From Methanonatronarchaeales archaeon (lineage in GTDB: Archaea; Halobacteriota; Methanonatronarchaeia; JAANXF01), in NCBI GenBank assembly GCA_018263395.1, contig JAANXF010000007.1:1-59321 (forward strand): a stretch of DNA of 59,321 nt, read 5' to 3'. The notes beneath the pieces are model-generated. The model was not told the DNA's origin, searched no databases, and saw nothing but the letters and a program-made list of their open reading frames with translations. A program made the position numbers and the translations under genes. Within the stretch, counting starts at the first letter, position 1, and each line of letters starts with the position of its first letter. Shown here one piece after another: positions 1 through 59,321 of the stretch.

Positions 1-111
1 CTTCAACAATTCAAACAAACTATCAAAAAACTCTTCGAAAAATACTCAAAGAGAAAAACATTCGCACAGAGCTGGATCAAGAAATTCTGGACACAGATAA
101 TAAAAGAGTAA
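1..111 (+). CDS. C-terminus of an unidentified protein (partial)
   Basis: An open frame enters from the left edge and ends at TAA 109-111, giving the last 36 residues of a protein. The stretch is Lys-rich (ending FWTQIIKE) and much more AT-rich than the GC-rich core genes. A short hairpin followed by a T-rich tract lies about 60 bp downstream. Lysine-rich, AT-rich tails like this are common in transposases, but no diagnostic motif is visible, so that is only a guess. Confidence 0.4.
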   Translation, partial: LQQFKQTIKKLFEKYSKRKTFAQSWIKKFWTQIIKE

Positions 112-171
112 TGTCAATAACTATAGTATGCCTTAGCAATGAAACCACAAGTTTTCAACACCTGGATGAAT

Positions 172-193
172 GACACATTTGTGTCTTTTCTTG
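172..193 (+). terminator. Possible terminator of the partial left-edge gene
   Basis: GACAC-ATTT-GTGTC (172-185) can form a 5-bp hairpin with a 4-nt loop and is followed directly by a T-rich tract on the plus strand. It lies downstream of the stop at 111 and would serve that gene. The stem is short, so the call is weak. Confidence 0.3.
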
Positions 194-707
194 TTTTTCC
201 ACCTTTTTTTTCGTCACGACACACTTTTCTTAGTTAGACGCGCGGCGTATAGTATTAGTATGCCTTCGGGTTGATAATGAAAGTCCGGGGTGTTTACATT
301 CCTCCAGGTTTTCAAGACATTTTCATTTTTCATCAAAACCGGGTCAACCTCCCCTAGTCCTCACGGCAAAGCGGGTTAACAAGGTACCGTTGAATAATTG
401 TTGGTGATTTAAAGGACTTCCTGCCGTACGGATATCGCCGCTTTCGTCGAGTGGTAGCGATAAATAGTATCCGATTGCCTGTACCCAATCTGCAGGAAAC
501 AGGAATCAACCTTAACGTTAACGTAGAGAACGGATGGAACGACCTGTTGGCCACGGTTTTGTAGACGAACAGATTATTTGACAGCACCTATCAAAGGAAA
601 AAGAGAAAGCCAGCTAGGTAGGCATTCCTTCGAGTAACAGCGGTAATAAGCTTGAAGGCTTTTTAATACCTCCCCCCTCAACTTAGGGAGGGGGAACTTT
701 CCATTAT
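186..707. other. AT-rich gene-poor stretch
   Basis: No convincing gene is seen here. A 77-codon open frame on the minus strand (354-587) has no recognisable motif, no good ribosome site and unusual composition, and is not called. The short string agtatgcct occurs at about 125 and again near 258. A C-rich/G-rich imperfect hairpin lies at about 669-695, just beyond the argB stop. Confidence 0.4.
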
Positions 708-1610
708 TCAGTCACTTATCATTGTTCCTGTTCCATCATCTGTGAGGAGTTCTCCAATAATTGCGTGCTCTTTACCTTCTATGATATGGACGCTACCCAC
801 TCCTCTCTCTATAGCCTTGATTGAGGACTTTAGTTTGGGAATCATCCCTCCAGAGACCGACCTCTCCCTGACAGCCTTTTTACAATCTTCTATATTCATC
901 TCGCTGATCAAGGTGCTATCATCTGAAGGATTCACTAGCACTCCCTTTATATCTGTCACGACTATCATCTTATCTGCCTTTATTTTTGAAGCTAGCTCTC
1001 CAGCAGCGGTATCAGAGTTAATATTGAGAAGATTCCCCTCTGAATCCAAAGCTACTGCGCCAATTACTGGTAGATACCCGTCTCCGAGGAAGGCTTCAAC
1101 TAAATCGTCGTCTACTTCGTCAATTTCGCCCACGGCTCCAAGTTCAGGCGATTTCTTATGGCCGAAGTACATACCAACGCCGGTCTGCCCCACAGCGTCG
1201 GCGTCTTCACCGGTTCGGTTGATGCGGTGAACGAGTTGGTTATTAAGAACAGACAGAGGGGTTAACACAGCCTTCTCAACAGCCTCTTCAGGAGTGACTC
1301 TTAGACCATTAATATGCTTTATGTCGTATCCGGCCCTTTTCATCTCATTAGTTATTCTGTCACCGGCACCGTGAACTACAATTATCCTTATCCCATTCTC
1401 ATGGAGAAGGGATAAGTCCTCCACCAGGGTCTCTATTGTCTCATCATCCTCCAATACGCTGCCTGTAATTTTAATTACGAACGTCTCGCCTTGGAACTCG
1501 TGGATATAGGATAGTGCATCCGCGAGCACATCCTCGTCCCCCTCGTTTTTCTCCTCTCGGTCGGTGATGCCTATCATGTCGGCAGAGGTCTCCATTAGGC
1601 TACCTTTCAT
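708..1610 (-). CDS. argB: Acetylglutamate kinase (ArgB-type amino-acid kinase)
   Basis: Predicted to phosphorylate N-acetylglutamate, the second step of arginine synthesis by the acetylated route in the cytoplasm. The 300-aa protein has an amino-acid-kinase fold: VIKITGS near residue 45, VVHGAGDRI near 78, NGLRVTPEEAV near 100, NSDTAAGELA near 198, and the typical end GTMISD. An acidic extension of about 35 residues precedes the kinase domain. The start at 1610 is supported by GGAGGAAAT just upstream. argC and argJ lie about 10 kb away in GC-rich DNA, whereas this gene is markedly more AT-rich, so it may have a different history. LysZ-type or another amino-acid kinase is possible, but argC/argJ favour ArgB. 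Confidence 0.8.
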   Translation of the reverse strand: MKGSLMETSADMIGITDREEKNEGDEDVLADALSYIHEFQGETFVIKITGSVLEDDETIETLVEDLSLLHENGIRIIVVHGAGDRITNEMKRAGYDIKHINGLRVTPEEAVEKAVLTPLSVLNNQLVHRINRTGEDADAVGQTGVGMYFGHKKSPELGAVGEIDEVDDDLVEAFLGDGYLPVIGAVALDSEGNLLNINSDTAAGELASKIKADKMIVVTDIKGVLVNPSDDSTLISEMNIEDCKKAVRERSVSGGMIPKLKSSIKAIERGVGSVHIIEGKEHAIIGELLTDDGTGTMISD

Positions 1611-2158
1611 ATATTTCCTCCGTTAAACTTCTGTCGGAACTTTTGTCGGGCTTCCCTTCCCTTCTGGCCTTCTCCCCATAACCTTTCGGCCCAATATATG
1701 CACTCTCCCATGCCAAGAGCGTCATACGATACGTTTGGATGTTATCATGTTCCTCCTCATATAAATATTTCCTATTATTTCACATCACTAGTCGATCTTA
1801 ATCGCGCCTTGACTACTTGATGATCATCCCGACAACATCTTATCGGGCTTTGAGTTTTATCGCTAGGCATCTATCTATTCTCTAGCCTATCTGCTATCTG
1901 TTTTTGTGCAGTTGGGTTTTTTCTTGTGTAGCTACCCCTCCTTTGTGCAAAGCCGCATCCATCAACAATTATCGAACAGCGCCGGTTAACAAATATCTAT
2001 ATATACATAACTCAGTTATCGCTTATAACTAACCTAGTCGAGGGAAACACGGTAACCGAATTATTAGGCCGAAAAACCGACTTACGGAAACGTTTGGACA
2101 CTTTTTTGACCATTTGACCATTTCAAATGAAGGGGGGGGGGTCCCCATTTCTCCGCCG
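1611..2158. other. AT-rich intergenic stretch
   Basis: No gene is supported in about 550 bp. It contains an AT-only tract (tatctatatata near 1993-2006) that resembles a TATA region, and the direct repeat gaccatttgaccattt near 2108-2123. Base composition switches sharply from AT-rich to GC-rich at about 2.15 kb. Confidence 0.4.
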
Positions 2159-2404
2159 TCACCGCCGCCCCCCGTCTTGGTTCAAGTCCTCCATGACCTC
2201 GGCGACTTCGGGAAAAAGCGCCATAAGTAACACCGCCGCAACCACGATCGCGATCCCGAGGGACACAATCATGTTTAAGGGGCGGGGGAGCAGGATCCAC
2301 GGCGCCGCGATGACCAGGAAAGCGGCAACTAGCAACGCGACGCCTGACCAGTCGCCGCCCCCGGGGGCCGGGGTCTTCATGCCTGAGCATCGGCCTCTCG
2401 CCAT
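2159..2404 (-). CDS. Small membrane protein, two TM helices
   Basis: An 81-aa protein, not recognised. A short basic N-terminus with one Cys is followed by two hydrophobic segments (about residues 21-40 and 44-64) and an acidic tail (EVAEVMEDLNQD). The start MARGRC at 2404 is chosen because GAGGTGA lies 5 nt upstream and overlaps the stop of the preceding gene; an earlier ATG at 2440 would run about 30 nt into that gene. It is the second gene of a two-gene unit with the 55-aa membrane protein upstream, so the two may form a complex. Confidence 0.6.
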   Translation of the reverse strand: MARGRCSGMKTPAPGGGDWSGVALLVAAFLVIAAPWILLPRPLNMIVSLGIAIVVAAVLLMALFPEVAEVMEDLNQDGGRR

Positions 2405-2409
2405 CCTTT

Positions 2410-2577
2410 TCACCTCTTCGTCGCAGTCGAGCCGCTCCACGTAACCGCGATACCGGCGCCGAGGAGCAACGCGGCCAGGCCGAACGCCAGGAACAACGCT
2501 GAACCCGTTTCGACACCTATCGCCAGCGAGACGAACCCGGCGAAGCCGTTTGCGGCGACCAAGATATATTTAATCAA
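2410..2577 (-). CDS. 55-aa small membrane protein, two TM helices
   Basis: Missed by length cut-offs. A TTG start follows a G-rich Shine-Dalgarno (GGGGGGTGA, about 6 nt upstream), giving 55 residues that begin MIKYILVAANGFAG. Two hydrophobic segments flank the string GVETGSALFLAFG, and the tail is TWSGSTATKR. It overlaps the ribosome site of the 81-aa membrane protein downstream. A diverged, C-terminally broken relative carrying the same GVETGSALFLAFG string lies at about 55.6-55.7 kb, which shows the family is real and mobile. Function unknown; the size would suit a small membrane regulator or toxin-like peptide, but nothing visible proves this. Confidence 0.6.
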   Translation of the reverse strand: MIKYILVAANGFAGFVSLAIGVETGSALFLAFGLAALLLGAGIAVTWSGSTATKR

Positions 2578-2711
2578 CTGTTTTCACCCCCCTTTCGCTC
2601 AAAGTGTGCTCTAATGCGTGTGAGACGTATTTCTTCGAGAAGGGAGGGGGGAGAGGTAGAATCATACCAATCGCTTCCTTCCAGTTTCCGTTGAGCCGTG
2701 GAGCACCCCGA

Positions 2712-2739
2712 AAGTTGGGGTAAGGAGCGGCTCGGAGCC
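2712..2739 (-). terminator. Hairpins after the 2.75-kb gene
   Basis: Read leftward, ggctccgagcc and then cccc-aactttc-gggg can each form a short hairpin just after the stop at 2750. They may end the long leftward operon (5213 to 2750). There is no strong U-tract. Confidence 0.3.
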
Positions 2740-2749
2740 GGTTCCCGCT

Positions 2750-3139
2750 TCATGTGGAGAACACCGGCCCCAAATTCCCCGATTTCCTAGGGTTCCGCTT
2801 CACTTTCAAGCACCCAAGCGGTATTTCAGCGGTCAAAGCTGCGATATACGTCTCGCCACTGCTCTGGATCAGGAACACTTCCTTAATCTCGGCCTCCGGG
2901 TGCCTCAGCATCGCGCCGACCCCCGCCCTTTCGTTACTGTTCACCGATACGGTGGCGGTGGAGGAGTCCAAGAAAAAGAACGTCTCTTTCTCCTTTTTAT
3001 CCCACTCGGCGGTTTTCACCTCCAAGGCGTCCAGGAGCTCCCGGGGCGGGTCTCTCAGGTTGTATTCCCCGAACTTCTCCAGGTGCTCCTCGACGCGGCT
3101 CGGTAGCTCTACGTCCACGGTTTTCAGGCCAAGCGTCAC
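2750..3139 (-). CDS. Uncharacterised 129-aa protein
   Basis: Not recognised. A soluble alpha/beta-looking protein with an acidic N-terminal half (SRVEEHLEKFGEYNL), a strand-rich middle (ETFFFLDSSTATVSVNS) and the tail NPRKSGNLGPVFST. Two GTG starts are possible (3145 and 3139). 3139 is preferred because GGGAGGTG then lies at a sensible distance and the start overlaps the upstream stop by 4 nt (GTGA). It is the last gene of the leftward operon with the small Cys protein, the frameshifted gene, the ferredoxin and the GXGXG protein, so a link to that redox cluster is plausible but unproven. Confidence 0.55.
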   Translation of the reverse strand: MTLGLKTVDVELPSRVEEHLEKFGEYNLRDPPRELLDALEVKTAEWDKKEKETFFFLDSSTATVSVNSNERAGVGAMLRHPEAEIKEVFLIQSSGETYIAALTAEIPLGCLKVKRNPRKSGNLGPVFST

Positions 3140-3285
3140 GGGCACCTCCCGCAGTCCTCGGCCTCCCGCTTAGTGGGGTGGAGACAGGAACCCATCGGGT
3201 CCGTCGAGAACCCCAGGAACTCGCCGCTCCCGACGGCGTGGAAAGCCCACGCCCCTTCCCGGTCCCTCTCCAGGCCTCTAGACAT
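3136..3285 (-). CDS. 49-aa Cys/His mini-protein
   Basis: A short gene starting MSRGLERDREG (ATG at 3285) and ending CGRCP-stop. It overlaps both neighbours: its ATG lies 3 nt inside the reading position of the upstream stop region (AGCGATGTCTAG) and its TGA overlaps the next GTG. A single Cys and His (GSCLHPT) followed by CGRC could bind one zinc. The string SGEFLGFSTDPMG is unrecognised. Tight packing on both sides is the main evidence that it is translated. Confidence 0.5.
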   Translation of the reverse strand: MSRGLERDREGAWAFHAVGSGEFLGFSTDPMGSCLHPTKREAEDCGRCP

Positions 3286-3788
3286 CGCTCAGCGCCTCCT
3301 CTATATGTTCCTTGATGGGGCCGTCGCCCTCCACGTCGCCCTCGGCGGTCACTCTGTACGTGTCGTCCCTGCCCAGGCCCTCGACCTCGACGTAGCCATT
3401 CATCAGCTCGGCGTCGAACCCCGTTTCCTCCAGGTGTTCGTAGATGTCTCTAAGCGCGTCCCCTGGGTCCTTGATTTTCCGCAGCCGCCCAGGGGGGGAA
3501 CGCGTAGCTCATTACCTCGGCGTCGTTTAGGTCCGTTATCTTAACCGGGCTCCCGGGCTCAACGTCGAACCCGGTTCCTTCCAATTCGTCCTTGAACGCT
3601 ACGACGACGACGTTGGCCGCGGCGTCGTAGCCAAGGTTGTCATCGGCCACCGACACCTGGTTGCCGCCGTCGTCGCGGTAGGCGTTCCAATTCCTACACT
3701 TAACGGGCGGGGTGTTCACCACCACCGCGGCGTCGGGGTCCCTGTCCTCCCGGTCCCTCACCTCGTCCCCTACCTCGAAGGTCGCCAT
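3278..3788 (-). CDS. Unknown acidic protein, frame broken at a 7-G run
   Basis: The first part (from MATFEVGDEV at 3788) and a second part (RLRKIKDPGDALRDIYEHLE ... EEALSDV, stop at 3278) lie in different frames. They join smoothly if one base is removed from the G7 run at 3492-3498. The joined product would be about 169 aa, acidic, with a beta-rich N-terminal half and a C-terminal half resembling a small alpha/beta domain. The second part has no start codon of its own between the frame's previous stop and the conserved-looking sequence, which argues for one gene with an assembly error or slippage. Function unknown; the neighbouring ferredoxin starts 3 nt upstream, so they are co-transcribed. 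Confidence 0.5.
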
Positions 3789-3790
3789 AC

Positions 3791-4180
3791 CTACTTAACC
3801 CCCTTCACCGGCCTGACGGTGAGTAGGTAGGTTTCGCCAGGGAGCCACCAAGACTTCACCGGGCTCTCGATTTCTAGAGCCAAACCGTCTTCGGCCAATG
3901 CGTTGCGTGCTAAGCAGAGCTTTTCCGCATCGACGTGGTACGGTTGAGAGACCCAAACCGCGGGTTCGCCGCCGCGGAGCCTGTGCTCGTCCTCCGTGGG
4001 CTCGGGCTGGATGACGTTGGTGGGGCAGGCCTCGGTGCAGTGGGGGCAGCCGAGGCAGTCGTGGGGCCTGTCGACGATGGGGGATTCGTTCTTTCCCCTG
4101 CGCAGTACGTCGCTGGGGCAGGCGTCGACGCACTTCCCGCACTCGATGCACCACTCGCGGTCTATTTCTACCCTGAACAT
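3791..4180 (-). CDS. 2x[4Fe-4S] ferredoxin-type protein
   Basis: 129 aa. The N-terminal half carries two classical cluster motifs, CIECGKCVDACP (residues 11-22) and CLGCPHCTEACP (about 42-53), so it should bind two [4Fe-4S] clusters and pass single electrons. The C-terminal half (about residues 65-129, with WVSQPYHVDAEKLC and SWWLPGETYLLTVRP) is beta-rich and unrecognised. It follows the GXGXG gene by one base, suggesting that it wires electrons to that protein or its partners. Archaeal glutamate synthases carry a ferredoxin module on the FMN subunit, but no FMN domain is present here. A generic electron carrier is the safe reading. Confidence 0.75.
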   Translation of the reverse strand: MFRVEIDREWCIECGKCVDACPSDVLRRGKNESPIVDRPHDCLGCPHCTEACPTNVIQPEPTEDEHRLRGGEPAVWVSQPYHVDAEKLCLARNALAEDGLALEIESPVKSWWLPGETYLLTVRPVKGVK

Positions 4181-4181
4181 G

Positions 4182-4856
4182 TCATCCCTCCGGCACGTCC
4201 TCCTCTTCCTCGCCGTAGAACGGCCGGTCGCTTATCGGCACTATCTTCCTGAAGCCCTGCATCTCGTAGCCGTTCTCCGTAAGAACCTGTTCGAGGCGCT
4301 GCTCGTCCTCCTCCGTGACGTCGACGAGTTCGGCGTTGTTTCCGAGGGACGCGACGTCTCCGGCGACGTAGATGGTTCCGCGTATCATGGAGGCACCGGC
4401 CTTGTCTCCGAGGTCGCCGAGTACCACGAGTTCACCGCCCATCATGTAGAGGCCGGTCATGAAGTCGCTGAATCCGCCGACGATTACGGTGCCGCCCTTC
4501 ATTATCTGGCCCGTCCTCGCACCGGCGTCCCCCTCGACCACCAGGGTGCCGCCGTACATGCCCTGCCCGGCGCCGTCTCCGGCGCTCCCCTTCACCCGGA
4601 CGAGGCCGCCGGTCATGTTGTCACCGGGGTGGTTGCCGGCGTTGCCGTCCGCGACGACGCGGGCGTTCTCGTTCATGGTGCCGAGGAAGTACCCTGCGGA
4701 GCCGTCTATCTCGACGTCCAGGCCGTTCCGGAGCCCGGCGCACAGGAAGTGGGTGCCGTCGGGGTTCGTTATCTCGGCGGAGGCGCCGTCGTCGAGGGAC
4801 TTCAGCTCGTGGTTCACGGCCCTCACCTCGTTCTCGCCGCAGTCTATCGTCTTCAC
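4182..4856 (-). CDS. GXGXG-motif protein (glutamate synthase domain 3 / FwdC-like)
   Basis: 224 aa. After about 60 residues comes a right-handed beta-helix of repeated G-x-x-G units: MTGGLVRVKGSAGDGAG, MYGGTLVVEGDAGARTG, MKGGTVIVGG, MMGGELVVLGDLGDKAG and MIRGTIYVAGD. This fold is the C-terminal domain of glutamate synthase and is also found in FwdC/FmdC and as separate subunits in archaea. It channels or scaffolds and has no active site. The GTG start at 4856 overlaps the upstream TGA (GTGA) and follows GGAGGTGG. The upstream gene is a shrunken amidotransferase domain and no FMN synthase domain follows, so a normal glutamate synthase is not encoded here. It may have been recruited to another enzyme with the downstream ferredoxin. 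Confidence 0.75.
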   Translation of the reverse strand: MKTIDCGENEVRAVNHELKSLDDGASAEITNPDGTHFLCAGLRNGLDVEIDGSAGYFLGTMNENARVVADGNAGNHPGDNMTGGLVRVKGSAGDGAGQGMYGGTLVVEGDAGARTGQIMKGGTVIVGGFSDFMTGLYMMGGELVVLGDLGDKAGASMIRGTIYVAGDVASLGNNAELVDVTEEDEQRLEQVLTENGYEMQGFRKIVPISDRPFYGEEEEDVPEG

Positions 4857-5213
4857 GCCACGGCCACCTCCCTCCTCATGAATGCGCGGACCTCGCCGGG
4901 TCCCAGGATGTCGATGTCGGCGTCCTCGGGCAGGGCCGCCCTGAGGGACACCTCCTCTGACGCGATGGCGCGGACGCCGCCGCCCGTCCTCGTAAGCGGT
5001 CTCGAAACCCTCTCCTACGACCTCCTCCAGAATGCCTCTACCCCCTGTACTCTCGACGGTCAGAAGGTACTCTCCGTCCTCCAGGTCGAGGCCGCCGTAG
5101 ACAGCGACCCCTGCAGAGTCGTAGCCCCGGTGCTGTATGCCGCGTAGCATGTCCAGCGCCACCGAGCCGACGGGTCCTTCCCCGTCCATCACAACTCCCG
5201 CTATTCCACACAT
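4853..5213 (-). pseudogene. Shrunken class-II glutamine amidotransferase domain, frameshifted
   Basis: Begins MCGIAGVVMDG, the N-terminal nucleophile signature of class-II amidotransferases (Cys2 after Met removal), and continues MLRGIQHRGYDSAG. About residue 76 the frame breaks in a GGCGG stretch near 4976-4987. One base removed restores GGVRAIASEEVSL ... EVRAFMRREVAVA, which resembles the end of the same domain. The corrected product is only about 119 aa, whereas this domain in archaeal glutamate synthase is roughly three times longer, so the middle (glutamine-binding core) is missing. Either a decayed remnant kept at the head of the operon or a minimal derivative. It ends overlapping the GXGXG start. 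Confidence 0.6.
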
Positions 5214-5311
5214 TGTCGGGGCCCGTGGTCATCTTCACGCGCGGCTAAATATGTACCGGAAAACGGTTTCCGCCCCCCCTTAACTTCCACGCTTTCTTCA
5301 GTTAAAGTGAG

Positions 5312-5545
5312 GTGTCTTCGAAACGAACTACCGGCATTACCGGTATGGATAGACGGAGACGCTCCGCTGCGAAGGCCCTGGGGTACAGGGCGCTGATGGT
5401 CCTCACCTCGGTAACGGTCACACTCCTGATCAGCAGGGAGCTGGTCCTGTCGCTGGAGGTCGCTGCGGTTCTGAACGCGGTTAACCTCTGCGTCTACTAC
5501 GGCTACGAGAGGATGTGGACCACGGTCGGCTGGGGAATAGAGTAG
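5312..5545 (+). CDS. DUF2061-type small membrane protein
   Basis: 77 aa, or about 66 if the ATG at 5345 is used instead of the GTG at 5312. It has the DUF2061 pattern: a basic start (RRRRSAAKALGYRALM), a hydrophobic helix, a second hydrophobic segment (SLEVAAVLNAVNLCVYYGYE) and the characteristic end ERMWTTVGWG. Members are small two-helix membrane proteins of unknown function. It stands alone between the leftward redox operon and queC, transcribed in the opposite direction to both. Confidence 0.7.
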   Translation: MSSKRTTGITGMDRRRRSAAKALGYRALMVLTSVTVTLLISRELVLSLEVAAVLNAVNLCVYYGYERMWTTVGWGIE

Positions 5546-5569
5546 AAGAACCCTCTCGGCTTCAGGTGG

Positions 5570-6268
5570 TTATAGCGGGTCCTCGACGCCTGCCCGCTCG
5601 AAGCCCTCGGCGCGCTCCTCACAGGAGGCGCACACTCCGCAGGGTTCGTCGCCGTCCTGGTAGCAGGACCACGTGTGCTCAAGGGGCACTTCCAACTCTA
5701 CGCCTCTAAGGATTATCTCGTGTTTCTCGAGCGCGACGACGGGGCGGTGGACCGTGAACTCGGCGCGGTCCGTCCCGAGGCAAAGGGCCCTCTCCATGGC
5801 GGAGGCGTACTCGTCGCGGCAGTCGGCGTAGGCGTCCCTGTCCTCGGCGTTTGGTCCGAACCACAGGTGCTTCGCGCCGCGACTCTCGGCAACCCCGGCG
5901 GCGATTGAGAGAAAAACGGTGTTCCTCATCGGGACGTACGATGCGGCGACTCCGTCCTCTGCCAGGTGCACCGAAAGGTCGACCGATTTGTCGGTAAGTC
6001 CGCCGCGAAACTTCGAGAACACGTCTGTCAGGTCCAGGACCTCCATGCCGTATCCGTGGTGCTCCGCCAGGGCCTCGACGCACCGGGCCTCGCGGCTCTC
6101 CGTGGGCTGGCCGTAACGGAAGAAGAGCACCGCAACCTCGCCGGATACCTCGGCCGCCTCCGCAAGCGTCACGGCCGAGTCGATTCCGCCCGAGGCCAGC
6201 ACGACCGACTCGAGGATACCTCCGGCATCTTCTGAGTCGCGTGAGACCCTCGGTCTCCGAGACCTCAC
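5570..6268 (-). CDS. queC: 7-cyano-7-deazaguanine (preQ0) synthase QueC
   Basis: Converts 7-carboxy-7-deazaguanine to preQ0 using ATP and ammonia. In archaea preQ0 is the base inserted into tRNA on the way to archaeosine. The 232-aa protein shows the N-type ATP pyrophosphatase loop SGGIDSAVTL (near residue 27), FFRYGQ, GPNAEDRDAYADCR, and four zinc cysteines at the end (SCYQDGDEPCGVCASC). The GTG start at 6268 overlaps the queE stop (GTGA). It is last in the queD-queE-queC operon, whose product feeds ArcS and its radical-SAM partner encoded at 48.8-51.6 kb. Confidence 0.93.
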   Translation of the reverse strand: MRSRRPRVSRDSEDAGGILESVVLASGGIDSAVTLAEAAEVSGEVAVLFFRYGQPTESREARCVEALAEHHGYGMEVLDLTDVFSKFRGGLTDKSVDLSVHLAEDGVAASYVPMRNTVFLSIAAGVAESRGAKHLWFGPNAEDRDAYADCRDEYASAMERALCLGTDRAEFTVHRPVVALEKHEIILRGVELEVPLEHTWSCYQDGDEPCGVCASCEERAEGFERAGVEDPL

Positions 6269-6879
6269 CGCAGACCCCTCACCTTGTGTAGCTGGACCTG
6301 CACCTTCACGTCGAGACCCCTCCTCTCAACCAGTTCCTCGACCAATCCCCCGTCTCGGCCCCCTCTGGGCTGCATGAAGACATCCGCCTCCGTCGGGTTC
6401 TCCAGAAGCACCCTCTCGGCGTAGTCCAGGTCCCCCTCGTCCCCTATGACGAACTTGACGTCGTCCGCGGGGCCGAGTTCCGCCAGGAGGGAGTGGTCGC
6501 TCTGCTCGCCGCTGCTCGGCGTCTTTACGTCCATGACGATTCTGGCCCCGCACTCCTTCAGGTCGCTGAACGGGTGAGCGCCGTTCGTCTCCACGTCCAC
6601 GTCGAATCCCTCATCCAGAAGTCCTCTCACGAGCGACCTTCCCTCACCCCTCAGGAGGGGTTCACCCCCAGTGACGCAGACGTAATCACCACCTCCCGCA
6701 CCCGCCTCTTCGATCGCCTCGCCTATGGCCATCCTGGAGTAACCGTTTCCCTCTACGGCGTACATGGTGTCGCACCAGCTGCAGCGCATGTCGCAGCCGT
6801 ACAGACGCACGAAGGTGCAGCGCTCCCCCTGCCGACGCGACTCGCCCTGGATCGAGGTGAATATCTCGGATACCCTCAT
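6265..6879 (-). CDS. queE: 7-carboxy-7-deazaguanine synthase QueE
   Basis: Radical-SAM enzyme that contracts 6-carboxytetrahydropterin to 7-carboxy-7-deazaguanine. The 204-aa protein has EIFTSIQGES at the start and the cluster motif CDMRCSWC (CX3CX2C, residues 29-36), followed by the SAM-binding stretch CVTGGEPLL and late QLHKV. The size is normal for the short QueE type. The ATG at 6879 overlaps the queD stop. It sits between queD and queC and is translationally coupled to both. Confidence 0.93.
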   Translation of the reverse strand: MRVSEIFTSIQGESRRQGERCTFVRLYGCDMRCSWCDTMYAVEGNGYSRMAIGEAIEEAGAGGGDYVCVTGGEPLLRGEGRSLVRGLLDEGFDVDVETNGAHPFSDLKECGARIVMDVKTPSSGEQSDHSLLAELGPADDVKFVIGDEGDLDYAERVLLENPTEADVFMQPRGGRDGGLVEELVERRGLDVKVQVQLHKVRGLR

Positions 6880-7286
6880 TTCGCCACCCGCTCCGCGAAG
6901 CTGCCCGGGGTCTCGTAGAGCCGCATCCGACGCAGGGACGCCGTCCCTCGAAGCCTCTTCTCCAGCCGGGCCCAGACGTGGTCGATGATGTTCTCGCTCG
7001 TCGGGTCTCCGGGCATCGTAACGGGCTTTGAAACGTCCGGGGTCTCGCCGAGCGTGTCGACCAGCGGGTCCTCCTCGTTCAGGATGACGGCGTGGTCGAG
7101 CTCCTCCGCCACGTCGTTCACCACGCCGAAGTCCTCCACCATTCCGTCGTCCGGGTCGATTCTGCCGGTAATCCGGACCTCCAGCTTCCAGCGGTGTCCG
7201 TGCAGGTTTCTGCAGTCCCCCTCGTGAAGGATTAGTCGGTGAGCGGCGTCGAATTGTACGGTCTTCCGGATTCTTCCCACTGTCAA
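6876..7286 (-). CDS. queD: 6-carboxytetrahydropterin synthase QueD
   Basis: Makes 6-carboxy-5,6,7,8-tetrahydropterin from dihydroneopterin triphosphate, the first committed step to 7-deazaguanines. 136 aa of the PTPS fold: zinc histidines in FDAAHRL and NLHGHRW, the catalytic Cys in GDCRNLHGH, LDHAVILN and LYETPGS. The start is a TTG (7286) or an internal GTG; neither has a strong ribosome site. It heads the queD-queE-queC operon and faces xpd with almost no intergenic space. Bases 7137-7215 of this gene are repeated exactly at 9369-9447 in a broken second copy. Confidence 0.9.
   Translation of the reverse strand: MTVGRIRKTVQFDAAHRLILHEGDCRNLHGHRWKLEVRITGRIDPDDGMVEDFGVVNDVAEELDHAVILNEEDPLVDTLGETPDVSKPVTMPGDPTSENIIDHVWARLEKRLRGTASLRRMRLYETPGSFAERVAK
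7137..7215 (-). repeat. 79-bp perfect direct repeat, copy 1 (inside queD)
   Basis: Identical over 79 bp to 9369-9447 in the same orientation. It encodes the queD segment from CRNLHGHRW to PDDGMV. Similarity continues beyond the left end of the coding segment (AAHRL) but with many changes, so the perfect block looks like a recent conversion tract or duplication. Confidence 0.95.
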
Positions 7287-7290
7287 CTCA

Positions 7291-9240
7291 GTGTATCCTT
7301 CTGCGTTATCCGGGAATAGTTTTGTGACCCGTAATGGTTTCGGTCAACCCGTCCGAAATCCGTTAGGCTCCTCGGCGCAAACAACCCCTACCTTGGGCCC
7401 CTCCGAGCTTCTCCCCGAAGGATACGACAGGAGAGACGAGCAGCTGCAGCTCGCCGAGGAGTGCCGCGACTCCCTCGTGATGGGGCAAACCTACTTTGCA
7501 CACGCGCCCTGTGGCCTCGGCAAGAGCCTCGCCTCCCTCATGGCGGCCATGCCCCTGCTGAACGAGGGCAGGCGACTCTTCGTAACGTATCGCACCCGAA
7601 GCCAGCTCGGCATCTACCTAAAGGAGCTCCGGCGAATGGACCCCTCCCTGGTCGCGGTTTCCACCATCAGCAGACGGGACATGTGCCCAAGGCTGGAGGG
7701 CTCCTACGGAGACTTCCACAAGAGCTGCAGCCGCCTGAAGAGGAACACGCGGGGGGGAGAGGACCCGTACTGCCCCGAGTTCCGCGCGGTACTCGACGAC
7801 CCGGAGGGCTCCAGGGCGTCGGCCATCGCGGCCTGCTCGAGGTTCGCGTCCCCTACGCAGTTCTCAGTGGACGCAGCCGATTCCGGGATATGTCCCTACG
7901 AGTCGCTGAAACTGGCGATGCCCGAGAGCGACGTCTTCCTCGGCACGTACCACTACCTGCTCGACCCGGCCATCCGGAGCCAGATCCTCAACTCGCTGGA
8001 GGCCGATATGGCCGACCTCGTAATCATAGGCGACGAGGCCCACAACATACCCGGGTTCGCGCGCTCCCTGCTGTCCACCCGACTCACCGGGAGAACCCTC
8101 GACAGGTCAGTGAGGGAGGCCGAGGACTACGGCCAGGAAGAGGCCATCGACGTGCTGAGGGACATAGGCTCTTACTACACCCATCTCCGAAAGACGACCG
8201 GCGACCGCGAAACCAGGCGGGTCTCACCGGGAGAGCTCGCAGCCGCGCTATCGACCCCCGTGGACTCGGCAGTCAGGATACTGAACGAGTGCGGGGAATC
8301 GGTTTGGAGACAGCGCTTCGAGGAGGATGGCAGCGGGTTCAGCAGCCTGGGACGCACCGGCGGCTTCCTCTCCGAGTTCTGCGGCAAGGTTTCGAGGGAG
8401 TACGCCCACCTGGCCTCAATCGAGGACGGCCACGCGGCGCTGGAACTCAGCAACCTGGACGGCAGGGCCATAGTCGATCCGGTCGTCAGTCAGAGCAGGG
8501 CCGCCGTCTTCATGAGCGGCACACTGTCCCCCGTGGACGTCTACCACGGCCTCACGACCAGTGCGGGGGCCGTGACGAGGCAGCACCGGTCTCCCTTTCC
8601 CCGCGAAAACAGGGTCGTGTTGGTGGCACGGGACGTCTCGTCCAAGAAGAAGGAGCGCACAGACCGGGGAATGGGCAACATGGCCGCACACGTGGAGGCG
8701 GTCTGCGACGCCAACGAGGGTAACCTCGCGGTCTTCGCCACGAGCTACTCCATGATGAGCCGCCTCAGGGGCCGGGTGTCTACCGGCCGGGAGGTCCTCG
8801 TCGAGGAGAGGGGGGGCCCGGTCAAACCCGTCCTGCAGAGGCTCGCCTCGACAGACGACGCGCTGGTATTCGGCGTCATGGGGGGCAAGCTCAGCGAGGG
8901 GGTGGACTACGAGGGCGACCTCCTTACCGGCGTCGTGGCGGCCGGCTTCCCCTACCCTCCCTGGAGTGAAAAGCGGAGGGCCCTGATAGAGCACCTCGAC
9001 GACGAGTTCGACGGGCGCGGCAGGCTCTACGGATACCTCGTGCCGGCCATAACCCGGATGCTGCAGACCTGCGGAAGGGTCCACCGTTCCGCGACGGACA
9101 GGGGCCCTGTGGTGGTGCTGGACAGAAGGGTCACCCACAGGTACCTGCGTCGCCACCTCCCGGGGGACTTCTCCGACGAGATGCGTACCGTGGACTCCCC
9201 CGGGGAGACCGCTCTCGCCGTGGAGAGGTTCTGGCGCTGA
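7291..9240 (+). CDS. XPD/Rad3-family DNA helicase with Fe-S cluster
   Basis: 5'-3' superfamily-2 helicase of the XPD/Rad3/DinG group, acting in DNA repair. Up to 649 aa. Walker A is APCGLGKS (residues 72-79); the iron-sulfur region has Cys in DMCPR, KSCSR, PYCPE, AACSR and GICPYE; the DEAH box is in IIGDEAHN (near 250); and the late motif is QTCGRVHRS (near 590). The start is uncertain: GTG 7291 begins 4 bp from the divergent queD start, leaving no room for a promoter, so a later start such as GTG 7324 or the TTG near 7399 is possible, leading into SELLPEGYDRRDEQ. Flanked by the 79-bp direct repeat. Confidence 0.88.
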   Translation: MYPSALSGNSFVTRNGFGQPVRNPLGSSAQTTPTLGPSELLPEGYDRRDEQLQLAEECRDSLVMGQTYFAHAPCGLGKSLASLMAAMPLLNEGRRLFVTYRTRSQLGIYLKELRRMDPSLVAVSTISRRDMCPRLEGSYGDFHKSCSRLKRNTRGGEDPYCPEFRAVLDDPEGSRASAIAACSRFASPTQFSVDAADSGICPYESLKLAMPESDVFLGTYHYLLDPAIRSQILNSLEADMADLVIIGDEAHNIPGFARSLLSTRLTGRTLDRSVREAEDYGQEEAIDVLRDIGSYYTHLRKTTGDRETRRVSPGELAAALSTPVDSAVRILNECGESVWRQRFEEDGSGFSSLGRTGGFLSEFCGKVSREYAHLASIEDGHAALELSNLDGRAIVDPVVSQSRAAVFMSGTLSPVDVYHGLTTSAGAVTRQHRSPFPRENRVVLVARDVSSKKKERTDRGMGNMAAHVEAVCDANEGNLAVFATSYSMMSRLRGRVSTGREVLVEERGGPVKPVLQRLASTDDALVFGVMGGKLSEGVDYEGDLLTGVVAAGFPYPPWSEKRRALIEHLDDEFDGRGRLYGYLVPAITRMLQTCGRVHRSATDRGPVVVLDRRVTHRYLRRHLPGDFSDEMRTVDSPGETALAVERFWR

Positions 9241-9302
9241 GCCGGGAGGCCTCCGTTGGACGCGTCCGCCTCTTCTGGCCTCGGCGTGCCCCCTCGCAAC
9301 CG

Positions 9303-9563
9303 TCAAATGCGTCGACCGGGTCCCTTCCCCTCTGCAGAGCGATGCGGTGTCCCCTCGCCGAGGCTCTTCACCATTCCGTCGTCCGGGTCGATTCTGCCGG
9401 TAATCCGGACCTCCAGCTTCCAGCGGTGTCCGTGCAGGTTTCTGCAGGCTCCGGGGTGCTGCGTGAGGCGGTGCGCGGCGATGACTATGACGACGGCGGT
9501 GGCGGCGAACACCTTCTTCGGGTCGGAGGCCGAACTCCTTCCGATTCGGTCCAGGGCACGCAT
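9303..9563 (-). pseudogene. Broken second queD-like gene
   Basis: 86 codons. The middle reads AAHRLTQHPGACRNLHGHRW and continues identically to queD through DDGMV, then turns into unrelated sequence (KSLGEGTPHRS) and stops. The C-terminal half of QueD, with the DH and E active-site residues, is missing, and the N-terminus (SDPKKVFAATAVVIV) differs from queD. A TATA-like TTTATTAA (minus strand, near 9590-9597) sits about 30 bp before the ATG, so the fragment may still be transcribed. Read as a truncated paralogue carrying a recent 79-bp conversion tract from queD. Confidence 0.7.
9369..9447 (-). repeat. 79-bp perfect direct repeat, copy 2
   Basis: Exact match to 7137-7215 with an offset of 2,232 bp, same orientation; the matching ends abruptly at both sides. 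The two copies bracket the xpd gene, so recombination between them could delete or amplify xpd. Confidence 0.95.
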
Positions 9564-9732
9564 CGTCCCTTAGTTGCTCGGACGTCTTAATAAATGGTTG
9601 TGTTAAATGTGTGAAAAACCAACCTAACCGGGTGCGGCTGTGAGGATGAGTGACGGTGGATCTGCCGCGTGGACGGGAGGGCTCTCCCCGCAAAAGCGGT
9701 TCACGGAACCGCTCGCATACTCCCGGCCCGAC

Positions 9733-11091
9733 TCAGCCCAGTTGCTCCCCAGTTATGCGGTCGACCTCCGCCAGGAAGTCGTCCTCCCGCCCCTCCGGGA
9801 TGGTGGCACCGGCCGCAACGTCATGTCCCCCTCCGGCGCCGCCGACGGCCTCCGCCGCCAGCCGCATGGATTCCGCCAGGTTCAGACCCCGTCGCACCAG
9901 GGACCCGGTGCCGCGGCTCGACACCTTCACCTCCCCCTCACCGGAGGCCGCAAAGGCCACGATGGGCGCCGACCGGTCCACCGCGTCGAGGTTCACCGAC
10001 ATCCCGGCCACGATGCCCACCACCGTGTCCAGAATCTCGTCCCCGGCGTGGAAGTACTGAAGGTTGTCCAGCCGCGTTACGCCGCCGCTCTCGATAAGCT
10101 CCAGCCCCTCGACCAGGTTCCTCCGGTGCCTCCTGAGGAGGTCCCGGGCGTCGTCCAGCGCCTCGCCCCTGTCCCCCCTGCATACGGCGATCCCGGTCCC
10201 GGGGTGGCCGTAGCGGGCCGTGGCGTTGAGCAGCGTGGAGAACTCGGAGACGTCCCTCAGCTCGGTTCCCTCCTCCTCCTCGCGGAGGACGTAGGTCTCC
10301 CGGACGAGGCGCTCGGCCGAGTCTGCCCTGTTGCCCCGCATCAGGCGCCGCAGAAGGGCGGATACGACGCTGCTCCTCTCATCTCGGGAGAGGTCTATCC
10401 AGCGCCTCCACCCCCCCTCCTCCCTCAGTTCGACGCCCGCAGAGTCCAGCAGATCCAGCGCCCCCCTCTCGCTGCCCGTGACGCCCGGCACGTACGGGTC
10501 TCCACCGTACTCCAGCATCTTGTGCACGGGACGGGTCTGCTTGCCGAAGAAGGAGATGTCCTTCCTCGCCTCCAGCACCCCCTCGGCCTCGCCCTCACGG
10601 AGCACGAGACGGTTGAGCCCCCGGAGCCCATCCCGGTCCTGCACGTCTCCGACCGCCCCCACGACCGCCACGCCGGAGAGGTCGCGGTTTTCACCGATTT
10701 CCCTCGCCAGGAGGTACGTCGCCGTGGAGCCACTCAGCTCCGAGGAGCCATCCACGCCGAACAGGTGGGGATTGACGTGAACGACGTTCTCCGCCTCCGC
10801 GTCCCTGGGCTCGTGGTGGTCCACCACGACGGCGGTGTCGAGCCACTCACCTATTGCCCCGATAGCGGCGGAGCCGAGGTCCGTCAGAAGCGTCGGAACC
10901 TCCTCGAGGTCCCGGATGGCCTCGTCGTCGAGCTGTTTCAGGAACCGCACGTCGTTTTTTACGCCCGCCCTGCCCAGTGCCACGGTAGCCACCGCCGCGG
11001 ACGCGAGGCCGTCGGCGTCGATGTGTGACACCACGCGAACGAAGTCCTGCCCCCTCAGGGTGGATGCGGCAGCCTCGAGGCGACGCTTCAT
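9733..11091 (-). CDS. RecJ-like DHH-family phosphoesterase/exonuclease
   Basis: 452 aa from the ATG at 11091. DHH-superfamily motifs: SHIDADGLASA near residue 22, LTDLGS, VVDHHEP (the DHH motif) near 91, and the DHHA1-domain glycine motif GGAGGGHDVAAGA near the end. Archaeal RecJ-like proteins are manganese-dependent single-strand nucleases; some associate with GINS at the replication fork. The open frame continues upstream past this ATG, but that part is low-complexity and overlaps the divergent argC promoter, so it is excluded. Stands alone, divergent to the arg genes. Exact substrate (DNA, RNA or nanoRNA) cannot be told. Confidence 0.85.
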   Translation of the reverse strand: MKRRLEAAASTLRGQDFVRVVSHIDADGLASAAVATVALGRAGVKNDVRFLKQLDDEAIRDLEEVPTLLTDLGSAAIGAIGEWLDTAVVVDHHEPRDAEAENVVHVNPHLFGVDGSSELSGSTATYLLAREIGENRDLSGVAVVGAVGDVQDRDGLRGLNRLVLREGEAEGVLEARKDISFFGKQTRPVHKMLEYGGDPYVPGVTGSERGALDLLDSAGVELREEGGWRRWIDLSRDERSSVVSALLRRLMRGNRADSAERLVRETYVLREEEEGTELRDVSEFSTLLNATARYGHPGTGIAVCRGDRGEALDDARDLLRRHRRNLVEGLELIESGGVTRLDNLQYFHAGDEILDTVVGIVAGMSVNLDAVDRSAPIVAFAASGEGEVKVSSRGTGSLVRRGLNLAESMRLAAEAVGGAGGGHDVAAGATIPEGREDDFLAEVDRITGEQLG

Positions 11092-11191
11092 GGCCGAGGG
11101 TACGGGGGACAAGCCGCACCGAAATCGGTCCCTCCGGGGAAATCTCTTGCCGGTGAACCGTTCCCTGCCCCCCTCATGTGCAGCGTAACGG

Positions 11192-11204
11192 TAAATCCTT
11201 AAGG
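11192..11204 (+). promoter_or_regulatory. TATA-like element for argC
   Basis: TAAATCCTTAAGG is centred about 28 bp before the argC ATG, the spacing expected for a leaderless archaeal transcript. It contains the palindrome CCTTAAGG. Confidence 0.45.
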
Positions 11205-11226
11205 CGGCCAGCCTATTTAGGGGGTG

Positions 11227-12210
11227 ATGAGGGTGGCCGTCGTCGGGGGAAGCGGGTTCACCGGGCTCGAGCTGCTGAGAATCCTGTCCACACATCCGGA
11301 GTTCGAGACGGCCGCCGCGACCTCCAGGAGCCTGGCAGGGGAGCCGGTCGACGAGAGGTTCCCGGGCCTCGATACGGGGCTGACCTTCGTGGACCCCGCC
11401 GATCTGCCGGACGCAGCCGTCTACTTTACGGCGTTGCCCCACACAGCGTCCATGCGGCACGTACCCGGTCTCCTGAAGCGCGGAAGGGTCGTGGACCTGA
11501 GCGCCGATTACAGGCTTCCCGCCGAGACGTACGAGCGGTGGTACGGGGTGGAGCACGAGGCCCCGCGCGACGCGGTGTACGGCCTCACTGAGCTCCACCG
11601 GGACGAAATAGCAGGGGCGGACCTCGTGGCGAATCCCGGGTGCTACTCGACCGGGGCGATCCTGGCCGCAAAACCGCTCTTCGAGGAGGGAGTCGTCGAG
11701 CGAGCAGTCTTCGACTCCAAGAGCGGCATCTCGGGCGCCGGGGCCTCACCCTCTTCCGTAAAGATGTACAGCAGTGTGGCGGAGAACGTCAGGCCCTACT
11801 CCCTCACGGACCACAGGCACCTCGCGGAGATCTGGCAGGAGCTTGGCGGCGGAGAACCGTCGTCCAGGATCCACTTTACGCCCCACGTCGTGCCCTCCTT
11901 ACGCGGGATAGAGACGACGGCACACCTCTTCCTCGATGGGGACCCCGGGGACCTTCGTGGCACTTACGAGGATTTCTACGGGGACGACCATTTCGTAAGG
12001 GTCGTGGACACCGTGCCGGAGCCCAGGTACGTCAGGGGCTCCAACTTCGCGCACGTGGGGGGATTCGAGCGCTCCGGGGGAAGGGCCGTGGTGGTCTCCG
12101 CCATAGACAATCTGGTGAAAGGGGCGTCCGGTGCGGCGGTTCAGAACGCGAACCTGATGGCGGGGCTGCCGGAGTGGACGGGGCTGGAGGCACCGGGGTC
12201 GGTGGTGTAG
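11227..12210 (+). CDS. argC: N-acetyl-gamma-glutamyl-phosphate reductase
   Basis: Reduces N-acetylglutamyl phosphate to the semialdehyde with NADPH, third step of arginine synthesis. 327 aa. Nucleotide-binding start VAVVGGSGFTGLELLRIL, catalytic Cys in NPGCYSTG (near residue 140), and the type-1 ArgC features SGAGASP, PHVVPSLRGI and VRGSNFAHVG. ATG 11227 is preferred over the GTG one codon earlier. It heads an operon argC-CBS-argJ-crcB-DUF190. argB is not here but about 10 kb to the left. Confidence 0.93.
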   Translation: MRVAVVGGSGFTGLELLRILSTHPEFETAAATSRSLAGEPVDERFPGLDTGLTFVDPADLPDAAVYFTALPHTASMRHVPGLLKRGRVVDLSADYRLPAETYERWYGVEHEAPRDAVYGLTELHRDEIAGADLVANPGCYSTGAILAAKPLFEEGVVERAVFDSKSGISGAGASPSSVKMYSSVAENVRPYSLTDHRHLAEIWQELGGGEPSSRIHFTPHVVPSLRGIETTAHLFLDGDPGDLRGTYEDFYGDDHFVRVVDTVPEPRYVRGSNFAHVGGFERSGGRAVVVSAIDNLVKGASGAAVQNANLMAGLPEWTGLEAPGSVV

Positions 12211-12212
12211 CG

Positions 12213-12677
12213 ATGAGGGTAGGCGACGTGATGACTGCGGAGGTGGTGGCCCTGGAACCGGGGATGACTCTGAGGGAGGCAGCGGAGACCCTGAGGGGGC
12301 ACGGTATAAGCGGGGCCCCGGTCGTGGAGCGCGGCGACCTGGTGGGCGTACTGAGCGAGGGCGACGTCGTCAAGGCCCTTAGGACCGGCGAGCTGGGCTA
12401 CGGGCTCTGGTTCCCAAGCCCCTTCGAACTCGTGGAGGTCCCCCTCAGGAACCTGATTCGGTGGAGGAAACTGAGGGACGAGCTCGAGGAGTCCGGCGAC
12501 CTGTACGTCGGGGACGTCATGACGGAGAGCGTGAAGACGGCATCGCCGAACGACACCGTGGAGGATGCAGCGGAAACCATGACACGGCACAGGATCAACA
12601 GGTTGCCCGTCCTGAGGGGCGGCGAGGTGGTGGGCATCGTGACGAGGGAGGACATAATCAGGGGACTGGTCGGATGA
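12213..12677 (+). CDS. Two-CBS-domain protein inside the arg operon
   Basis: 154 aa, two CBS domains (about residues 1-55 and 95-154) forming one Bateman module. Each starts with a VGDVMT motif and closes with a V(G)xxxxxDxx turn (LVGVLSEGDVV, VVGIVTREDII). The linker holds an aromatic/basic stretch (YGLWFPSPFELVEV). Such modules bind adenosine nucleotides. It starts 3 bp after argC and its TGA overlaps the argJ ATG, so it is translated with arginine enzymes and may sense adenylate charge for them. There is no partner enzyme domain. Confidence 0.85.
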   Translation: MRVGDVMTAEVVALEPGMTLREAAETLRGHGISGAPVVERGDLVGVLSEGDVVKALRTGELGYGLWFPSPFELVEVPLRNLIRWRKLRDELEESGDLYVGDVMTESVKTASPNDTVEDAAETMTRHRINRLPVLRGGEVVGIVTREDIIRGLVG

Positions 12678-13816
12678 GGCTCCTGGAGGGCGGTGTGTGC
12701 GCGGTGGAGGGGGTTTCCGCCGGCGGCGCCAGGGACGAGAGGTACGGCGTGGCGCTTGTGGAGGGCTCCGGCCCCACGGCCGGGACCTTCACCTCCAACA
12801 GGGTGAGGGCGGCCCCGGTAAAGGTTACTCAAAGGCGGTTGGCCTCGGGCCCGCTCGACGGAACGATCATCTGCAGCGGGAACGCAAACGCCTTCACGGG
12901 AGAGAGGGGCGTCGAGGATGCGGAGTGGATGGCCGACCTCCCGGGCGGAAACTTCGCAGTGATGTCCACGGGAATCATCGGGAGGAGGCTGGACAGGGAG
13001 AGGGTGGACAAACTCTTCGGCAGGGTAGGGCCGTCTCCCGGCCCTGAGGGCTCCCGCTCCGCCGCGGAGGCCATCATGACGACCGACACTTTCCCGAAGG
13101 AGGCCGCGGTGGAGGGGGACGGCTTCGTCGTGGGCGGAATCGCGAAGGGTGCGGGCATGATCGAGCCGGAGATGGGAACGATGCTGGCCCTGCTGTATAC
13201 GGATGCGTCCGTCGACGCATCGACGCTGCAGAGGCTGCTCAGGAGCGCCGTCAGGGACAGCTTCAACATGGTCACCGTGGACGGAGAGACCTCCACCAAC
13301 GACACCGCCCTTCTCACGTCCACCGGGAGAAGCGGCGGGGCCGACGAGGACGAATTGCTCGGCGCCGTGGAGTCGGTCTGCACCTCCCTGGCCAGGATGG
13401 TCGCCCGGGACGGCGAGGGGGCTACGAAGCTGCTGGAGGTCAGGGTATCCGGAGCCGGGACGCCGATGGACGCCAGGAGGGCCGCCAGGGCAGTGGCCAG
13501 GTCCCCACTGGTGAAGACGGCTCTCTTCGGAGGGGACCCGAACTTCGGCAGAGTGGTCTCCGCCCTCGGTCACTCGGGGGCCTCGCTGTCCGAGAGCGAC
13601 ATCTCGATAAAGTTCGTGGGCGATGGGGAGGTCGCCGTCGCCGAGCGGGGGTGTCCGGTGGAATTCGACGAGGGGGAGGCGGGGCGGATACTGAGGGGCG
13701 ACGAGGTGGCCATCGAGGCGACGATAGGGGAAGGAGAGTACGGAGCGACGGCGTACGGCTGCGACCTCTCGCCGGGCTACGTCGAGGTTAACGCGGCCTA
13801 CGGTGAGGAGGGTTGA
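12674..13816 (+). CDS. argJ: Glutamate N-acetyltransferase / ornithine acetyltransferase
   Basis: Moves acetyl from N-acetylornithine to glutamate, closing the arginine acetyl cycle. 380 aa precursor of the N-terminal-nucleophile ArgJ family: oxyanion motif MSTGIIG, and the autocleavage site in AGMIEPEMGTMLALL where Thr becomes the nucleophile (many family members have MAT rather than MGT). Later motifs are DGETSTNDTALL and GGDPNFGRVV. The ATG at 12674 overlaps the CBS gene stop and the end overlaps crcB. Whether it is mono- or bifunctional cannot be judged by eye. Confidence 0.92.
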   Translation: MRLLEGGVCAVEGVSAGGARDERYGVALVEGSGPTAGTFTSNRVRAAPVKVTQRRLASGPLDGTIICSGNANAFTGERGVEDAEWMADLPGGNFAVMSTGIIGRRLDRERVDKLFGRVGPSPGPEGSRSAAEAIMTTDTFPKEAAVEGDGFVVGGIAKGAGMIEPEMGTMLALLYTDASVDASTLQRLLRSAVRDSFNMVTVDGETSTNDTALLTSTGRSGGADEDELLGAVESVCTSLARMVARDGEGATKLLEVRVSGAGTPMDARRAARAVARSPLVKTALFGGDPNFGRVVSALGHSGASLSESDISIKFVGDGEVAVAERGCPVEFDEGEAGRILRGDEVAIEATIGEGEYGATAYGCDLSPGYVEVNAAYGEEG

Positions 13817-14204
13817 AACGGCTGCTGCTAGTGGCTCTCGGTGGCGCTGTGGGGGCAGTGCTCAGGTACGCGCTCTCCGGCGCCGTCACGACGTTCGGCG
13901 GTCTACCCGCCGGGACCCTGGTCGTCAACGTCCTGGGGAGCTTTTTTCTAGGCGTGGTGATGTACGACTCGATGTACCTGGGGGGGGGGTGATGAGCGGC
14001 GAGGCGAGGCTCCTGCTGGGCGTAGGGGTGCTCGCCGCGTTCACCACTTTCTCCACCTTTTCCTACGAGACGTTCAGGCTCCTAGAGGAGGGGGACGCGG
14101 CGCTCTTCCTGGGCAACGTCGCCCTGAACGTCGGCTCCTGCCTCGGGGCGGTCCTCCTTGCGGGGTCCCTGATGATCCGGCTCTCAGGGGTGAGCGGGGC
14201 GTGA
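13813..14204 (+). CDS. crcB: CrcB/Fluc fluoride channel, frame broken at a 10-G run
   Basis: Fluoride exporter of the cytoplasmic membrane. Two pieces lie in different frames: 13813-13992 (TTG start, MKRLLLVALGGAVGAVLRY ... VVNVLGSFFLGVV) and 13992-14204 (MSGEARLLLGVGVLAAFTTFSTFSYE ...). Together they match one CrcB: the N-terminal G-A-x-G-A-x-x-R-Y helix, the N-x-x-GSF helix, then GVGxLxxFTTFSTFS. One extra G in the run 13980-13989 would fuse them into a normal-length (about 130-aa) protein. It could be an assembly error, a phase-variable tract, or two half-proteins. Followed by DUF190, a usual crcB neighbour. Confidence 0.8.
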
Positions 14205-14530
14205 GGGAGATGCTGAGGCTCGAGGTCTACGTTGGCGAGTCCGACAGGGGAGACGGTGGGCCGCTCTGGAAGACAGTTCTGAGGAGGCTGCAGGAGAGGG
14301 GCGTGGCGGGTGCCTCCGTGTTCAGGGGCGTGGCCGGGTACGGCGCCGCCGGCGAGATCCACTCCCTCGACGTCCTGAGGCTGTCGGAGGACATGCCGGT
14401 GCTGGTGGTGGCGGTGGACGATAGGGAGAAAATCGAGTCCGCCGCTTCAGAGATGGAGTCCCTCGTCGACGAGGGACTCGTGCTGCTCCAGCGGGTGCGA
14501 GGGAGCCAGAGGGGAAGGGACGGGCAGTGA
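14201..14530 (+). CDS. DUF190 (PII-like) protein
   Basis: 109 aa. Matches the DUF190 pattern: LEVYVGESDR at the start, then WKTVLRRLQERGVAGASVFRGVAGYG and a closing strand MPVLVVAVDDREKI, with a C-terminal helix SEMESLVDEGLVLLQRV. The family is related in fold to PII signalling proteins and often lies next to crcB; its exact job in fluoride handling is not established. The GTG start at 14201 overlaps the crcB stop (GTGA); ATG 14210 is an alternative. Last gene of the argC-to-DUF190 run. Confidence 0.82.
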   Translation: MREMLRLEVYVGESDRGDGGPLWKTVLRRLQERGVAGASVFRGVAGYGAAGEIHSLDVLRLSEDMPVLVVAVDDREKIESAASEMESLVDEGLVLLQRVRGSQRGRDGQ

Positions 14531-14905
14531 CTACCCGTCCGCCTTTTCCCTGAAGGCGGAGGGTAGGTGTACGACGTAGCGCCCGGCCTCACCGATGGAC
14601 AGGATGATCTCCTCCTTCTCGAGCAGGGAGGCCACGTTTATCTCGTACGAACCCTCGTCCAGGACCCTGACGGACTCTATGTCGCCGTCCCTGAGGGTAA
14701 GCGCCTCGGCGCCGGATTCGTGGACCCTCTCCAGCTCCCCGATGATGCCCCCTCCATCACCCGCCGGCTCCGCTGCCTCCTTATCTGAGCCGTCCTCCTC
14801 CAGTATGTACCTGAAGCGGTTCCAGCCGCACTCGGGGCAGCCCGACAGGATTTCCTCGGTGCCGTTCGGGTAGACGGTATCGCAGCCCGTGCACTGGTGC
14901 GGCAT
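14531..14905 (-). CDS. Zinc-ribbon protein of the OapC/ArvC type
   Basis: 124 aa. An N-terminal zinc ribbon (CTGCDTVYPNGTEEILSGCPECG; Cys at 5, 8, 23, 26) is followed by an acidic linker, then a C-terminal segment starting SVRVLDEGSYEINVASLLEKEEIIL, the hallmark of this family. It sits directly after OapB and the Era-like GTPase in the conserved euryarchaeal trio. In haloarchaea the GTPase (ArvA) of this trio has been linked to extracellular vesicle formation; I recall this from the literature and it was not tested here. Likely a partner or regulator of the GTPase. Confidence 0.8.
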   Translation of the reverse strand: MPHQCTGCDTVYPNGTEEILSGCPECGWNRFRYILEEDGSDKEAAEPAGDGGGIIGELERVHESGAEALTLRDGDIESVRVLDEGSYEINVASLLEKEEIILSIGEAGRYVVHLPSAFREKADG

Positions 14906-15274
14906 CTACGCCGCTCTCACCAGGGTCTGTATCACGTCTCGGTCCTTGTGTATCGTCTGGACCTGGTTGGCCGGACCCACCACCGTGAGTCTGGTCCTCA
15001 GCCCTCCGTCGCCGCCGAGCAGCTTCTTCAGGAAGTTGGGGCTGCTTCCCTCGTCGCTGGGGTAGCTCTCCATCTCGATCCCGGGGAAGTCGTCTGGCGA
15101 TATCTCCGTCATTGTTATCTCGATGAGCTTGGCCTCCTCTCCCGGCGTGAGGCCGTTCTCCAGCACCACGACGTTTCCGCCCCGGACCTCGTCCAGTATG
15201 AACCTGATCTTCTCCATGCTCCCCATGCTGCGGAGCCTGTCCTTCGAAACGAGATTTAGCTGTACTTCTGTCAT
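14906..15274 (-). CDS. OapB/ArvB family protein (DUF2073)
   Basis: 122 aa from the ATG at 15274, which is preceded by GGGTGA overlapping the GTPase stop; a GTG at 15283 is the alternative. It reads MTEVQLNLVSKDRL, MEKIRFILDEVRGGNVVVLENGLTPGEEAKLIE and a C-terminal LLGG...LTVVGPANQVQTIHKDRD, typical of the DUF2073 family found beside Era-like GTPases in euryarchaea. Middle gene of the GTPase-OapB-OapC trio, with 0-4 nt between genes. Biochemical role unknown; probably binds the GTPase. Confidence 0.82.
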   Translation of the reverse strand: MTEVQLNLVSKDRLRSMGSMEKIRFILDEVRGGNVVVLENGLTPGEEAKLIEITMTEISPDDFPGIEMESYPSDEGSSPNFLKKLLGGDGGLRTRLTVVGPANQVQTIHKDRDVIQTLVRAA

Positions 15275-15279
15275 CGCGG

Positions 15280-15921
15280 TCACCCGAAGTGGTGTATCAT
15301 GGATTCGTAGAGCTCTTCGATTCCTTCGCCCTCGAGGGCCGACGTCTGTACGACCGGGTGCTGCGGAAAGGCGTCCATGATTCTCTGGGGAGAAGCGCCG
15401 TCTTGGTCGGTCTTGTTGGCCACGATGAGCAGGGGCAGCTTCCTGGCCTCCATGTTGCCTATTATGGTAACGTTGGCCTGGTTGAAGGGGTCCTTGGTGG
15501 AGTCCATCACGAGGAGAACGGCGTCGCAGTCGTTTATCCAGTTTATCGCCTCGATGACGCCCTCGGTGGCCTCCTTGGCACGGTCCTTCGCCTCCTCGTC
15601 CTTCATCTCGAAGTCGGTTACGAACTCCTCGAAATCTATCTTTGTGGCGATTCCGGGCGTGTCGACGATGTCGAGGTGAAGGGAGGCGCCGTTGCTCTGA
15701 ACGGTCAGGTCGGCTCGCTTCATCGCTCGACGGGTTTCGTGGGGAATCGGCGAGGCGGGCCCCATCTCCTCCCCTGCCAGGTCCTTGACTATGCGATTTG
15801 CCAGCGTGGTCTTACCCGCGTTCGGCGGTCCGTAAATACCTATGGACGCCTTCTGTTTGCCGAAGAAGCTATCCATCCAGCTGGACAGAGTCGGCTTCTT
15901 GAGCCAGCTCAGAAGGCCCAT
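15280..15921 (-). CDS. Era-like/Ras-superfamily small GTPase (OapA/ArvA type)
   Basis: 213 aa from ATG 15921, with GAGAGGTG a few bases upstream. An amphipathic N-terminus (MGLLSWLKKPTLSSWMDSFF) could touch membrane. G motifs: GPPNAGKTT (G1, near 31), DTPG (G3), NKTD (G4) and SALEG (G5). It leads the conserved GTPase-OapB-OapC operon. Proteins of this family have been tied to extracellular vesicle formation in euryarchaea (known of the family; inferred here). A TATA-like ATTTAAATA lies 47-55 bp upstream on this strand. Confidence 0.87.
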   Translation of the reverse strand: MGLLSWLKKPTLSSWMDSFFGKQKASIGIYGPPNAGKTTLANRIVKDLAGEEMGPASPIPHETRRAMKRADLTVQSNGASLHLDIVDTPGIATKIDFEEFVTDFEMKDEEAKDRAKEATEGVIEAINWINDCDAVLLVMDSTKDPFNQANVTIIGNMEARKLPLLIVANKTDQDGASPQRIMDAFPQHPVVQTSALEGEGIEELYESMIHHFG

Positions 15922-15967
15922 GTTACACCTCTCATTCCATCCCCTCCACACCTAAATGAGGGCGGCG

Positions 15968-15976
15968 TATTTAAAT
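15968..15976 (-). promoter_or_regulatory. TATA box for the GTPase operon
   Basis: ATTTAAATA on the minus strand, centred about 50 bp before the GTPase ATG. It would place the transcript start near 15946 and leave a leader of about 25 nt that carries the ribosome site. Confidence 0.5.
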
Positions 15977-16204
15977 CCTTTACTGTGTGTGCCCGTTTTA
16001 CGGCCAGGGGCACCAGGATACAGTACCCGGGGAACCATCTGCGTATCGGGAGCTGAGGGGAGGCGGGGTGTGAGCTGTCGCAGCAGGGAGGTCCTGCAAA
16101 ACGCTTTTAGGACGACGAGGCCAAGGTATGGACACGGAGACGGCCTGTAGAATCAGAGTCAGCAACTATGCATCTCTCCAGGCTGGTTATTTCGGAGGGT
16201 ACAC

Positions 16205-16741
16205 ATGGAAACCAAGATGCCGGTCAGGGAAATCATGAGCACAAACGTGGTCTCCTGCATGGGTGAGGAGACCGTGCAGGAAGTGGCCCACGGAATGGCG
16301 GACAACGGCGTGGGTAGCACCATAGTCGTGTCCGGGAGAGAAGCCGTCGGCATACTGACCGAGAGGGACATTGTGCGCAAGGTCGTCGCCAAGAACCTGC
16401 CGGTCGACAGGGTGAAGGCGGAGGAGGTCATGGCGTCGCCCCTGATCGGGATCGACCCCGACAGGGAGGTCAACGAGGTGGCCAGGAAGATGCGGGAAAA
16501 CGGCGTCAAGAGGTTCCCCGTCGTAGAGGAAGGCGAGGTTATAGGCGTCGTAACTCAGACCGACCTGTTGTCGGTTGCCCCCGAGGTCACGGAGATACTC
16601 GAGGAGCTTGCGAAGTTCAGGCCCGGGGCGGAATCCGCCGAGTGGACGTCCGGAATCTGTGACGTGTGCGGCTCCTTCGTGGAGTCCCTCCAGGAGAGCG
16701 ACGGCCAGCTGGTCTGCGAATCCTGTGGAGAGGGGCTGTAG
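16205..16741 (+). CDS. Two-CBS-domain protein with C-terminal zinc ribbon
   Basis: 178 aa. CBS 1 (about residues 5-60: VREIMSTNVVSC ... VGILTERDIVRKV) and CBS 2 (about 72-128: AEEVMASPLIGI ... IGVVTQTDLLSV), then a ribbon CDVCGSFVESLQESDGQLVCESCG near 155-177 that should hold one zinc. The combination suggests an adenylate-sensing module linked to a nucleic-acid- or protein-binding ribbon. First gene of a five-CBS-gene operon; GGAGGGT lies 4 nt upstream of the ATG. Confidence 0.87.
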   Translation: METKMPVREIMSTNVVSCMGEETVQEVAHGMADNGVGSTIVVSGREAVGILTERDIVRKVVAKNLPVDRVKAEEVMASPLIGIDPDREVNEVARKMRENGVKRFPVVEEGEVIGVVTQTDLLSVAPEVTEILEELAKFRPGAESAEWTSGICDVCGSFVESLQESDGQLVCESCGEGL

Positions 16742-16748
16742 AGGGTTG

Positions 16749-17519
16749 ATGCCGTTGAGGGTTTCGGACGTACTGGAGGAATTCCCGGCGCTCGGGCAGG
16801 AGGAGTTCGTGACGAGGGCGAGAAAGTTAATGCGTGAGGAGAAGGTGCACGAGCTACCCGTAATCGACAGCGACGGTGGGGTGGCGGGAGTGGTCCGGCA
16901 GGGAGCCATCCTCAGCGTCACGTCCACGAAGAGCAACGTCACCGTGGCCGGATACCTCGAGGACCTCGCCGGCGTGGCGGCGGACAGCTCGGTGGAGGAC
17001 GCTGCCCGGGAGATGGTGCGCAAGGACCTGGACCTGATCCCGGTAACCGGCGAAGGGGGGTACGTCGGTGCTCTCCGGCTCTCGTCCGTCTTCGAGTCCC
17101 TGGAGGTCGGCGCCTCCGGGGAGGACGTTGGGAGCAACATGTCTTCCGAGGTGAGGTGTTGCGAGGCCTCGGAGCCGTTGTCGAAGGTGTGGCTGAACAT
17201 GATGGAGTCGGGGTACACCGGGTACCCGGTGGTCAAGGGGGGCAGGCTCGTGGGGATGGTCACGGCTAGCGACGTCATAAGGGAGGGCCACGTCCGGGTG
17301 AAGAGGGAGAGCCGCACGGGCGAAAATGCGAGGGAGAGCGTGCCCGTGGAGAACATAATGTCGACGCCGGTCGTAACTGCAGAAACGGGCGACAGTGTCG
17401 ATAGAGCTGCGGAGAAGATGAGGAAACACTCCGTAGGGAGGCTCCCGGTCCTGGAGGGCGAAAAGGTCGCCGGCATAATAGACAGGTACGACGTTATCGC
17501 GGCAGTTATGGGTGATTGA
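16749..17519 (+). CDS. Four-CBS-domain protein (1 of 4)
   Basis: 256 aa made only of four CBS domains, two Bateman modules. The first two are diverged (VSDVLEEFPALGQEEFV ..., VAGYLEDLAGVAAD ...), lacking the usual VMT start; the last two are canonical (VGSNMSSEVRCCE ... LVGMVTASDVI and VENIMSTPVVTAE ... VAGIIDRYDVI). Loss of typical motifs in the first pair suggests that only the second binds nucleotide. It lies 7 bp after the CBS-zinc-ribbon gene and overlaps the next by 4 nt. Confidence 0.83.
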   Translation: MPLRVSDVLEEFPALGQEEFVTRARKLMREEKVHELPVIDSDGGVAGVVRQGAILSVTSTKSNVTVAGYLEDLAGVAADSSVEDAAREMVRKDLDLIPVTGEGGYVGALRLSSVFESLEVGASGEDVGSNMSSEVRCCEASEPLSKVWLNMMESGYTGYPVVKGGRLVGMVTASDVIREGHVRVKRESRTGENARESVPVENIMSTPVVTAETGDSVDRAAEKMRKHSVGRLPVLEGEKVAGIIDRYDVIAAVMGD

Positions 17520-18454
17520 GGTTGTCGAGGAATTATTCAGGAGGGAGGAAAGACCCGAAGATGGTGAAGCAGGCACTCGACAGGGGGCCGGCGGAGCTCA
17601 AGACCCGTCTATCCGAGGACGAGGGGCGGATAGGTGCGATAGGAAACCGCGAGGTCGTAACCGTTCCGCCGAGCATGACGATAATGGGTGCGGCCAAGAC
17701 GATGGCGAGATACGGCTTCCGCCGCATACCGGTGGCGGACCCGGGTACCGGCAGGCTGGAGGGAATCCTTACGTCGTTCGACATCGTGGACTTCTGCGGC
17801 GGAGGTGAGCGGTACCTGCTGGTCGAGGAGAGGCACGGTGGAAACCTGCTCTCCGCCGTCAACGAGTCTGTCAGCGAAATCATGAACGACGTGTTCGCCG
17901 TGGGCGAGGACAGCAGTCTGAAGGACGTACTGGCCGAGATGTTTGCCAGAAACATAGGAGGCGTCCCCGTCGTGGACCAGGGGGGGAGGGTAAAGGCCAT
18001 CGTTACGGAGAGGGACTTCGTCTGGCTCCTTTCCGAGGCTTACATCCCTTCGCCCGTCGAGGAATACATGACCGAGAACGTTATATCCGCAAACCCCGGC
18101 AGGACTATACGCGAAGCCGCCGTAACCATGGTGGGCAACGGCTTCAGGAGGCTCCCAATCGTGAGGGACGGCCTGTTGATAGGCATGGTCACCTCGACCG
18201 ACGTGGTCAGGTATCTCGGCTCCGGAAGGGCGCTGAAACGCCTCGTCACGGGGGACTCCGAGGAGTCCTTCGGTCTGCCTGTCACAGAAATCATGTCGGG
18301 GGAGGTGGTCACGGTGGAGAGAAGCACTCCGCTCGGTGACGCTGTTAACCTTATGACGGAGAGGGGAATCGGTTCTCTGCCGGTGCTTGGCGACGAAGGG
18401 CTACGGGGAATCATCACGGAGAGGGACTTCCTCCGGGCACTCACGGGTGAGTGA
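17516..18454 (+). CDS. Four-CBS-domain protein (2 of 4)
   Basis: 312 aa. An N-terminal tail of about 45 residues precedes four CBS domains. Domain 1 (EVVTVPPSMTIMGAAKTM ... LEGILTSFDIV) lacks a VMT start; domains 2-4 each begin with a -EIM/-EYMT motif (VSEIMNDVFAV, VEEYMTENVISA, VTEIMSGEVVTV) and end with TERDF or TSTDV. The TTG start overlaps the previous TGA. As with its neighbours, no catalytic domain is attached, so it may act as a soluble adenylate sensor or as a regulatory subunit of an unknown partner. Confidence 0.82.
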   Translation: MRLSRNYSGGRKDPKMVKQALDRGPAELKTRLSEDEGRIGAIGNREVVTVPPSMTIMGAAKTMARYGFRRIPVADPGTGRLEGILTSFDIVDFCGGGERYLLVEERHGGNLLSAVNESVSEIMNDVFAVGEDSSLKDVLAEMFARNIGGVPVVDQGGRVKAIVTERDFVWLLSEAYIPSPVEEYMTENVISANPGRTIREAAVTMVGNGFRRLPIVRDGLLIGMVTSTDVVRYLGSGRALKRLVTGDSEESFGLPVTEIMSGEVVTVERSTPLGDAVNLMTERGIGSLPVLGDEGLRGIITERDFLRALTGE

Positions 18455-18455
18455 G

Positions 18456-19322
18456 ATGGCTACTGTGCTGGACGTAATGACCACGCCGGTGTACGTGGTA
18501 GGTCCTGAGGACACGGTCTCCCACGCCCGCATGACCATGCTCAGCAGGGACGTCGGCCGCCTCGTCGTCGTGGAGGAGGACACCGACACCCCGGTGGGCG
18601 TCATAACTAAGAACGACATAGCGGAGGGTAACGCCCGGAACGAGCCACCGAGGCTAAGGCGATCCATCGACTCACAGAGGGTCTCCCGCTACATGGCGGG
18701 ACGCGTCGTCACCACGAGGCCGGGTACGGGGATGCGGGAGGTGGCGCACAAAATGCTCGATGAGGGCGTGAGCGGCCTCCCGGTGGTGGACGGTGAAGGG
18801 TCACTCACCGGAATCGTCACGAAGCACGACCTTACGCGACACTTTTCAGAGAGCGGCAGCGGCCTGAAGGTGAACGACATCTACACGTCGGGCGTGACTG
18901 GAGTCCACAGGCACAGCTCCATAAACCACGTCGTGAAAGAGATGAGGGAGAACGGAATCCACAGGGTGGTGGTCAAGGAGGACAACGGCTTCCCCGTCGG
19001 GATTATCACGAGGAGCGACCTCGCGTTCACGGAGTTCGGGGAGGCCGCGAGCGGCATGCGTGAGAAGGACGTAAAGATGACGCGAAAAGTGGAGAAAGGG
19101 GGCGAGAAGAGGCTCCGCTCGGTCGTCAGGGTGAACCTCGTCGCCGAGGACGTGATGACCGAGGACGTGACCAGCGTCGACATGAATTTCTCGGCGACCG
19201 ATGCAGCCAAGTTGATGCTCGAGAGGGGGGTAAGCGGCCTGCCGGTGCTGGGGCACGACGACATGGTGGGGATAGTGACGAAAACGGACATCGTGAGGGC
19301 CGTAGCGGAGGAAGGGTCGTGA
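18456..19322 (+). CDS. Four-CBS-domain protein (3 of 4)
   Basis: 288 aa, four CBS domains: VLDVMTTPVYVVG ..., VSRYMAGRVVTT ..., VNDIYTSGVTGVHRH ... and VAEDVMTEDVTSVD .... A basic linker rich in Lys/Arg (MREKDVKMTRKVEKGGEKR, near residues 203-222) separates the third and fourth domains and could contact RNA or an acidic partner. It starts one base after the previous stop and overlaps the next start by 4 nt. Confidence 0.82.
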   Translation: MATVLDVMTTPVYVVGPEDTVSHARMTMLSRDVGRLVVVEEDTDTPVGVITKNDIAEGNARNEPPRLRRSIDSQRVSRYMAGRVVTTRPGTGMREVAHKMLDEGVSGLPVVDGEGSLTGIVTKHDLTRHFSESGSGLKVNDIYTSGVTGVHRHSSINHVVKEMRENGIHRVVVKEDNGFPVGIITRSDLAFTEFGEAASGMREKDVKMTRKVEKGGEKRLRSVVRVNLVAEDVMTEDVTSVDMNFSATDAAKLMLERGVSGLPVLGHDDMVGIVTKTDIVRAVAEEGS

Positions 19323-20095
19323 AGGTCAGGGAGCTAATGGTGGAGCCGCTCACGGTGGACAAGAGCGACCACCTCTCTCACGCCATAGACCGGATGGAGA
19401 AGGCGGGTTCGTCGTGGATAGTCGTAACCTCCTCGGGGGAACCGGTAGGAGTGACCGGTTACAGGGACCTGGGCATCGAACTGGGCTCCGTGAAGAAGAG
19501 GGACCTTCCGGCTTCAGCCCTCCACGTGGCCACCGCCACGCGGGGAATAGACGAACCCCTCTCCTGGAACGACGACGTTTCGGAGGGGGCCAAGAGATTG
19601 ACGGAGATGGGTGTCGGTACGCTTCCGGTCTTTGACGAGGACGGGGGTATGGTGGGCATGCTGAGGGACGAGGAACTCCTCGCCCTCGTCGACTCCGGGG
19701 AACCGGTCTCGAGCGTCATGGAGGCAGCGATGAGCCTGAGCCCCGACGACCGGCTGGTGCACGCACGGCAACTCATGCTGGATAACGACGTGTGGCGCCT
19801 TCCGGTGGTGGAGAGCGGGCGGCTCGTCGGCATGCTCACCGAGACCGACGTGGCGAAGACGATGAAGAGCTTCCGGGACCTGGTGCCGGGGGACCAGCAG
19901 GATACCAGGGTCCGCAACATACTCGTCGAGGACGTGATGTCCACCGACATGACCAGCTGCAGGGACTCCGACCCTGTCAGAGATGCGCGGGACCTGCTCC
20001 TGGAGAACGATGTCGGCGGCCTGCCGGTGCTGGACCGCGACGGCGACCTGTCGGGCATGGTCACGCGCAGCTACATAATCAAGCTCCTCGTATGA
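19319..20095 (+). CDS. Four-CBS-domain protein (4 of 4)
   Basis: 258 aa, four CBS domains: VRELMVEPLTVDK ..., a diverged second (SALHVATATRGIDEPLSW ...), VSSVMEAAMSLSP ... and VEDVMSTDMTSCRD .... It starts with GTG overlapping the previous stop and ends overlapping the RNA-ligase ATG, so the ligase is made in a fixed relation to the CBS proteins. The four quadruple-CBS genes look like ancient tandem duplicates because order, size and overlaps are the same but sequences have drifted. Confidence 0.82.
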   Translation: MKVRELMVEPLTVDKSDHLSHAIDRMEKAGSSWIVVTSSGEPVGVTGYRDLGIELGSVKKRDLPASALHVATATRGIDEPLSWNDDVSEGAKRLTEMGVGTLPVFDEDGGMVGMLRDEELLALVDSGEPVSSVMEAAMSLSPDDRLVHARQLMLDNDVWRLPVVESGRLVGMLTETDVAKTMKSFRDLVPGDQQDTRVRNILVEDVMSTDMTSCRDSDPVRDARDLLLENDVGGLPVLDRDGDLSGMVTRSYIIKLLV

Positions 20096-21198
20096 CGGTG
20101 GAGGAGGCAGCCGAGGCGCTGAGCCTCCCCCTCTTCAGGCTGGAGGGTCTGCTGGAACGCGGGACCGTGGCCGAGAGGGACGGCTACCTCCGCTTCAAAA
20201 AGTCCGTTGCCGGAAAGGAGCGCGGCACCGCTTACTTCGAGGAGGCCGGCGACGTGGTGCGTGGCTTCCCGAAGATACGGAGAATCCTCATGCTCGACCC
20301 CGGGGTCCCGAACCGCTTCGAGGGCGAGGTCGTCGTCGAGGAGAAGATGAACGGCTACAACGTCCGGATAGCCAGGGCGGGGTCCGAAACGGTCGCCCTC
20401 ACCCGCGGGGGCGTCAGGTGCCCCTACACCGAGCACTGGGTCCATCGACTGATGGGTGAGGAGGCCTTTAGCGACCTCCCGGAACTGGTAATCTGTGGCG
20501 AGATGGTGGGTCCCGACAACCCCTACGTCGTCTCCGACGCCTACGGCGTAGAGTCCGTGCAGTTCTTCGTGTTCGACGTGAGGCGGAAGGGGAGCAACGA
20601 GCCCCTGCCGGTCGACGAGAGGAGGGAACTCGTCGAGGGATACGGCCTGTCCGGGGTGCGGGAACTCGCGAGGGTGGGGGCCGGCGAAACGGACGAAATC
20701 CGGGAAATCGTCGAGGACCTCGACTCGAGGGGCAGGGAGGGCGTGGTTATGAAGGACCCCGCGATGGACCTGGATCCGGTGAAGTATACCACCTCCAGCG
20801 GAAACTGCAAGGACCTCAGGTACGCATTCCGCTACTTCCAGGAGTACGGCGCCGACTTCATATACCCACGTGCGGTCAGGGAGGGATTCCAGGCAGTGGA
20901 GTTCGAAGCGGACATGGACGAGAGGGCGAACAGGCTCGGCAGGGCCATACTGGAGCCACTCGCCGAGACCGCGGTGGCCGGGCGTAAGGGGGAGAGGATA
21001 CTCGAACCCGTCTCTGTGAGAGTCTTCGACCTCTCCGTGGTCGAGGAATTCGAGCGACACCTCCGCTCCACAGGCGTCGACGCCATCTTCAGGGAGCCCG
21101 AGGAGCTCGACGACGGCAGCTACAGGGTCAGGATAGACCGCGTGAGGCAGGGAACGGACGACAAGACAGCGAACCTCCTCGCCGGGGGGTTCTGGTAG
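20092..21198 (+). CDS. ATP-dependent RNA ligase, Rnl3 family
   Basis: Archaeal homodimeric RNA ligase of the Pab1020/MthRnl type (368 aa, normal length). The lysine nucleophile is in EEKMNGYNVR (K-x-x-G, near residue 85); ICGEMVGPDNPYV, REGVVMKDP and DPVKYTTS are the later nucleotidyltransferase motifs. The C-terminal region with QGTDDKTANLLAGGFW is typical of the family. It seals 5'-phosphate/3'-OH ends and can circularise RNA; natural targets are unsettled. It closes the CBS operon with an ATGA overlap. I recall CBS genes beside the ligase in methanogens too, so the pairing may be ancient. Confidence 0.9.
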   Translation: MTVEEAAEALSLPLFRLEGLLERGTVAERDGYLRFKKSVAGKERGTAYFEEAGDVVRGFPKIRRILMLDPGVPNRFEGEVVVEEKMNGYNVRIARAGSETVALTRGGVRCPYTEHWVHRLMGEEAFSDLPELVICGEMVGPDNPYVVSDAYGVESVQFFVFDVRRKGSNEPLPVDERRELVEGYGLSGVRELARVGAGETDEIREIVEDLDSRGREGVVMKDPAMDLDPVKYTTSSGNCKDLRYAFRYFQEYGADFIYPRAVREGFQAVEFEADMDERANRLGRAILEPLAETAVAGRKGERILEPVSVRVFDLSVVEEFERHLRSTGVDAIFREPEELDDGSYRVRIDRVRQGTDDKTANLLAGGFW

Positions 21199-21352
21199 GG
21201 CGTCCGGGCTGGCCGCCCCTTGCAACCCGACCGTCCGTCGCCCCTTTATCCACCGGCCCCTCGTCCGGTTCCGGGCCGCGACGGGGTGTACGGTCCCCTC
21301 TTTTTCACCGCGCTGTGCCCCCGCACTTCTGACCGATGGGCGACGCGACAGG

Positions 21353-21360
21353 TTTATAAG
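21353..21360 (+). promoter_or_regulatory. TATA box of the aromatic operon
   Basis: TTTATAAG lies 41-48 bp before the ATG of the ADH-synthase gene. It predicts a transcript start near 21383 with an 18-nt leader containing GGTGGT at 21392-21397 as ribosome site. Confidence 0.6.
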
Positions 21361-21400
21361 GAGGTAGTGTAACAGTGTGCCACACTTACATGGTGGTTGC

Positions 21401-22198
21401 ATGAGCGAGGTGGGCAAGCACGTCCGGCTGGAAAGGATCATGGACAGGGAAAGAGGCCGCATGGTAGTGGTACCTATGGACCACGGCATCTCCTCCGGGC
21501 CGATAGAGGGCCTGGTGGACCTGGCCGACACGGTGAACCGCGTGGCCGATGGCGGTGCGGACGCAGTGCTTATGCAGAAGGGCATGGTTCGGCACGGCCA
21601 CCGGGGCTACGGACGGGACGTGGGACTCATCATACACCTTTCGGCCTCGACGTCACTGGGGCCAGACCCCAACAACAAGGTGCAGGTCTGCACTGTCGCG
21701 GAGGCCCTCCGCATGGGTGCCGACGCCGTCTCTGTCCACGTCAACGTCGGAAGCGACACGGAGCCCCGGCAGCTCGAGAAGCTGGGAGGCGTGGCGGAGA
21801 GCTGCGAGAGCCTTGGGATGCCCCTCCTGGCCATGATGTATCCCCGCGGCGACAAAATCGGGGACCAGCACGCCGCTGAACACGTCTCACACGCCGCCAG
21901 GGCGGGAGCAGAACTCGGCGCAGACGTTGTCAAGACCAACTACACCGGACAGCCGGAGAGCTTCAGACACGTGATCGACGGGTGCCCCGTACCGGTGATC
22001 ATAGCCGGGGGGCCCAAGGCCGAGACCACGGAGGAGCTGCTGCGGGACGTGAGGGACGCCGTCTCGACAGGTGCGGCCGGGGTCGCAATAGGCCGAAACA
22101 CGTTCCAGCACGAGAACCCGGCGGCCATGGTGGGAGCCCTCCACTCGATCGTTCACGAGAGCGCAACCCTCGAAGAGGCGATGGGGGTGTTCGATTGA
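21401..22198 (+). CDS. 2-amino-3,7-dideoxy-D-threo-hept-6-ulosonate (ADH) synthase
   Basis: Class-I aldolase-like enzyme (MJ0400 type) that makes the C7 precursor of dehydroquinate in the archaeal aromatic pathway, from a 6-deoxy-ketohexose phosphate and aspartate semialdehyde. 265 aa: [17 protein letters not shown] near residue 23, [32 protein letters not shown] (Schiff-base Lys), IIAGGPK and [10 protein letters not shown] very close relative is fructose-bisphosphate aldolase, but the DHQ synthase II directly downstream settles the assignment. First gene of a five-gene aromatic operon. Confidence 0.9.
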
Positions 22199-23262
22199 AG
22201 CGGCTCTGGCTGAAGCCAATCGGAGAATCCTGGGAGGAGAGAAAGGCCCTGATAACCACGGCACTGGAATCCGGCTTCGACGCCGTTATGGTGAACGAGG
22301 GGGAGGAGGACCTCATAAGGGAGCTGGGCGACATCGGCGTGGCCTCTCCCGGTGGCGACGCGGATATACGGGTGGCCCGTCTGGATTCCGAGGACGACCT
22401 GGACGGCCCGGGGAGCCACGACGCGGCACTGGTGGAGATAGAGAGCAAAGAGCGGGAGAACCTCGCGGCGGAGGCGGCTCGACGCGTGGGCACGCTCGTG
22501 GTGATCGGCAGTGACTGGAAGGTGATACCCCTGGAGAACCTGATATCGGAACTCCAGACCGAGGCCGTCGAGCTCGTGGCGGGAGCAGACTCCGCTGAGG
22601 AAGTTAAGGTCGCTCTGGAGACCCTGGAGGCCGGGGCCGATGAAGCTCTCCTGATGACCGACTCGCCTGACGAGGTCAAGAGTGCGGCCCGGGTGAGGGA
22701 GGAGGCCGAGGCCGAGTCCGCGGGGCTCGCCGTCGCTGAGATAACCGGGGTCGAGCCCGTCGGTATGGGTGACAGGGTGTGCATAGATACGACCAACCTG
22801 ATGGAGGAGGGGGAGGGCATGCTGGTCGGGAACAGCAGCTCAGGAATGTTTCTCGTCCACAGCGAATCGATCGAGACGCCGTACGTCGACCCTAGGCCGT
22901 TCCGCGTCAACGCCGGCGGCGTACACGCCTACGTCAGGCTGCCCGGCGGGAGGACTGAGTACCTCAGCGAACTGGAGTCGGGGGACCCGGTCGCCGTGGT
23001 GGACTCGGGTGGAGACGTCCGGGTGGGCGTGGTCGGGAGAGTCAAAATCGAGAAACGCCCCATGCTTCTGGTGGAGGCCGAGAGCGACGGTGAGGAGATA
23101 TCCCTCATACTGCAGAACGCGGAAACGATACGCCTGGTCACCCCCGACGGAAAGCCGCTGAGCGTGGCAGAGATGGAGCCGGGCGACGAGGTCCTCGTAC
23201 ACGTGGAGAGCGGAGGTCGACACTTCGGAAAACAGATAGAGGAGTCCATCATAGAGAAGTAA
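22195..23262 (+). CDS. 3-dehydroquinate synthase II
   Basis: Archaeal type (AroB') that oxidatively deaminates and cyclises ADH to 3-dehydroquinate with NAD. 355 aa: [13 protein letters not shown] at the start, a TIM-like N-terminal half, [18 protein letters not shown], the conserved block [18 protein letters not shown] (near 215) and [17 protein letters not shown] start overlapping the previous stop. Unrelated to bacterial AroB. Second step in the operon order. Confidence 0.92.
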
Positions 23263-23264
23263 CT

Positions 23265-24020
23265 ATGGACCCGGAACTAGGTCTGAAGGGCAGCGTCTCG
23301 ACGGTCGAGCTGGGGCCGCTGACCGTCGGCGAGCGGCCCCTGGTCTGCGCCTCGGTCGCGTCCCCGGAGCCCGGCGAGATGGTGGAGAAGGCGGCGGACA
23401 CGGGGGCGGACATCGTGGAGCTCAGGGTCGATACGCTGGACGACCCGGGGGACCCGGAGCTGGAGCGGCTGCTGGCGGCCTCCGAAGTCGAGGAACCGCT
23501 GCTGCTCACAGTGCGGTGGGAGTCCGATGGAGGAGAATACAGGGGCGACGAGGAGGACAGAATCGAGCGCATAGAGGGTCTGATGGAGCACGTCGACGCG
23601 GTCGACATCGAGCTGGAGGCCGAGGAGGAGAGCAGGCGGCGGGTCCGGAAGAAGGCGAGGGAACTCGGCACACCGTTAATCGTGTCGTTTCACGACTTCT
23701 CCGAAACCTCCAGCAGGGAGGAGCTGACGTACGTCATGGAGCAGGCCCTGGACGTCGGCGATATCGCCAAGGTGGCCGTTACCCCGAGGAGCCGTCGCGA
23801 CGTACTGACGCTTCTCGAGGCGACGCTGGATGCCAGGGAGACTCTCGGCGGCCCCGTCTCGTCCCTCGCCATGGGTGAAATCGGCAGCAACTCCCGCATC
23901 GTGGCACCGATGTACGGCTCGAGCCTGACGTACGCCGCTACGGGAGAACCCGTCGCACCCGGCCAGCTCTCCGTCGAGGAAACGAAGGAGGGACTCAGGC
24001 TCCTGGGGCTCCTGTCATGA
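23265..24020 (+). CDS. aroD: 3-dehydroquinate dehydratase, type I
   Basis: Dehydrates 3-dehydroquinate to 3-dehydroshikimate through a Schiff base. 251 aa including an N-terminal addition of about 25 residues. DIVELRVDTL, the catalytic His in IVSFHDFSET, the Schiff-base Lys in DIAKVAVTPRS (near residue 165), and SLAMGEIGSNSRIVAPMYGS are family motifs. It starts 2 bp after DHQ synthase II. Its stop overlaps a 16-codon mini-frame that leads into aroE. Confidence 0.92.
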   Translation: MDPELGLKGSVSTVELGPLTVGERPLVCASVASPEPGEMVEKAADTGADIVELRVDTLDDPGDPELERLLAASEVEEPLLLTVRWESDGGEYRGDEEDRIERIEGLMEHVDAVDIELEAEEESRRRVRKKARELGTPLIVSFHDFSETSSREELTYVMEQALDVGDIAKVAVTPRSRRDVLTLLEATLDARETLGGPVSSLAMGEIGSNSRIVAPMYGSSLTYAATGEPVAPGQLSVEETKEGLRLLGLLS

Positions 24021-24067
24021 CGAGTTTGACCCCTTCGCAGAAAAGCCCCGAAGGGGGTTTCGAGTGA
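24017..24067 (+). other. 16-codon mini-ORF with hairpin between aroD and aroE
   Basis: ATG 24017 overlaps the aroD stop (ATGA) and the frame (MTSLTPSQKSPEGGFE) ends at a TGA that overlaps the aroE GTG (GTGA). The same bases hold the inverted repeat CCCCTTCG ... CGAAGGGG (8-bp stem). It could be a coupling peptide that carries ribosomes to aroE, or chance; the matching overlaps at both ends make coupling plausible. Confidence 0.4.
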
Positions 24068-24879
24068 CCGAAAGCGTCTTCGGAGTGATAGGGAACCCGG
24101 TGGAGCACAGCCTATCGCCGGCGATGCACAACGCCGCCTTCGGGGAGCTCGACACGGAGGCGAGGTACCACGCATTCTGGGTGGAGAACGTAGGGCCCGC
24201 GGTTGAGGGGGCCACGGCCCTCGGGTTCGGCGGTCTCAACGTCACGATTCCCCACAAGCTGGCCGTGATGGAGCACTGCGAATCGCTGAGCGACGACGCC
24301 GAGGTGATCGGGGCCGTCAACACGCTGCAGTTCGACGACGGGAACGTGTTCGGCCACAACACGGATGCGGAGGGGGCCAGGCGGGCGCTGCTCGCCGAAA
24401 TCGACGACCTCGGGGGCGCGAGGACAGCAGTTATAGGGGCCGGCGGAGCCGCGAGGGCCATAGTGACGGCCCTCGCACGCGAGGGCTGCCAAATCACGGT
24501 TATGAACCGGACCGTGGCGAGGGCGGCGGAGCTGGCCGCGCTCGCGCGCTCCCTCGGCGCCGGCGCCGATTACGAGTCTCTCGACGAGAAGGGGACCGTC
24601 GGGAACTTCGACCTGGTGGTGAACGCCACGTCCGTGGGAATGGGGACGGACGAATCCCTCCTGGACAGGGAGGACCTCAGGGGTGCCTCCTACGTCTTCG
24701 ACGCCGTGTACCGCCCCGTGAGGACGAGGCTGCTCCAGGAGGCCGAGGCCGCCGGAGCGAAGCCGATCGACGGCGTGGGGATGCTGGTCCATCAGGGCGC
24801 AGAGTCCCTTCGCGTCTGGACCGGCAAGGAACCCCCCCTGGAGGTTATGGAGCGGGCGGTAAGGGGGGAGCTGGAGTGA
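24064..24879 (+). CDS. aroE: Shikimate 5-dehydrogenase
   Basis: Reduces 3-dehydroshikimate to shikimate with NADPH. 271 aa: GVIGNPVEHSLSPAMHNAAF (shikimate site), GGLNVTIPHK (catalytic Lys), GHNTDAEGARRAL (catalytic Asp), VIGAGGAARAI (NADP loop) with MNRTVARA, and VDGVGMLVHQGAESLRVWTG. GTG start. Normal length. It overlaps tyrA by 4 nt. Confidence 0.94.
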   Translation: MTESVFGVIGNPVEHSLSPAMHNAAFGELDTEARYHAFWVENVGPAVEGATALGFGGLNVTIPHKLAVMEHCESLSDDAEVIGAVNTLQFDDGNVFGHNTDAEGARRALLAEIDDLGGARTAVIGAGGAARAIVTALAREGCQITVMNRTVARAAELAALARSLGAGADYESLDEKGTVGNFDLVVNATSVGMGTDESLLDREDLRGASYVFDAVYRPVRTRLLQEAEAAGAKPIDGVGMLVHQGAESLRVWTGKEPPLEVMERAVRGELE

Positions 24880-26183
24880 AACTCCTCGTGGTGGGTGGGG
24901 CCGGCGAGATGGGGAGATGGTTCGCCAGGGAGCTGGGCCGCGACTTCGACGTCTCGATACACGACGTAGACCTGGCGTCAGCCCGCACCCTGGCCGAGGA
25001 CCGGGGTTACGACCTCTGTTCCCCGGAGGACGCCGGCGAATTCGACGTCGTGATGCTCGCTGTACCCATAGGCTCCGTGGAGCGGGTCGCGAGAGAGGTG
25101 GGGCCGCACATGTCGGGTGGATCCCTGCTCCTCGACGTCACCAGCGTAAAGGCGGAGCCCGTCGAGGCAATGGAGGACGCTGCTCCGGACCCGGTGGAGG
25201 TGCTCGGGACCCACCCCATGTTCGGACCCACCGCGGACAGCCTGAGGGGACAGACGGTCATACTGACGCCGGTCGACGACGGCGACTGGACCCAGAGGAT
25301 GGGGGACCTGCTGAGGTCCAGGGGCGCTCACGTCGAGGTAACGACGCCCGAGGAGCACGACGAGATGATGAGCGTGATACAGGGCCTCACCCACTTCTCC
25401 TACGTCTCGTTCGGCTGCGCCCTGGAGGAGCTGGACTTCGACGTCTCTGCGAGCCGCAGGTTCATGAGTCCCGTGTACGAGGTCATGATAGACTTTGCGG
25501 GGCGAATACTGGATCAGGACCCCAACCTCTACGCGGAGATACAGGCCGCCAACCCCCTGAACCGGGGCTCCCGGGAGGCCCTGATACGGGCCGCCGAGGA
25601 GCTTGCCGGGCTGTGTGGCTCCGGGAAAATCGATGAATTCGTCGAGAGAATGCGGTCAGCGTCGAACCACTTCGGGGACACGTCGGCGTCGCTGCGAAAA
25701 AGCGACAAGCTCGTGGGGACCCTGGTGGAGGAGCGGGAGACCTTGATGGGCTCCGTCGGCGAAGAGATCGGGCTGCTAAACACCAGGACGGGCGTCGTAC
25801 ACGTGGGGAGGCTTGTGAGCTACACGCCGGAGATCGCTACGCTGAGGGAAACCGGTGGCGAGGTCCGGCTGAAAACGGCAAATGCGAGGCTCCTCCCTCC
25901 CGAGGAGGTGGAGTCTTGGAAGGCGGAGAACCTCCCCCTGCAGCGGCGTGACGTGTCCGTCGTCACCGGGGACCACGCCGATCCGGGCACCCTCGCGAGG
26001 ACGGCGGCTTCCGTCGACGGGGTCAGCGGGGCCGAGGCCCTGGACGAGTACTTCGGTGACCCCGTCCCCGAAGGGTTCAAGAGCGTTACCCTCCGGCTGG
26101 AAATCCTCTACGGGAACGACGCGTACTCCGTAGAGGACGAGGTCCGGACGACCCTCAGGGGCCTGGGGCTGGAGCTGAGGTAA
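24876..26183 (+). CDS. tyrA: Prephenate dehydrogenase with extra C-terminal domain
   Basis: Oxidative decarboxylation of prephenate (or arogenate) to the tyrosine precursor. 435 aa. NAD loop LLVVGGAGEMGRWFA, LLDVTSVKAEPVE, the catalytic region GTHPMFGPTADSLRGQTVILTP and the helical dimer domain with MSVIQGLTHFSY. From about residue 280 a further domain of about 155 residues follows (ETLMGSVGEEIGLLNTR ... YSVEDEVRTTLRGLGLELR), which looks like a regulatory, ACT-like unit. Methanogen TyrA proteins of similar length are known, from memory. Last gene of the aromatic operon. Confidence 0.88.
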   Translation: MKLLVVGGAGEMGRWFARELGRDFDVSIHDVDLASARTLAEDRGYDLCSPEDAGEFDVVMLAVPIGSVERVAREVGPHMSGGSLLLDVTSVKAEPVEAMEDAAPDPVEVLGTHPMFGPTADSLRGQTVILTPVDDGDWTQRMGDLLRSRGAHVEVTTPEEHDEMMSVIQGLTHFSYVSFGCALEELDFDVSASRRFMSPVYEVMIDFAGRILDQDPNLYAEIQAANPLNRGSREALIRAAEELAGLCGSGKIDEFVERMRSASNHFGDTSASLRKSDKLVGTLVEERETLMGSVGEEIGLLNTRTGVVHVGRLVSYTPEIATLRETGGEVRLKTANARLLPPEEVESWKAENLPLQRRDVSVVTGDHADPGTLARTAASVDGVSGAEALDEYFGDPVPEGFKSVTLRLEILYGNDAYSVEDEVRTTLRGLGLELR

Positions 26184-26186
26184 CTC

Positions 26187-26196
26187 GGTTTTTTAA
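26187..26196 (+). terminator. T-tract after the aromatic operon
   Basis: A run of six T (26189-26194) begins a few bases after the tyrA stop. Archaeal transcription often ends at such T-tracts without a hairpin. Confidence 0.4.
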
Positions 26197-26288
26197 CTGT
26201 CCCGCCCCGCTCTCCCGTCAGGGGCTCCCTTACGGTTCTCGGTGAGGCATACCAGGGACCATTGGGAGTAAAACCCGTTCGGCACGGT

Positions 26289-27425
26289 TCATACCTCCCG
26301 GCCGAGGTCCGGAATCACCCTCTCCATGACCCCGAGAGCTGCCTCAAGGTCCCCGGTGGAGGCGGCGTACGAGAGCCTCAGGTTACCTTCGTGGGAGCCG
26401 AACGCCGACCCCGGAACGGTCAGGACACCCTCTCCAGCCAGCGCATCGGCGACCCTGTCCCCTCCACCGTAACCGGAGACGTCGGGGAACGCGTAGAACG
26501 CCCCCCTCGGTTCGACGCAGCTCAGCCCGTTTTCTCTCAGGCCGTCTATGAGGAGGTCCCTCCTATCCCGAAACCTGCGCCACATCTCGCGGGGAAACCC
26601 CTCCGCCTCCCTCAGCGCGGCCACGCCGCCGGCTTGGGAGACGGAGGGGGCACAGGCCTGGACGTACTGGTGAATCCTGAGGCACTGCTCGATGGCGTCG
26701 GGGGGTCCCAGCAGGTACCCCAGCCGCCATCCGGTCATCGCGAAGCTCTTGGAGAAAGAGTTCGCCACGAGCACCTCGTCATCGAAGGTCGCGGGTGTAA
26801 CGTGCACTCCGTCGTATACGAACTCGTCGTAAACCTCGTCGCTAAGTACCGGTACGCCCGAGTCCACGGAGACCTCAACCAGCGCCCTGACGACCTTCTC
26901 CGGATAGACGGAGCCGGTCGGGTTGCAGGGGGAGTTTAGCACCAGAACCGCCTCGTCCCCCGTAAGGAGCTCCGCGTAAACAGACGGGTCGGGCACAAAT
27001 CCGGCGCCCTGCGAGGTACTCAGCGCCCTGGGAACCCCTCCGGACAGAGCAGCGAGGTTGGCGTAGCTCACGAACCCCGGGTCCGTGAATACCACGCTCT
27101 TTCCCGGGTCGACGAGAGCCTGGATGGCGAGTTGAAGTGCCTCGCTCGCCCCGCTGGTAATCAGGACGTTATCCTCGCCGTAGGAGGTCCCGTAGAGCCC
27201 GTTGTACCTATCCGCTACCAGGTGCCGCAGCTCCTCGATTCCCCTGTTCTCCGTGTAGGACGTGAAGCCCTCGTCAGCCGCATCGCGCGCCGCCCTCTTA
27301 ACCTCGGCGGGCGTATCGAAGTCCGGCTCCCCGAGTCCCAGGTTGACGGCGTCCGGCCCGGCGGCCTCGAACACGCGGCGGATTCCGGAGAGACTAATCC
27401 GCTCCATACGGCTTGCGAACCTCAT
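26289..27425 (-). CDS. PLP aminotransferase, class I/II (aspartate/aromatic type)
   Basis: 378 aa, fold-type I aminotransferase: start MRFASRMERISLSGIRRVFE, LGLGEPDFDTPAEVKRA, SGASEALQLA, NSPCNPTGSVYP, LSDEVYDEFVYDG and the PLP lysine in NSFSKSFAMTGWRLGY (near residue 230). Subfamily Igamma members act on aspartate, alanine or aromatic amino acids; lying just after the aromatic operon (opposite strand) it might transaminate prephenate or 4-hydroxyphenylpyruvate, which is inference. ATG overlaps the upstream isomerase stop; last gene of the leftward unit from 29.2 kb. Confidence 0.87.
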   Translation of the reverse strand: MRFASRMERISLSGIRRVFEAAGPDAVNLGLGEPDFDTPAEVKRAARDAADEGFTSYTENRGIEELRHLVADRYNGLYGTSYGEDNVLITSGASEALQLAIQALVDPGKSVVFTDPGFVSYANLAALSGGVPRALSTSQGAGFVPDPSVYAELLTGDEAVLVLNSPCNPTGSVYPEKVVRALVEVSVDSGVPVLSDEVYDEFVYDGVHVTPATFDDEVLVANSFSKSFAMTGWRLGYLLGPPDAIEQCLRIHQYVQACAPSVSQAGGVAALREAEGFPREMWRRFRDRRDLLIDGLRENGLSCVEPRGAFYAFPDVSGYGGGDRVADALAGEGVLTVPGSAFGSHEGNLRLSYAASTGDLEAALGVMERVIPDLGREV

Positions 27426-28000
27426 TCGAGCGCGGCGTGCCTCAGTGCGAGGTCCTTCTCCGTCTGGCCCTGCCGCTCCATGAGCCGGGAGACCACGCCG
27501 TCGAGGAAGCCGAAAACCGTCTCCTCGAACAGGGTTCCTAGAGGCGCGTAGGCCGATATGTCCTCCACGCCCAGCCTCTCCTCGAGCTCGTCCAGCCCCG
27601 GGAGCTCCACGACGTGGTCAGCGAGCCTGCCTATCGTGGAGGAGCGGCTGCCGGTTACAAGGGCCAGCTCGGTGCCACTCGATTCCTCGACTATTTCGCC
27701 CATCTCGGCCACGGACGATGTCTCGCCGGAGCCCGAGATGGCCACCACTAGGTCGTTCTCCCCGTGAAGGGGCGTCGTCGTCTCGCCCACGACGTGTACG
27801 CTGAAACCGAGGTGCATCAACCTCATGGCGAACGCCCTGGCCACCAACCCGGACCTGCCCGCCCCCATGAGGAAAACGCTCTCGGCCTCCAGGAGCGAGT
27901 CCACGAACCCCTCGACCTCCTCCTCGTCGATATCCCTGCTTACCTTCTCCACCGACCTCGCTATGATACCCATCGCCTCCAGCGCTCTCGACAACTTCAT
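27422..28000 (-). CDS. hxlB: 6-phospho-3-hexuloisomerase (SIS domain)
   Basis: Interconverts 3-hexulose-6-phosphate and fructose-6-phosphate; in archaea this ribulose-monophosphate step supplies pentoses. 192 aa, single SIS domain: VFLMGAGRSGLVARAFAMRLMHLGF, GETTTPL, ISGSGETSSV and LVTGSRSSTIG, close to the PHI family. The ATG at 28000 has GGAGG immediately upstream. An SIS regulator is less likely given the length and full PHI-like pattern. Operon with an unknown gene upstream and the aminotransferase downstream. Confidence 0.82.
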   Translation of the reverse strand: MKLSRALEAMGIIARSVEKVSRDIDEEEVEGFVDSLLEAESVFLMGAGRSGLVARAFAMRLMHLGFSVHVVGETTTPLHGENDLVVAISGSGETSSVAEMGEIVEESSGTELALVTGSRSSTIGRLADHVVELPGLDELEERLGVEDISAYAPLGTLFEETVFGFLDGVVSRLMERQGQTEKDLALRHAALE

Positions 28001-28593
28001 TCCTCCGATAGAATTTTTTCGAACGTGTCCCTGGCCTCCCGGCCCCTCTTCGTTCCGCGACAGACCTCCCTGTCGACATCCAGCACGGCATCGGTGAGGC
28101 TCCACCCCTCGTTAGAGAAGACGTCAACGGTCTGTGCTATACGCGCGTCGTTACCCTCCCAGAACACGGATTCCTCGAAGTCGGTCTCCGGCAGCTCCTC
28201 CGCGAACCTCCTGAGTGCGTTCTCGCTGTGGAAGGGCACCTGGAAAACCACACGGTAGAGCCCTCCCTTGATTTTTGCGTAAGAGGCGAGGACGTAGCCG
28301 TCCCGCTCGTAGTCCTCGATGTTTTCGTACCGTTCATTCAGCCTCATCTCGTGGTGAGCGTTGAGGTCGATTTCTGCCACTCTCTCGAGCAGGGAAAGGA
28401 CCTCCTCCCTCGACGGATCATCTATGGTCAGCCTGATTTTACCTGGGGTTATAGATATCGAGTCAGCGTCCCTCTGCATATCGAGCCTTTGAAAGGAGGC
28501 CTTTCTGGTGCGGGAGACCCCCTCGACCGTTCTCCCTGGCCCGATCTCCTCGAGCTCCCTCTCTGACAGCTGCAGGGTGTTCGGGCTATCCAT
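27997..28593 (-). CDS. Uncharacterised 198-aa acidic protein
   Basis: Not recognised. Soluble and acidic, with a regular alpha/beta look: SEREL..IGPGRTVEGVSR at the start, a strand SISITPGKIRLTIDD, a helix REEVLSLLERVAEIDLNAHH, then YVLASYAKIKGGLYRVVFQVPF and a helical end VCRGTKRGREARDTFEKIL. No metal or nucleotide motif. It overlaps hxlB by 4 nt and the upstream reductase by 8 nt, so it is firmly part of this operon and may help with riboflavin or pentose metabolism. Confidence 0.6.
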   Translation of the reverse strand: MDSPNTLQLSERELEEIGPGRTVEGVSRTRKASFQRLDMQRDADSISITPGKIRLTIDDPSREEVLSLLERVAEIDLNAHHEMRLNERYENIEDYERDGYVLASYAKIKGGLYRVVFQVPFHSENALRRFAEELPETDFEESVFWEGNDARIAQTVDVFSNEGWSLTDAVLDVDREVCRGTKRGREARDTFEKILSEE

Positions 28594-29224
28594 CTAGAAC
28601 CCTCCACTCGGAGAGCACGCCCCCACCCAGAACCTTCGTGGAGACGAGCTCCAGTTTCGATCCGTCCCCCTCGGCGAACCCCGGGCCGTCGACCACCGTC
28701 GGGGCCGTGGAGCCACCGAAAACCATCCCGCCGGTGAAGACGGTCATCACGTCCACCAGCCCCTCCTCCAAAAAGCCCCAGTTCAGCTCCCCGCCCCCCT
28801 CGACGAGCAGCGAGGAAACCTCGCGCTCCCGCAGCGCGTCGAGGAGGAGCTTCAGGTCGGTCGTCCCATGCCCCGCCCTCAGGACCTCCGCTCCGGCGGC
28901 CTCGAGGGCCTCGACGCGTTCACTCCGCGCCCCCCCGGAGGCCGCCACGATTACGCCGGGCCCTCCCGAGTTCAGGGCCTCGGCGTCGACTGGGGTCCTG
29001 GCCTTGCTGTCCACGATGACCCGCAGCGGGTCTCTGCCGGTCTTCGAGGTCAGTTTTGGGTCGTCGGCGAGGACCGTGCCTATGCCTACCGCGATGGCGT
29101 CAAACCTGGACCGAAGCCCGTGGACCCTTTCCATGTCCTCGTCGCTCGATATGCGCACCTGCGCCCTCTCGAAAGTTGCCAGCTTTCCGTCGACGGTCGC
29201 GGCGCAGTTGATTTTGACAAACAC
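28586..29224 (-). CDS. 2,5-diamino-6-ribosylamino-pyrimidinone 5'-phosphate reductase
   Basis: Archaeal riboflavin/F420-precursor enzyme (RibD C-terminal / MJ0671 family) that reduces the ribosyl side chain with NADPH. From VFVKINCAATVDGKLA: RISSDEDMERVHGLRSRFDAIAVGIGTVLADDPKLTSK, LRVIVDSKARTP and the late SSLLVEGGGELNWGFLEEGLVD. 212 aa from GTG 29224, close to the family's usual length. The frame stays open to 29437 but that part is low-complexity and unlike the family; GTG 29248 is another option. First gene of the leftward operon with the unknown protein, hxlB and the aminotransferase. Confidence 0.85.
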   Translation of the reverse strand: MFVKINCAATVDGKLATFERAQVRISSDEDMERVHGLRSRFDAIAVGIGTVLADDPKLTSKTGRDPLRVIVDSKARTPVDAEALNSGGPGVIVAASGGARSERVEALEAAGAEVLRAGHGTTDLKLLLDALREREVSSLLVEGGGELNWGFLEEGLVDVMTVFTGGMVFGGSTAPTVVDGPGFAEGDGSKLELVSTKVLGGGVLSEWRVLDG

Positions 29225-29541
29225 GTCCCGCCGGACCCGTGCCCCCACCTTACCTGACGGCTCGACGGCCCCGTCCGGGCCATCGCTGCCGTGGCCATCG
29301 ACCTCTGCACAGGCAGCATCCACGGGCACGGCTACCCCACCGGAACCCGTCCCGAGACTGACCCGGGATTCAGTCGAGGCTCCGGTGGACGGTTCTCCGG
29401 CGGGAGACAGGTCGTCCGGTTGCAGAGCGAATCCCACTACGAGAGATTTTCCGCAGCCCGGAAAAACACTTGCCGTTAGATTACCGTAACCTGGACCGTA
29501 CCGGCTCGATATTTTTGTCCCTCCGCGACGACTCTTGAACC
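29225..29541. other. Divergent intergenic region
   Basis: About 317 bp between the leftward reductase and the rightward phosphoesterase. It should hold both promoters. No further gene is supported, although the leftward frame remains open through most of it. Confidence 0.35.
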
Positions 29542-30219
29542 GTGGACATCGAGCCCGTCATCGGACGCGCAGCGGCCCTCGTGGACGACGCCCTCGTGGT
29601 GGCGGACCTGCACGTCGGTCTGGAGGTCGAGCTGGCCAGGAGGGGGGTGGAGGTGCCGAGCCGTGCGGCCCGGAAGGAGCGGTGTCTCCTCGAAATTTTG
29701 GACCTAACCGGTGCCGGCCGGGTGGTGCTGGCCGGGGACGCGAAGCACAACGTGCCGTTCACGAGCAGGAGGGAGGCGACGGAGCTATCCTGTATCCTTG
29801 GCAGCCTCACGTCCTCTGCAGAGGTAACGCTCGTTCCGGGTAACCACGACGGCGGGATAGACGGATACCTGCCCCCCGACGTGGAGCTCGTCGACCCTGG
29901 AGGGGTCCTCGTCGGCGACGTGGGGGTGCTGCACGGGCACTGCACTCCCTCGGGAGACGTGCTCGACGCAGAGACGCTCCTGGTCGGCCACACGCATCCC
30001 CGCGCCGTATTCAGGGAGAGCAACGGCGCCTCGGTATCCAGGAGGGCGTGGCTCAGGTTCCGTGGAGAGAGGGAGGTCGTGGTCATGCCGGCCTTCGAGG
30101 AGTGGGGAGGCGCGGACGTCGCGGAGGAGGGCCTTCTGGGTCCCCTCAGTTACCCCGGAGTGCCGGAGGCAACCCTCCTGGACGGGACCTTTCTGGGCGA
30201 GATGGAGGTGGGGAGGTGA
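29542..30219 (+). CDS. Calcineurin-like metallophosphoesterase (lhr partner)
   Basis: 225 aa. Two-metal phosphoesterase motifs in order: VVADLHVGLE, LAGDAKHN, VPGNHDGG, LHGHC and VGHTHPRAV. It belongs to the archaeal SbcD-related family usually encoded beside Lhr, and here it overlaps lhr by 4 nt (GTGA). It probably trims nucleic-acid ends for the helicase, which is inferred from the pairing. GTG start at 29542; no strong ribosome site is visible. Confidence 0.85.
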   Translation: MDIEPVIGRAAALVDDALVVADLHVGLEVELARRGVEVPSRAARKERCLLEILDLTGAGRVVLAGDAKHNVPFTSRREATELSCILGSLTSSAEVTLVPGNHDGGIDGYLPPDVELVDPGGVLVGDVGVLHGHCTPSGDVLDAETLLVGHTHPRAVFRESNGASVSRRAWLRFRGEREVVVMPAFEEWGGADVAEEGLLGPLSYPGVPEATLLDGTFLGEMEVGR

Positions 30220-32984
30220 TCGGCGGCGTCTTCGACATGCTGTCCGGCGAGGTGCGGGAGAGCCTTCACGAGATGGGGTTCTCGGAACCCACGCCGCCGC
30301 AGAGCCTCTCCATACCCGCGGTGCTCTCGGGGGAGAACGTCCTCCTGATAAGCCCGACGGGAAGCGGCAAGACCGAGGCCGCCGTCCTGCCCGTGATGGA
30401 TTCCCTGATTTCGGACGACCGGAGGATAGGGGCCCTGTACGTAACTCCCCTGCGGGCCCTGAACCGCGACCTGATGGAGCGGCTGGACGACTGGGGCGAC
30501 CGACTGGGGTTGGACATAGAGGTGAGGCACGGCGACACACCCCGGAGCCGCAGGAGGAGGCAGGCACTGGACCCGCCGCACCTCATGATAACGACGCCGG
30601 AGACCCTTCAGGCGATCCTTACGGGCAGCAGGATGCGGAGCCACCTCTCGAACGTTGGGTACGTGGTCGTCGACGAGGTGCACGAGCTCGCGGCGTCGAA
30701 GCGGGGGGTCCAGCTGTCGCTGGCCCTGGAGCGGCTGAGGGACCTCGCGGGGCCGTTCACCAGGGTGGGGCTCTCCGCCACCGTCGGTAACCCGGGGGAG
30801 GTCGCGGAGTTCATCGGGGGCGAAGAGGAGGTGAGGGTCATGGAGGCGGACGAGACGAAGGACGTGGAGCTCGAGGTCAGGTCGCCCGGCGGGCCGGGGC
30901 TGAGTGGCCTGACGGACGAGCAGGCCGCGCACGTCCGCGAGATAGCGTCCGCGGTAGCCGGGTCCGATGCGGCCCTCGTCTTCGTGAACACGAGGCAGTT
31001 CGCCGAGGTGCTGGCCTCCCGCTTCAAGCGGTACCGCGGAGAGCTGGGGGTGGACCTGGAGGTGCACCACGGCTCCCTCTCCAGGGAGGCCCGCGTAGAC
31101 GTGGAGGACCGCTTCAAGTCCGGCGACCTCGACGGACTCATCTGCACGAGCTCTCTCGAGCTCGGGATAGACGTCGGCCACGTCGACCGGGTCGTGCAGT
31201 ACATGTCGCCCAGGCAGGCATCCAGGCTCCTGCAGCGGGTCGGCCGCTCCGGACACACCCGTGCAGGAACCGCACGCGGCACCGTCATCGCGTCGACTCC
31301 CGACGAGGTCGCGGAGGCCCTCGTCATCTCCGGAATGGCGCTCTCGGGAGAGGCAGAGGACGTCGAGACGCCGGGGTACGCACTGGACGTGCTGGCGAAC
31401 CAGGTCTGCGGCTCCCTCCTCGGAGGAGAGACCACCCCCGGCGAGCTCCACGCCGCATTCGGCAGGGCCCGGCCCTACAGGGGCCTCGACCGGGGCGAAC
31501 TGGAGGACGTGATAGACCAGCTGCGGCAGAACAGGATAGTCTCCCGGAACGGCCTGAAGCAGACGGGCAAGGCGTACAGCTACTTCTACAGGAACCTCTC
31601 CACCATACCGGACGAGAAGACGTTCACGGTGGAGGACAGGGTGTCGGGCTCCCGGGTGGGGACCCTGGACGAGGTCTTCGTGACCGGTTTCCTCGAACCC
31701 GGCGCCGCCTTCATCTGCCGCGGCGAGACGTGGCGGGTTCTGGAGGTAGGGGGGGAGAGCGTGACGGTCGAACCGCTGAGCGACCCCACCGGGGCCGTGC
31801 CGAGCTGGGTCGGAGAGGAGATACCGGTGCCCTGGGACGTGGCCCGCGGCGTAGGCCGCCTGAGGAGGGAGGTCGCGGAGCGCCTCCTCTCGGGCGGGGA
31901 CCCGCGCGACCACCTGGCCGGGGTCTTCCCGACGGACCACGAGACGGCCTCCGTCCTCGTCGACGCCGTGGAGGGACAGCTGGACGAGGGTTCCCCGGTG
32001 CCCGGAGACGACCTGGTCACGGTCGAAAGCCACGGCGACGAGGTCGTCATCAACAGCTGCTTCGGGCACCGCGTCAACGAGGCCCTCGGGCGCGTGGTGA
32101 GCGCGCTGCTCGCGGCACGCCTCGGCTCCTCCGTGGCGCTGGAGGCCGGGGCGTACAGGATAGTTCTAAACCCGCCCGTGAGGGTACCGGCGGCGCGGGT
32201 CAGTGACCTGCTGGACGGGCTGGAGCCGGAGAGCGTGGAGCCGCTGCTGTCCGCGAGCGTCAGGAACTCCTCCCTGTACCGCTGGGTCCTGCTGCACGTC
32301 GCCAGGCGCTTCGGGGCCGTCTCGAAGGACGCGGACAGGGGGCCGTTCTCCCTCAAGCGGATGGCGGAGACCTACTCCGGCACCCCGATGGAGCGGGAGG
32401 CCCTGCGCGAGATAATGGAGGAGCGTCTCGACGTCCGGGGCGCCGAGCGCGCCCTGCGCCTCGTCGGAAGTGGCGAGGTGCGTATCGAGGTCTCCAGGCC
32501 CTCCGCCCTCGGAACCCCGCAGGACACGGCGTCGGGGATGGTGGAGGCCGGAAAGCCCGACCTCTCCATACTGAAGGCCCTGAGGAAGCGGATAATGAAC
32601 GACCGCGTAATCCTGTTCTGCCTGAACTGCCGCGAGTGGACGTCCCGGCGCCGGGTCGGGCGCGTGGACGAGCGGCCTGAGTGCCCGCTCTGCGAGTCCG
32701 GGCTCGTCGCCGCCCTGAAGCCGTGGGAGGACGACGAGGTCGACCTGGTCAGGAGGGGCCCCTCTACGCGTGACGAGGAGAGGAGGGTCCAGCGGGTCTA
32801 CCAGAACGCTAATCTGGTACTCTCCAGCGGCAGGCGCGCAGTAATCGCCCTCGCCGCACGGGGCGTCGGCCCCACCAACGCCTCACGCGTGCTGAAGAAA
32901 CCCGACGCCGACGAGTGGGAGTTCTACCGCCGAATCCTGGACAGGGAGAGGAACTACGCGAGGACGCACGGGTTCTGGGACTGA
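30216..32984 (+). CDS. lhr: Lhr-type superfamily-2 helicase (ATP-dependent)
   Basis: Large helicase-related protein, 922 aa from GTG 30216. RecA1: MGFSEPTPPQSLSIPAVLSG (Q-motif-like), SPTGSGKTEAA (Walker A, near 45), TPLRALNRDL, ITTPETLQ, VDEVHELAASKRG (DEVH, near 154). RecA2: LVFVNTRQFAEVL, HHGSLSREARV, CTSSLELGIDVGHVD, QRVGRSGH. Winged-helix and the Lhr-core C-terminal domain follow, with CLNCREWTSRRR ... CPLCE near 810-830 giving four Cys that may bind zinc. Lhr proteins unwind RNA:DNA hybrids and forks in repair. Co-transcribed with the phosphoesterase and closed by a strong hairpin. Confidence 0.92.
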   Translation: MIGGVFDMLSGEVRESLHEMGFSEPTPPQSLSIPAVLSGENVLLISPTGSGKTEAAVLPVMDSLISDDRRIGALYVTPLRALNRDLMERLDDWGDRLGLDIEVRHGDTPRSRRRRQALDPPHLMITTPETLQAILTGSRMRSHLSNVGYVVVDEVHELAASKRGVQLSLALERLRDLAGPFTRVGLSATVGNPGEVAEFIGGEEEVRVMEADETKDVELEVRSPGGPGLSGLTDEQAAHVREIASAVAGSDAALVFVNTRQFAEVLASRFKRYRGELGVDLEVHHGSLSREARVDVEDRFKSGDLDGLICTSSLELGIDVGHVDRVVQYMSPRQASRLLQRVGRSGHTRAGTARGTVIASTPDEVAEALVISGMALSGEAEDVETPGYALDVLANQVCGSLLGGETTPGELHAAFGRARPYRGLDRGELEDVIDQLRQNRIVSRNGLKQTGKAYSYFYRNLSTIPDEKTFTVEDRVSGSRVGTLDEVFVTGFLEPGAAFICRGETWRVLEVGGESVTVEPLSDPTGAVPSWVGEEIPVPWDVARGVGRLRREVAERLLSGGDPRDHLAGVFPTDHETASVLVDAVEGQLDEGSPVPGDDLVTVESHGDEVVINSCFGHRVNEALGRVVSALLAARLGSSVALEAGAYRIVLNPPVRVPAARVSDLLDGLEPESVEPLLSASVRNSSLYRWVLLHVARRFGAVSKDADRGPFSLKRMAETYSGTPMEREALREIMEERLDVRGAERALRLVGSGEVRIEVSRPSALGTPQDTASGMVEAGKPDLSILKALRKRIMNDRVILFCLNCREWTSRRRVGRVDERPECPLCESGLVAALKPWEDDEVDLVRRGPSTRDEERRVQRVYQNANLVLSSGRRAVIALAARGVGPTNASRVLKKPDADEWEFYRRILDRERNYARTHGFWD

Positions 32985-32991
32985 GCCCCCG

Positions 32992-33009
32992 CCCGGGTGA
33001 GCACCCGGG
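32992..33009 (+). terminator. GC-rich hairpin after lhr
   Basis: CCCGGGT-GAGC-ACCCGGG begins 8 bp after the lhr stop and forms a perfect 7-bp stem. There is no U-tract directly after it, so it may protect the 3' end or act as a pause. Confidence 0.4.
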
Positions 33010-33097
33010 GGCCGGTTTGAACTTCCACCGAACTCGCACAGGGCCTCGCCCTCTACGGGCCGCTCGGAGCTGTCGGCTCCTGCGGGAGGTGCACCCG

Positions 33098-33223
33098 CTA
33101 GAGGTACAGGTAGAGCGCCACTGTCTGAAGCGCCGCAAGTGCCAGCAGTACGAGAGCGGCGAACACTAGCCCCTCCTTCAAGGGTACGTCCTTCCTCAGC
33201 TTGACCTTCGGGTCCCTGTACAC
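33098..33223 (-). CDS. 41-aa single-TM protein
   Basis: Too short for usual gene finders. A GTG start gives MYRDPKVKLRKDVPLKEG, a basic amphipathic head, then one hydrophobic helix (LVFAALVLLALAALQTVAL) and the end YLYL. A TATA-like AGATATTGC lies about 30 bp upstream on this strand. It is isolated between lhr and tRNA-Pro. Head-plus-helix layout resembles small membrane-complex subunits, but function is unknown. Confidence 0.5.
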   Translation of the reverse strand: MYRDPKVKLRKDVPLKEGLVFAALVLLALAALQTVALYLYL

Positions 33224-33389
33224 GGTCTATGAACTGGATGGGCTGCAATATCTTTCTTTGCCCCGGGCAGGGGGCCGAACCCAGCCCGGGCAATGAACCC
33301 GCCGCGTACCCGCTCTCGACGCCGTAGCCGACCCGGACCCTCCTCCCTCCGGTAATGATTAGTAGAACCGTTCCCAAGTAACCGGCGCT

Positions 33390-33462
33390 GGGCCGGTGGG
33401 GTAGTCTGGCATCCTCGGCGGTTCGGGGCCGTCGGACCCGAGTTCAAATCTCGGCTGGCCCA
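33390..33462 (+). tRNA. tRNA-Pro (CGG)
   Basis: Full cloverleaf: acceptor GGGCCGG/CTGGCCC (7 bp with one G-U), anticodon stem GGCGG/CCGTC with loop TTCGGGG and anticodon CGG at 33424-33426, T-arm CCGAG-TTCAAAT-CTCGG, discriminator A. No intron and no encoded CCA. The D-stem has a weak pair. Reads Pro codon CCG, suitable for this GC-rich genome. Confidence 0.93.
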
Positions 33463-33537
33463 TGTACATGAGGTGCTCAACAGGCCAGCTGTGTCCGGGC
33501 ATCCGGCTTCCCCTCTGGTCCGGGCGCGCCGAGGCGC

Positions 33538-33840
33538 CTACGCCGTCGAGAGGACCTCTTCGATGTGTCCCTCTCGGCGCAGCTGGTCTGCGTCCCGGCC
33601 CCTGTACCTCCACTCGATGTTGGCCTTGTCCTCGTTCCACTCCCAGGGCTCGACAAGGACCAGGTCGTCCTTCTCTATCCAGACCCGGTACTTCATGCGG
33701 CCGGGAATCCGACCCATACGGTTCTTTCCGTCCTCGCAGAGGACCCTGACGTGGTTTCCGCCGTCGTGTCGCGTAACGATGCCGAACATCTCGTCGCCGT
33801 GGGGCATCCGGAGATTCCTTCGCCCGGTTTCTTCGCTCAC
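33538..33840 (-). CDS. Translation initiation factor aIF1A
   Basis: Binds the ribosomal A site during initiation and promotes initiator-tRNA binding. 100 aa from GTG 33840 (VSEETGRRNLRMPHGDEMFG). The S1/OB-fold core reads MFGIVTRHDGGNHVRVLCEDGKNRMGRIPGRMKYRVWIEKDDLVLVEPW with a conserved tail KANIEWRYRGRDADQL. Length and ends match archaeal aIF1A. Single gene, read toward tRNA-Pro. Confidence 0.95.
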   Translation of the reverse strand: MSEETGRRNLRMPHGDEMFGIVTRHDGGNHVRVLCEDGKNRMGRIPGRMKYRVWIEKDDLVLVEPWEWNEDKANIEWRYRGRDADQLRREGHIEEVLSTA

Positions 33841-33999
33841 GTGTCTATTACGGGCCGACGGTAGATACATCATCGGATTGCCCGACTCCGGCTTCGACGG
33901 AGAGACACACCCTCCTTAAGAGCGATTTGGTGGACGGATGGGCGGCTCTGCACCGGGCCTCGCCCCTCTACGCGCGACCCAGTCGTGCCGGAGCGTGGG

Positions 34000-34038
34000 C
34001 GGTCGGAGGGAAGTCGAGGGCCGGCCCTAGATCGACCG
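34000..34038. other. Imperfect inverted repeat upstream of ybjQ
   Basis: CGGTCG (34000-34005) pairs with CGACCG (34033-34038) around the internal palindrome GGGCCGGCCC. It lies in the divergent spacer between aIF1A and the YbjQ gene. Could be a regulatory structure or a trivial GC-rich palindrome. Confidence 0.25.
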
Positions 34039-34079
34039 CTACGAGGAGGTGCCTCTGAACCGCGGGTATCCCTTCAGCT

Positions 34080-34095
34080 TTAACTGCGCAGTTAA
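34080..34095 (+). promoter_or_regulatory. Perfect 16-bp palindrome over the ybjQ promoter
   Basis: TTAACTGCGCAGTTAA is a perfect inverted repeat 15-30 bp before the ATG. Its left arm, TTTAACTG, sits at the TATA distance for a leaderless transcript, so a dimeric regulator bound here would compete with TBP. A second small palindrome ACATATGT follows at 34095-34102. Confidence 0.55.
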
Positions 34096-34109
34096 CATAT
34101 GTACCCCGG

Positions 34110-34424
34110 ATGTTGGTCACCAGCACCGAGACCGTGCATGGAAGGGAAATCGTGGAGAACCTCGGCCTCGTCCGTGGCAACACGATAAGGGCAAGGAACG
34201 TGGGCAGGGACCTGACGCAGGCCCTGCGCAACCTCCTCGGCGGCGAGCTCAGGGCCTACACGGGCCTCATGACGAGGGCCAGGGAGGAGGCTACGGGTCG
34301 TATGGAGGAGCAGGCAGAGGACCTCGGTGCGGACGCCGTCGTAAACGTACGCTTCACCACGTCGATGGTTACGCAGGGCAGCGCGGAGATACTGGCCTAC
34401 GGAACCGCGGTCAGGCTGGGGTAG
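34110..34424 (+). CDS. YbjQ/UPF0145 family protein
   Basis: 104 aa, full length for the family: MLVTSTETVHGREIVENLGLVRGNTIRARNVGRDL, then a helix with EEATGRMEEQAEDLGADAVVNVRF and a closing strand SAEILAYGTAVRL. YbjQ proteins form pentamers and have been called heavy-metal-binding domains, but their role is unknown. Single gene with an operator-like palindrome over its promoter, which suggests tight regulation, for example by a stress or metal sensor. Convergent with the enolase-superfamily gene, stops touching. Confidence 0.8.
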   Translation: MLVTSTETVHGREIVENLGLVRGNTIRARNVGRDLTQALRNLLGGELRAYTGLMTRAREEATGRMEEQAEDLGADAVVNVRFTTSMVTQGSAEILAYGTAVRLG

Positions 34425-35479
34425 TCAGCCCCAGCCGAAACCCTCCGCGTCGTCGGGCGGTTGGACCGGGCTCACCGGCGCTCCGGGAACCGGCTCCCCC
34501 GAGTGGTACTCCATTGGGGACACGTCGTTTTGGGCTTCGGGGTAGAACAGGGACGCGAGGCACTGAATCTGCCCCCTCCCCACGCCTAGCTCGAACTGGC
34601 CGCCGCCGTACATCCCTATTCTGCCCTCCAGGCAGAACTCCACGACTTCGAGCAGGTTCCTCAGGGAGCCGAACCTCGACGGCTTCACGTTCAGTGTGGA
34701 GGGTTCGAATGGGAGTCCCCTGATGCTCTCCACCGAGTCAATGGGTTTGTCCCACGTGACGCGCTCACTTACGGGCTCCAGGACTGGACGCGTCTCCTCG
34801 GTCACCTTAGGGTCCTCCAGGAGCGCCCCTGGAAACCGGTCCCTGACGAGGCGGTAGAGTTCCGGGTCGGCCGGCTGCGCCACCTCGACGTCCTCGTAGA
34901 GCCCCTTCAGGTCCACTATCCTCACCGCTTTGGTGTCCGCGAACGACTCGACCACGGCCGGGGTCCAGTCGGTGGACGCGTCGAGCTTCAGCTCCAGGCC
35001 GGGGTACAGCTCGAGCCACCGGTCCACGACGTCGGTACTGGGAGGGGGGGGTCGCCGAGCCGCGGGCTGAAGACGAACCGCACCGGCCGGTACTCCCGGT
35101 TCAGGGCCGCTGCGAGGTCGGTCCCCTCCTGCCTCAGGGCGAGGTCCAGAGCCGCGGACTCGAACCCCCACCGCCTGTAGTTAACGAAGTAGTCCCTCTC
35201 CGGGCCCTCCGGGAAGAGGTCGAGTCCGCCGAGCAGCTCCGAAAACGAGTCCAGACCGTGGCTCCCCTCCAGCGGCAGCTTTTCCACCCTGTCGCGCTGC
35301 AGGAAGTGGTGCTCCTCCGCGTACGTCACGTCCTCGCCTCTCCCCGTCTCGCCCCCGCCGTGCAGGGAGACCTCGGTGGTGACCCGGTCGAAGCCGCCGG
35401 AGACCTCGCGCTCCAGCAGCTCGAGGCCGTAACCCTCGACCTCGAGCTGCAGTTCCGCGAGAAGGTCGTACAGGGGCAT
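34425..35479 (-). CDS. Enolase-superfamily enzyme, frame broken at an 8-G run
   Basis: Two overlapping frames join into one protein of about 351 aa at the G8 run 35044-35051. The N-terminal piece starts MPLYDLLAELQLEVEGYG (capping domain); the C-terminal piece is a barrel with LKLDASTDWTPA, RIVDLKGLY, ALLEDPKV and STLNVKPSRFGSLRNLLEVVEFC. The D/D/E ligands and late Lys fit the mandelate-racemase/muconate-cycloisomerase or methylaspartate ammonia-lyase-like group. The substrate cannot be named. Either an assembly indel or a real inactivating slip; coding quality on both sides is intact, which favours the former. Confidence 0.65.
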
Positions 35480-35684
35480 GGAGAGCGAAAGATGTGCGGC
35501 GGCTCTTCTTCAAGCTTTGGATACGTGAAGGGGGTAGGCGAGGCGGCCTGGGGGATATGGCCGGCGGAGACGCCTCGCCTCCACCACCTGCCCCCTTCGG
35601 CTCTCGATATCCAGGCACCCCGGTAAAGGCTCCGACGGTCCTCGAAAGGTCGCCTGGACGACTCCGGGGAGGGCCAGAAACGCC
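35480..35684. other. No gene supported
   Basis: GC-rich spacer upstream of the enolase-superfamily gene. Open frames here have no motif or ribosome site. Base composition starts to fall toward the island on the right. Confidence 0.3.
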
Positions 35685-35771
35685 TTAGGGAGGCGGCCCG
35701 TAGATACGGACCAGGCAGTCGACCGGGTCCTTCTTGTCTCCACACTCATCGCAGGGCTTAGATCTAGGCAT
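35685..35771 (-). CDS. 28-aa Cys-rich mini-protein (tentative)
   Basis: ATG 35771 opens MPRSKPCDECGDKKDPVDCL and ends at TAA 35685 after VRIYGPPP. Three Cys, two in a CDEC pair, resemble half of a zinc ribbon. No strong ribosome site. It could instead be the remnant of a larger zinc-finger protein at the island edge. Confidence 0.3.
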   Translation of the reverse strand: MPRSKPCDECGDKKDPVDCLVRIYGPPP

Positions 35772-35841
35772 CTTCGCTACCTATTCCACTGACGAAATCA
35801 AGGGGTTCAGGACGGGTGAGAGGGGGGGAGCGGAACTATTT

Positions 35842-36210
35842 CTAGACCCCGGGACCCTCTTTCCCTAAGTGAATCTGCCGAAACGGTAGCCGGAGGCCTT
35901 GGAGGCATACCTCGTCGCCCTCCTCTCGGCGGACATCGTCACCGATCTCGGTAAATCTAAAGTCCTCGTCAACTAGCTGGTAGCCGGAAGGGCCGAGGCC
36001 GAGTCTCACGTTTTTAGCGGTCACGAGGGGTTCGCTGGAGTTCTGGTAAAACGTGTCAGCTATCTCTTGATCGAACTCGTCAGGATCTCCCTCATGTTTT
36101 CGAACGAGCTCGAGAACCAGTGGTAACTGCGCGCCTTCCTTATCTTCGAGCCTTAGGGATCCGGGGCTGAACGCGTCTCCGAAGGGGAGGTCTGTTAATC
36201 GTCTCGGCAA
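35842..36210 (-). CDS. Uncharacterised 122-aa protein at island edge, possibly truncated
   Basis: Start MPRRLTDLPFGDAFSPGSLR, then a helical region LVLELVRKHEGDPDEFDQEIADTFYQ, and FTEIGDDVRREEGDEVCLQ. The helical part and FTEIGDD look like a winged-helix or sensor domain found at the head of longer nuclease-like proteins in defence islands (impression only). The last 25 residues are out of character with the rest, so the gene may have been cut by a frameshift near 35900. Not identified. Leftmost gene of the 35.8-38.3 kb island. Confidence 0.45.
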   Translation of the reverse strand: MPRRLTDLPFGDAFSPGSLRLEDKEGAQLPLVLELVRKHEGDPDEFDQEIADTFYQNSSEPLVTAKNVRLGLGPSGYQLVDEDFRFTEIGDDVRREEGDEVCLQGLRLPFRQIHLGKEGPGV

Positions 36211-36305
36211 ACCTGTTTTAAACAGGCCGTTTTAATACCATAGTATTACCGGAGTATTGGAAAGCATAAGGGTCAGCGTAGGACAAATCACGATTTGTTT
36301 ACTTT

Positions 36306-37106
36306 TTATATATGATCCAAGTACACCGCGTATCGCCTGAACCGTCCATAGCCGTCCATAGTTCTCTCATGTTTATATCCGTAGCCCTTAATCTCAAAAA
36401 ATCGGTCCTTTCTCAAGTCACGCATGACTATAGAAATTGCGTCGCATACCGCCGCATAACCTAGAATAAAGAACAGCTTTTCACCATCGTTAATCTTAGT
36501 AACAATACTTCCCTCAAGCACCTTAGTACCCGCCGATGCTGAATGAAATATCGCGTGTTGGTCCCATTCCTCGATGATGTCTTCAAGGACCTTTCCTGCT
36601 TGCAGATTTGTTAATTCATTTTCCTCTTTCTCTCTCTTCAACCATTCGACGAAAAAATCAAGGAGACCGTGGGTAACGATGGTCAAGACTCTAGTGCCTT
36701 TCCTACCATACTCTCGGCGAGTTCTATTCACGATGTCATCGACTCGCTGCTTCTCACCTGAGTCGTTTAGGTCCTTAGCCACGAACCCAGTGCGGATGAT
36801 GTCTATGTACTGATGAGGCGAGATTATATCCTTAAGGTCTTGGAAAGCCTCACGGGTACTCGCATATTCAAGGTTTTTAAATAGCTCCGGGTCTTCAATG
36901 AAATAATCCCTCTTTCTAGCCCACTCGTTTTTAGTTTCCTGTCTTAACCAATCCTTTGCTTTTGATGGTAATACCCCTCCATGGCTATCTAAATAACCGA
37001 GGATCCCTTTAATACCGCCTTTGACAGCAGCTTCTAGACCTTCTCTGGATAATTCTTCACTGGCCCCTACAACCGCAGATACAATAGGCTCAGGTATAGG
37101 GGGCAT
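36306..37106 (-). CDS. Uncharacterised 266-aa island protein
   Basis: Not recognised. Clearly lower GC than the flanks and with many Lys, Ile and Asn codons, so probably acquired. Mostly helical: VVGASEELSREGLEAAVKGGIKGILGYL at the start, DDIVNRTRREYGRKGTRVLTIVTHGLL in the middle, and EGSIVTKINDGEKLFFILGYAAV near the end. No TM segment or catalytic motif is obvious. It follows the 94-aa gene by 10 bp on the same strand; the small-upstream/large-downstream pair resembles a toxin-antitoxin or abortive-infection layout, which is inference. Confidence 0.6.
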   Translation of the reverse strand: MPPIPEPIVSAVVGASEELSREGLEAAVKGGIKGILGYLDSHGGVLPSKAKDWLRQETKNEWARKRDYFIEDPELFKNLEYASTREAFQDLKDIISPHQYIDIIRTGFVAKDLNDSGEKQRVDDIVNRTRREYGRKGTRVLTIVTHGLLDFFVEWLKREKEENELTNLQAGKVLEDIIEEWDQHAIFHSASAGTKVLEGSIVTKINDGEKLFFILGYAAVCDAISIVMRDLRKDRFFEIKGYGYKHERTMDGYGRFRRYAVYLDHI

Positions 37107-37116
37107 ACGGCCCGGA

Positions 37117-37401
37117 TTATACGTCTAGGTATTCACCGATGTATCGGGAGAGGGATAATGCATTCGTGTCGACGATGACAGTTGACCCAGGAAGTATTGA
37201 AGCATTCTCTAGTCGAATCTCCTCCCCACTATACCTCTCTGTATAGGGGTCTCCATCTCTGTCTACGATGTATCCGTCCTCATCAGCATCATACCCTAGA
37301 GCTTTCAGGAGCTCGATTTTTTCACCCTCTCCCAAATCGTGAAAACGGATGTCCTGATTTTCCGGCTCCGCTTCTGGACACATCTTATCCCTCAGGGGCA
37401 T
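37117..37401 (-). CDS. Uncharacterised 94-aa acidic protein
   Basis: Not recognised. Features: LGEGEKIELLKALGYDADEDGYIVDRDGDPYTERYSGEEIRLENASILPGSTVIVDTNALSL, i.e. an acidic helix, a D/G-rich turn region and a final hydrophobic strand pair. ATG 37401. Likely the upstream partner (antitoxin- or immunity-like by position) of the 266-aa protein. Base composition also lower than the core. Confidence 0.55.
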   Translation of the reverse strand: MPLRDKMCPEAEPENQDIRFHDLGEGEKIELLKALGYDADEDGYIVDRDGDPYTERYSGEEIRLENASILPGSTVIVDTNALSLSRYIGEYLDV

Positions 37402-37587
37402 GTGGACTTGATGAACACCTGAGCCCCACGTGGTTCACCTAGTGTTCCCACATACACCTTGGACAATAGTTCGCTAAGCATGATAAAAACCTTTCCTATT
37501 ATTTGGCTCTTCTGAAAGCTTTTCTAATAGCTACTCCTCTGCGTTACGCTGCTCAGAGCTATCACCATCGGATCGGGTCATTTAATT

Positions 37588-37929
37588 TCACTTCCTCTTA
37601 ACCTGTTCCCATTCGTCCAGCTTCTCGCGTAGCTCTCCTGCCTTGTCCTCGTAGGAAACGATCTGCTCCTTCACGACCTCACGCGCAACCTCGCGACCCT
37701 CGTCGGTTAGGAACAGGAGGTCGTGGTGAGTTTTGTCGATGGTTTTCCCCTCCTCCTGGATCAGGCCCTTCTCGATTAGGGGCTTGGCGTAGTTATACGC
37801 TGTTTTTCCGGCCCTGTTGATCATTCTTCCGAGCCCTCTTTTCGAGAGCTGTATATCTGGGAATAATGCGATAAGGACATCTTTCTCTCCCTTATCCAAG
37901 GTCAGCATCTGGATGTATTTGGATTGCAC
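37588..37929 (-). CDS. Winged-helix transcriptional regulator with coiled tail
   Basis: 113 aa. A helix-turn-helix region (SKRGLGRMINRAGKTAYNYAKPLIEKGLI, near residues 28-57) with a wing (KTHHDLLFLTDEGREVAREVV) is followed by a coiled-coil end (ELREKLDEWEQVKRK) suited to dimerisation. MarR/PadR-like architecture. GTG start with GAGGGG nearby. It is divergent from the AbrB-like gene and shares a roughly 100-bp promoter region with it, so it probably controls both. Confidence 0.65.
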   Translation of the reverse strand: MQSKYIQMLTLDKGEKDVLIALFPDIQLSKRGLGRMINRAGKTAYNYAKPLIEKGLIQEEGKTIDKTHHDLLFLTDEGREVAREVVKEQIVSYEDKAGELREKLDEWEQVKRK

Positions 37930-37974
37930 CCCTCTAAAGTTCGGGCGTGAACTATGTAACTATCGAGATTATCC

Positions 37975-38003
37975 CATATCTATATATTCCGAGTATTTTA
38001 TAA
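37975..38003. promoter_or_regulatory. Divergent TATA elements of the island regulators
   Basis: TATTTTATAA (37994-38003, plus strand) lies about 30 bp before the AbrB-like ATG. TATATAGATATGG (minus strand, near 37975-37987) lies about 50 bp before the winged-helix gene. The two promoters nearly touch, so one regulator could control both. Confidence 0.5.
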
Positions 38004-38031
38004 GGGGTGCGGAAAATGTAACGGTAGGGAG

Positions 38032-38304
38032 ATGAAAAGGTCTGCTAGAGCGAGGAAGGAAGGGAGAATCACTCTCTCGAAGACTATCAGAGATGAGCTA
38101 GGAATCGAAGAAGGGGACGCAGTAGAGATCGATGTTCTAGAGGTTCATAATGACGACGACAACGACGCCGCGCTCGAAACGTTCTTGGAGGTCTACAGGA
38201 ACTTTGAGGACGTCAAGGACGAGGTGACGCCGCAGGTCGCAAGGAAGCAGTCGACGTCGCGCGTGCAGCTCGCGCACTATCTACAGGTTGAGGTACGAAG
38301 ATAG
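38032..38304 (+). CDS. AbrB/SpoVT-type DNA-binding protein
   Basis: 90 aa. The N-terminal swapped-hairpin motif RARKEGRITLSKTIRDELGIEEGDAVEIDV (residues 5-34) is the AbrB/antitoxin fold. The C-terminal part (ALETFLEVYRNFEDVKDEV) is an acidic helix of unknown use. Such proteins are transcription regulators or antitoxins; no adjacent toxin gene is evident on this strand. TATA-type promoter 30 bp upstream. Last gene before the tRNA-Ser scar. Confidence 0.75.
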   Translation: MKRSARARKEGRITLSKTIRDELGIEEGDAVEIDVLEVHNDDDNDAALETFLEVYRNFEDVKDEVTPQVARKQSTSRVQLAHYLQVEVRR

Positions 38305-38345
38305 CCGCTCACGGAACGGATAACGGATATAAACCGTTTTGTTAT

Positions 38346-38553
<208 letters not shown>

Positions 38554-38708
38554 ATAGGGTAGAGTGTGCACCGGCTCCGCATTAGTCTTTTTCCGTCCCG
38601 GGACGCCGTCGCCCCGGCGCCTCTCTGCGTGTGTACGGTTAGGGGCCGGGAAGGGGCGGCGTCGAGCCACCGCCCGGTGCCGCGTAGCCCCGCCCCTGAC
38701 GGGGTCCA

Positions 38709-39302
38709 TCAGACTCGAAGCAGCGCCTCGCGATACCTCGGGAGCAGCAGCGCCGAGGACACCAGTAGTAGAAGCTCCAGTGCCGAGGCCCCGTGCACCA
38801 GTCCCTCGGGAATCGCGGTGTGGGTACCCAGGCCGTAGTCGACCGCCCAGTTGAGAAGCAGCAGGGACAGGACCGCGGCGACACCGGGCATGTCCACGTC
38901 CTCCAGCTCGAGGAGGACCGGCTGAAGGACCATGCCGAAGTGCGGGAGGGCTATGAGGAAAAGGTTGAAAAGGAACCACGTCGACCCGACGGGGTTGAAG
39001 TAGTACGACGGGTCGAGGAACAGCACAGCCAGCGTCCACGCCCCGTACGTGACCGAGAGGCAGCCCGCCAGGTAGCTGAGCAGGCGCCTCTTTCGGCCGG
39101 TGACCTGGAGCCAGAGGGCCACGCCGAACAGGCCGACTGCGATGGAGGAGTCCGGAACGAACGGCAGCAGGAACCACTCGGTGGAGAGGAGCTGTCCTCG
39201 GTAGTAGTGGATGCCGAAGGCCGCTCCCGCGAGGTTGGCCCCGATCACCAGCAGTCGGAGCCTCCGACCCTCCAGCACCCCCTCACGGACCCTGCGGAGC
39301 AT
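38709..39302 (-). CDS. DUF1405 integral membrane protein
   Basis: 197 aa with about six hydrophobic helices. Family-type strings: LVIGANLAGAAFGIHYYRGQL, WFLLPFVPDSSIAVGLFG, AWTLAVLFLDPSYYFNPVG, LPHFGMVLQPVLL and NWAVDYGLGTHTAIPEG, matching the DUF1405 family of archaea and Bacillus. The function is unknown. The 52-aa membrane gene upstream ends 5 bp before its start, so they form a small membrane unit. Confidence 0.82.
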   Translation of the reverse strand: MLRRVREGVLEGRRLRLLVIGANLAGAAFGIHYYRGQLLSTEWFLLPFVPDSSIAVGLFGVALWLQVTGRKRRLLSYLAGCLSVTYGAWTLAVLFLDPSYYFNPVGSTWFLFNLFLIALPHFGMVLQPVLLELEDVDMPGVAAVLSLLLLNWAVDYGLGTHTAIPEGLVHGASALELLLLVSSALLLPRYREALLRV

Positions 39303-39306
39303 CTCC

Positions 39307-39465
39307 TCAGAGCCGGGTCCGCGCGAAGTACCCGACCCAGAACAGGGTGACGATGACGACCATGGCCAGCCTGTCCTCTTCCAGCCCGTTCAGGTACCCC
39401 CGGAACGCGTAACCGGAGACGACCGCCAGCAGTCCCAGCATCACCACGACCAGGTTCAGATTCAT
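39307..39465 (-). CDS. 52-aa small membrane protein
   Basis: From ATG 39465: MNLNLVVVMLGLLAVVSGYAF, a loop RGYLNGLEEDR and a second helix LAMVVIVTLFWVGYFARTRL. Two short TM helices. A longer upstream frame is possible but starts in unlikely basic sequence. Probably co-transcribed with the DUF1405 gene; no family recognised. Confidence 0.55.
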   Translation of the reverse strand: MNLNLVVVMLGLLAVVSGYAFRGYLNGLEEDRLAMVVIVTLFWVGYFARTRL

Positions 39466-39943
39466 GTACACACGTCCCGGCCGGCGCGACGTACCGGCCA
39501 CCACGCGCTAAACTCGTTCCTTTTCGTCATAACTCTAAGTATGGAGGTTTGGCGGGACGTCCTCGGTGGATGTCTCCGCGTGTCCGTGGACACCCGGCCC
39601 CTCTCCTCATCCCCGCCACCCCTCGAGCATCGCCTGTCCGCGCTGGCCTGCTCCCTTCCGGACCTGGGCCCTTGACGCGGCTAAGGCACGGAACCGGCCC
39701 TCCGGCCAGCCCCGGGACCACCGACGACCCCGAGGGACGAGGAATCTACGTCGAGAAACCGGGCCCTGCGGAGAGCAGGGACACCTCCCTCGGACTTCGC
39801 CCCCGCTTATCGACGATTTCGGCTGGAAAGGACGCCGAGTCCTCCGGGCTACCCGCCTCCACTCTATCTACGCCCGGCCTTATCCCTTTTTCATCTCCAG
39901 GGGACACCGAAAGCTAAGTTCCTGTAGGCGACATTTTCTCTGC
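39466..39943. other. GC-rich spacer, no gene supported
   Basis: About 480 bp. Open frames exist on both strands but their products are Pro/Arg/Gly-rich and motif-free, as expected by chance at this GC. It must carry the promoters for the DUF1405 unit and the DUF488 gene. Confidence 0.4.
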
Positions 39944-40309
39944 GTGATTCGCGTAAAGCGGGTGTACGAGGAACCCTCGCCCGACGACGGCTACCGGGTG
40001 CTGGTTGACCGGCTGTGGCCAAGGGGGCTTTCGAGGGAGGACGCGGCCCTCGACGACTGGCCTAAGGAGGTGGCGCCGAGCGACGAACTCAGGAGGCTTC
40101 TGCACGAGGAGGGGGACTGGCACGGCTTCAGTAGTGGCTACCGGGACGAGCTCGACGAAAGGGAGGACGTCCTCCGCGAACTTCTCGAAGAGGCCGGTGA
40201 CGAGGACCTGACGCTTCTGTACGCCTCCCGCGACACGGAGCAGAATAACGCGGCCGTGCTGAAGGAACGGCTGGAGGCCCTCGCCCGCGAGCGTCCCGAA
40301 TCGTTTTAA
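39944..40309 (+). CDS. DUF488 (YeaO-type) protein
   Basis: 121 aa. VKRVYEEPSPDDGYRVLVDRLWPRGLSRE at the start and LTLLYASRDTEQNNAAVLKERLE at the end are the two diagnostic blocks of the COG3189/YeaO family. Small soluble protein of unknown biochemical role. GTG start at 39944. Single gene, 37 bp before the PhoU/TrkA-C gene. Confidence 0.87.
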   Translation: MIRVKRVYEEPSPDDGYRVLVDRLWPRGLSREDAALDDWPKEVAPSDELRRLLHEEGDWHGFSSGYRDELDEREDVLRELLEEAGDEDLTLLYASRDTEQNNAAVLKERLEALARERPESF

Positions 40310-40346
40310 TATCGAGCGGGGCTTAATACTTGACGGTGCCCCGACG

Positions 40347-41537
40347 GTGCCCCTCGGAAAGGTAGAGTACGAGCCCAGGAGCCTGAAGGAGCTCCTGACG
40401 GAGATGAAGGACACGTCCGAGCTCATGCTGGACCTGGCTTACTCCGCGATCCTCTTCAACTCGCCAGAGATCGCCGAAGAGGTGTGGGAGTTGGAGGGTG
40501 AAATCGATGAGCTGATATACCACGTCAGGATGGCCGCGATGCTCGGCGTCAGAAATATCGACGACGCGGAGTCCATGTCAGGCGTACTGCAGATAGCCGA
40601 GGCGGCCGAGAAGGTCACGAACGCGGCCGGCGACATAGCCAAGATACTCCTGACCGACATAGGGCTTCCCGGCACCATGAGGGCGTCCCTGCCGGAGGCC
40701 CGGGAGACCACCACGAGGGCCCGCGTCTCGGAGGGCTCCGGGATGGTCGGGGAGACCCTGGGGTCTCTGCGTCTGGAGAGCAACACAGGGCTCCGGGTAA
40801 TAGCGATACGCAGGGACGCGGGGCGGGTGTTCAATCCCGATAGACATACGGAGATCGAGGCGGGGGACTACCTGCTATGTCGTGGAAGCGAAGACGGCGT
40901 ACCCATCCTGACGGAAATGGCGACGGGTCACCCTGTCGACGTGGAGGAGGCGCCTGATGCGCACATTCCCGACCTGGAGCACGCCGTAAACATGGTGCTA
41001 GACATGAAGAACCTCTCGGAGCTCGGCGTCGGTCTGGCGTACTCCTCCATCCTGTTCAACAGCGAGGACCTCGCTAGGGAGGTCGTAAAGATAGAGGGAA
41101 GGATGGACTTCATGCAGACGCAGCTAGAGCTGTGGGTCCTTCGTGCCGCTCAGAAGGGAGGGGACGAGGGGAAGCTGAGGGGTCTACTGCACCTCTCCCA
41201 GTCGTCTGAGACTATAAGCGACGCGGCGCGCGAGATGAGCGAGGTGGTCAATCGCGAGATCGAGACCCATCCCGTTCTGGGCCTGATGATTCAGGAGAGC
41301 GAGGAGGTATTGACCAGCTTCGAGGTCGGGGAGGAAAGCCCTCTGGCGAACAGGAGTCTCGGAGAGCTCTCCCTCGAAACGGAGACGGGGATGTTCGTCA
41401 TGGCGGTAGAGCGTGAGGGCCGCTGGATATACAGTCCCTCCTCCTCAACTGTCCTGAGAGAGGGAGACGTACTCATCGCCAGGGGTTCGAGGGGGAGCGA
41501 GAGCCGCCTCAGGAAGCTGGCGTCCCCCCCCGGGTAG
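40347..41537 (+). CDS. Duplicated PhoU-like + TrkA-C (RCK_C) regulatory protein
   Basis: 396 aa built from two repeats of [PhoU-like helical domain + TrkA-C domain]. Repeat 1: KDTSELMLDLAYSAILFNSPEIAEEVWELEGEID, then GMVGETLGSLRLESNTGLRVIAI ... AGDYLLCRGSED. Repeat 2: MKNLSELGVGLAYSSILFNSEDLAREVVKIEGRMD, then LANRSLGELSLETETGMFVMAV ... EGDVLIARGSRG. TrkA-C domains bind ligands such as cyclic dinucleotides or nucleotides and gate potassium transporters. No channel gene adjoins it, so it may regulate a distant potassium or magnesium transporter. GTG start. Confidence 0.85.
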   Translation: MPLGKVEYEPRSLKELLTEMKDTSELMLDLAYSAILFNSPEIAEEVWELEGEIDELIYHVRMAAMLGVRNIDDAESMSGVLQIAEAAEKVTNAAGDIAKILLTDIGLPGTMRASLPEARETTTRARVSEGSGMVGETLGSLRLESNTGLRVIAIRRDAGRVFNPDRHTEIEAGDYLLCRGSEDGVPILTEMATGHPVDVEEAPDAHIPDLEHAVNMVLDMKNLSELGVGLAYSSILFNSEDLAREVVKIEGRMDFMQTQLELWVLRAAQKGGDEGKLRGLLHLSQSSETISDAAREMSEVVNREIETHPVLGLMIQESEEVLTSFEVGEESPLANRSLGELSLETETGMFVMAVEREGRWIYSPSSSTVLREGDVLIARGSRGSESRLRKLASPPG

Positions 41538-41542
41538 ACACT

Positions 41543-42517
41543 TTGATAGCTTACCACGAGGCCTTCCTGCTCCACGACACCGGAAACCACCCCGAGAGAC
41601 CGGGGCGCCTCGTCGCGACTCGGGACCTTTTGGAGCAAAGGGGGCTCTGGAGGGGTGTGGAGGAGCCGGAGGAGGTCGACAGAAAACTGCTGGAGGCGGT
41701 GCACTCGGCGGAATACGTCGAACACGTGGAGGAGACCTGCTCTGGGCCGGCCCACCTCGACCCGGATACGCCGTGCGGACCCGGCTCCTTCAGGTCCGCC
41801 CTGCTCGCCGCCGGCGCGGCGTCCCTCCTCGCGGGCAGGGCAATCGGTGGGGAGTCGGGCTTCGGTCTCGTGAGGCCGCCGGGCCACCACGCCCTCAGGG
41901 ACAGGGCCATGGGGTTCTGCCTCTTCAACAACGCCGCGGTCGCTGCGACCAGGGCCCTGGAGTCGGTGGACAGGGTTGCGGTGGTTGACGTAGACGTGCA
42001 TCACGGAAACGGCACACAGGAAATCTTCTACGACGACCCTGACGTGCTCTACTGTTCCATCCACAGGGAGCGATTCTATCCCGGAACGGGCTCCGTAGAC
42101 GAAACCGGCGACGGCCCCGGCGAGGGCTACACAGTCAACTGTCCTCTGCCGGCCGGCGCGGGGGACGCCGACTACCTCGCGGTTATGAGGGAGGTGGTCC
42201 TGCCAGTCCTGGGGGGCTTCGATCCCGACCTGGTAGTGGTCTCTGCCGGGTACGACGCCCACCGGGACGACCCGATGGGCGGGATGGCCGTCACGGAGAC
42301 CGGGTTCGGCGCCATCTTCCGCGAGCTGGGGAAATTCGGCCCGCTGTGCACGCTGCTGGAGGGAGGGTACGGGCTTGACGGTCTCACGGCGTCGGTCGCG
42401 GCGAGCCTGGAGGGGGAAGACGGAACTGGAAACTTCCGCGTCGAGGGCGACCCATCGAGGGAGGTGGCCGCGACTATCGAGTCGCTGAGAGACGAGACAC
42501 ACCCCCACCCACCATAG
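41543..42517 (+). CDS. Histone-deacetylase-fold (AcuC-like) zinc hydrolase
   Basis: 324 aa. Arginase/deacetylase-fold motifs: HPERPGRLVATRDLL at the start, RPPGHHALRDRAMGFCLFNNAA (His-His charge relay), VVDVDVHHGNGTQEIFYDD (zinc Asp and His), LVVVSAGYDAHRDDPMGG (zinc Asp) and LEGGYGLDGL. Likely removes acetyl or acyl groups from lysines or polyamines; archaeal members can act on acetylated chromatin proteins or acetylpolyamines. Substrate unknown. TTG start 5 bp after the PhoU/TrkA-C stop. Confidence 0.9.
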   Translation: MIAYHEAFLLHDTGNHPERPGRLVATRDLLEQRGLWRGVEEPEEVDRKLLEAVHSAEYVEHVEETCSGPAHLDPDTPCGPGSFRSALLAAGAASLLAGRAIGGESGFGLVRPPGHHALRDRAMGFCLFNNAAVAATRALESVDRVAVVDVDVHHGNGTQEIFYDDPDVLYCSIHRERFYPGTGSVDETGDGPGEGYTVNCPLPAGAGDADYLAVMREVVLPVLGGFDPDLVVVSAGYDAHRDDPMGGMAVTETGFGAIFRELGKFGPLCTLLEGGYGLDGLTASVAASLEGEDGTGNFRVEGDPSREVAATIESLRDETHPHPP

Positions 42518-42624
42518 CAGGGGGCCCCTGAACCCCGCCCCATCCACGACGGGCCTCGATGGAGTGATAAGTGGCTTTACTGCTTGATCCCCGTCCGTGA
42601 GTCCGTGATACTGTGACGGCGGGG

Positions 42625-43965
42625 TTACTCCGGACCCTGCCCCCCGCGCCTCCAGGGAAGGGTCCTCGAGACGAAGTCGTCGGGAACCTCGTCCCGCGCC
42701 TCCACCCCTGCGTGAACCTCGAAACCCCCCCTCCTCGCGATTGCTCTTCCGAAGCCCTTCCCCTCGTCCAGCAGCCGCTTCAGCGCGTCGACCGCCCCCG
42801 TCTCTGTGCGGCGCTTCTCAACCACGAGGTGGCCGTCACCGCCCACCCACGGTCCCGAGAACAGCCTCTCGGAGCCGTACTTCTCCAGAAACTTCTCGGC
42901 GTGCTCCCTTAACCAGACGGGTGGTCCCTCGTGTCTCTCGGCCCGTGGAAGCTCCTCCTCGAACAGCTCCATGACGATTCGGTCCCGGTATACTCCGGAC
43001 CGCAGCACCCTTAAACCCGTTGACTCCAGGCCCCGAACCAGGGAGTCACGCGTCTTCCGCAGCTGGGGGAAGAGGTTGTCCTCGACGATTCCCTCCTCGA
43101 CCTCCACCTCGACGACCAGGGGAAACGTTCCCCTCTCGTCGAAACCCGTGCCGGCTCTGGGCTCTGGTGGGAAGAAGAACTCCCTGCGCGCCTCTTCCAG
43201 GTAGTCCCCGGCGGCCTGCACGAACTCCGCGAACCTCTGGAGGGAGAGCGCCGCGGAAACGTTGCGTCCCGGGTCGACCGGGTCCACCACGACGAGCGGC
43301 CCCCCGTAATCGCCCGCTGTACCGTGCCCCTCGGGGTCGTAGCTCTCTCCGGGGCTCCACCCGGATGCGGCCTCCAGAACCCCCCCGAAGCCGCCGTGAA
43401 TCAGCACGAGGAGCTCCGAGAGGTAGCCGCTGAATCCCCGAACCCTGGTCTCCGCGGAGTAGACCCCCGTACCCTTCATGAACTGCTTCAGGAGCAGCAC
43501 CTCATCCTCCAGCCCCCCGAGCCGTTCGTCGAGGTACGCGTCGTGGAACGGGGTTCGGTCGACGGCCGACCTGATCTCCTCAGCGTCCTCCACGTCGAAG
43601 CAGGGGACGAGGTCGACGTCGAACTCCGCGAACCTGGCCCTGACGTAGGGGTGCTCCGCGTACGCCTCCTCCGAGTAATCTCCCACGTTCGCGACGCCCC
43701 GGGCGACCTCCAGACCGAGCTCCACGAACTCCTCCCTCTCGAGGGACGGCGGCAGCTTTATGAACACGTCGATGTCCCTGTCCCCGGAGAGCCACGTCCC
43801 CCTGGACGTGGAGCCGACGAGTACCGCGTCCGCCTCGACGCCGACGCGCCTCGCCTCGCCACCGACGAGTTCGCACAGCTCCTCCACCCGTTCGTTCAGC
43901 CTGCGCCGCTCGTCCGGGGAGGGCCTGACCCTGTCCAGCACCTCCTCACTGACGCTCTCGTTCAA
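42625..43965 (-). CDS. cca: CCA-adding enzyme, archaeal class I
   Basis: Adds CCA to tRNA 3' ends without a template; essential here because the three tRNA genes in this window lack encoded CCA. 446 aa, normal length. Nucleotidyltransferase signature LVGSTSRGTWLSGDRDIDVFIKLP (near residues 48-72) with carboxylates in DRDIDVF and FDVDLVPCF, a central KQFMKGTGVY, and a C-terminal half with LFSGPWVGGDGHLVVEK. ATG overlaps the thpR stop by 4 nt; the two form an RNA-end unit. Confidence 0.94.
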   Translation of the reverse strand: MNESVSEEVLDRVRPSPDERRRLNERVEELCELVGGEARRVGVEADAVLVGSTSRGTWLSGDRDIDVFIKLPPSLEREEFVELGLEVARGVANVGDYSEEAYAEHPYVRARFAEFDVDLVPCFDVEDAEEIRSAVDRTPFHDAYLDERLGGLEDEVLLLKQFMKGTGVYSAETRVRGFSGYLSELLVLIHGGFGGVLEAASGWSPGESYDPEGHGTAGDYGGPLVVVDPVDPGRNVSAALSLQRFAEFVQAAGDYLEEARREFFFPPEPRAGTGFDERGTFPLVVEVEVEEGIVEDNLFPQLRKTRDSLVRGLESTGLRVLRSGVYRDRIVMELFEEELPRAERHEGPPVWLREHAEKFLEKYGSERLFSGPWVGGDGHLVVEKRRTETGAVDALKRLLDEGKGFGRAIARRGGFEVHAGVEARDEVPDDFVSRTLPWRRGGQGPE

Positions 43966-44507
43966 AGCGGAACCACCGCCAGGTCGCTGTACTCGGGGCC
44001 CTCCGGCGTCAGGACGCTCCTCTTCAGCCTTAACTCCTCAACCTCCATCTCCCCGAACCGCCCCCCGTACGAGTCCACCACGTCGAGGACCCTGTCCCTC
44101 GCCCTTCCGCTCCTCATCCTGGCCACGGTGGCGTGAGGCACGAACTTCCTGCCCTCCCTCTCGAAACCAAGCCCCGCCATTTCGTCCTCTACGCGCGAGG
44201 CGAGCTCGACGAAACCCTCGCCCTCCGCACCGACCCAGACCACCCGGACGTAGTCCCTGGAGGGAAACACCCCGGTCCCACGGAACTCCGCGCCGAACGC
44301 CTCGACGTTTTCCGCGGCCCTTTTCAACCCCTCCTCCACCTCGGAAGCGGTCCCCTCGTCGACCTCGCCGAGGAACTTCAGGGTCAGGTGGACAGTCATT
44401 GGGTCCACCGCGTTCAGGTCCGCGCCCGTGGAGACGAGCTCCTCCTGAAACTCCCGTATCCTCCCCGACAGTTCCGGGGGGAGGTCTACGGACACGAAGC
44501 AACGCAT
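43962..44507 (-). CDS. thpR: RNA 2',3'-cyclic phosphodiesterase (2H family)
   Basis: 181 aa. 2H-phosphoesterase with both HxT motifs: VHLTLKFLGEV (near residue 42) and FVPHATVARM (near 126). Start MRCFVSVDLPPELSGRI. Hydrolyses 2',3'-cyclic phosphate ends and can ligate some tRNA halves in vitro. Directly upstream of cca and not far from rtcA, so this is a cluster of RNA 3'-end enzymes. Confidence 0.92.
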   Translation of the reverse strand: MRCFVSVDLPPELSGRIREFQEELVSTGADLNAVDPMTVHLTLKFLGEVDEGTASEVEEGLKRAAENVEAFGAEFRGTGVFPSRDYVRVVWVGAEGEGFVELASRVEDEMAGLGFEREGRKFVPHATVARMRSGRARDRVLDVVDSYGGRFGEMEVEELRLKRSVLTPEGPEYSDLAVVPL

Positions 44508-44716
44508 GTCCTACAACTCATCCACGGGTCGCTAAATCCTTCCGAAAGCGGGAGGAAGACTCGGTCGCGAAAACGCGGGGTCCCGCCCCCCGACTCCAGG
44601 AGGTACGCGGGAACTTTATTACGGGCGTCGCGCTGAGCGACATGCAGCCCGGAGCCTCAGCGGCGCTGTAGCCCCCCGGGGAGCACCTCTTAGACCGCGA
44701 CCCCCTCTCCGTGCCC

Positions 44717-45730
44717 TCATCGGGCTCTATCGGACTCGACAGCGACGGGCCCCTCTCCGGTCAGGCTGAGCGTCCTCTCGACGAACCTCCCGCACGTGTC
44801 GGCGTTCGTCTCAAGGTGCTCCGTGCGCTCCGTCGCCACGTACCTACCTCCGCCCGTGGCCACCAGTGGAAGGAGCTGGTCCCCCGCGTACCTGTCGACC
44901 GTACCCGCCCTCTCCACCTCGTCGAGGAGCTCCCTTGCCGCCTCGACGCCCACGTCCTCCGCCGGTTTCCCTCGCTCGCCGATGGCGCTGCCACCGAGAA
45001 CGGTGCCGTCGTAAGACGCCCAGAGCGTGATGCCCGTACCCGTACTCTCGGCAGGGGCGTCCCGCACGACCTCGATTTCGACGTCCACGTCGAGGCCTTC
45101 GAGGGTCGCGGCGGCCGCCGCGGCCTGGCGTTCCGCCACGTGAGCCGGCAGGTTTGACGCGTGGGAGACACCCTCCACGTACAGCAGTTCGCCGCGCTCG
45201 GCTATAACCAGCTCCGAGGGCCGCCAGGGCTCCACCTCCACCTCGACCCTTCCGCCGCCCTCCGGGTAGTGACCCCTTCTAAGCAGTTTGCCCAACATGT
45301 AGAGGCCCGCCTTTTCGGCCAGGGGTATCGTCACGTTCACGACGTAATCCCACGTAGGGCTCCACTTCACGTCCGTGCCCCCGATGATTGTGAGCTTTGC
45401 CCCCTTCACCGACGCTGGTAGAACCGCGGCCTGGAGAAGCAGGGCGACGCTTCCGGCGGTCCCTATGTCCACCTCAATCTCACCGTAGCCCGGTTCGCCG
45501 GGCCTGAAGAGAAGCTCGGTGGAACCTATCTCTGCCCCGCGCACCTCGGCGCCGCACAGCTCCGCCACGCCCTCCACGCACGCCAAGTGCTGGGCCGCGA
45601 GCCCGGGATTCGGCCTGCTGGCACGTATCCGCTCTATACTGAAGGGCTTCCCGGTGTACGCGGAGAGGGATAGGGCGGTCCGTAGAATCTGTCCTCCTCC
45701 GCTACCGAACGACCCGTCGAGCCGAATCAT
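44717..45730 (-). CDS. rtcA: RNA 3'-terminal phosphate cyclase
   Basis: Converts 3'-phosphate ends to 2',3'-cyclic phosphate with ATP via a covalent AMP-histidine. 337 aa: LDGSFGSGGGQILRTALSLS at the start, RIRASRPNPGLAAQHL, RRGHYPEGGGRVEVEVEP, and the nucleophile His in TEHLETNADTCGRF (near residue 306). Normal length. The start overlaps the rhomboid stop by 4 nt; thpR and cca follow after about 200 bp. Confidence 0.94.
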   Translation of the reverse strand: MIRLDGSFGSGGGQILRTALSLSAYTGKPFSIERIRASRPNPGLAAQHLACVEGVAELCGAEVRGAEIGSTELLFRPGEPGYGEIEVDIGTAGSVALLLQAAVLPASVKGAKLTIIGGTDVKWSPTWDYVVNVTIPLAEKAGLYMLGKLLRRGHYPEGGGRVEVEVEPWRPSELVIAERGELLYVEGVSHASNLPAHVAERQAAAAAATLEGLDVDVEIEVVRDAPAESTGTGITLWASYDGTVLGGSAIGERGKPAEDVGVEAARELLDEVERAGTVDRYAGDQLLPLVATGGGRYVATERTEHLETNADTCGRFVERTLSLTGEGPVAVESDRAR

Positions 45731-46557
45731 CGAAACCTGGGCCGCTCCGGCCTCTCCCTGGAAACATTGCCCTTCAACCGCTGTCCCCAGACGAGCCCGG
45801 CCACGAGGCCTATCAGGTGCGCCAGGTCCGCCACCCCGCGGGCGCCGCCGGCGGGAATCATAACTATGCTGATGAGTGCGTAGAAAATCGTCAATAACCA
45901 GAGCGGCATCGGTATCAGGAAATTTAGGTATATACGCATGTTCGGCCGCAGCATCGTCAGGGTACCCATGACGCCGAAGATGGCTCCGCTGGCCCCCAGT
46001 ACGCTCGCCCCGGTGGCTGCTACGAACCCGAGGCCGGCCGCAAACCCGGCGACGAAGTATATCTTGGCGAACTCCCTGCTGCCAATCATGCGCTCAAGGG
46101 TCGGCCCGAAGAAGAACAGTACGAGGCCGTTGACGAACAGGTGCATCGGGTTGGTGGGGTCGTGTGAGAAGAGGGACGTAACCACCGTCCAGGGCCTGGT
46201 GGGGAACTCCGGGCCCAGGACGAACAGGAGGCTGTGCAGCTCCCTGGAAAACGTCAGCACGACGAGCTGCAGCAGGTACACGACGAGCATGGCTGCGAGC
46301 ACCGAGAGGGCCACGTTCCCCTTCAACGAGACGGGGACCCTCCTCATCAACCTCTCGTGGAGCGGTGCGCGCTCCCTGCCGACCGGCTCACTGCGTTTAA
46401 ACATTCGGCCCTCCTCCCGCATACCCTGCGTGTACTCCTCCAGACCCTCGCAGCTGTGGTTCTCAGGCAGCCGGTGTTCGGAGCAGAACCGGTACCCGCA
46501 GAATCTGCACTCATACGGAAGGGAGACGCTCTTGCCGCACTCGTCGCAGGCGGGCAT
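45727..46557 (-). CDS. Rhomboid intramembrane protease with AN1-like zinc finger
   Basis: 276 aa from ATG 46557. The N-terminus is an AN1-type finger: CDECGKSVSLPYECRFCGYRFCSEHRLPENHSC (zinc Cys/His, residues 4-36). After a basic linker come about six TM helices with NPMHLFVNGLVLFFFGPTLE, the serine motif VLGASGAIFGVMGTL and the His motif DLAHLIGLVAGLVWG, a complete Ser-His dyad. AN1-rhomboid fusions are typical of haloarchaea and relatives. The finger probably recruits substrates at the cytoplasmic face. It leads the rhomboid-rtcA pair; substrates unknown. Confidence 0.9.
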   Translation of the reverse strand: MPACDECGKSVSLPYECRFCGYRFCSEHRLPENHSCEGLEEYTQGMREEGRMFKRSEPVGRERAPLHERLMRRVPVSLKGNVALSVLAAMLVVYLLQLVVLTFSRELHSLLFVLGPEFPTRPWTVVTSLFSHDPTNPMHLFVNGLVLFFFGPTLERMIGSREFAKIYFVAGFAAGLGFVAATGASVLGASGAIFGVMGTLTMLRPNMRIYLNFLIPMPLWLLTIFYALISIVMIPAGGARGVADLAHLIGLVAGLVWGQRLKGNVSRERPERPRFR

Positions 46558-46670
46558 CCGGAAGAAATGGTTGCACTCCTCCAAATACCTGACGAGAAGC
46601 CCCGGAGGTGGGTACCGGGTAACCGAGCCCAACGGAGTATTAATTACGGTATACGCACAACGTTCCCGGG

Positions 46671-46796
46671 ATGGCAGTCGGTCACGCCTGGCAGTTCCAG
46701 TGCCTCCACTGCGGATGCAGCTTCTCGCTAACGGAGGAACCCGGGTTCTGTCCGGGGTGCGGCGAGCGCGAGAGCTTCTACAGGTTTGATGATTGA
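46671..46796 (+). CDS. 41-aa zinc-ribbon mini-protein upstream of ahbC
   Basis: MAVGHAWQFQCLHCGCSF ... FCPGCGERESFYRFDD: two CxxC pairs (CLHC, CPGC) make one zinc ribbon. Too short for usual callers. Its TGA overlaps the ahbC ATG by one base, so the two are translated together. An AT-rich TATTAATTA about 30 bp before its ATG is a fitting TATA box for a leaderless mRNA. It may deliver iron or zinc, or dock on AhbC. Confidence 0.7.
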   Translation: MAVGHAWQFQCLHCGCSFSLTEEPGFCPGCGERESFYRFDD

Positions 46797-48001
46797 TGAT
46801 AGGCATAAGCAAGCTTCTACTGGGCCTGGAAACTGAGAGCGACGAGCTGCGTTACGGGGACGACTCCGGCTCCGTGAAGCAGATAAGGGCACCCTCGTGT
46901 GAAGACGGGTCCGAGCGCCCCGTCGTGGTCTGGAACATGACGAAGAGGTGCAACCTCAAGTGCGTCCACTGCTACTCCTCCTCCACCGCGGAGAGGGACC
47001 CGGACGAGCTGTCCACCGAGGAGGGCAAGCGGCTCATAGACGACCTCGCGGACTTCGAGGTACCCGTGATACTGTTCAGCGGAGGCGAGCCCTACCTCAG
47101 GGAGGACCTTTTCGAACTCGCGTCCCACGCGAGGGAGCGGGGCATCAGGCCGGTGATCTCCACGAACGGAACCCTGCTCACGGAGGAGAAGGCCAGAAAG
47201 TCGCAGGAATGTGGCCTCATGTATGTCGGTGTCTCCCTGGACGGCCTGAGGGACGTCAACGACCGGTTCAGGGGCCAGGATGGGGCGTTCGATAGGGCAC
47301 TTCAGGGGATACGCAACTCCATCGACGCCGGAAACAAGACCGGTCTCCGGTTCACCATCACGAGGTACAACCAGGATGACCTGGCCGGCATAATGGACCT
47401 CCTGCACGAGGAGAGCGTAGAGAGGATGTGCATGTACCACCTCGACTACGTCGGCCGCGGGGAGGAAATCCGCCAGCACGACCTCACCGGGGAAGAGAAG
47501 CGGAGCGCCCTCGACACCCTGTTCGAGAAGACGCAGGAGATAAACGAGGACGGACAGCGCTTCGAGGTCCTCACCGTCGGGCACTACGCCGACGGGGCGT
47601 ACCTATACATGAAGCTGAAAGAGGAAGACCCGGAGTACGCGGAGAGGGTCTACGGGATGCTGAGGCAAAACGGCGGCGACGGCACCGGGCAGAGAATCGC
47701 GTGCGTCGACTGGCACGGCGAGGTCTATGCCAACCAGTTCATGAGGGACCACTCTTTCGGAAACGTCAGGGAACGAAGCTTCAGCGACATCTGGACAGAT
47801 ACCTCCGACTCCATCATGAAGGGGCTGAAGAACAAGGGGGACCACGTCAAGGGTCGATGCGCTAGCTGCCGGTTCCTGGACATCTGTCGCGGCGGCTCCC
47901 GCGTAAGGGCCCGCGCAATTTACGACGACATCTGGGCCGAGGACCCCGCCTGCTACCTAACGGACGAGGAGATCGGGCTCAAGCTGGAGATAGAGGCTTA
48001 A
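46796..48001 (+). CDS. ahbC: Radical-SAM didecarboxysirohaem deacetylase, AhbC-type
   Basis: Removes the acetate side chains of 12,18-didecarboxysirohaem to give Fe-coproporphyrin in the sirohaem-dependent haem pathway. 401 aa from ATG 46796. N-terminal MIGISKLLLG and ELRYGDD, then VVVWNMTKRCNLKCVHCYSS (cluster Cys 52/56/59), VILFSGGEPYLREDLFELA, GVSLDGL, and a C-terminal SPASM-like region with IACVDWHG, CASCRFLDICRGG. AhbD is the closest alternative, but the N-terminal motif fits AhbC. It should supply haem for the cytochrome encoded at 52.6-53.9 kb. Confidence 0.85.
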   Translation: MIGISKLLLGLETESDELRYGDDSGSVKQIRAPSCEDGSERPVVVWNMTKRCNLKCVHCYSSSTAERDPDELSTEEGKRLIDDLADFEVPVILFSGGEPYLREDLFELASHARERGIRPVISTNGTLLTEEKARKSQECGLMYVGVSLDGLRDVNDRFRGQDGAFDRALQGIRNSIDAGNKTGLRFTITRYNQDDLAGIMDLLHEESVERMCMYHLDYVGRGEEIRQHDLTGEEKRSALDTLFEKTQEINEDGQRFEVLTVGHYADGAYLYMKLKEEDPEYAERVYGMLRQNGGDGTGQRIACVDWHGEVYANQFMRDHSFGNVRERSFSDIWTDTSDSIMKGLKNKGDHVKGRCASCRFLDICRGGSRVRARAIYDDIWAEDPACYLTDEEIGLKLEIEA

Positions 48002-48123
48002 GTTTTCGGGACCCCGGCCTATCCGCGGCGCGACACGCACGCCAGAGGAGGGTCGATGTCGAAAACCGACGACTTTTCGCAACCAAAGCCTTTATCCCCG
48101 GTAAGCCTGGAGAATGGATCCGA

Positions 48124-48552
48124 GTGATAGAATTGACCATTAATGAAGTCGCCAGATCTGACGTGATTACAGTCGGGCCGGGCGCGTATGTGGAGGAGAT
48201 GGTCCAGGTAATGAGGGACGAGAAGGTGGGAAGCGTGGTCGTGGAGGACGACGGAACCCCGGTCGGCATAGTCACCGACCGCGATATCGCGTTAAGGGTT
48301 CTGGGCGAGGGAGACGGTAGCTCCGGGGTCACGGCCGGCGAGGTGATGACCGGGGACCCGGTTACCGCCGACGCCGGCGACGGCGTATACGACGTGGTTC
48401 GGAAGATGTGCAGCGAGGAGGTCAGGAGGATACCCATCGTCGACGAAGGAGAGCTGGTGGGCATCGTGACTCTCGACGACCTCGTGGTCCTGCTCGCTGC
48501 CGAGTTGCAGAACCTCTCGGGCGTGATTCAGTCGGAATCCCCGCCGTACTGA
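48124..48552 (+). CDS. Stand-alone two-CBS-domain protein
   Basis: 142 aa, one Bateman pair: TINEVARSDVITVGPGAYVEEMVQVM ... VGIVTDRDIALRVL and AGEVMTGDPVTADAGDGVYDVV ... LVGIVTLDDLVVLLAAEL. C-terminal tail QSESPPY. GTG start with the TATA-like CCTTTATCC about 32 bp before it. Single gene between ahbC and arcS, similar in plan to bacterial stress-type CBS proteins. Ligand unknown, probably an adenosine nucleotide. Confidence 0.85.
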   Translation: MIELTINEVARSDVITVGPGAYVEEMVQVMRDEKVGSVVVEDDGTPVGIVTDRDIALRVLGEGDGSSGVTAGEVMTGDPVTADAGDGVYDVVRKMCSEEVRRIPIVDEGELVGIVTLDDLVVLLAAELQNLSGVIQSESPPY

Positions 48553-48702
48553 GGGGGTGACCGCCGGGCATAGGGGCGGGGGACTGGCGAGACAGGCGAT
48601 GTTAGGGAGAGACCGCCGGCTATGGACTGGGCTTTTCGGCGGGGGTAGTGGGCTGGGAGGTCTGGGGCCTCTCCGAGCGATATCCGGGCGGTCCGGGAAG
48701 GG

Positions 48703-48710
48703 CTTAAATC
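48703..48710 (+). promoter_or_regulatory. TATA box of arcS
   Basis: CTTAAATC, 44-51 bp before the GTG start, predicts a transcript start near 48731 and a short leader. Confidence 0.45.
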
Positions 48711-48753
48711 ACACAACAGCCTTCAGCCCACGGAACGACGTAAGGAATCGAAC

Positions 48754-50520
48754 GTGGATTACTTCGAGGTAAAGGAGCGCGACGGCCCCGGAAGGACGGG
48801 GGAGCTTCGGATGGGCGGGGAGAGCGCCGAGACCCCCCTCCTCGCAGAGCACACCCGGGCCGGGGTACTGCTAGGGGAAATCCTCCTGAAGGAGTCAGGA
48901 ACCGCCTACCACCCCGCCGTGGGAGACACGGCCCCCGATTACCCCTCCCCACTGAGGGCCGACGAAAGGGTGCTGGCGGAGCTGGAGGAGAGGAGCACCG
49001 CCGCTGCGTCACCGGAGCACGTGGCGGCCACGGTCCACGGCGGCGAGGACGTTGGACTCAGGAGGAGGGCGGCCTCCGCCCTCGAAGGCTTTCCCCTGCT
49101 GATACTCGGGTCCGCGCCTGCACTGGACGCCTCACCCCGCAAGCTCTCTAACGTGGTCCCGGCGGTGAGGGAGGCCGCCAGGCCCGACGCGGCGATCTAC
49201 GCCCCCGGCCTCGCCCTCCCCTGGTCGGTACCCCTGCTGATTTACGCCGGAATAGACCTTCTGGACGACTCCGCCGCGAGGATAGCCGCCGCCAGGAACA
49301 CCTATCTGGAGAGGGACCGCGCGTCTCCCCTCGAAGAGCTGGAGGAAACGGTGTGCCCGTGCCCCGCCTGCCTGGACGGAAACCCTGAATCGTTCGAGGG
49401 GCTGCTGCGCCACAACCGGGCCACTCTCGAGACCGAGGTGAGGCTCTCCAGGGCCGCCGTCGCCCGGGGTCAGCTAAGGGAGCTCGTGGAGGGGAGAATA
49501 CGGACCAAGCCGTGGCTGGTCGCCGCCCTTCGCCACCTGGACGAAAACCGGGATTACGTCGAGGAACGCACACCCACCTTCAGGAGGTCGGAGATGCTGG
49601 CCTGCGGCGAGGAGGCCCTGCGGCGAGCGGAGGTAACCCGCTTCGCCGAGAGGATGCACGGACGCTACGAGCCGCCCGACGCCGATGCTGCCGTGATCCT
49701 GCCCTGCAGCGCCGGCAAACCCTACTTCACGTCCAGGAGCCACTCGAAGTTCCGGAGGGCCACGGGGGACAGGGCCCTGGAAATCGTGCTGACATCGCCG
49801 ATGGGCGCCGTGCCGAGGGAACTCGAAACGGTTTACCCCGTAGCCCACTACGACGTCCCTGTCACCGGCCACTGGTCCGAGGAGGAAATCGCCTGGATGA
49901 CGACGAACCTCGAGAACCTCCTCGGAGGCCGCGAGTACGGGGAGATAGTGGCTCACGTGCGGGACGAGGGATACGTCGAGGCCGTGAAGAGGGTGGAGGA
50001 GAACCTCGGGGTGGAGGCACGGTACACCTCCATCGACAACCATCCGACCTCCGACGAGTCCCTGGCGGACCTCGAGGAAGGCCTCAGGGGGTTCAGGACG
50101 GACATAGACCGGTACGCCGAGGGCACCCGCTGCGTCGCGGACTACATGCTGGGAAAGGGGGCCGGAACTGCCCTGCTCGACGGAGCCGAGGTGAGGGGGC
50201 GCTACCCGTCGCTACGCGTCGAGAGAGACGGCGAGGTGCTGGCCACCGCGGTGCCGGCCTACGGCTCCCTGGCGTTCACCCTGAGGGCACGGGACGTCTT
50301 CCCTTCGGATTACGTCGTGGAGATAGAGGACTTCGTACCGATGGGCTCAGTGCTGGCGCCGGGGGTGGTCGATGCACCGGAGGGAATCAGACCCGGAGAC
50401 GAGGTCCTGGTCGAGGGACCCTCGGCCACGTGCGTCGGCAGGGCACGCATGTCGGGGGACGAGATGGCGCGTTCTCGGCGCGGCGTGGCCGTCGACGTCA
50501 GGCACAGGGAGGAAATATGA
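48754..50520 (+). CDS. arcS: Archaeosine synthase subunit alpha
   Basis: Modifies preQ0 at position 15 of tRNA toward archaeosine; in the two-protein system it attaches lysine to preQ0 and a radical-SAM partner releases archaeosine. 588 aa, TGT-like fold with the ArcS-specific motif LPCSAGKPYFTSRSHSKF (near residue 315), a Cys pair CPCPACLDGN, and a C-terminal PUA domain (YPSLRVERDGEVLATAVPA ... GDEVLVEGPSATCVGRARM). It overlaps the partner gene by 4 nt. queC/E/D elsewhere in the window make the substrate base. Confidence 0.93.
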   Translation: MDYFEVKERDGPGRTGELRMGGESAETPLLAEHTRAGVLLGEILLKESGTAYHPAVGDTAPDYPSPLRADERVLAELEERSTAAASPEHVAATVHGGEDVGLRRRAASALEGFPLLILGSAPALDASPRKLSNVVPAVREAARPDAAIYAPGLALPWSVPLLIYAGIDLLDDSAARIAAARNTYLERDRASPLEELEETVCPCPACLDGNPESFEGLLRHNRATLETEVRLSRAAVARGQLRELVEGRIRTKPWLVAALRHLDENRDYVEERTPTFRRSEMLACGEEALRRAEVTRFAERMHGRYEPPDADAAVILPCSAGKPYFTSRSHSKFRRATGDRALEIVLTSPMGAVPRELETVYPVAHYDVPVTGHWSEEEIAWMTTNLENLLGGREYGEIVAHVRDEGYVEAVKRVEENLGVEARYTSIDNHPTSDESLADLEEGLRGFRTDIDRYAEGTRCVADYMLGKGAGTALLDGAEVRGRYPSLRVERDGEVLATAVPAYGSLAFTLRARDVFPSDYVVEIEDFVPMGSVLAPGVVDAPEGIRPGDEVLVEGPSATCVGRARMSGDEMARSRRGVAVDVRHREEI

Positions 50521-51563
50521 CGGTCGCCGAACTCGTCAGGGAGCTCCGCGAGAAACGGAGGGAGAGGGAGAGGCCGAAGGACCCGGAGGAACCCTCTGCG
50601 CATTGGCCCGGCACGGACCGGGTCGGCCACGACGTGATGACGTCCTACACCGTGATACTCAGAACGAGGGGCTGCCGACTGGCCTCGGGCTCCGGCTGCA
50701 CCGTGTGCGGGTACCCCTTCGAGGGAACCGGGGGCGTAGGTGCCCGGGAGGTCCGGCGCCAGCTCGAGACCGCCCTCGCCGACGCTCCGGACGAATCGCT
50801 CTACCTCAAGCTATTCACCTCCGGGAGCCTCCTCGACGAGTGGGAGCTACCGGTCGACGCGCAGAGAGCCGTCGTCGAGGCGCTGCGGAGCGACGGCCGC
50901 GTGGCCCGACTCTCAATCGAGACCCTGCCCGGGTTCGTGACGGAGGAGACCCTCTCCAGAATCGACGGGCCCTACGAACTTGAGGTCGCCACCGGCCTCG
51001 AGACCAGCAGCGACGCGGTGAGGCAGCTCTGTCTAAACAAGGCCCTGACCTTCGAGGACTACGCAGGGGCCGTGGAGGCGGCGCGGGGCTTCGGCGCAGA
51101 CGTCAAGACGTACGTCCTTCTCAAACCCCCTTTCCTGCCCGAGCCCACGGCCCTGCGTGACGCCGTGCGAAGCGGAATCGACGCCTTCGACGCGGGTAGC
51201 GAGTCGGTCTCCCTCAACCTCTGCAACGTCCAGAGGGGTACCCTGGTGGAGCACCTCCACCGCAGGGGCGAGTACCGCCCGCCTTGGCTCTGGACCGCCC
51301 ACGAGGCGGTGCGCCGCATAAAGCGGTACGCAGGCGACCGGCTCGTGATAAGCGACCCGGTGGCGTCGGGGAAGAAGAGGGGGCCCCGCAACTGTGGCGA
51401 GTGCGACGACTCTGCCGCCCGTGCCCTCGAACGCTTCTCGCTGGAGCAGGAACCCTCGATTCTAGACGGGGCCGATTGCTCCTGCAAAACGGAGTGGGAG
51501 CAGCGCCTGCTCCTCGAGGAACACACGCATCATCCCAACCCGCTGACCTCGATAGACGGTTAG
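50517..51563 (+). CDS. Archaeosine synthase radical-SAM subunit (RaSEA)
   Basis: 348 aa. Elp3-like radical-SAM protein with the unusual spacing CRLASGSGCTVC (Cys 53, 61 and 64, CX7CX2C), KLFTSGSLLDEWE, RLSIETLPGFV, LEVATGLETSSD and KTYVLLKPPFL. C-terminal Cys in RNCGECDD and DCSCKTEW. Members encoded beside arcS cleave the lysine adduct on tRNA to leave archaeosine; the overlap ATGA with arcS supports this assignment. ATG 50517. Normal length. Confidence 0.92.
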   Translation: MTVAELVRELREKRRERERPKDPEEPSAHWPGTDRVGHDVMTSYTVILRTRGCRLASGSGCTVCGYPFEGTGGVGAREVRRQLETALADAPDESLYLKLFTSGSLLDEWELPVDAQRAVVEALRSDGRVARLSIETLPGFVTEETLSRIDGPYELEVATGLETSSDAVRQLCLNKALTFEDYAGAVEAARGFGADVKTYVLLKPPFLPEPTALRDAVRSGIDAFDAGSESVSLNLCNVQRGTLVEHLHRRGEYRPPWLWTAHEAVRRIKRYAGDRLVISDPVASGKKRGPRNCGECDDSAARALERFSLEQEPSILDGADCSCKTEWEQRLLLEEHTHHPNPLTSIDG

Positions 51564-51583
51564 AAAAGGGGCCGGGGGCATCC

Positions 51584-52573
51584 TACTGCCTCTTCGCTGC
51601 CACGAGGAGGGCCATCAGCGCCGAAGCGGCCAACAGCCCCGGAACCCCCCTGCTCGCAGGGCCCCCCCCGTCTCTCCCGGAGTGGTCTCCACCACCGCGT
51701 CTGCCCGATCCTCCACGGAGGGTTCGGGTTCAGGGGTCGACGTCCCGTTCGGGCCGGGCGTGCCGGTGTCCCTGCCCTCAACTCCTGGCTCCGTCCGGTT
51801 CGGGTAAAGTATGGCGGAGGGCCCGACCTGGTCCATCGGGTTCTCCCCCTTCTCGATGAGGTACTCCCCCCGTGTGGACTTTCCCTCGAACTCCGCCTCG
51901 AGGACGTACGTCCCGTTTCCCTCAAAGAACTCGTCGAAGGGTACCTCGGACACGAACCCTTTGTCGCCTCAAACCTCGTACGTCTCCTCGAAAACCTTTA
52001 CGCCGTCACTGAATACCCTCAGTTTGCCGTCCCCGGTGTAGGCTTTTCCGTCCGATATGATGATCGAGGGTTTTATGCCCCAGCTGAACTGCGCTACCCA
52101 TACCTCGAGGCCCTTGACCTCGGGGTTTACGAACTCCACCTCGCCCTCCCAGTTAGAGCTCCCCTCTCTGGTGGCGGAACCGTACCTGTAGGAACCCTCC
52201 AAAACCACGCGCAGGTTTCTGGTGCCCGGGAACTGCTGCAGGGTAACGAGCCTCCAGGTGCCAGTCTCGCCGGGACCTATGGTCAGGTACTCATCCGGAC
52301 CGGTGTAGTTCGGGTCGACGAGCAGGTCGCTCTCCTCCACAGTCTCGCCATCCACCTGCAGCCGGGCCCTCGCGTCGCGGTGAACGACAGGGCCTCGCCC
52401 CCGGTGTTCCTGACCTCGATGACCACGTCCACCTGTTCGCCGGTAACCGGGACCGGCGGATCCGTGTAAACCTCCGTAACGGCGAAATCCCCGGCTGCCG
52501 TCGCCGTGTCCGGGAGGAGGGTCAGCACCAGGAGGACCGCCGCGGCGGCGGTGTAGAGGCAACCCGGGTTCAC
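51584..52573 (-). pseudogene. Exported sorted surface protein, with several frame breaks
   Basis: A GTG start gives a signal peptide (CLYTAAAAVLLVLTLLPD, cut near TATAAG) and a CARDB-like beta domain (VTGEQVDVVIEVRNTGGEAL). The frame breaks near 52362-52373. The main part then runs from RARLQVDGETVEES to VFEETYEV, where an in-frame TGA (51969) interrupts it before GDKGFVSEVPFDEFF. A third break is at the C8 run 51662-51669, after which PGLLAASALMALLVAAKRQ forms a C-terminal helix plus basic tail, like a PGF-CTERM archaeosortase signal. Thr/Pro/Glu-rich stalk. About 330 residues if repaired; function unknown, probably surface-anchored. Confidence 0.6.
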
Positions 52574-52607
52574 CGGATACGGAACTCCGGCACTTTTCGA
52601 CCCGTAC

Positions 52608-53914
52608 CTACTTGTGGCAGAACCCACAGTCCCCCTCGGTTACCCCCATTCCCCTGACGTCGGGTTCGACGTTTCTCCCCCCATCAGGCCCAGGATCTCT
52701 GCGCCGTCCGGGGAGAGATGCCCCTGTAATCCTAGGCCGCCGCCTGTCCGTGGCACACCGGGCAGAACTCTGCCCCCACCGCCCCCGGATTCGTCACGTT
52801 CTCCGACATGTCGGTGAGCAGGCGGTAGTTGACCCTGTCGTTTATCTCGCCGTTCGTGTGTACCGCGTGTACGTCGGTGACGTGGCACTGGCCGCAGGTG
52901 AATACGTTGTCCCCGGAGGAGACCTCCGGGCTCTCGTCGTGCTCCACCTCGGCTATCGGGCCCCTCCTGCTCTCGGCCGAATCGTCGAAGGTGAACCTCC
53001 GTCCTCCCGTCATGTGGTACACCCCGTGGCAGTCGCCACAGGAGGCCCTGACAGCTCCCTCCGAGTCCGGACTCAGATACCTGCTCCAGCCCCCTCCGTC
53101 CACCTGTGCCCCGTTTGCGTCGTAAATGGACTCTTCGGGCGTGGACAGTAACTTGCCGTCCCACACACGGACCATGTTGATCGGGTCGGCTATCTGCTTC
53201 GTCTCCTTCTTTGCGCCTCCCTGCGTGAAGGTGACGGCGCCGCTGAAGCTCTGATCCTTACCGATATGGCATCGCAGGCAGTCCTCGCGGGCCATGACGT
53301 CTCTGTGAACCGCGTGAGGGTCGCCAGTCCTGCCCGAGTTCTGCGGGTCTCCGAACCCGTCCAGGTTGCTGGGCGTGTGGCAGTCTCCGCAGAAGAGCGT
53401 CCCGCCGGCGGGCCTGAGACCGGAGGGCTGGGAGGCGAGTCGCGTATTGGGACCGCTCTGCCTGTCCGCGTCGAAAAACCACTCGCCGGAATCCCGGGAA
53501 TTCAGGCCTATGGGGTGGAACGGCGGGTCGTGTTTGCTCCCGCCGCCCATGTGGCAGTTGCCGCACTGTCCCGTGGTCTGCTGTCCGTCGTCGTCGAAGT
53601 CGTAGTCGTGGGTCCCCTCGCCTATGTACGCGGCCTTCCACATGGGCAGCAGACCGAAGAGCGTCGTCCCGTCCCGTCCCGTCTCGATTACGGAGGCATT
53701 TGCGTCTCCACCCCCCCCGTCTCGGTCCTTCCCGGTCGGTGTCGCGGTCTCGACTACGGCGGAGTCGTCCTGTGAGACTGCTGGTTCCACGGCGTCCTAC
53801 GTCCTGTGTAAATATTGGGCTGCTCAACGCTGCGCCGACAAAGGCTGCAAGCACGATTGCAAGGGCGGCAGCGATGGCGATGTGGGACCTTTTCGTCGCG
53901 GATGCTATTGCCAA
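52608..53914 (-). pseudogene. Exported multihaem c-type cytochrome (seven CxxCH), frame-broken
   Basis: A TTG start (53914) gives a signal peptide (HIAIAAALAIVLAAFVGAALS). The frame breaks near 53790-53797. The main body follows with haem sites CGNCH, CGDCH, CLRCH, CGDCH, CGQCH and CPVCH, ending at TAG 52732. Small slips at about 52734-52746 and at the C5 run 52643-52647 restore LQGHLSPDGAEILGLMGG and then DCGFCHK (haem 7, 52614-52628). The three slips sum to a full 435-aa frame. Would act outside the membrane as an electron carrier or terminal reductase. It and its exported neighbour are both damaged, suggesting real decay or locally poor assembly. Confidence 0.7.
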
Positions 53915-54096
53915 AATTCACTATAAAGGTTCTGTCTCGTACACCGATGACGCGGTGGTCAGACAATCTACACCCCGGGGTTACGGCTACGCCCGGGGGC
54001 GCTGGGGACGATTTCGCATGGGACCGACAGGGGCGGGGAAACCCTTAACCGGAACCGGGCGAATCCTAACCTGATCCTGATTCCAACTAACGCGCA

Positions 54097-54171
54097 GGGC
54101 CCATAGCTCAGCCAGGTCAGAGCGCTCGGCTCATAACCGGGTCGTCAAGGGTTCGAATCCCTTTGGGCCCA
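54097..54171 (+). tRNA. tRNA-Met (CAT), elongator type
   Basis: Cloverleaf with acceptor GGGCCCA/TGGGCCC (perfect), D-arm GCTC-AGCCAGGTCAG-AGCG, anticodon stem-loop CTCGG-CTCATAA-CCGGG with CAT at 54132-54134, T-arm AAGGG-TTCGAAT-CCCTT, discriminator A. No intron. The acceptor lacks initiator hallmarks, so elongator Met (or an Ile-CAU precursor) is preferred. The accessory island starts right after it. Confidence 0.9.
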
Positions 54172-54172
54172 T

Positions 54173-54195
54173 AGTGAAAAAAGGTTCACTTTTTC
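54173..54195 (+). terminator. Terminator after tRNA-Met
   Basis: AGTGAA (54173-54178) and TTCACT (54185-54190) form a 6-bp hairpin followed by a T-run. It starts 2 bp after the tRNA and should end its transcript. Confidence 0.55.
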
Positions 54196-54312
54196 TTCGG
54201 TTTTCGGGTGTTTCGTAAAGAATCGGCGCTTCTTAACCTAACTCATTAATCCTTCAACTCATAAAGGTTGCGGAAAACCCGTGGAACTGGAGAACTAAGA
54301 AAAAGGGTTCAG

Positions 54313-54429
54313 TTAGGTTGAGGCTTCCAGGGCTCCGAGGAGAACCGCGAGGAGGAGAAGAACCACCGGTAAAGGGTTCCGCTCCACCCACAGAACCACC
54401 CCACCGACGCCGTGCGTAGAGTCAGGCAT
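54313..54429 (-). CDS. 38-aa single-TM protein, end of the 8-nt-overlap chain
   Basis: ATG 54429: MPDSTHGVGGVVLWVERN, then the helix LPVVLLLLAVLLGALEAST. It overlaps the upstream gene by exactly 8 nt (ATGCCTGA), as do the other junctions in this chain. Last gene before the tRNA-Met region. Looks like a small membrane peptide (holin- or toxin-like size); unproven. Confidence 0.55.
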   Translation of the reverse strand: MPDSTHGVGGVVLWVERNPLPVVLLLLAVLLGALEAST

Positions 54430-54595
54430 AGACCGGAACCTTCACGACCCTGCTGTCTCTCTCCACCGTCACGAACTCCCCAGTCTCGGAGTCCTCCTCC
54501 ACCAAGTTGCGGCAGATACGGACCTCCAGAACCCCGTCGCTTCTTGTGGAGCTCTCCAGGTCTTCAAGCCGGCGCTCTAGGCCCCGTTTACTCAT
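54422..54595 (-). CDS. 57-aa protein with basic/coiled N-terminus
   Basis: MSKRGLERRLEDLESSTRSD at the start, then a beta-rich acidic end (VLEVRICRNLVEEDSETGEF). The first 15 residues closely match the 74-aa protein at 54817-55041 (MSKRGLQNRVEDLEN) and resemble the 78-aa one between them (MTKKNIEKRLENLEN), so these are duplicated modules. Overlaps of 8 nt on both sides (ATGAGTAA upstream, ATGCCTGA downstream). Unknown function; the head could dimerise as a short coiled coil. Confidence 0.6.
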   Translation of the reverse strand: MSKRGLERRLEDLESSTRSDGVLEVRICRNLVEEDSETGEFVTVERDSRVVKVPVYA

Positions 54596-54824
54596 CTGTC
54601 ACCAGCTCGATGAACGGCTCTTCGCCAAGGGCCCTGAGCTCGTCGTTAACCGTTTCCAGACGCTTCACCGCCTCAGTCGCCACGGCTCCCGCCTTCTCCC
54701 GGTCCACGGCCGCGATAAAGGCGTCGATGGCCTCCATCTCCAGGGCCCGGACCTTTTTCTCGTCACAGGTTCCCGTGCAGTTCTCCAGGTTCTCCAGCCT
54801 TTTCTCGATGTTCTTCTTAGTCAT
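54588..54824 (-). CDS. 78-aa protein with shared basic/coiled N-terminus
   Basis: MTKKNIEKRLENLENCTGTCDEKK then helical EAIDAFIAAVDREKAGAVATEAVKRLETVNDELRALG and FIELVTDE. A CTGTC pair follows the head. Two or three heptads suggest a coiled coil. Joined to its neighbours by 8-nt overlaps (ATGACTAA before, ATGAGTAA after). No known family; small helical proteins of this type are common in haloarchaeal viruses and plasmids. Confidence 0.6.
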   Translation of the reverse strand: MTKKNIEKRLENLENCTGTCDEKKVRALEMEAIDAFIAAVDREKAGAVATEAVKRLETVNDELRALGEEPFIELVTDE

Positions 54825-55041
54825 CGGGGTTCTCCTCCCAAATGAGGGGTTTATCCAGCTTCTCTATCTTTTCTCGGCACGTGTCGCAGTGCTCCGCGGC
54901 CTCTTCGAGAGAGGAACCGGCTTCTTCGGTGGTGAGAGGTGGGTCAAGCACGGCGGCGATCCAGCGGCGACACCTCTGGGACCCATGCGGGGAACGGTTT
55001 TCCAGGTCCTCAACCCTGTTCTGTAAGCCGCGTTTACTCAT
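54817..55041 (-). CDS. 74-aa protein with shared basic/coiled N-terminus
   Basis: MSKRGLQNRVEDLENRSPHGSQR, then WIAAVLDPPLTTEEAGSSLEEAAEHCDTCREKIEKLDKPLIW. An H-C-x-x-C stretch (EHCDTCRE) could bind zinc. Starts inside the previous stop (ATGAGTAA, 8 nt). Same N-terminal module as the 57-aa gene further on. Function unknown. Confidence 0.6.
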   Translation of the reverse strand: MSKRGLQNRVEDLENRSPHGSQRCRRWIAAVLDPPLTTEEAGSSLEEAAEHCDTCREKIEKLDKPLIWEENPDD

Positions 55042-55357
55042 ACCTGATAACCTCTTCTTTCTCGTCTTGTTCTTCGAGGGCTTCGATGCGTTCCCGGAGC
55101 TCCTCCAGGTCGCGGTCCTTCAGGATGCCGTTGGCGACGTTGACGGTGTAGGCCAGTGTACGGATCCATTTCTGCCTTACTCGTTCGTTCTCCTTGTCGT
55201 AGACGCGGCCGCTCTCCACTTTGCGTTTAGCCTCTTCGAGAGCCGGGACGAGGGCCTCAAGGAGGCCGTCCCTCCCCCCATACGGGGGGTTGCCTGAATC
55301 AGAGGCGTCTCCGCTGGTTTCGGGTCCGTTGCCGGGCTGTGAGGGGTTTTCAGTCAT
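55034..55357 (-). CDS. 107-aa helical island protein
   Basis: A Gly/Ser/Pro-rich head (MTENPSQPGNGPETSGDASD) is followed by helices: GLLEALVPALEEAKRKVESGRVYD, KWIRTLAYTVNVANGILKDRDLEELRERIEALEEQDEKEE, ending in a coiled coil. RKWIR/AYTVN features recall small virus- or plasmid-encoded proteins of haloarchaea. First gene of the 8-nt-overlap chain; the 47-aa gene lies 31 bp upstream. Confidence 0.62.
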   Translation of the reverse strand: MTENPSQPGNGPETSGDASDSGNPPYGGRDGLLEALVPALEEAKRKVESGRVYDKENERVRQKWIRTLAYTVNVANGILKDRDLEELRERIEALEEQDEKEEVIRYE

Positions 55358-55388
55358 GTCTTAACACCTGTTTGTGGACGGATAGTCT

Positions 55389-55532
55389 TTATGGCGTGAA
55401 TACCTTTTTCACGACGTGAAGCCCTTGTGGCTTTTCGTCGTTGCGGTGTTTCCGGGCCTCTAAGTAGGGGTTTAGGTGTCGAAGAGCTTGGAGCTCCAAG
55501 GCGGCCGGGACGTTATCGACCTTCAGCTTCAT
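55389..55532 (-). CDS. 47-aa basic small protein
   Basis: Start MKLKVDNVPAALELQALRHL at ATG 55532 with a strong GGAGGTG 5 nt upstream; ends KPQGLHVVKKVFTP. Amphipathic and basic, possibly nucleic-acid binding. A slightly longer upstream frame lacks a ribosome site. Heads the small-gene operon (55532 to 54313). Confidence 0.55.
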   Translation of the reverse strand: MKLKVDNVPAALELQALRHLNPYLEARKHRNDEKPQGLHVVKKVFTP

Positions 55533-55614
55533 ACCTGCACCTCCAGGTAGGTAACGGGGTTTCCGTGAGGGGGCCAGGTCCCTAGGCATTGAAGGCAAAG
55601 ATAACGCTTAAACC

Positions 55615-55710
55615 GCTGGCCGAAGGCCAGAAAAAGCGCCGAACCAGTTTCGACACCTAGCGCCATCGATACAATCCCGGCGAGGCCGTTTAGACCGACT
55701 AAGAGGTCAT
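55615..55710 (-). pseudogene. Broken copy of the 2.5-kb small membrane protein
   Basis: Read leftward, GLNGLAGIVSMALGVETGS then ALFLAFG matches the 55-aa protein at 2410-2577 (FAGFVSLAIGVETGSALFLAFG). The start side is interrupted by a TAG and the second helix is replaced by unrelated sequence after AFG. DNA similarity is high but not perfect. A diverged relic, suggesting that this gene travels with accessory DNA. Confidence 0.6.
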
Positions 55711-55780
55711 TTCAAAAAGGTTTATGGCGGGTTGAACCCATCTCGCACCTGGAGGAGATGGGGAAATGGATTATGAAGGA

Positions 55781-58700
55781 CTAACGGACGAACAGAACCA
55801 TCCAGCAAATTAGCTTTACTTCATCCTCCTTGATGGGTGGTAGGGGGTCGGGGGCTTCGAAGGGCTGGAAACCGAACTCCTTCACCTTTCCAATCAGTAA
55901 CCTACTTTTCTCGACCGGGCCATGTCCTTCGCTTTCATATATGTCTCGAAGCTCTCGATCATACCTCCTACCCCTCGGTGCCTCTACAGACTCCACGATT
56001 TCCTGCCGATCCTCGTCGACGTCGTTGGGCCAGTGGTTCCTTAGATGCTCACCTATCTCCCGGTACAACCTCCGGATTTTCGGCTGAACCTCTTTCGGGT
56101 CCGTCTGTTTTTGCCACTGCCTAAAAATGTCGTCCCTGACGACTTCCCAGGCGTCGTAGACCTCTTCCCGCATCGAGTCCGGCAACGCCCTCTCCGTTTC
56201 CGGGCCGCACTCTATACGCTTTAGACAGGTCAAGGTATCCCCCACGATATCTTCTTCGTCCTCGATGCCGCGAGGTATGAACCTCATAAAGACTTCGTCG
56301 CCTACCCGTGCGCAGAAGAAGAAACCGGGTTCTTCACCTTGGAATCCGGAGCCTACTGCCCAGGGGAGACCGGTTATCTGGTCGCCTCGGTCCTCAAGCG
56401 CCTTCCTTAGCTCCTGTCTGTACTCTTCGCCTGAATAGGCTGCGGCCGTTCTTCCTCCCTTCTCAAAGAAATCCTTTTTCTCGTCCTTGATGGAGCCGAT
56501 GTCCTGAAGCTTCTCCCTGAAGCTTTGCTGAAGGGACTCCATGTCGGGGAAAACCTCTCCGCTCACCCCTATGGAGCGAGCGGCTTGCGTCAATTTTCGG
56601 CGCACCCGGCTTTCAAGTTCGAGCAGGTCATCCAGTCTCTCCTCTGGGAAAAAGGTTGTCGGGTAGATCTCTGAATGGTTCGAGTTTATCCGGTCGATCC
56701 GTCCGTTTCGCTGAACCACCCTCATCGGGTTCCAGGGTAGGTCGTAGTTGATAACGTTGCGGGCCTCCTGAAGATTGACGCCTTGACCCAGAACGTCCGT
56801 CGTTACCAAGATGTCGAACTCGTCTTCGGTTCCAGGGGGTGCATCGGTCGAGTTGGGGGCGAAGCCGTGGACAGCCTTTATCCGGTTAATGCCTCTCTTT
56901 GAGATTTCACCGGAGACCCCAGCAATCCGGTCTCTGTAGCACTTCAGTTCCTCGTCTTCTGAAACAATTTTCTCAAGGTAGTCCAGTATCCAGTCAACCG
57001 TGTCCTCGTAGTAGGAGAACAAAAGGACTTTGCGGTTCTTCCTAAACACTTCCTCTACACTCTCCTCGGTGACTCTTGATCTATCCGCGTCGCTTCGTGC
57101 CTGCTCGACTACGTCGTGAAGGGTTTCACGCAGAGCCTGAAGTTTCTCGTCCTCCTCCGGGTCAACACTTCGAGCCCCTTGGTGCCACCTTTTCAGGATT
57201 TCTAAGTCGTTCTCGATGTCTTTCCTGAGTCCAGAGTAATCCATTTCCATCGAGGAGAGTGTTAAACGGCCGTCTCCGGCCTCTCCAAACACTTCGTCCA
57301 GGGCCTCGTCGCTGTCGGTTTCGATCCATTCGTCTATGGCTTCTGGCTCCGGGAAGTAGCCTTCCTCCATCAGGTCGAGGGCCGCCCGGTTCTGCGTAAT
57401 CATTTTTTCCAAGGTGTTGGCGAAGGCGTAACTGGAGGATTCGAACCGTTTGAGAACCCCGGTTCTAAGCAGCCCCACGAGTTGGAGCTCCATCACATCC
57501 GCCTCTCCCTTTAGATAGTAGGAGGGTCGGTATCTCGCCAGTGTCAGTCCTGCTTCTTCATGGTCGCCAGCTGCGAGGCCACTGGCAACGTCGTTGAAGT
57601 AGTCGTCGCCGAAGGTTTCCGAAAATGTGTAATCCACTCGTTTGGGCTTCGGGTCCGGGAAATTGATACGTACCTCGCCGCCCTCTCCGTCGGGCATCGT
57701 GGCGTCTCGGTAGTAATCCTTGATGAATCGCCGGGTGCGTCGAACGGTTGTCTGGTCAAGGACGTCGAACAGCATGTCGGGGCTGAGGTCGGTTGGGTCC
57801 TCCGCTTGAGCCTCTTTGAACCTGTCACGGAGCGACCTGATTCCTTCGTTTGCGAACTCGGCGTCGTTGTCGATGAAGTAGTTCAGGAGGTAGTAAAGGT
57901 CCCAGAGCGAGTTGTTCACCGGTGTAGCCGTCAACATGACGAGGTCTTTCGGTGGGTCCCCCATGAGCAGGTTCCTTAGTGCGTGTGACTGCTTCGATCC
58001 GGGGTTGCGGAAGGCGTGGGCTTCGTCGATGACTACGAGTTGGTACTCGTCGATATCCAGGTTCAAATTGTTTCTACGGCCTCCGAGTTGGCGTTCGTTC
58101 CGGAGTTGCACGTAGGAAACGGTTTCGAACTGGACACCCCACTCGGGGGCTTTGCTGCTCCACATACCGTCCCTTAGGTACGCCGGGGCGACGACGAGTG
58201 CTCGCTGCCTGTTCCGCTGGACGTACTGGTGGAGCAGTTCCCCGGCGATGTAGGTCTTTCCCAGCCCTACCTCGTCGGCCACGATGACTCCGCCGTGGTT
58301 TTCTAGGAAACGATTCGCTCTTCTTACGGCGTCCTCCTGGAAGTTGGCTAAATTGATGCCGCCGTCTTCCTCCCTCTCCTTCTCAATCTCTTCGCCGTAC
58401 CGCTCGTACAGGACCCGGAGATAGATCAGGTAGGGATCGAAGGGCTGGAACCTCTCCCTGTAAAGATCCGTCAGGTCGAACTCTTCGGCTTCCCTCCATA
58501 TGTCTTCGAACCATTCCTTGACGCGGCCAGTGACGTGCGGGTCGTAAGCTCCGAGGTTCAGCTCCAGGTTCGAGTTAAGACCGGCTCCTGTGAAGTTCGA
58601 GGACCCGGCGACTACCCCTTCGGTGTCTGAGAATAAGTAGGCCTTTCCATGGACGAAGCCCTCCTCGTACCTCCTTACCTCTACCCGGTCACTCTCCAAG

Positions 58701-59083
58701 AAACCGATTAGCTCTTGAAGACCTTCATCCACCTCTCTAGAGAACCCGAGCAGGTTCCTGTCCCGCTCCAGGTTCTCGTCAAGGGTCTTCAGAGCCGCGT
58801 CGACCTGTTTACGCTGGTAATCCTCTCCCCTCGGTTCTTCCGGCTTCCTCCACCTTTCGACACCTTCCTGCTCCGGCTGCGCACCGAGCAAAAGCCTCAG
58901 TCGGTCGACGTGGTTCAGCCCTTCAGCTACGGAGAAAAACCCTTTCGGGTTGAAATAACCCGTTACGATGTCCAGGTCCGGTTCATCAGCAAGCTTGCTG
59001 TCTAAATCTTCAAGGTAGGCATTGATAGCCGTAGCGAGCGTGTTTCCATCCCGGTTATCGACAAACTGAGGCTGCCTAGACAT
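55781..59083 (-). CDS. Phospholipase-D-like + SNF2/DEAH helicase fusion
   Basis: 1,100 aa from ATG 59083. N-terminal PLD/HKD-like domain (about 1-210): VTGYFNPKGFFSV and FVHGKAYLF...GVVAGSSNFTGAGL, a nuclease-type HxK motif. Helicase (about 245-900): NFQEDAVRRANRF, VADEVGLGKTYIA (Walker A), VVIDEAHAFRNPGS, LTATPVNNSLWDLYYLL, VLLFSYYEDTVDWI, LVTTDVLGQGVNLQEA, NPMRVVQRNGRIDRI. The C-terminal 200 residues are unrecognised. It overlaps a probable DNA methylase gene by one base. Fits DNA-surveillance or anti-phage enzymes such as DISARM- or BREX-related helicases, but the fused PLD is not the classic DISARM DrmD layout. Confidence 0.85.
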   Translation of the reverse strand: MSRQPQFVDNRDGNTLATAINAYLEDLDSKLADEPDLDIVTGYFNPKGFFSVAEGLNHVDRLRLLLGAQPEQEGVERWRKPEEPRGEDYQRKQVDAALKTLDENLERDRNLLGFSREVDEGLQELIGFLESDRVEVRRYEEGFVHGKAYLFSDTEGVVAGSSNFTGAGLNSNLELNLGAYDPHVTGRVKEWFEDIWREAEEFDLTDLYRERFQPFDPYLIYLRVLYERYGEEIEKEREEDGGINLANFQEDAVRRANRFLENHGGVIVADEVGLGKTYIAGELLHQYVQRNRQRALVVAPAYLRDGMWSSKAPEWGVQFETVSYVQLRNERQLGGRRNNLNLDIDEYQLVVIDEAHAFRNPGSKQSHALRNLLMGDPPKDLVMLTATPVNNSLWDLYYLLNYFIDNDAEFANEGIRSLRDRFKEAQAEDPTDLSPDMLFDVLDQTTVRRTRRFIKDYYRDATMPDGEGGEVRINFPDPKPKRVDYTFSETFGDDYFNDVASGLAAGDHEEAGLTLARYRPSYYLKGEADVMELQLVGLLRTGVLKRFESSSYAFANTLEKMITQNRAALDLMEEGYFPEPEAIDEWIETDSDEALDEVFGEAGDGRLTLSSMEMDYSGLRKDIENDLEILKRWHQGARSVDPEEDEKLQALRETLHDVVEQARSDADRSRVTEESVEEVFRKNRKVLLFSYYEDTVDWILDYLEKIVSEDEELKCYRDRIAGVSGEISKRGINRIKAVHGFAPNSTDAPPGTEDEFDILVTTDVLGQGVNLQEARNVINYDLPWNPMRVVQRNGRIDRINSNHSEIYPTTFFPEERLDDLLELESRVRRKLTQAARSIGVSGEVFPDMESLQQSFREKLQDIGSIKDEKKDFFEKGGRTAAAYSGEEYRQELRKALEDRGDQITGLPWAVGSGFQGEEPGFFFCARVGDEVFMRFIPRGIEDEEDIVGDTLTCLKRIECGPETERALPDSMREEVYDAWEVVRDDIFRQWQKQTDPKEVQPKIRRLYREIGEHLRNHWPNDVDEDRQEIVESVEAPRGRRYDRELRDIYESEGHGPVEKSRLLIGKVKEFGFQPFEAPDPLPPIKEDEVKLICWMVLFVR

Positions 59084-59321
59084 CAATCAGTCTCCTCCAC
59101 AGACTCGCCGTCTACATGTTCCAAGTCTAACTTCTCCGCCCATTCGTCATAGTATTCAAGCACATTTTTTAGCCTCTCCTCGTAATCCCAACCCACGTGG
59201 AAAGTCTCAAAGATAATTTCCACGTGTTCACGGGATAATCCGTAGAGGTGTGCGACAAGGGCATCGAGTTCGTATATCCTGTCTAGTTCTTCTTTTTCTT
59301 CGAGTTGGCCGTACTCTGCGC
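59083..59321 (-). CDS. C-terminus of a probable Eco57I-like DNA methylase (partial)
   Basis: The last 78 residues of a protein entering from the right edge: ELDALVAHLYGLSREHVEII then FETFHVGWDYEERLKNVLEYYDEW and an acidic tail ending ESVEETD. This ending (D-x-L-V-A-x-L-Y-G-L, then F and W blocks) is characteristic of large N6-adenine methylase/type IIG proteins. The TGA overlaps the helicase ATG by one base, so methylase and PLD-helicase form one operon. Confidence 0.65.
   Translation of the reverse strand, partial: AEYGQLEEKEELDRIYELDALVAHLYGLSREHVEIIFETFHVGWDYEERLKNVLEYYDEWAEKLDLEHVDGESVEETD

Follow-up and report, generated by a model that had tools for sequence, protein, structure and literature searches.

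Archaeal ribosome hibernation is now being mapped, and a study of 2026 described some CBS modules as having unresolved roles (PMC13324472). That study defined the CBS-module families CM-1 to CM-6 and described gene clusters, including CM-5/4/1/2, which was proposed to encode ribosome-hibernation factors; CM-1, CM-4 and CM-5 were located in dormant ribosomes of Methanosarcina acetivorans (PMC13324472). Archaea generally carry either HibA or CBS modules, in a pattern of mutual exclusion (PMC13324472). HibA contains a 4-CBS module that sits in the tRNA sites, and AMP binding by this module has been measured (PMC13324472); nucleotides had no clear effect on the binding of HibA to the ribosome. Ribosome-bound CBS modules are also present in Dri of Pyrobaculum (9e6q chain 3), a single chain of 655 aa in which two modules are fused. 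Five CBS genes in a row (AMET1_0341-0345) have been mentioned for Methanonatronarchaeum, and most of the CBS proteins were highly abundant.

The physiological role of the RNA ligase Rnl3 is debated. Knockout of Rnl in T. kodakarensis abolished the circularisation of C/D-box sRNAs and led to a pile-up of aberrant rRNA fragments. A link between HARP and Rnl3 has been reported, every ligase-positive genome being also HARP-positive. The locus described here joins five CBS genes to an Rnl3 gene. The CBS cluster itself is already known, and its tie to an RNA ligase is apparently undescribed: our literature search on archaeal CBS domains and Rnl3 found no description of the linkage, and the term 'RNA ligase' is absent from the main text of PMC13324472.

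Organization of the locus

The window, i.e. the whole stretch of 59,321 nucleotides that was analysed, contains at 16205-21198 a gene with two CBS domains and a zinc ribbon, four genes with four CBS domains each and the Rnl3 gene, all on the + strand (Table 1). Pfam counted 18 CBS domains across P0001-P0005 and detected no other domain, HPF/RaiA included, above its cut-off in these five proteins, in agreement with a preliminary description of the locus as one CBS-zinc-ribbon gene and four quadruple-CBS genes, all without a catalytic domain. The count of 22 CBS domains in the window given there was confirmed as well, two further genes adding two domains each; genome-wide there were 46 CBS matches, so that 22 of the 46 lie inside 59 kb of a genome of 1.17 Mb. 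The genes had also been described as a gapless run fused by overlaps, which overstates the case a little: two of the five junctions overlap, P0004/P0005 and P0005/ligase (-4 nt each), and at the other three the spacings from P0001 onwards are +7, about +41 and +1 nt. The divergent neighbours OapC, OapB and the Era-like GTPase adjoin the cluster also in loci of Methanohalarchaeum, Methanocellales, Mnemosynella and Archaeoglobi.

Table 1. Genes of the CBS-ligase locus, its divergent neighbours and the other CBS genes of the window
Feature	Position	Strand	Description
CBS gene	12219-12671		two CBS domains
OapC	14531-14905	-	divergent neighbour of the CBS cluster
OapB	14906-15283	-	divergent neighbour of the CBS cluster
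Era-like GTPase	15280-15918	-	divergent neighbour of the CBS cluster
P0001	16205-16741	+	two CBS domains and C-terminal four-cysteine zinc ribbon, Ta0289-like; leads the cluster
P0002	16749-17519	+	four CBS domains; orthologue of ribosome chain 9znf_4
P0003	17561-18454	+	four CBS domains; orthologue of ribosome chain 9znf_5; near MJ1225
P0004	18456-19322	+	four CBS domains; orthologue of 9zni_6; resembles the C-terminal half of Dri
P0005	19319-20095	+	four CBS domains; orthologue of 9zng_7/9zni_7; GTG start overlaps the P0004 stop
P0006	20092-21198	+	predicted Rnl3 ATP-dependent RNA ligase; start and P0005 stop overlap in ATGA
CBS gene	48142-48495		two CBS domains

CBS proteins and their ribosome-bound orthologues

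In a search of solved structures, the four 4-CBS proteins corresponded one-to-one to the four CBS chains of the entries 9znf, 9zng and 9zni, and all four positions were covered. P0002 matched its chain with E 2e-41, P0003 with E 7e-78, P0004 with E 4e-54 and P0005 with E 3e-51. A Methanosarcina uL2 query showed that the uL2 chain of these three entries is the same as in 9nri, 9nta, 9o17 and 9ou7, which are ribosome entries of M. acetivorans; because this chain is common to the known entries, 9znf, 9zng and 9zni were taken as M. acetivorans ribosomes. In a Methanosarcina genome (L110) the operon copies of P0003 and P0004 hardly differ in sequence from chains 9znf_5 and 9zni_6, respectively. Hibernation is presumably the state of the ribosomes in the three entries. 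The orthologues of P0002 and P0003 share one ribosome entry and those of P0004 and P0005 share another, which suggests that the proteins act in these pairs. P0001 and the ligase had no orthologous match among the chains of these ribosomes.

P0004 also matched Dri (9e6q_3, E 1.6e-21), within the C-terminal half of the latter. Judging from this match and from the order of the cluster, P0002, P0003, P0004 and P0005 would correspond to CM-5, CM-4, CM-1 and CM-2, respectively. The published CM-5/4/1/2 cluster (PMC13324472) resembles the locus of the window in its four consecutive standalone 4-CBS genes, their fixed order, the orthologues in the M. acetivorans ribosome and the exclusion of HibA, whereas the window adds the leading 2-CBS zinc-ribbon gene and the closing Rnl3 gene. 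The run AMET1_0341-0345 is presumably the same cluster. Unlike the two fused modules of Dri, the modules of the window are encoded by separate genes (256-297 aa), and unlike HibA, the five CBS proteins lack a C-terminal HPF/RaiA domain. The basic loop between CBS3 and CBS4 of P0004 is conserved, with a net charge of +4 versus -6 for the whole protein. In P0001 the cysteines of the ribbon (Cys152/155/171/174) are invariant in an alignment of 47 sequences. The AlphaFold model of P0001 (pLDDT 81) matched the fold of Ta0289 (1pvm, 2qh1) over 170 columns, and Ta0289 likewise consists of two CBS domains and a C-terminal metal ribbon, but the sequence similarity between the two is confined to the CBS part. 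With ribosome-bound orthologues and membership in the published family, from which the storage role is derived, the block is probably a ribosome-hibernation cluster, and regulating RNA ligation is not its main task.

The ribose-binding motif [ST]xx[DN] was present in 86/86 sequences in both CBS domains of P0001, in 87/90, 89/90, 72/90 and 90/90 sequences in domains 1-4 of P0003, and in 85/85 and 84/85 sequences in domains 1-2 of P0004; it is weak in P0005. All four adenylate motifs are present in the P0003 of the window. Three ADP and one AMP are present in MJ1225, which apart from the chains of the ribosome entries is the solved protein most closely related to P0003 (E 6e-61). Adenylate sensing by the CBS cluster, as had been supposed in the preliminary description, is plausible from the conserved motifs and the ligands of MJ1225. 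The P0002 of the window has lost the motif from domains 1-2, though most of its relatives retain both, and it forms a long branch in the tree of 4-CBS modules described below.

Conservation and ancestry of the cluster

The neighbourhood was surveyed in about 120 loci, that of the window among them and a few genomes counted twice, which were ligase loci from named genomes and from a phylum sample, Methanobacteria being left out; the CBS genes of each locus were scanned and assigned to positions 1-5. The CBS-ligase neighbourhood, the conservation of which had been put forward as a check on the preliminary description, is conserved, with the full order 1-2-3-4-5-ligase in 67 of about 120 loci. 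Fifteen loci of the Archaeoglobaceae type have the order 1-3-ligase, and the remaining loci are without one or more members, partly because contigs end. A deviating gene order was found in none of the about 120 loci. The genes MTH1221-1226 were considered as a possible parallel to the cluster, but the literature search gave no match for these locus names and they were left out of the comparison.

In a maximum-likelihood tree of 103 4-CBS modules each position formed its own clade, with supports of 100/99 for P0002, 99/98 for P0003, 100/98 for P0004 and 96/88 for P0005. Because each position is a clade of its own, the 4-CBS genes were inherited as distinct genes and are not local duplicates. 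The set of five CBS genes is thus old within the archaea. A recent tandem duplication in the genome of the window was ruled out by the tree, in which every position predates the sampled classes. Chance clustering was ruled out by the order kept across classes together with the position-specific clades.

The HibA C-terminal sequence was used as the query for HibA, as PF02482 was too insensitive and missed the Haloferax control. The HibA C-terminal domain was detected in 0/10 of the cluster-bearing genomes tested, including that of the window (78% complete), and in 9/9 of the tested ligase genomes with a reduced cluster or no cluster beside the ligase, namely six halobacterial genomes, G133 and two Archaeoglobaceae. 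The mutual exclusion with HibA thus holds in the genomes tested.

RNA ligase and its linkage to the cluster

The last gene had been named an Rnl3 RNA ligase from the sequence, and the profile search bears this out: P0006 scored 375.5 bits against TIGR01209 (cut-off 137) and contains the Lig_C and RNA_ligase domains. The catalytic-lysine motif EEKMNGYN (K85) is retained. The closest solved protein is MthRnl (5d1o, E 1e-81), in which EEKMNGYN is identical; with MthRnl and with PAB1020 (2vug), P0006 shares full-length homology, the catalytic motif and the Lig_C domain.

Co-occurrence was counted in a sample of 295 genomes, with P0005 as the marker of the cluster. The ligase and P0005 were both present in 60 genomes, and in 58/60 they lay <=5 kb apart; a further 66 genomes had P0005 but no ligase, and 60 had the ligase but no P0005. 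The association of their presence was weak (odds ratio 1.65, Fisher p 0.04, without correction for kinship). A possible ligase start overlaps the stop of the last CBS gene by 4 nt in 25/93 loci. The ligase-less genomes retained the CBS cluster, mostly complete or nearly so. In G010, which like G020 belongs to the class of the window genome, Methanonatronarchaeia, only some 80 residues from the C-terminus of the ligase are left and the frame of P0005 is broken, the rest of the cluster being intact (L144:8452-9870). Because cluster and ligase are often found without each other and the ligase has decayed in a genome of the same class, the ligase is dispensable for the function of the cluster. Conversely, halobacterial genomes carry the ligase without CBS neighbours, and in Ethanoperedens the CBS cluster lies elsewhere in the genome than the ligase. 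The linkage between the cluster and the ligase is real and old, and it is optional, not obligate.

Other genes adjoin the cluster or the ligase in some lineages. A divergent AIM24-family gene lies between the two in Methanosarcina (L110:5274-6149). In two ligase-less families a gene for deoxyhypusine synthase, which modifies aIF5A, directly follows the CBS cluster (L137:8077-9078, L143:8812-9984) and forms another link to translation. Nearly all of the phylum matched deoxyhypusine synthase, and for G010 and G020 there was no match at E 1e-30 among the matches listed.

Proposed function and alternative explanations

On the observed gene order, orthology, motif conservation and linkage, and on the finding of the orthologues in ribosome structures of Methanosarcina, we base a model that we consider likely as a whole, namely that this cluster of standalone CBS modules stores ribosomes at low energy and that Rnl3 serves the same programme of RNA preservation. 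A low energy charge would raise AMP and ADP, and CBS modules, singly or paired, would then fill the vacant functional sites of the ribosome, possibly the tRNA and mRNA sites. The occupied ribosome would be held inactive and protected, and in this sense stored. The energy input would come from adenylate-filled CBS pockets, above all those of P0003, which may gate the process. Rnl3 would be made from the same message, at its 3' end, if the genes are co-transcribed, and would seal or circularise RNA within the ribosome-preservation programme, and it would not itself be regulated by a CBS complex.

A more specific version, in which Rnl3 is the RNA-repair arm of archaeal hibernation, re-sealing nicked rRNA or tRNA or circularising the guide RNAs of stored ribosomes while the CBS modules adjust both processes to the balance of adenylates, is offered tentatively and is rather doubtful. 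The conserved linkage raises the testable question of whether dormant ribosomes undergo repair in addition to being plugged, and Rnl3 gains a second genomic partner beside HARP.

The ligase loci of Archaeoglobaceae bear on a division of labour within the operon, in which P0001 and P0003 would work with the ligase and P0002, P0004 and P0005 would be ribosome plugs, so that one operon would hold two functions. P0001 and P0003 are the sole CBS genes beside the ligase in the 15 loci of this type, HibA was present in both such genomes tested, and these two proteins have the best-retained adenylate motifs; from this combination of P0001, P0003, ligase and HibA, the two proteins may have a second, ligase-related role. 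However, the orthologue of P0003 is itself a ribosome chain and the pair is also present without an adjoining ligase (L145, L146), and we regard the full division as rather improbable.

It is equally doubtful that the ligase just travels with a conserved operon, being kept there by nothing but co-expression, and that HARP is its real partner. Besides the reported presence of HARP in all ligase-positive genomes, we found HARP in 12/12 genomes tested, and it adjoins the ligase in 3/3 halobacterial genomes checked, where Rnl3 has HARP and not CBS genes as its neighbour; the weak association of ligase and cluster points the same way. Against this, inertia alone would hardly have preserved the linkage for so long, as it is found in Methanonatronarchaeia, Methanosarcinia, Archaeoglobi/Mnemosynella and Hydrothermarchaeota, and the genes often overlap. 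The reading of the preliminary description, an adenylate-sensing CBS complex that directly regulates RNA ligation and for which no mechanism is known, would fit the close linkage, the 4-nt overlaps, the conserved adenylate motifs and the Archaeoglobaceae loci, but it is very unlikely, as four of the five CBS proteins have orthologues that are ribosome-bound chains of a proposed hibernation cluster, cluster and ligase each occur without the other in 60 genomes or more, the ligase has no CBS neighbours in Halobacteria, the cluster lies elsewhere in the genome in Ethanoperedens, and a decayed ligase stands beside a largely retained cluster within the same class.

The ligase gene is split in G002 (L090), and in one genus of Methanosarcinaceae (G099, G040, G031, G256 and G211, e.g. 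L097) the Rnl3 frame runs on past one in-frame TAG, which may encode pyrrolysine.

Follow-up and report, generated by a model that had tools for sequence, protein, structure and literature searches.

The endonuclease of the CglI and NgoAVII restriction systems is of the phospholipase D (PLD) type. In these systems a methylase, an endonuclease, and a DEAD-family helicase are combined for ATP-dependent DNA cleavage (PMC4267653). SauUSI, an endonuclease that translocates in an ATP-dependent manner, dimerises through the nuclease domains (PMC7913695). Type-2 BREX-related (BR) systems couple an HKD-Swi2/Snf2 effector with an N6-methyltransferase (PMC12839542), and class I DISARM and ARMADA contain a pair of BrxHII/RapA-like helicase and PglX-like methylase (PMC12458937). 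tRNA genes are common targets of archaeal integrating elements (PMC4158269). We analysed a contig (C20) of 59,321 nt from a 1.17-Mb, 78%-complete archaeal bin (G000), hereafter the window, which carries genes related to these systems right of a tRNA-Met gene. Taken as a whole, the locus is probably an integrative element at tRNA-Met with a two-gene restriction-modification-like cargo, a reading that we hold with moderate confidence. In kind, the island is ordinary: a mobile element with defence cargo.

Layout right of tRNA-Met

All genes of interest right of tRNA-Met are encoded on the minus strand (Table 1), and the G+C content drops from 64.0% (5-kb windows, s.d. 2.9) to 55.4% right of tRNA-Met. 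The original prediction, made from the sequence of the window, was partly confirmed as an observation and partly supported in its interpretation. It had placed a PLD-helicase gene directly right of tRNA-Met, followed by six or so tiny genes; the island does begin there, but the PLD-SNF2 gene itself ends 1.6 kb from the tRNA, and the tiny genes come down to five plausible ones, with t3 ending ~250 bp from tRNA-Met. Immediately left of tRNA-Met, the window encodes a multihaem-like protein with many CxxCH motifs (52732-53790, minus strand).

Table 1. Features of the island and its bordering tRNA gene (window coordinates).
Feature	Coordinates	Strand	Basis or remark
tRNA-Met(CAT)	54097-54171	+	ARAGORN
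t3, 57 aa, N-terminal RRLEDLE module	54422-54595	-	ORF list and sequence
t2, 78 aa, N-terminal RRLEDLE module	54588-54824	-	ORF list and sequence
t1, 74 aa, N-terminal RRLEDLE module	54817-55041	-	ORF list and sequence
P3, 107 aa, predicted helical hairpin, family found in archaeal integrase/primase elements	55034-55357	-	
Possible tiny gene, 47 aa counted from its ATG	55389-55532	-	ORF and sequence
HKD (PLD) nuclease - Swi2/Snf2 helicase protein, 1101 aa	55781-59086	-	ATG start at 59083
Type IIG-like N6-adenine methyltransferase, C-terminal 78 aa only	59083-59319	-	Cut by contig end

Element boundary at tRNA-Met

As computed directly from the contigs, the island begins exactly at the 3' end of tRNA-Met, whose last base (54171) is its left edge; the predicted accessory island after a tRNA is thereby sharpened to an integrated element with a defined left boundary. 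Contig C16 is identical from its first base to 127 bp of the window (54045-54171), diverges at the base after the tRNA-Met 3' end, and then carries chromosomal genes. Assembly with k = 127 would produce such a terminal identity at a branch point, and on the supposition that this k was used we infer a mixed population, in one part of which tRNA-Met is joined directly to C16 (the empty site) while the other part carries the element. C16 might instead be a duplicated tRNA-Met region, in which case the element boundary would not be demonstrated. The copies in the window and on C16 each hold the whole tRNA-Met and 52 bp upstream, as a duplication would have it, but the identical stretch runs exactly from base 1 of C16 to where the tRNA ends, just as two contigs sharing a de Bruijn k-mer would show, C16 runs on into chromosomal genes, and genome G002 has an insertion with a flanking repeat at the same tRNA-Met, which makes a duplication rather unlikely.

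The insertion in G002, a genome of the same class, is a ~6-kb element after the same tRNA-Met that contains integrase pieces and at whose far end tRNA positions 33-76 recur (41 bases matched exactly). A similar tRNA-Met fragment is present in G001. These repeats indicate that the 3' half of tRNA-Met is used as attachment site in this class, and the 3' half of the window tRNA-Met is the probable attachment site here. Among the bin contigs searched, C16 holds the only copy of the tRNA-Met repeat besides that in the window; the far end of the element would lie beyond the contig. The G002 element (L116, C1:955371-961489) carries its integrase as split pieces, together with genes that by eye encode AbiEii-like nucleotidyltransferases.

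Under the favoured reading of an integrative element, positions 54172-59321 would be its left part, inserted at the 3' end of tRNA-Met, with P3 and three tandem tiny coiled-coil genes as the backbone present here and an integrase and a primase, expected from relatives, beyond the contig end. The boundary at the tRNA 3' end is shared with archaeal tRNA-integrated plasmid- or virus-like elements, and P3 and the tiny genes are shared with those of the integrase/primase kind. The island differs from them in that right end, integrase, and primase are not on the contig: C20 contains none of the three up to its end at 59321, and the rightward extension proposed earlier as a check failed at the same point, as none of the bin contigs searched continues the methylase past it. 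The boundary is informative on how a tRNA-Met hotspot carries defence cargo in a thinly sampled archaeal class.

The sole integrase of the bin is located on C6 beside other chromosomal genes; a role of C6 as the other end of the element is not supported, since a tRNA-Met fragment is absent from it and the genes that follow the integrase are chromosomal. The protein (L060: 475-1710) is a tyrosine integrase whose C-terminus bears a zinc ribbon (DZR), an architecture shared with the integrases of the P3-bearing elements L051 and L053, and C6 begins inside a second element.

The methylase and helicase-nuclease pair

The predicted fusion of a PLD-like nuclease to a SNF2 helicase was borne out by Pfam, which identified PLDc_2 (1.6e-10), SNF2-rel_dom (2.1e-12), and Helicase_C (2.1e-15) in the 1,101-aa protein. 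Its top PADLOC profile is 'HKD+Snf2' (1.4e-57), with DrmD next, and PDB sequence and fold searches led to Snf2 remodellers and RapA (the fold model is weak, pLDDT 67.5). No match was found in the viral contigs searched. Read directly from 15 aligned sequences, residues H145, K147, and G160-N163 of the PLD site (HxK...GSSN), K276 of Walker A, and D353/E354/H356 of Walker B are invariant and motif VI (QRxGRIDR) is nearly so, and all these motifs are intact in the window copy. The Asp of the HKD motif has a non-canonical spacing and is not conserved across the family. The window copy terminates in ...CWMVLFVR, while close haloarchaeal relatives have ~20 extra residues and end in SQVTF or similar; this C-terminal tail is also missing from the bacterial relative L081. 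With the methylase mostly missing in the window and the helicase without this tail, the window copy may be altered.

The one-base overlap with an Eco57I-like methylase was correctly predicted, the stop codon TGA of the methylase and the ATG of the helicase sharing one base (...GACTGATTGATGTCT...), but an Eco57I domain is absent from the 78-aa C-terminal fragment, which is all of the methylase that lies inside the window. The search against defence profiles that had been proposed recovered both proteins, the fragment by matching C-terminal positions 1315-1369 of the PADLOC type IIG MTase profile (6.5e-9), and PADLOC thus already has separate profiles for the two. The fragment is 67% identical to the C-terminus of an intact relative (L041) of 1,376 aa, in which Pfam detects Eco57I (PF07669, 2.8e-17) and PADLOC REase_MTase_IIG (2e-264) and DrmMI (1.8e-70). 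An Eco57I-type methyltransferase as in type IIG enzymes is therefore present in the relatives, and the window has its C-terminus. AMGSGHF and NPPW are invariant among eight aligned methylase relatives; the methylase profile had no match in the PDB. A second type IIG/DrmMI-like methylase of 1390 aa is encoded stand-alone on contig C15 of the bin (L061: 9352-13524) and is 35% identical to that of the pair over 600 aa; it lies near the contig end, with no helicase partner before the contig stops.

Methylase and PLD-SNF2 helicase form a conserved two-gene module (bicistron) in archaea and bacteria, a direct result of tblastn comparison that strengthens the earlier restriction-type interpretation. 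Seventeen of 18 full-length helicase relatives (36-75% identity), some of them drawn from overlapping collections and thus not fully independent, have an Eco57I-type N6-adenine methylase of ~1,320-1,380 aa directly upstream on the same strand, joined by an overlap or a short gap; only in one MAG, of Planctomycetota, does an insert of ~4 kb intervene. The methylase also precedes the helicase in the partial loci L078 and L089. The pair is spread over Halobacteria (archaeal hosts include Halovenus, Natronomonas, Halolamina, Natrarchaeobius, Halorubrum, Haloplanus, Natronococcus, and Halalkalicoccus), Actinomycetota, and other bacteria (bacterial hosts include Mycobacterium, Rhodococcus, Paenarthrobacter, Euzebya, and bacterial MAGs). 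Among more distant helicases (26-34%), a methylase in the neighbourhood is also common, in some cases separated from the helicase by an additional gene. No large third gene recurs within ~4-10 kb on either side of the pair in 17 relatives.

The pair is best read as an ATP-dependent, restriction-modification-like system that probably destroys unmarked foreign DNA. Self-marking by methylation and attack on unmarked DNA are proposed from domain knowledge and from the analogues CglI/NgoAVII, SauUSI, and Type-2 BREX-related systems. In this mechanism, the large Eco57I-type methyltransferase (NPPW) would methylate adenines at targets picked by its own recognition domain and so mark self DNA, while the HKD-Swi2/Snf2 protein, whose translation would be coupled to that of the methylase on a shared mRNA, would load on unmarked DNA and translocate along the duplex by its Snf2 motor. 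The PLD nuclease, which would need pairing with a second subunit, would then cut the unmarked DNA. Adenine methylation, target sensing through the methylase, DNA cleavage, and an antiviral role are all predicted. The methylase might also be a complete, self-cutting type IIG enzyme with the PLD-SNF2 protein as accessory translocase, as the PADLOC label of its family, REase_MTase_IIG, would suggest. We regard this as improbable: eight aligned relatives have no invariant Lys in the N-terminal ~500 aa and hence no visible conserved ExK nuclease motif, no Pfam nuclease domain was found in the N-terminus of the two relatives scanned (only Eco57I plus weak MmeI/N6_Mtase matches in the whole protein), and H, K, and GSSN of the partner's PLD site do not vary.

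In CglI/NgoAVII, a methyltransferase, an endonuclease, and an ATP-dependent helicase act together (PMC4267653), as they would in the pair, but there the nuclease and the DEAD-family helicase are separate proteins, whereas here PLD is N-terminally fused to a motor of the Swi2/Snf2 kind and accompanied by an Eco57I-type methylase of ~1370 aa. SauUSI (PMC7913695) is, as predicted for the helicase of the pair, a nuclease-helicase driven by ATP that translocates and cleaves as a dimer of its nuclease domains; in contrast to the proposal for the pair, its targets are methylated and it works without a methylase of its own. The N-terminal HKD domain on a Swi2/Snf2 helicase, present in the window protein, and the accompanying N6-MTase are shared with Type-2 BR and COG1743-DUF499-SNF2-PLDc systems (PMC12839542, PMC7641849), from which the pair appears to differ in that no conserved DUF499 ATPase or DUF3780 neighbour was seen and no DUF1156 was found in the methylase (by Pfam in two relatives). 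No conserved ORF of DUF499 size lies beside the pair in the relatives, for which some of the neighbour ORFs were model-scanned and to which the window copy, cut by the contig end, adds no flank on that side. With class I DISARM and ARMADA the pair has in common a related SNF2/RapA-like helicase and a PglX/DrmMI-like NPPW methylase, and class I DISARM also has a PLD nuclease (DrmC). In contrast to both, the pair has its PLD fused to the helicase and has no conserved DrmA, DrmB, or YprA gene, the core of DrmA helicase and DrmB (DUF1998) not being conserved beside it in 17 relatives (in the window, the contig stops within the methylase).

These likenesses could mean that a larger known system (class I DISARM, ARMADA, or BREX-related with DUF499) is truncated here, with the pair at its edge and its remainder right of the contig end, and the resemblance of the helicase to DrmD (NCBIfam, 2.3e-46) and of the methylase to DrmMI, the helicase-methylase pair of DISARM I/ARMADA (PMC12458937), and the HKD-Swi2/Snf2 helicase of Type-2 BR (PMC12839542) all fit such an origin. 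We nevertheless judge it very unlikely, because no conserved large third gene flanks the pair within ~4-10 kb in relatives, no DUF1156 domain was found in the methylase of two relatives, and curated cut-offs were missed widely, with 158.6 bits against 610 for DrmD and 23.9 against 133 for DrmC. A relative's methylase likewise missed the cut-offs for PglX (29.7 bits against 500 for BREX-1, 20.9 against 400 for BREX-2). The pair is not filed under BR, nor under DISARM or BREX, from whose textbook layout the original prediction had already set it apart. By analogy it would work like an ATP-dependent restriction-modification system, a variant of known helicase-nuclease-plus-methylase defences that is minimal, well conserved, and apparently unnamed; no name for the exact two-gene form was found in the literature searched, although one may exist. 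We tentatively suggest, as a possibility rather than an expectation, that the bicistron of ~1370-aa NPPW methylase and HKD-Swi2/Snf2 protein is a stand-alone, unnamed family of ATP-dependent restriction-modification systems in Halobacteria, the lineage of the window, and several bacterial phyla, in which the helicase-nuclease core of DISARM, ARMADA, and BREX-related systems has the methylase as its sole partner. If the pair does work alone, it would be a minimal form of the helicase and methylase core inside larger defence systems and would allow the role of this core without DrmAB, DUF499, or YprA partners to be asked.

In two haloarchaeal loci, a divergent McrB-like gene (MrcB_N and AAA_5) and a partner adjoin the pair (L041, 1723-6062; L066, 133-3990), possibly as a joint defence cassette. 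On a Euzebya plasmid (L068, 11369-12217), the helicase overlaps a gene annotated as a phosphorothioated-DNA-binding restriction endonuclease.

P3 and the tiny genes

The tiny genes are the mobile element's own parts and, contrary to what the earlier interpretation had suggested, do not belong to the defence pair. By direct count, relatives of P3 or of the tiny genes were found near the helicase in none of ~40 helicase loci; the pair therefore recurs elsewhere as anticipated, but its link to a chain of small ORFs does not. Relatives of P3 occur in 14 other genomes of the phylum, and in 12 of these 14 an integrase and/or primase homologue lies within 10 kb (<=10 kb); in example loci, Pfam identified Phage_integrase with D5_N, Prim-Pol, PriCT_2, or NrS-1-type polymerase domains. 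A fifteenth P3 match (G115) was rejected as a chance match in the wrong frame. A role of the tiny genes as subunits or regulators of the defence pair is scarcely credible: they share strand and orientation with the helicase at a distance of <0.5 kb, and small, rapidly evolving proteins accompany some HKD-SF2 helicase systems (PMC10853773), but ~250 bp lie between the end of the helicase gene and the nearest tiny gene, relatives of P3 belong to integrase/primase elements, the ~40 helicase loci gave no match, and where one genome encodes a helicase as well as a P3 relative (G090, G099, and G110), the two are found at separate locations. The chain of small genes is thereby freed from a misleading association with defence.

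P3 has a predicted fold of a two-helix hairpin (pLDDT 82), for which a fold search returned no significant viral match; no convincing Pfam or PHROG family and no match among the viral contigs or phage genomes searched were found for its sequence. Genes t1-t3 share an N-terminal module of ~15 aa, M(S/T)K...R(V/L)E(D/N)LE, and similar 8-bp overlaps join P3 to t1 (ATGAGTAA), t1 to t2 (ATGACTAA), and t2 to t3 (ATGAGTAA). Their description as duplicates holds for module and overlaps, but not over the full length, t2 and t3 being 34% and 28% identical to t1, respectively. The matching overlaps of P3, t1, t2, and t3 are the pattern of putative translationally coupled tandem duplicates. Directly after P3 relatives there is often a tiny gene that has this N-terminal module, R(R/K)(L/V)..LE, and in L052 three such genes follow in a row.
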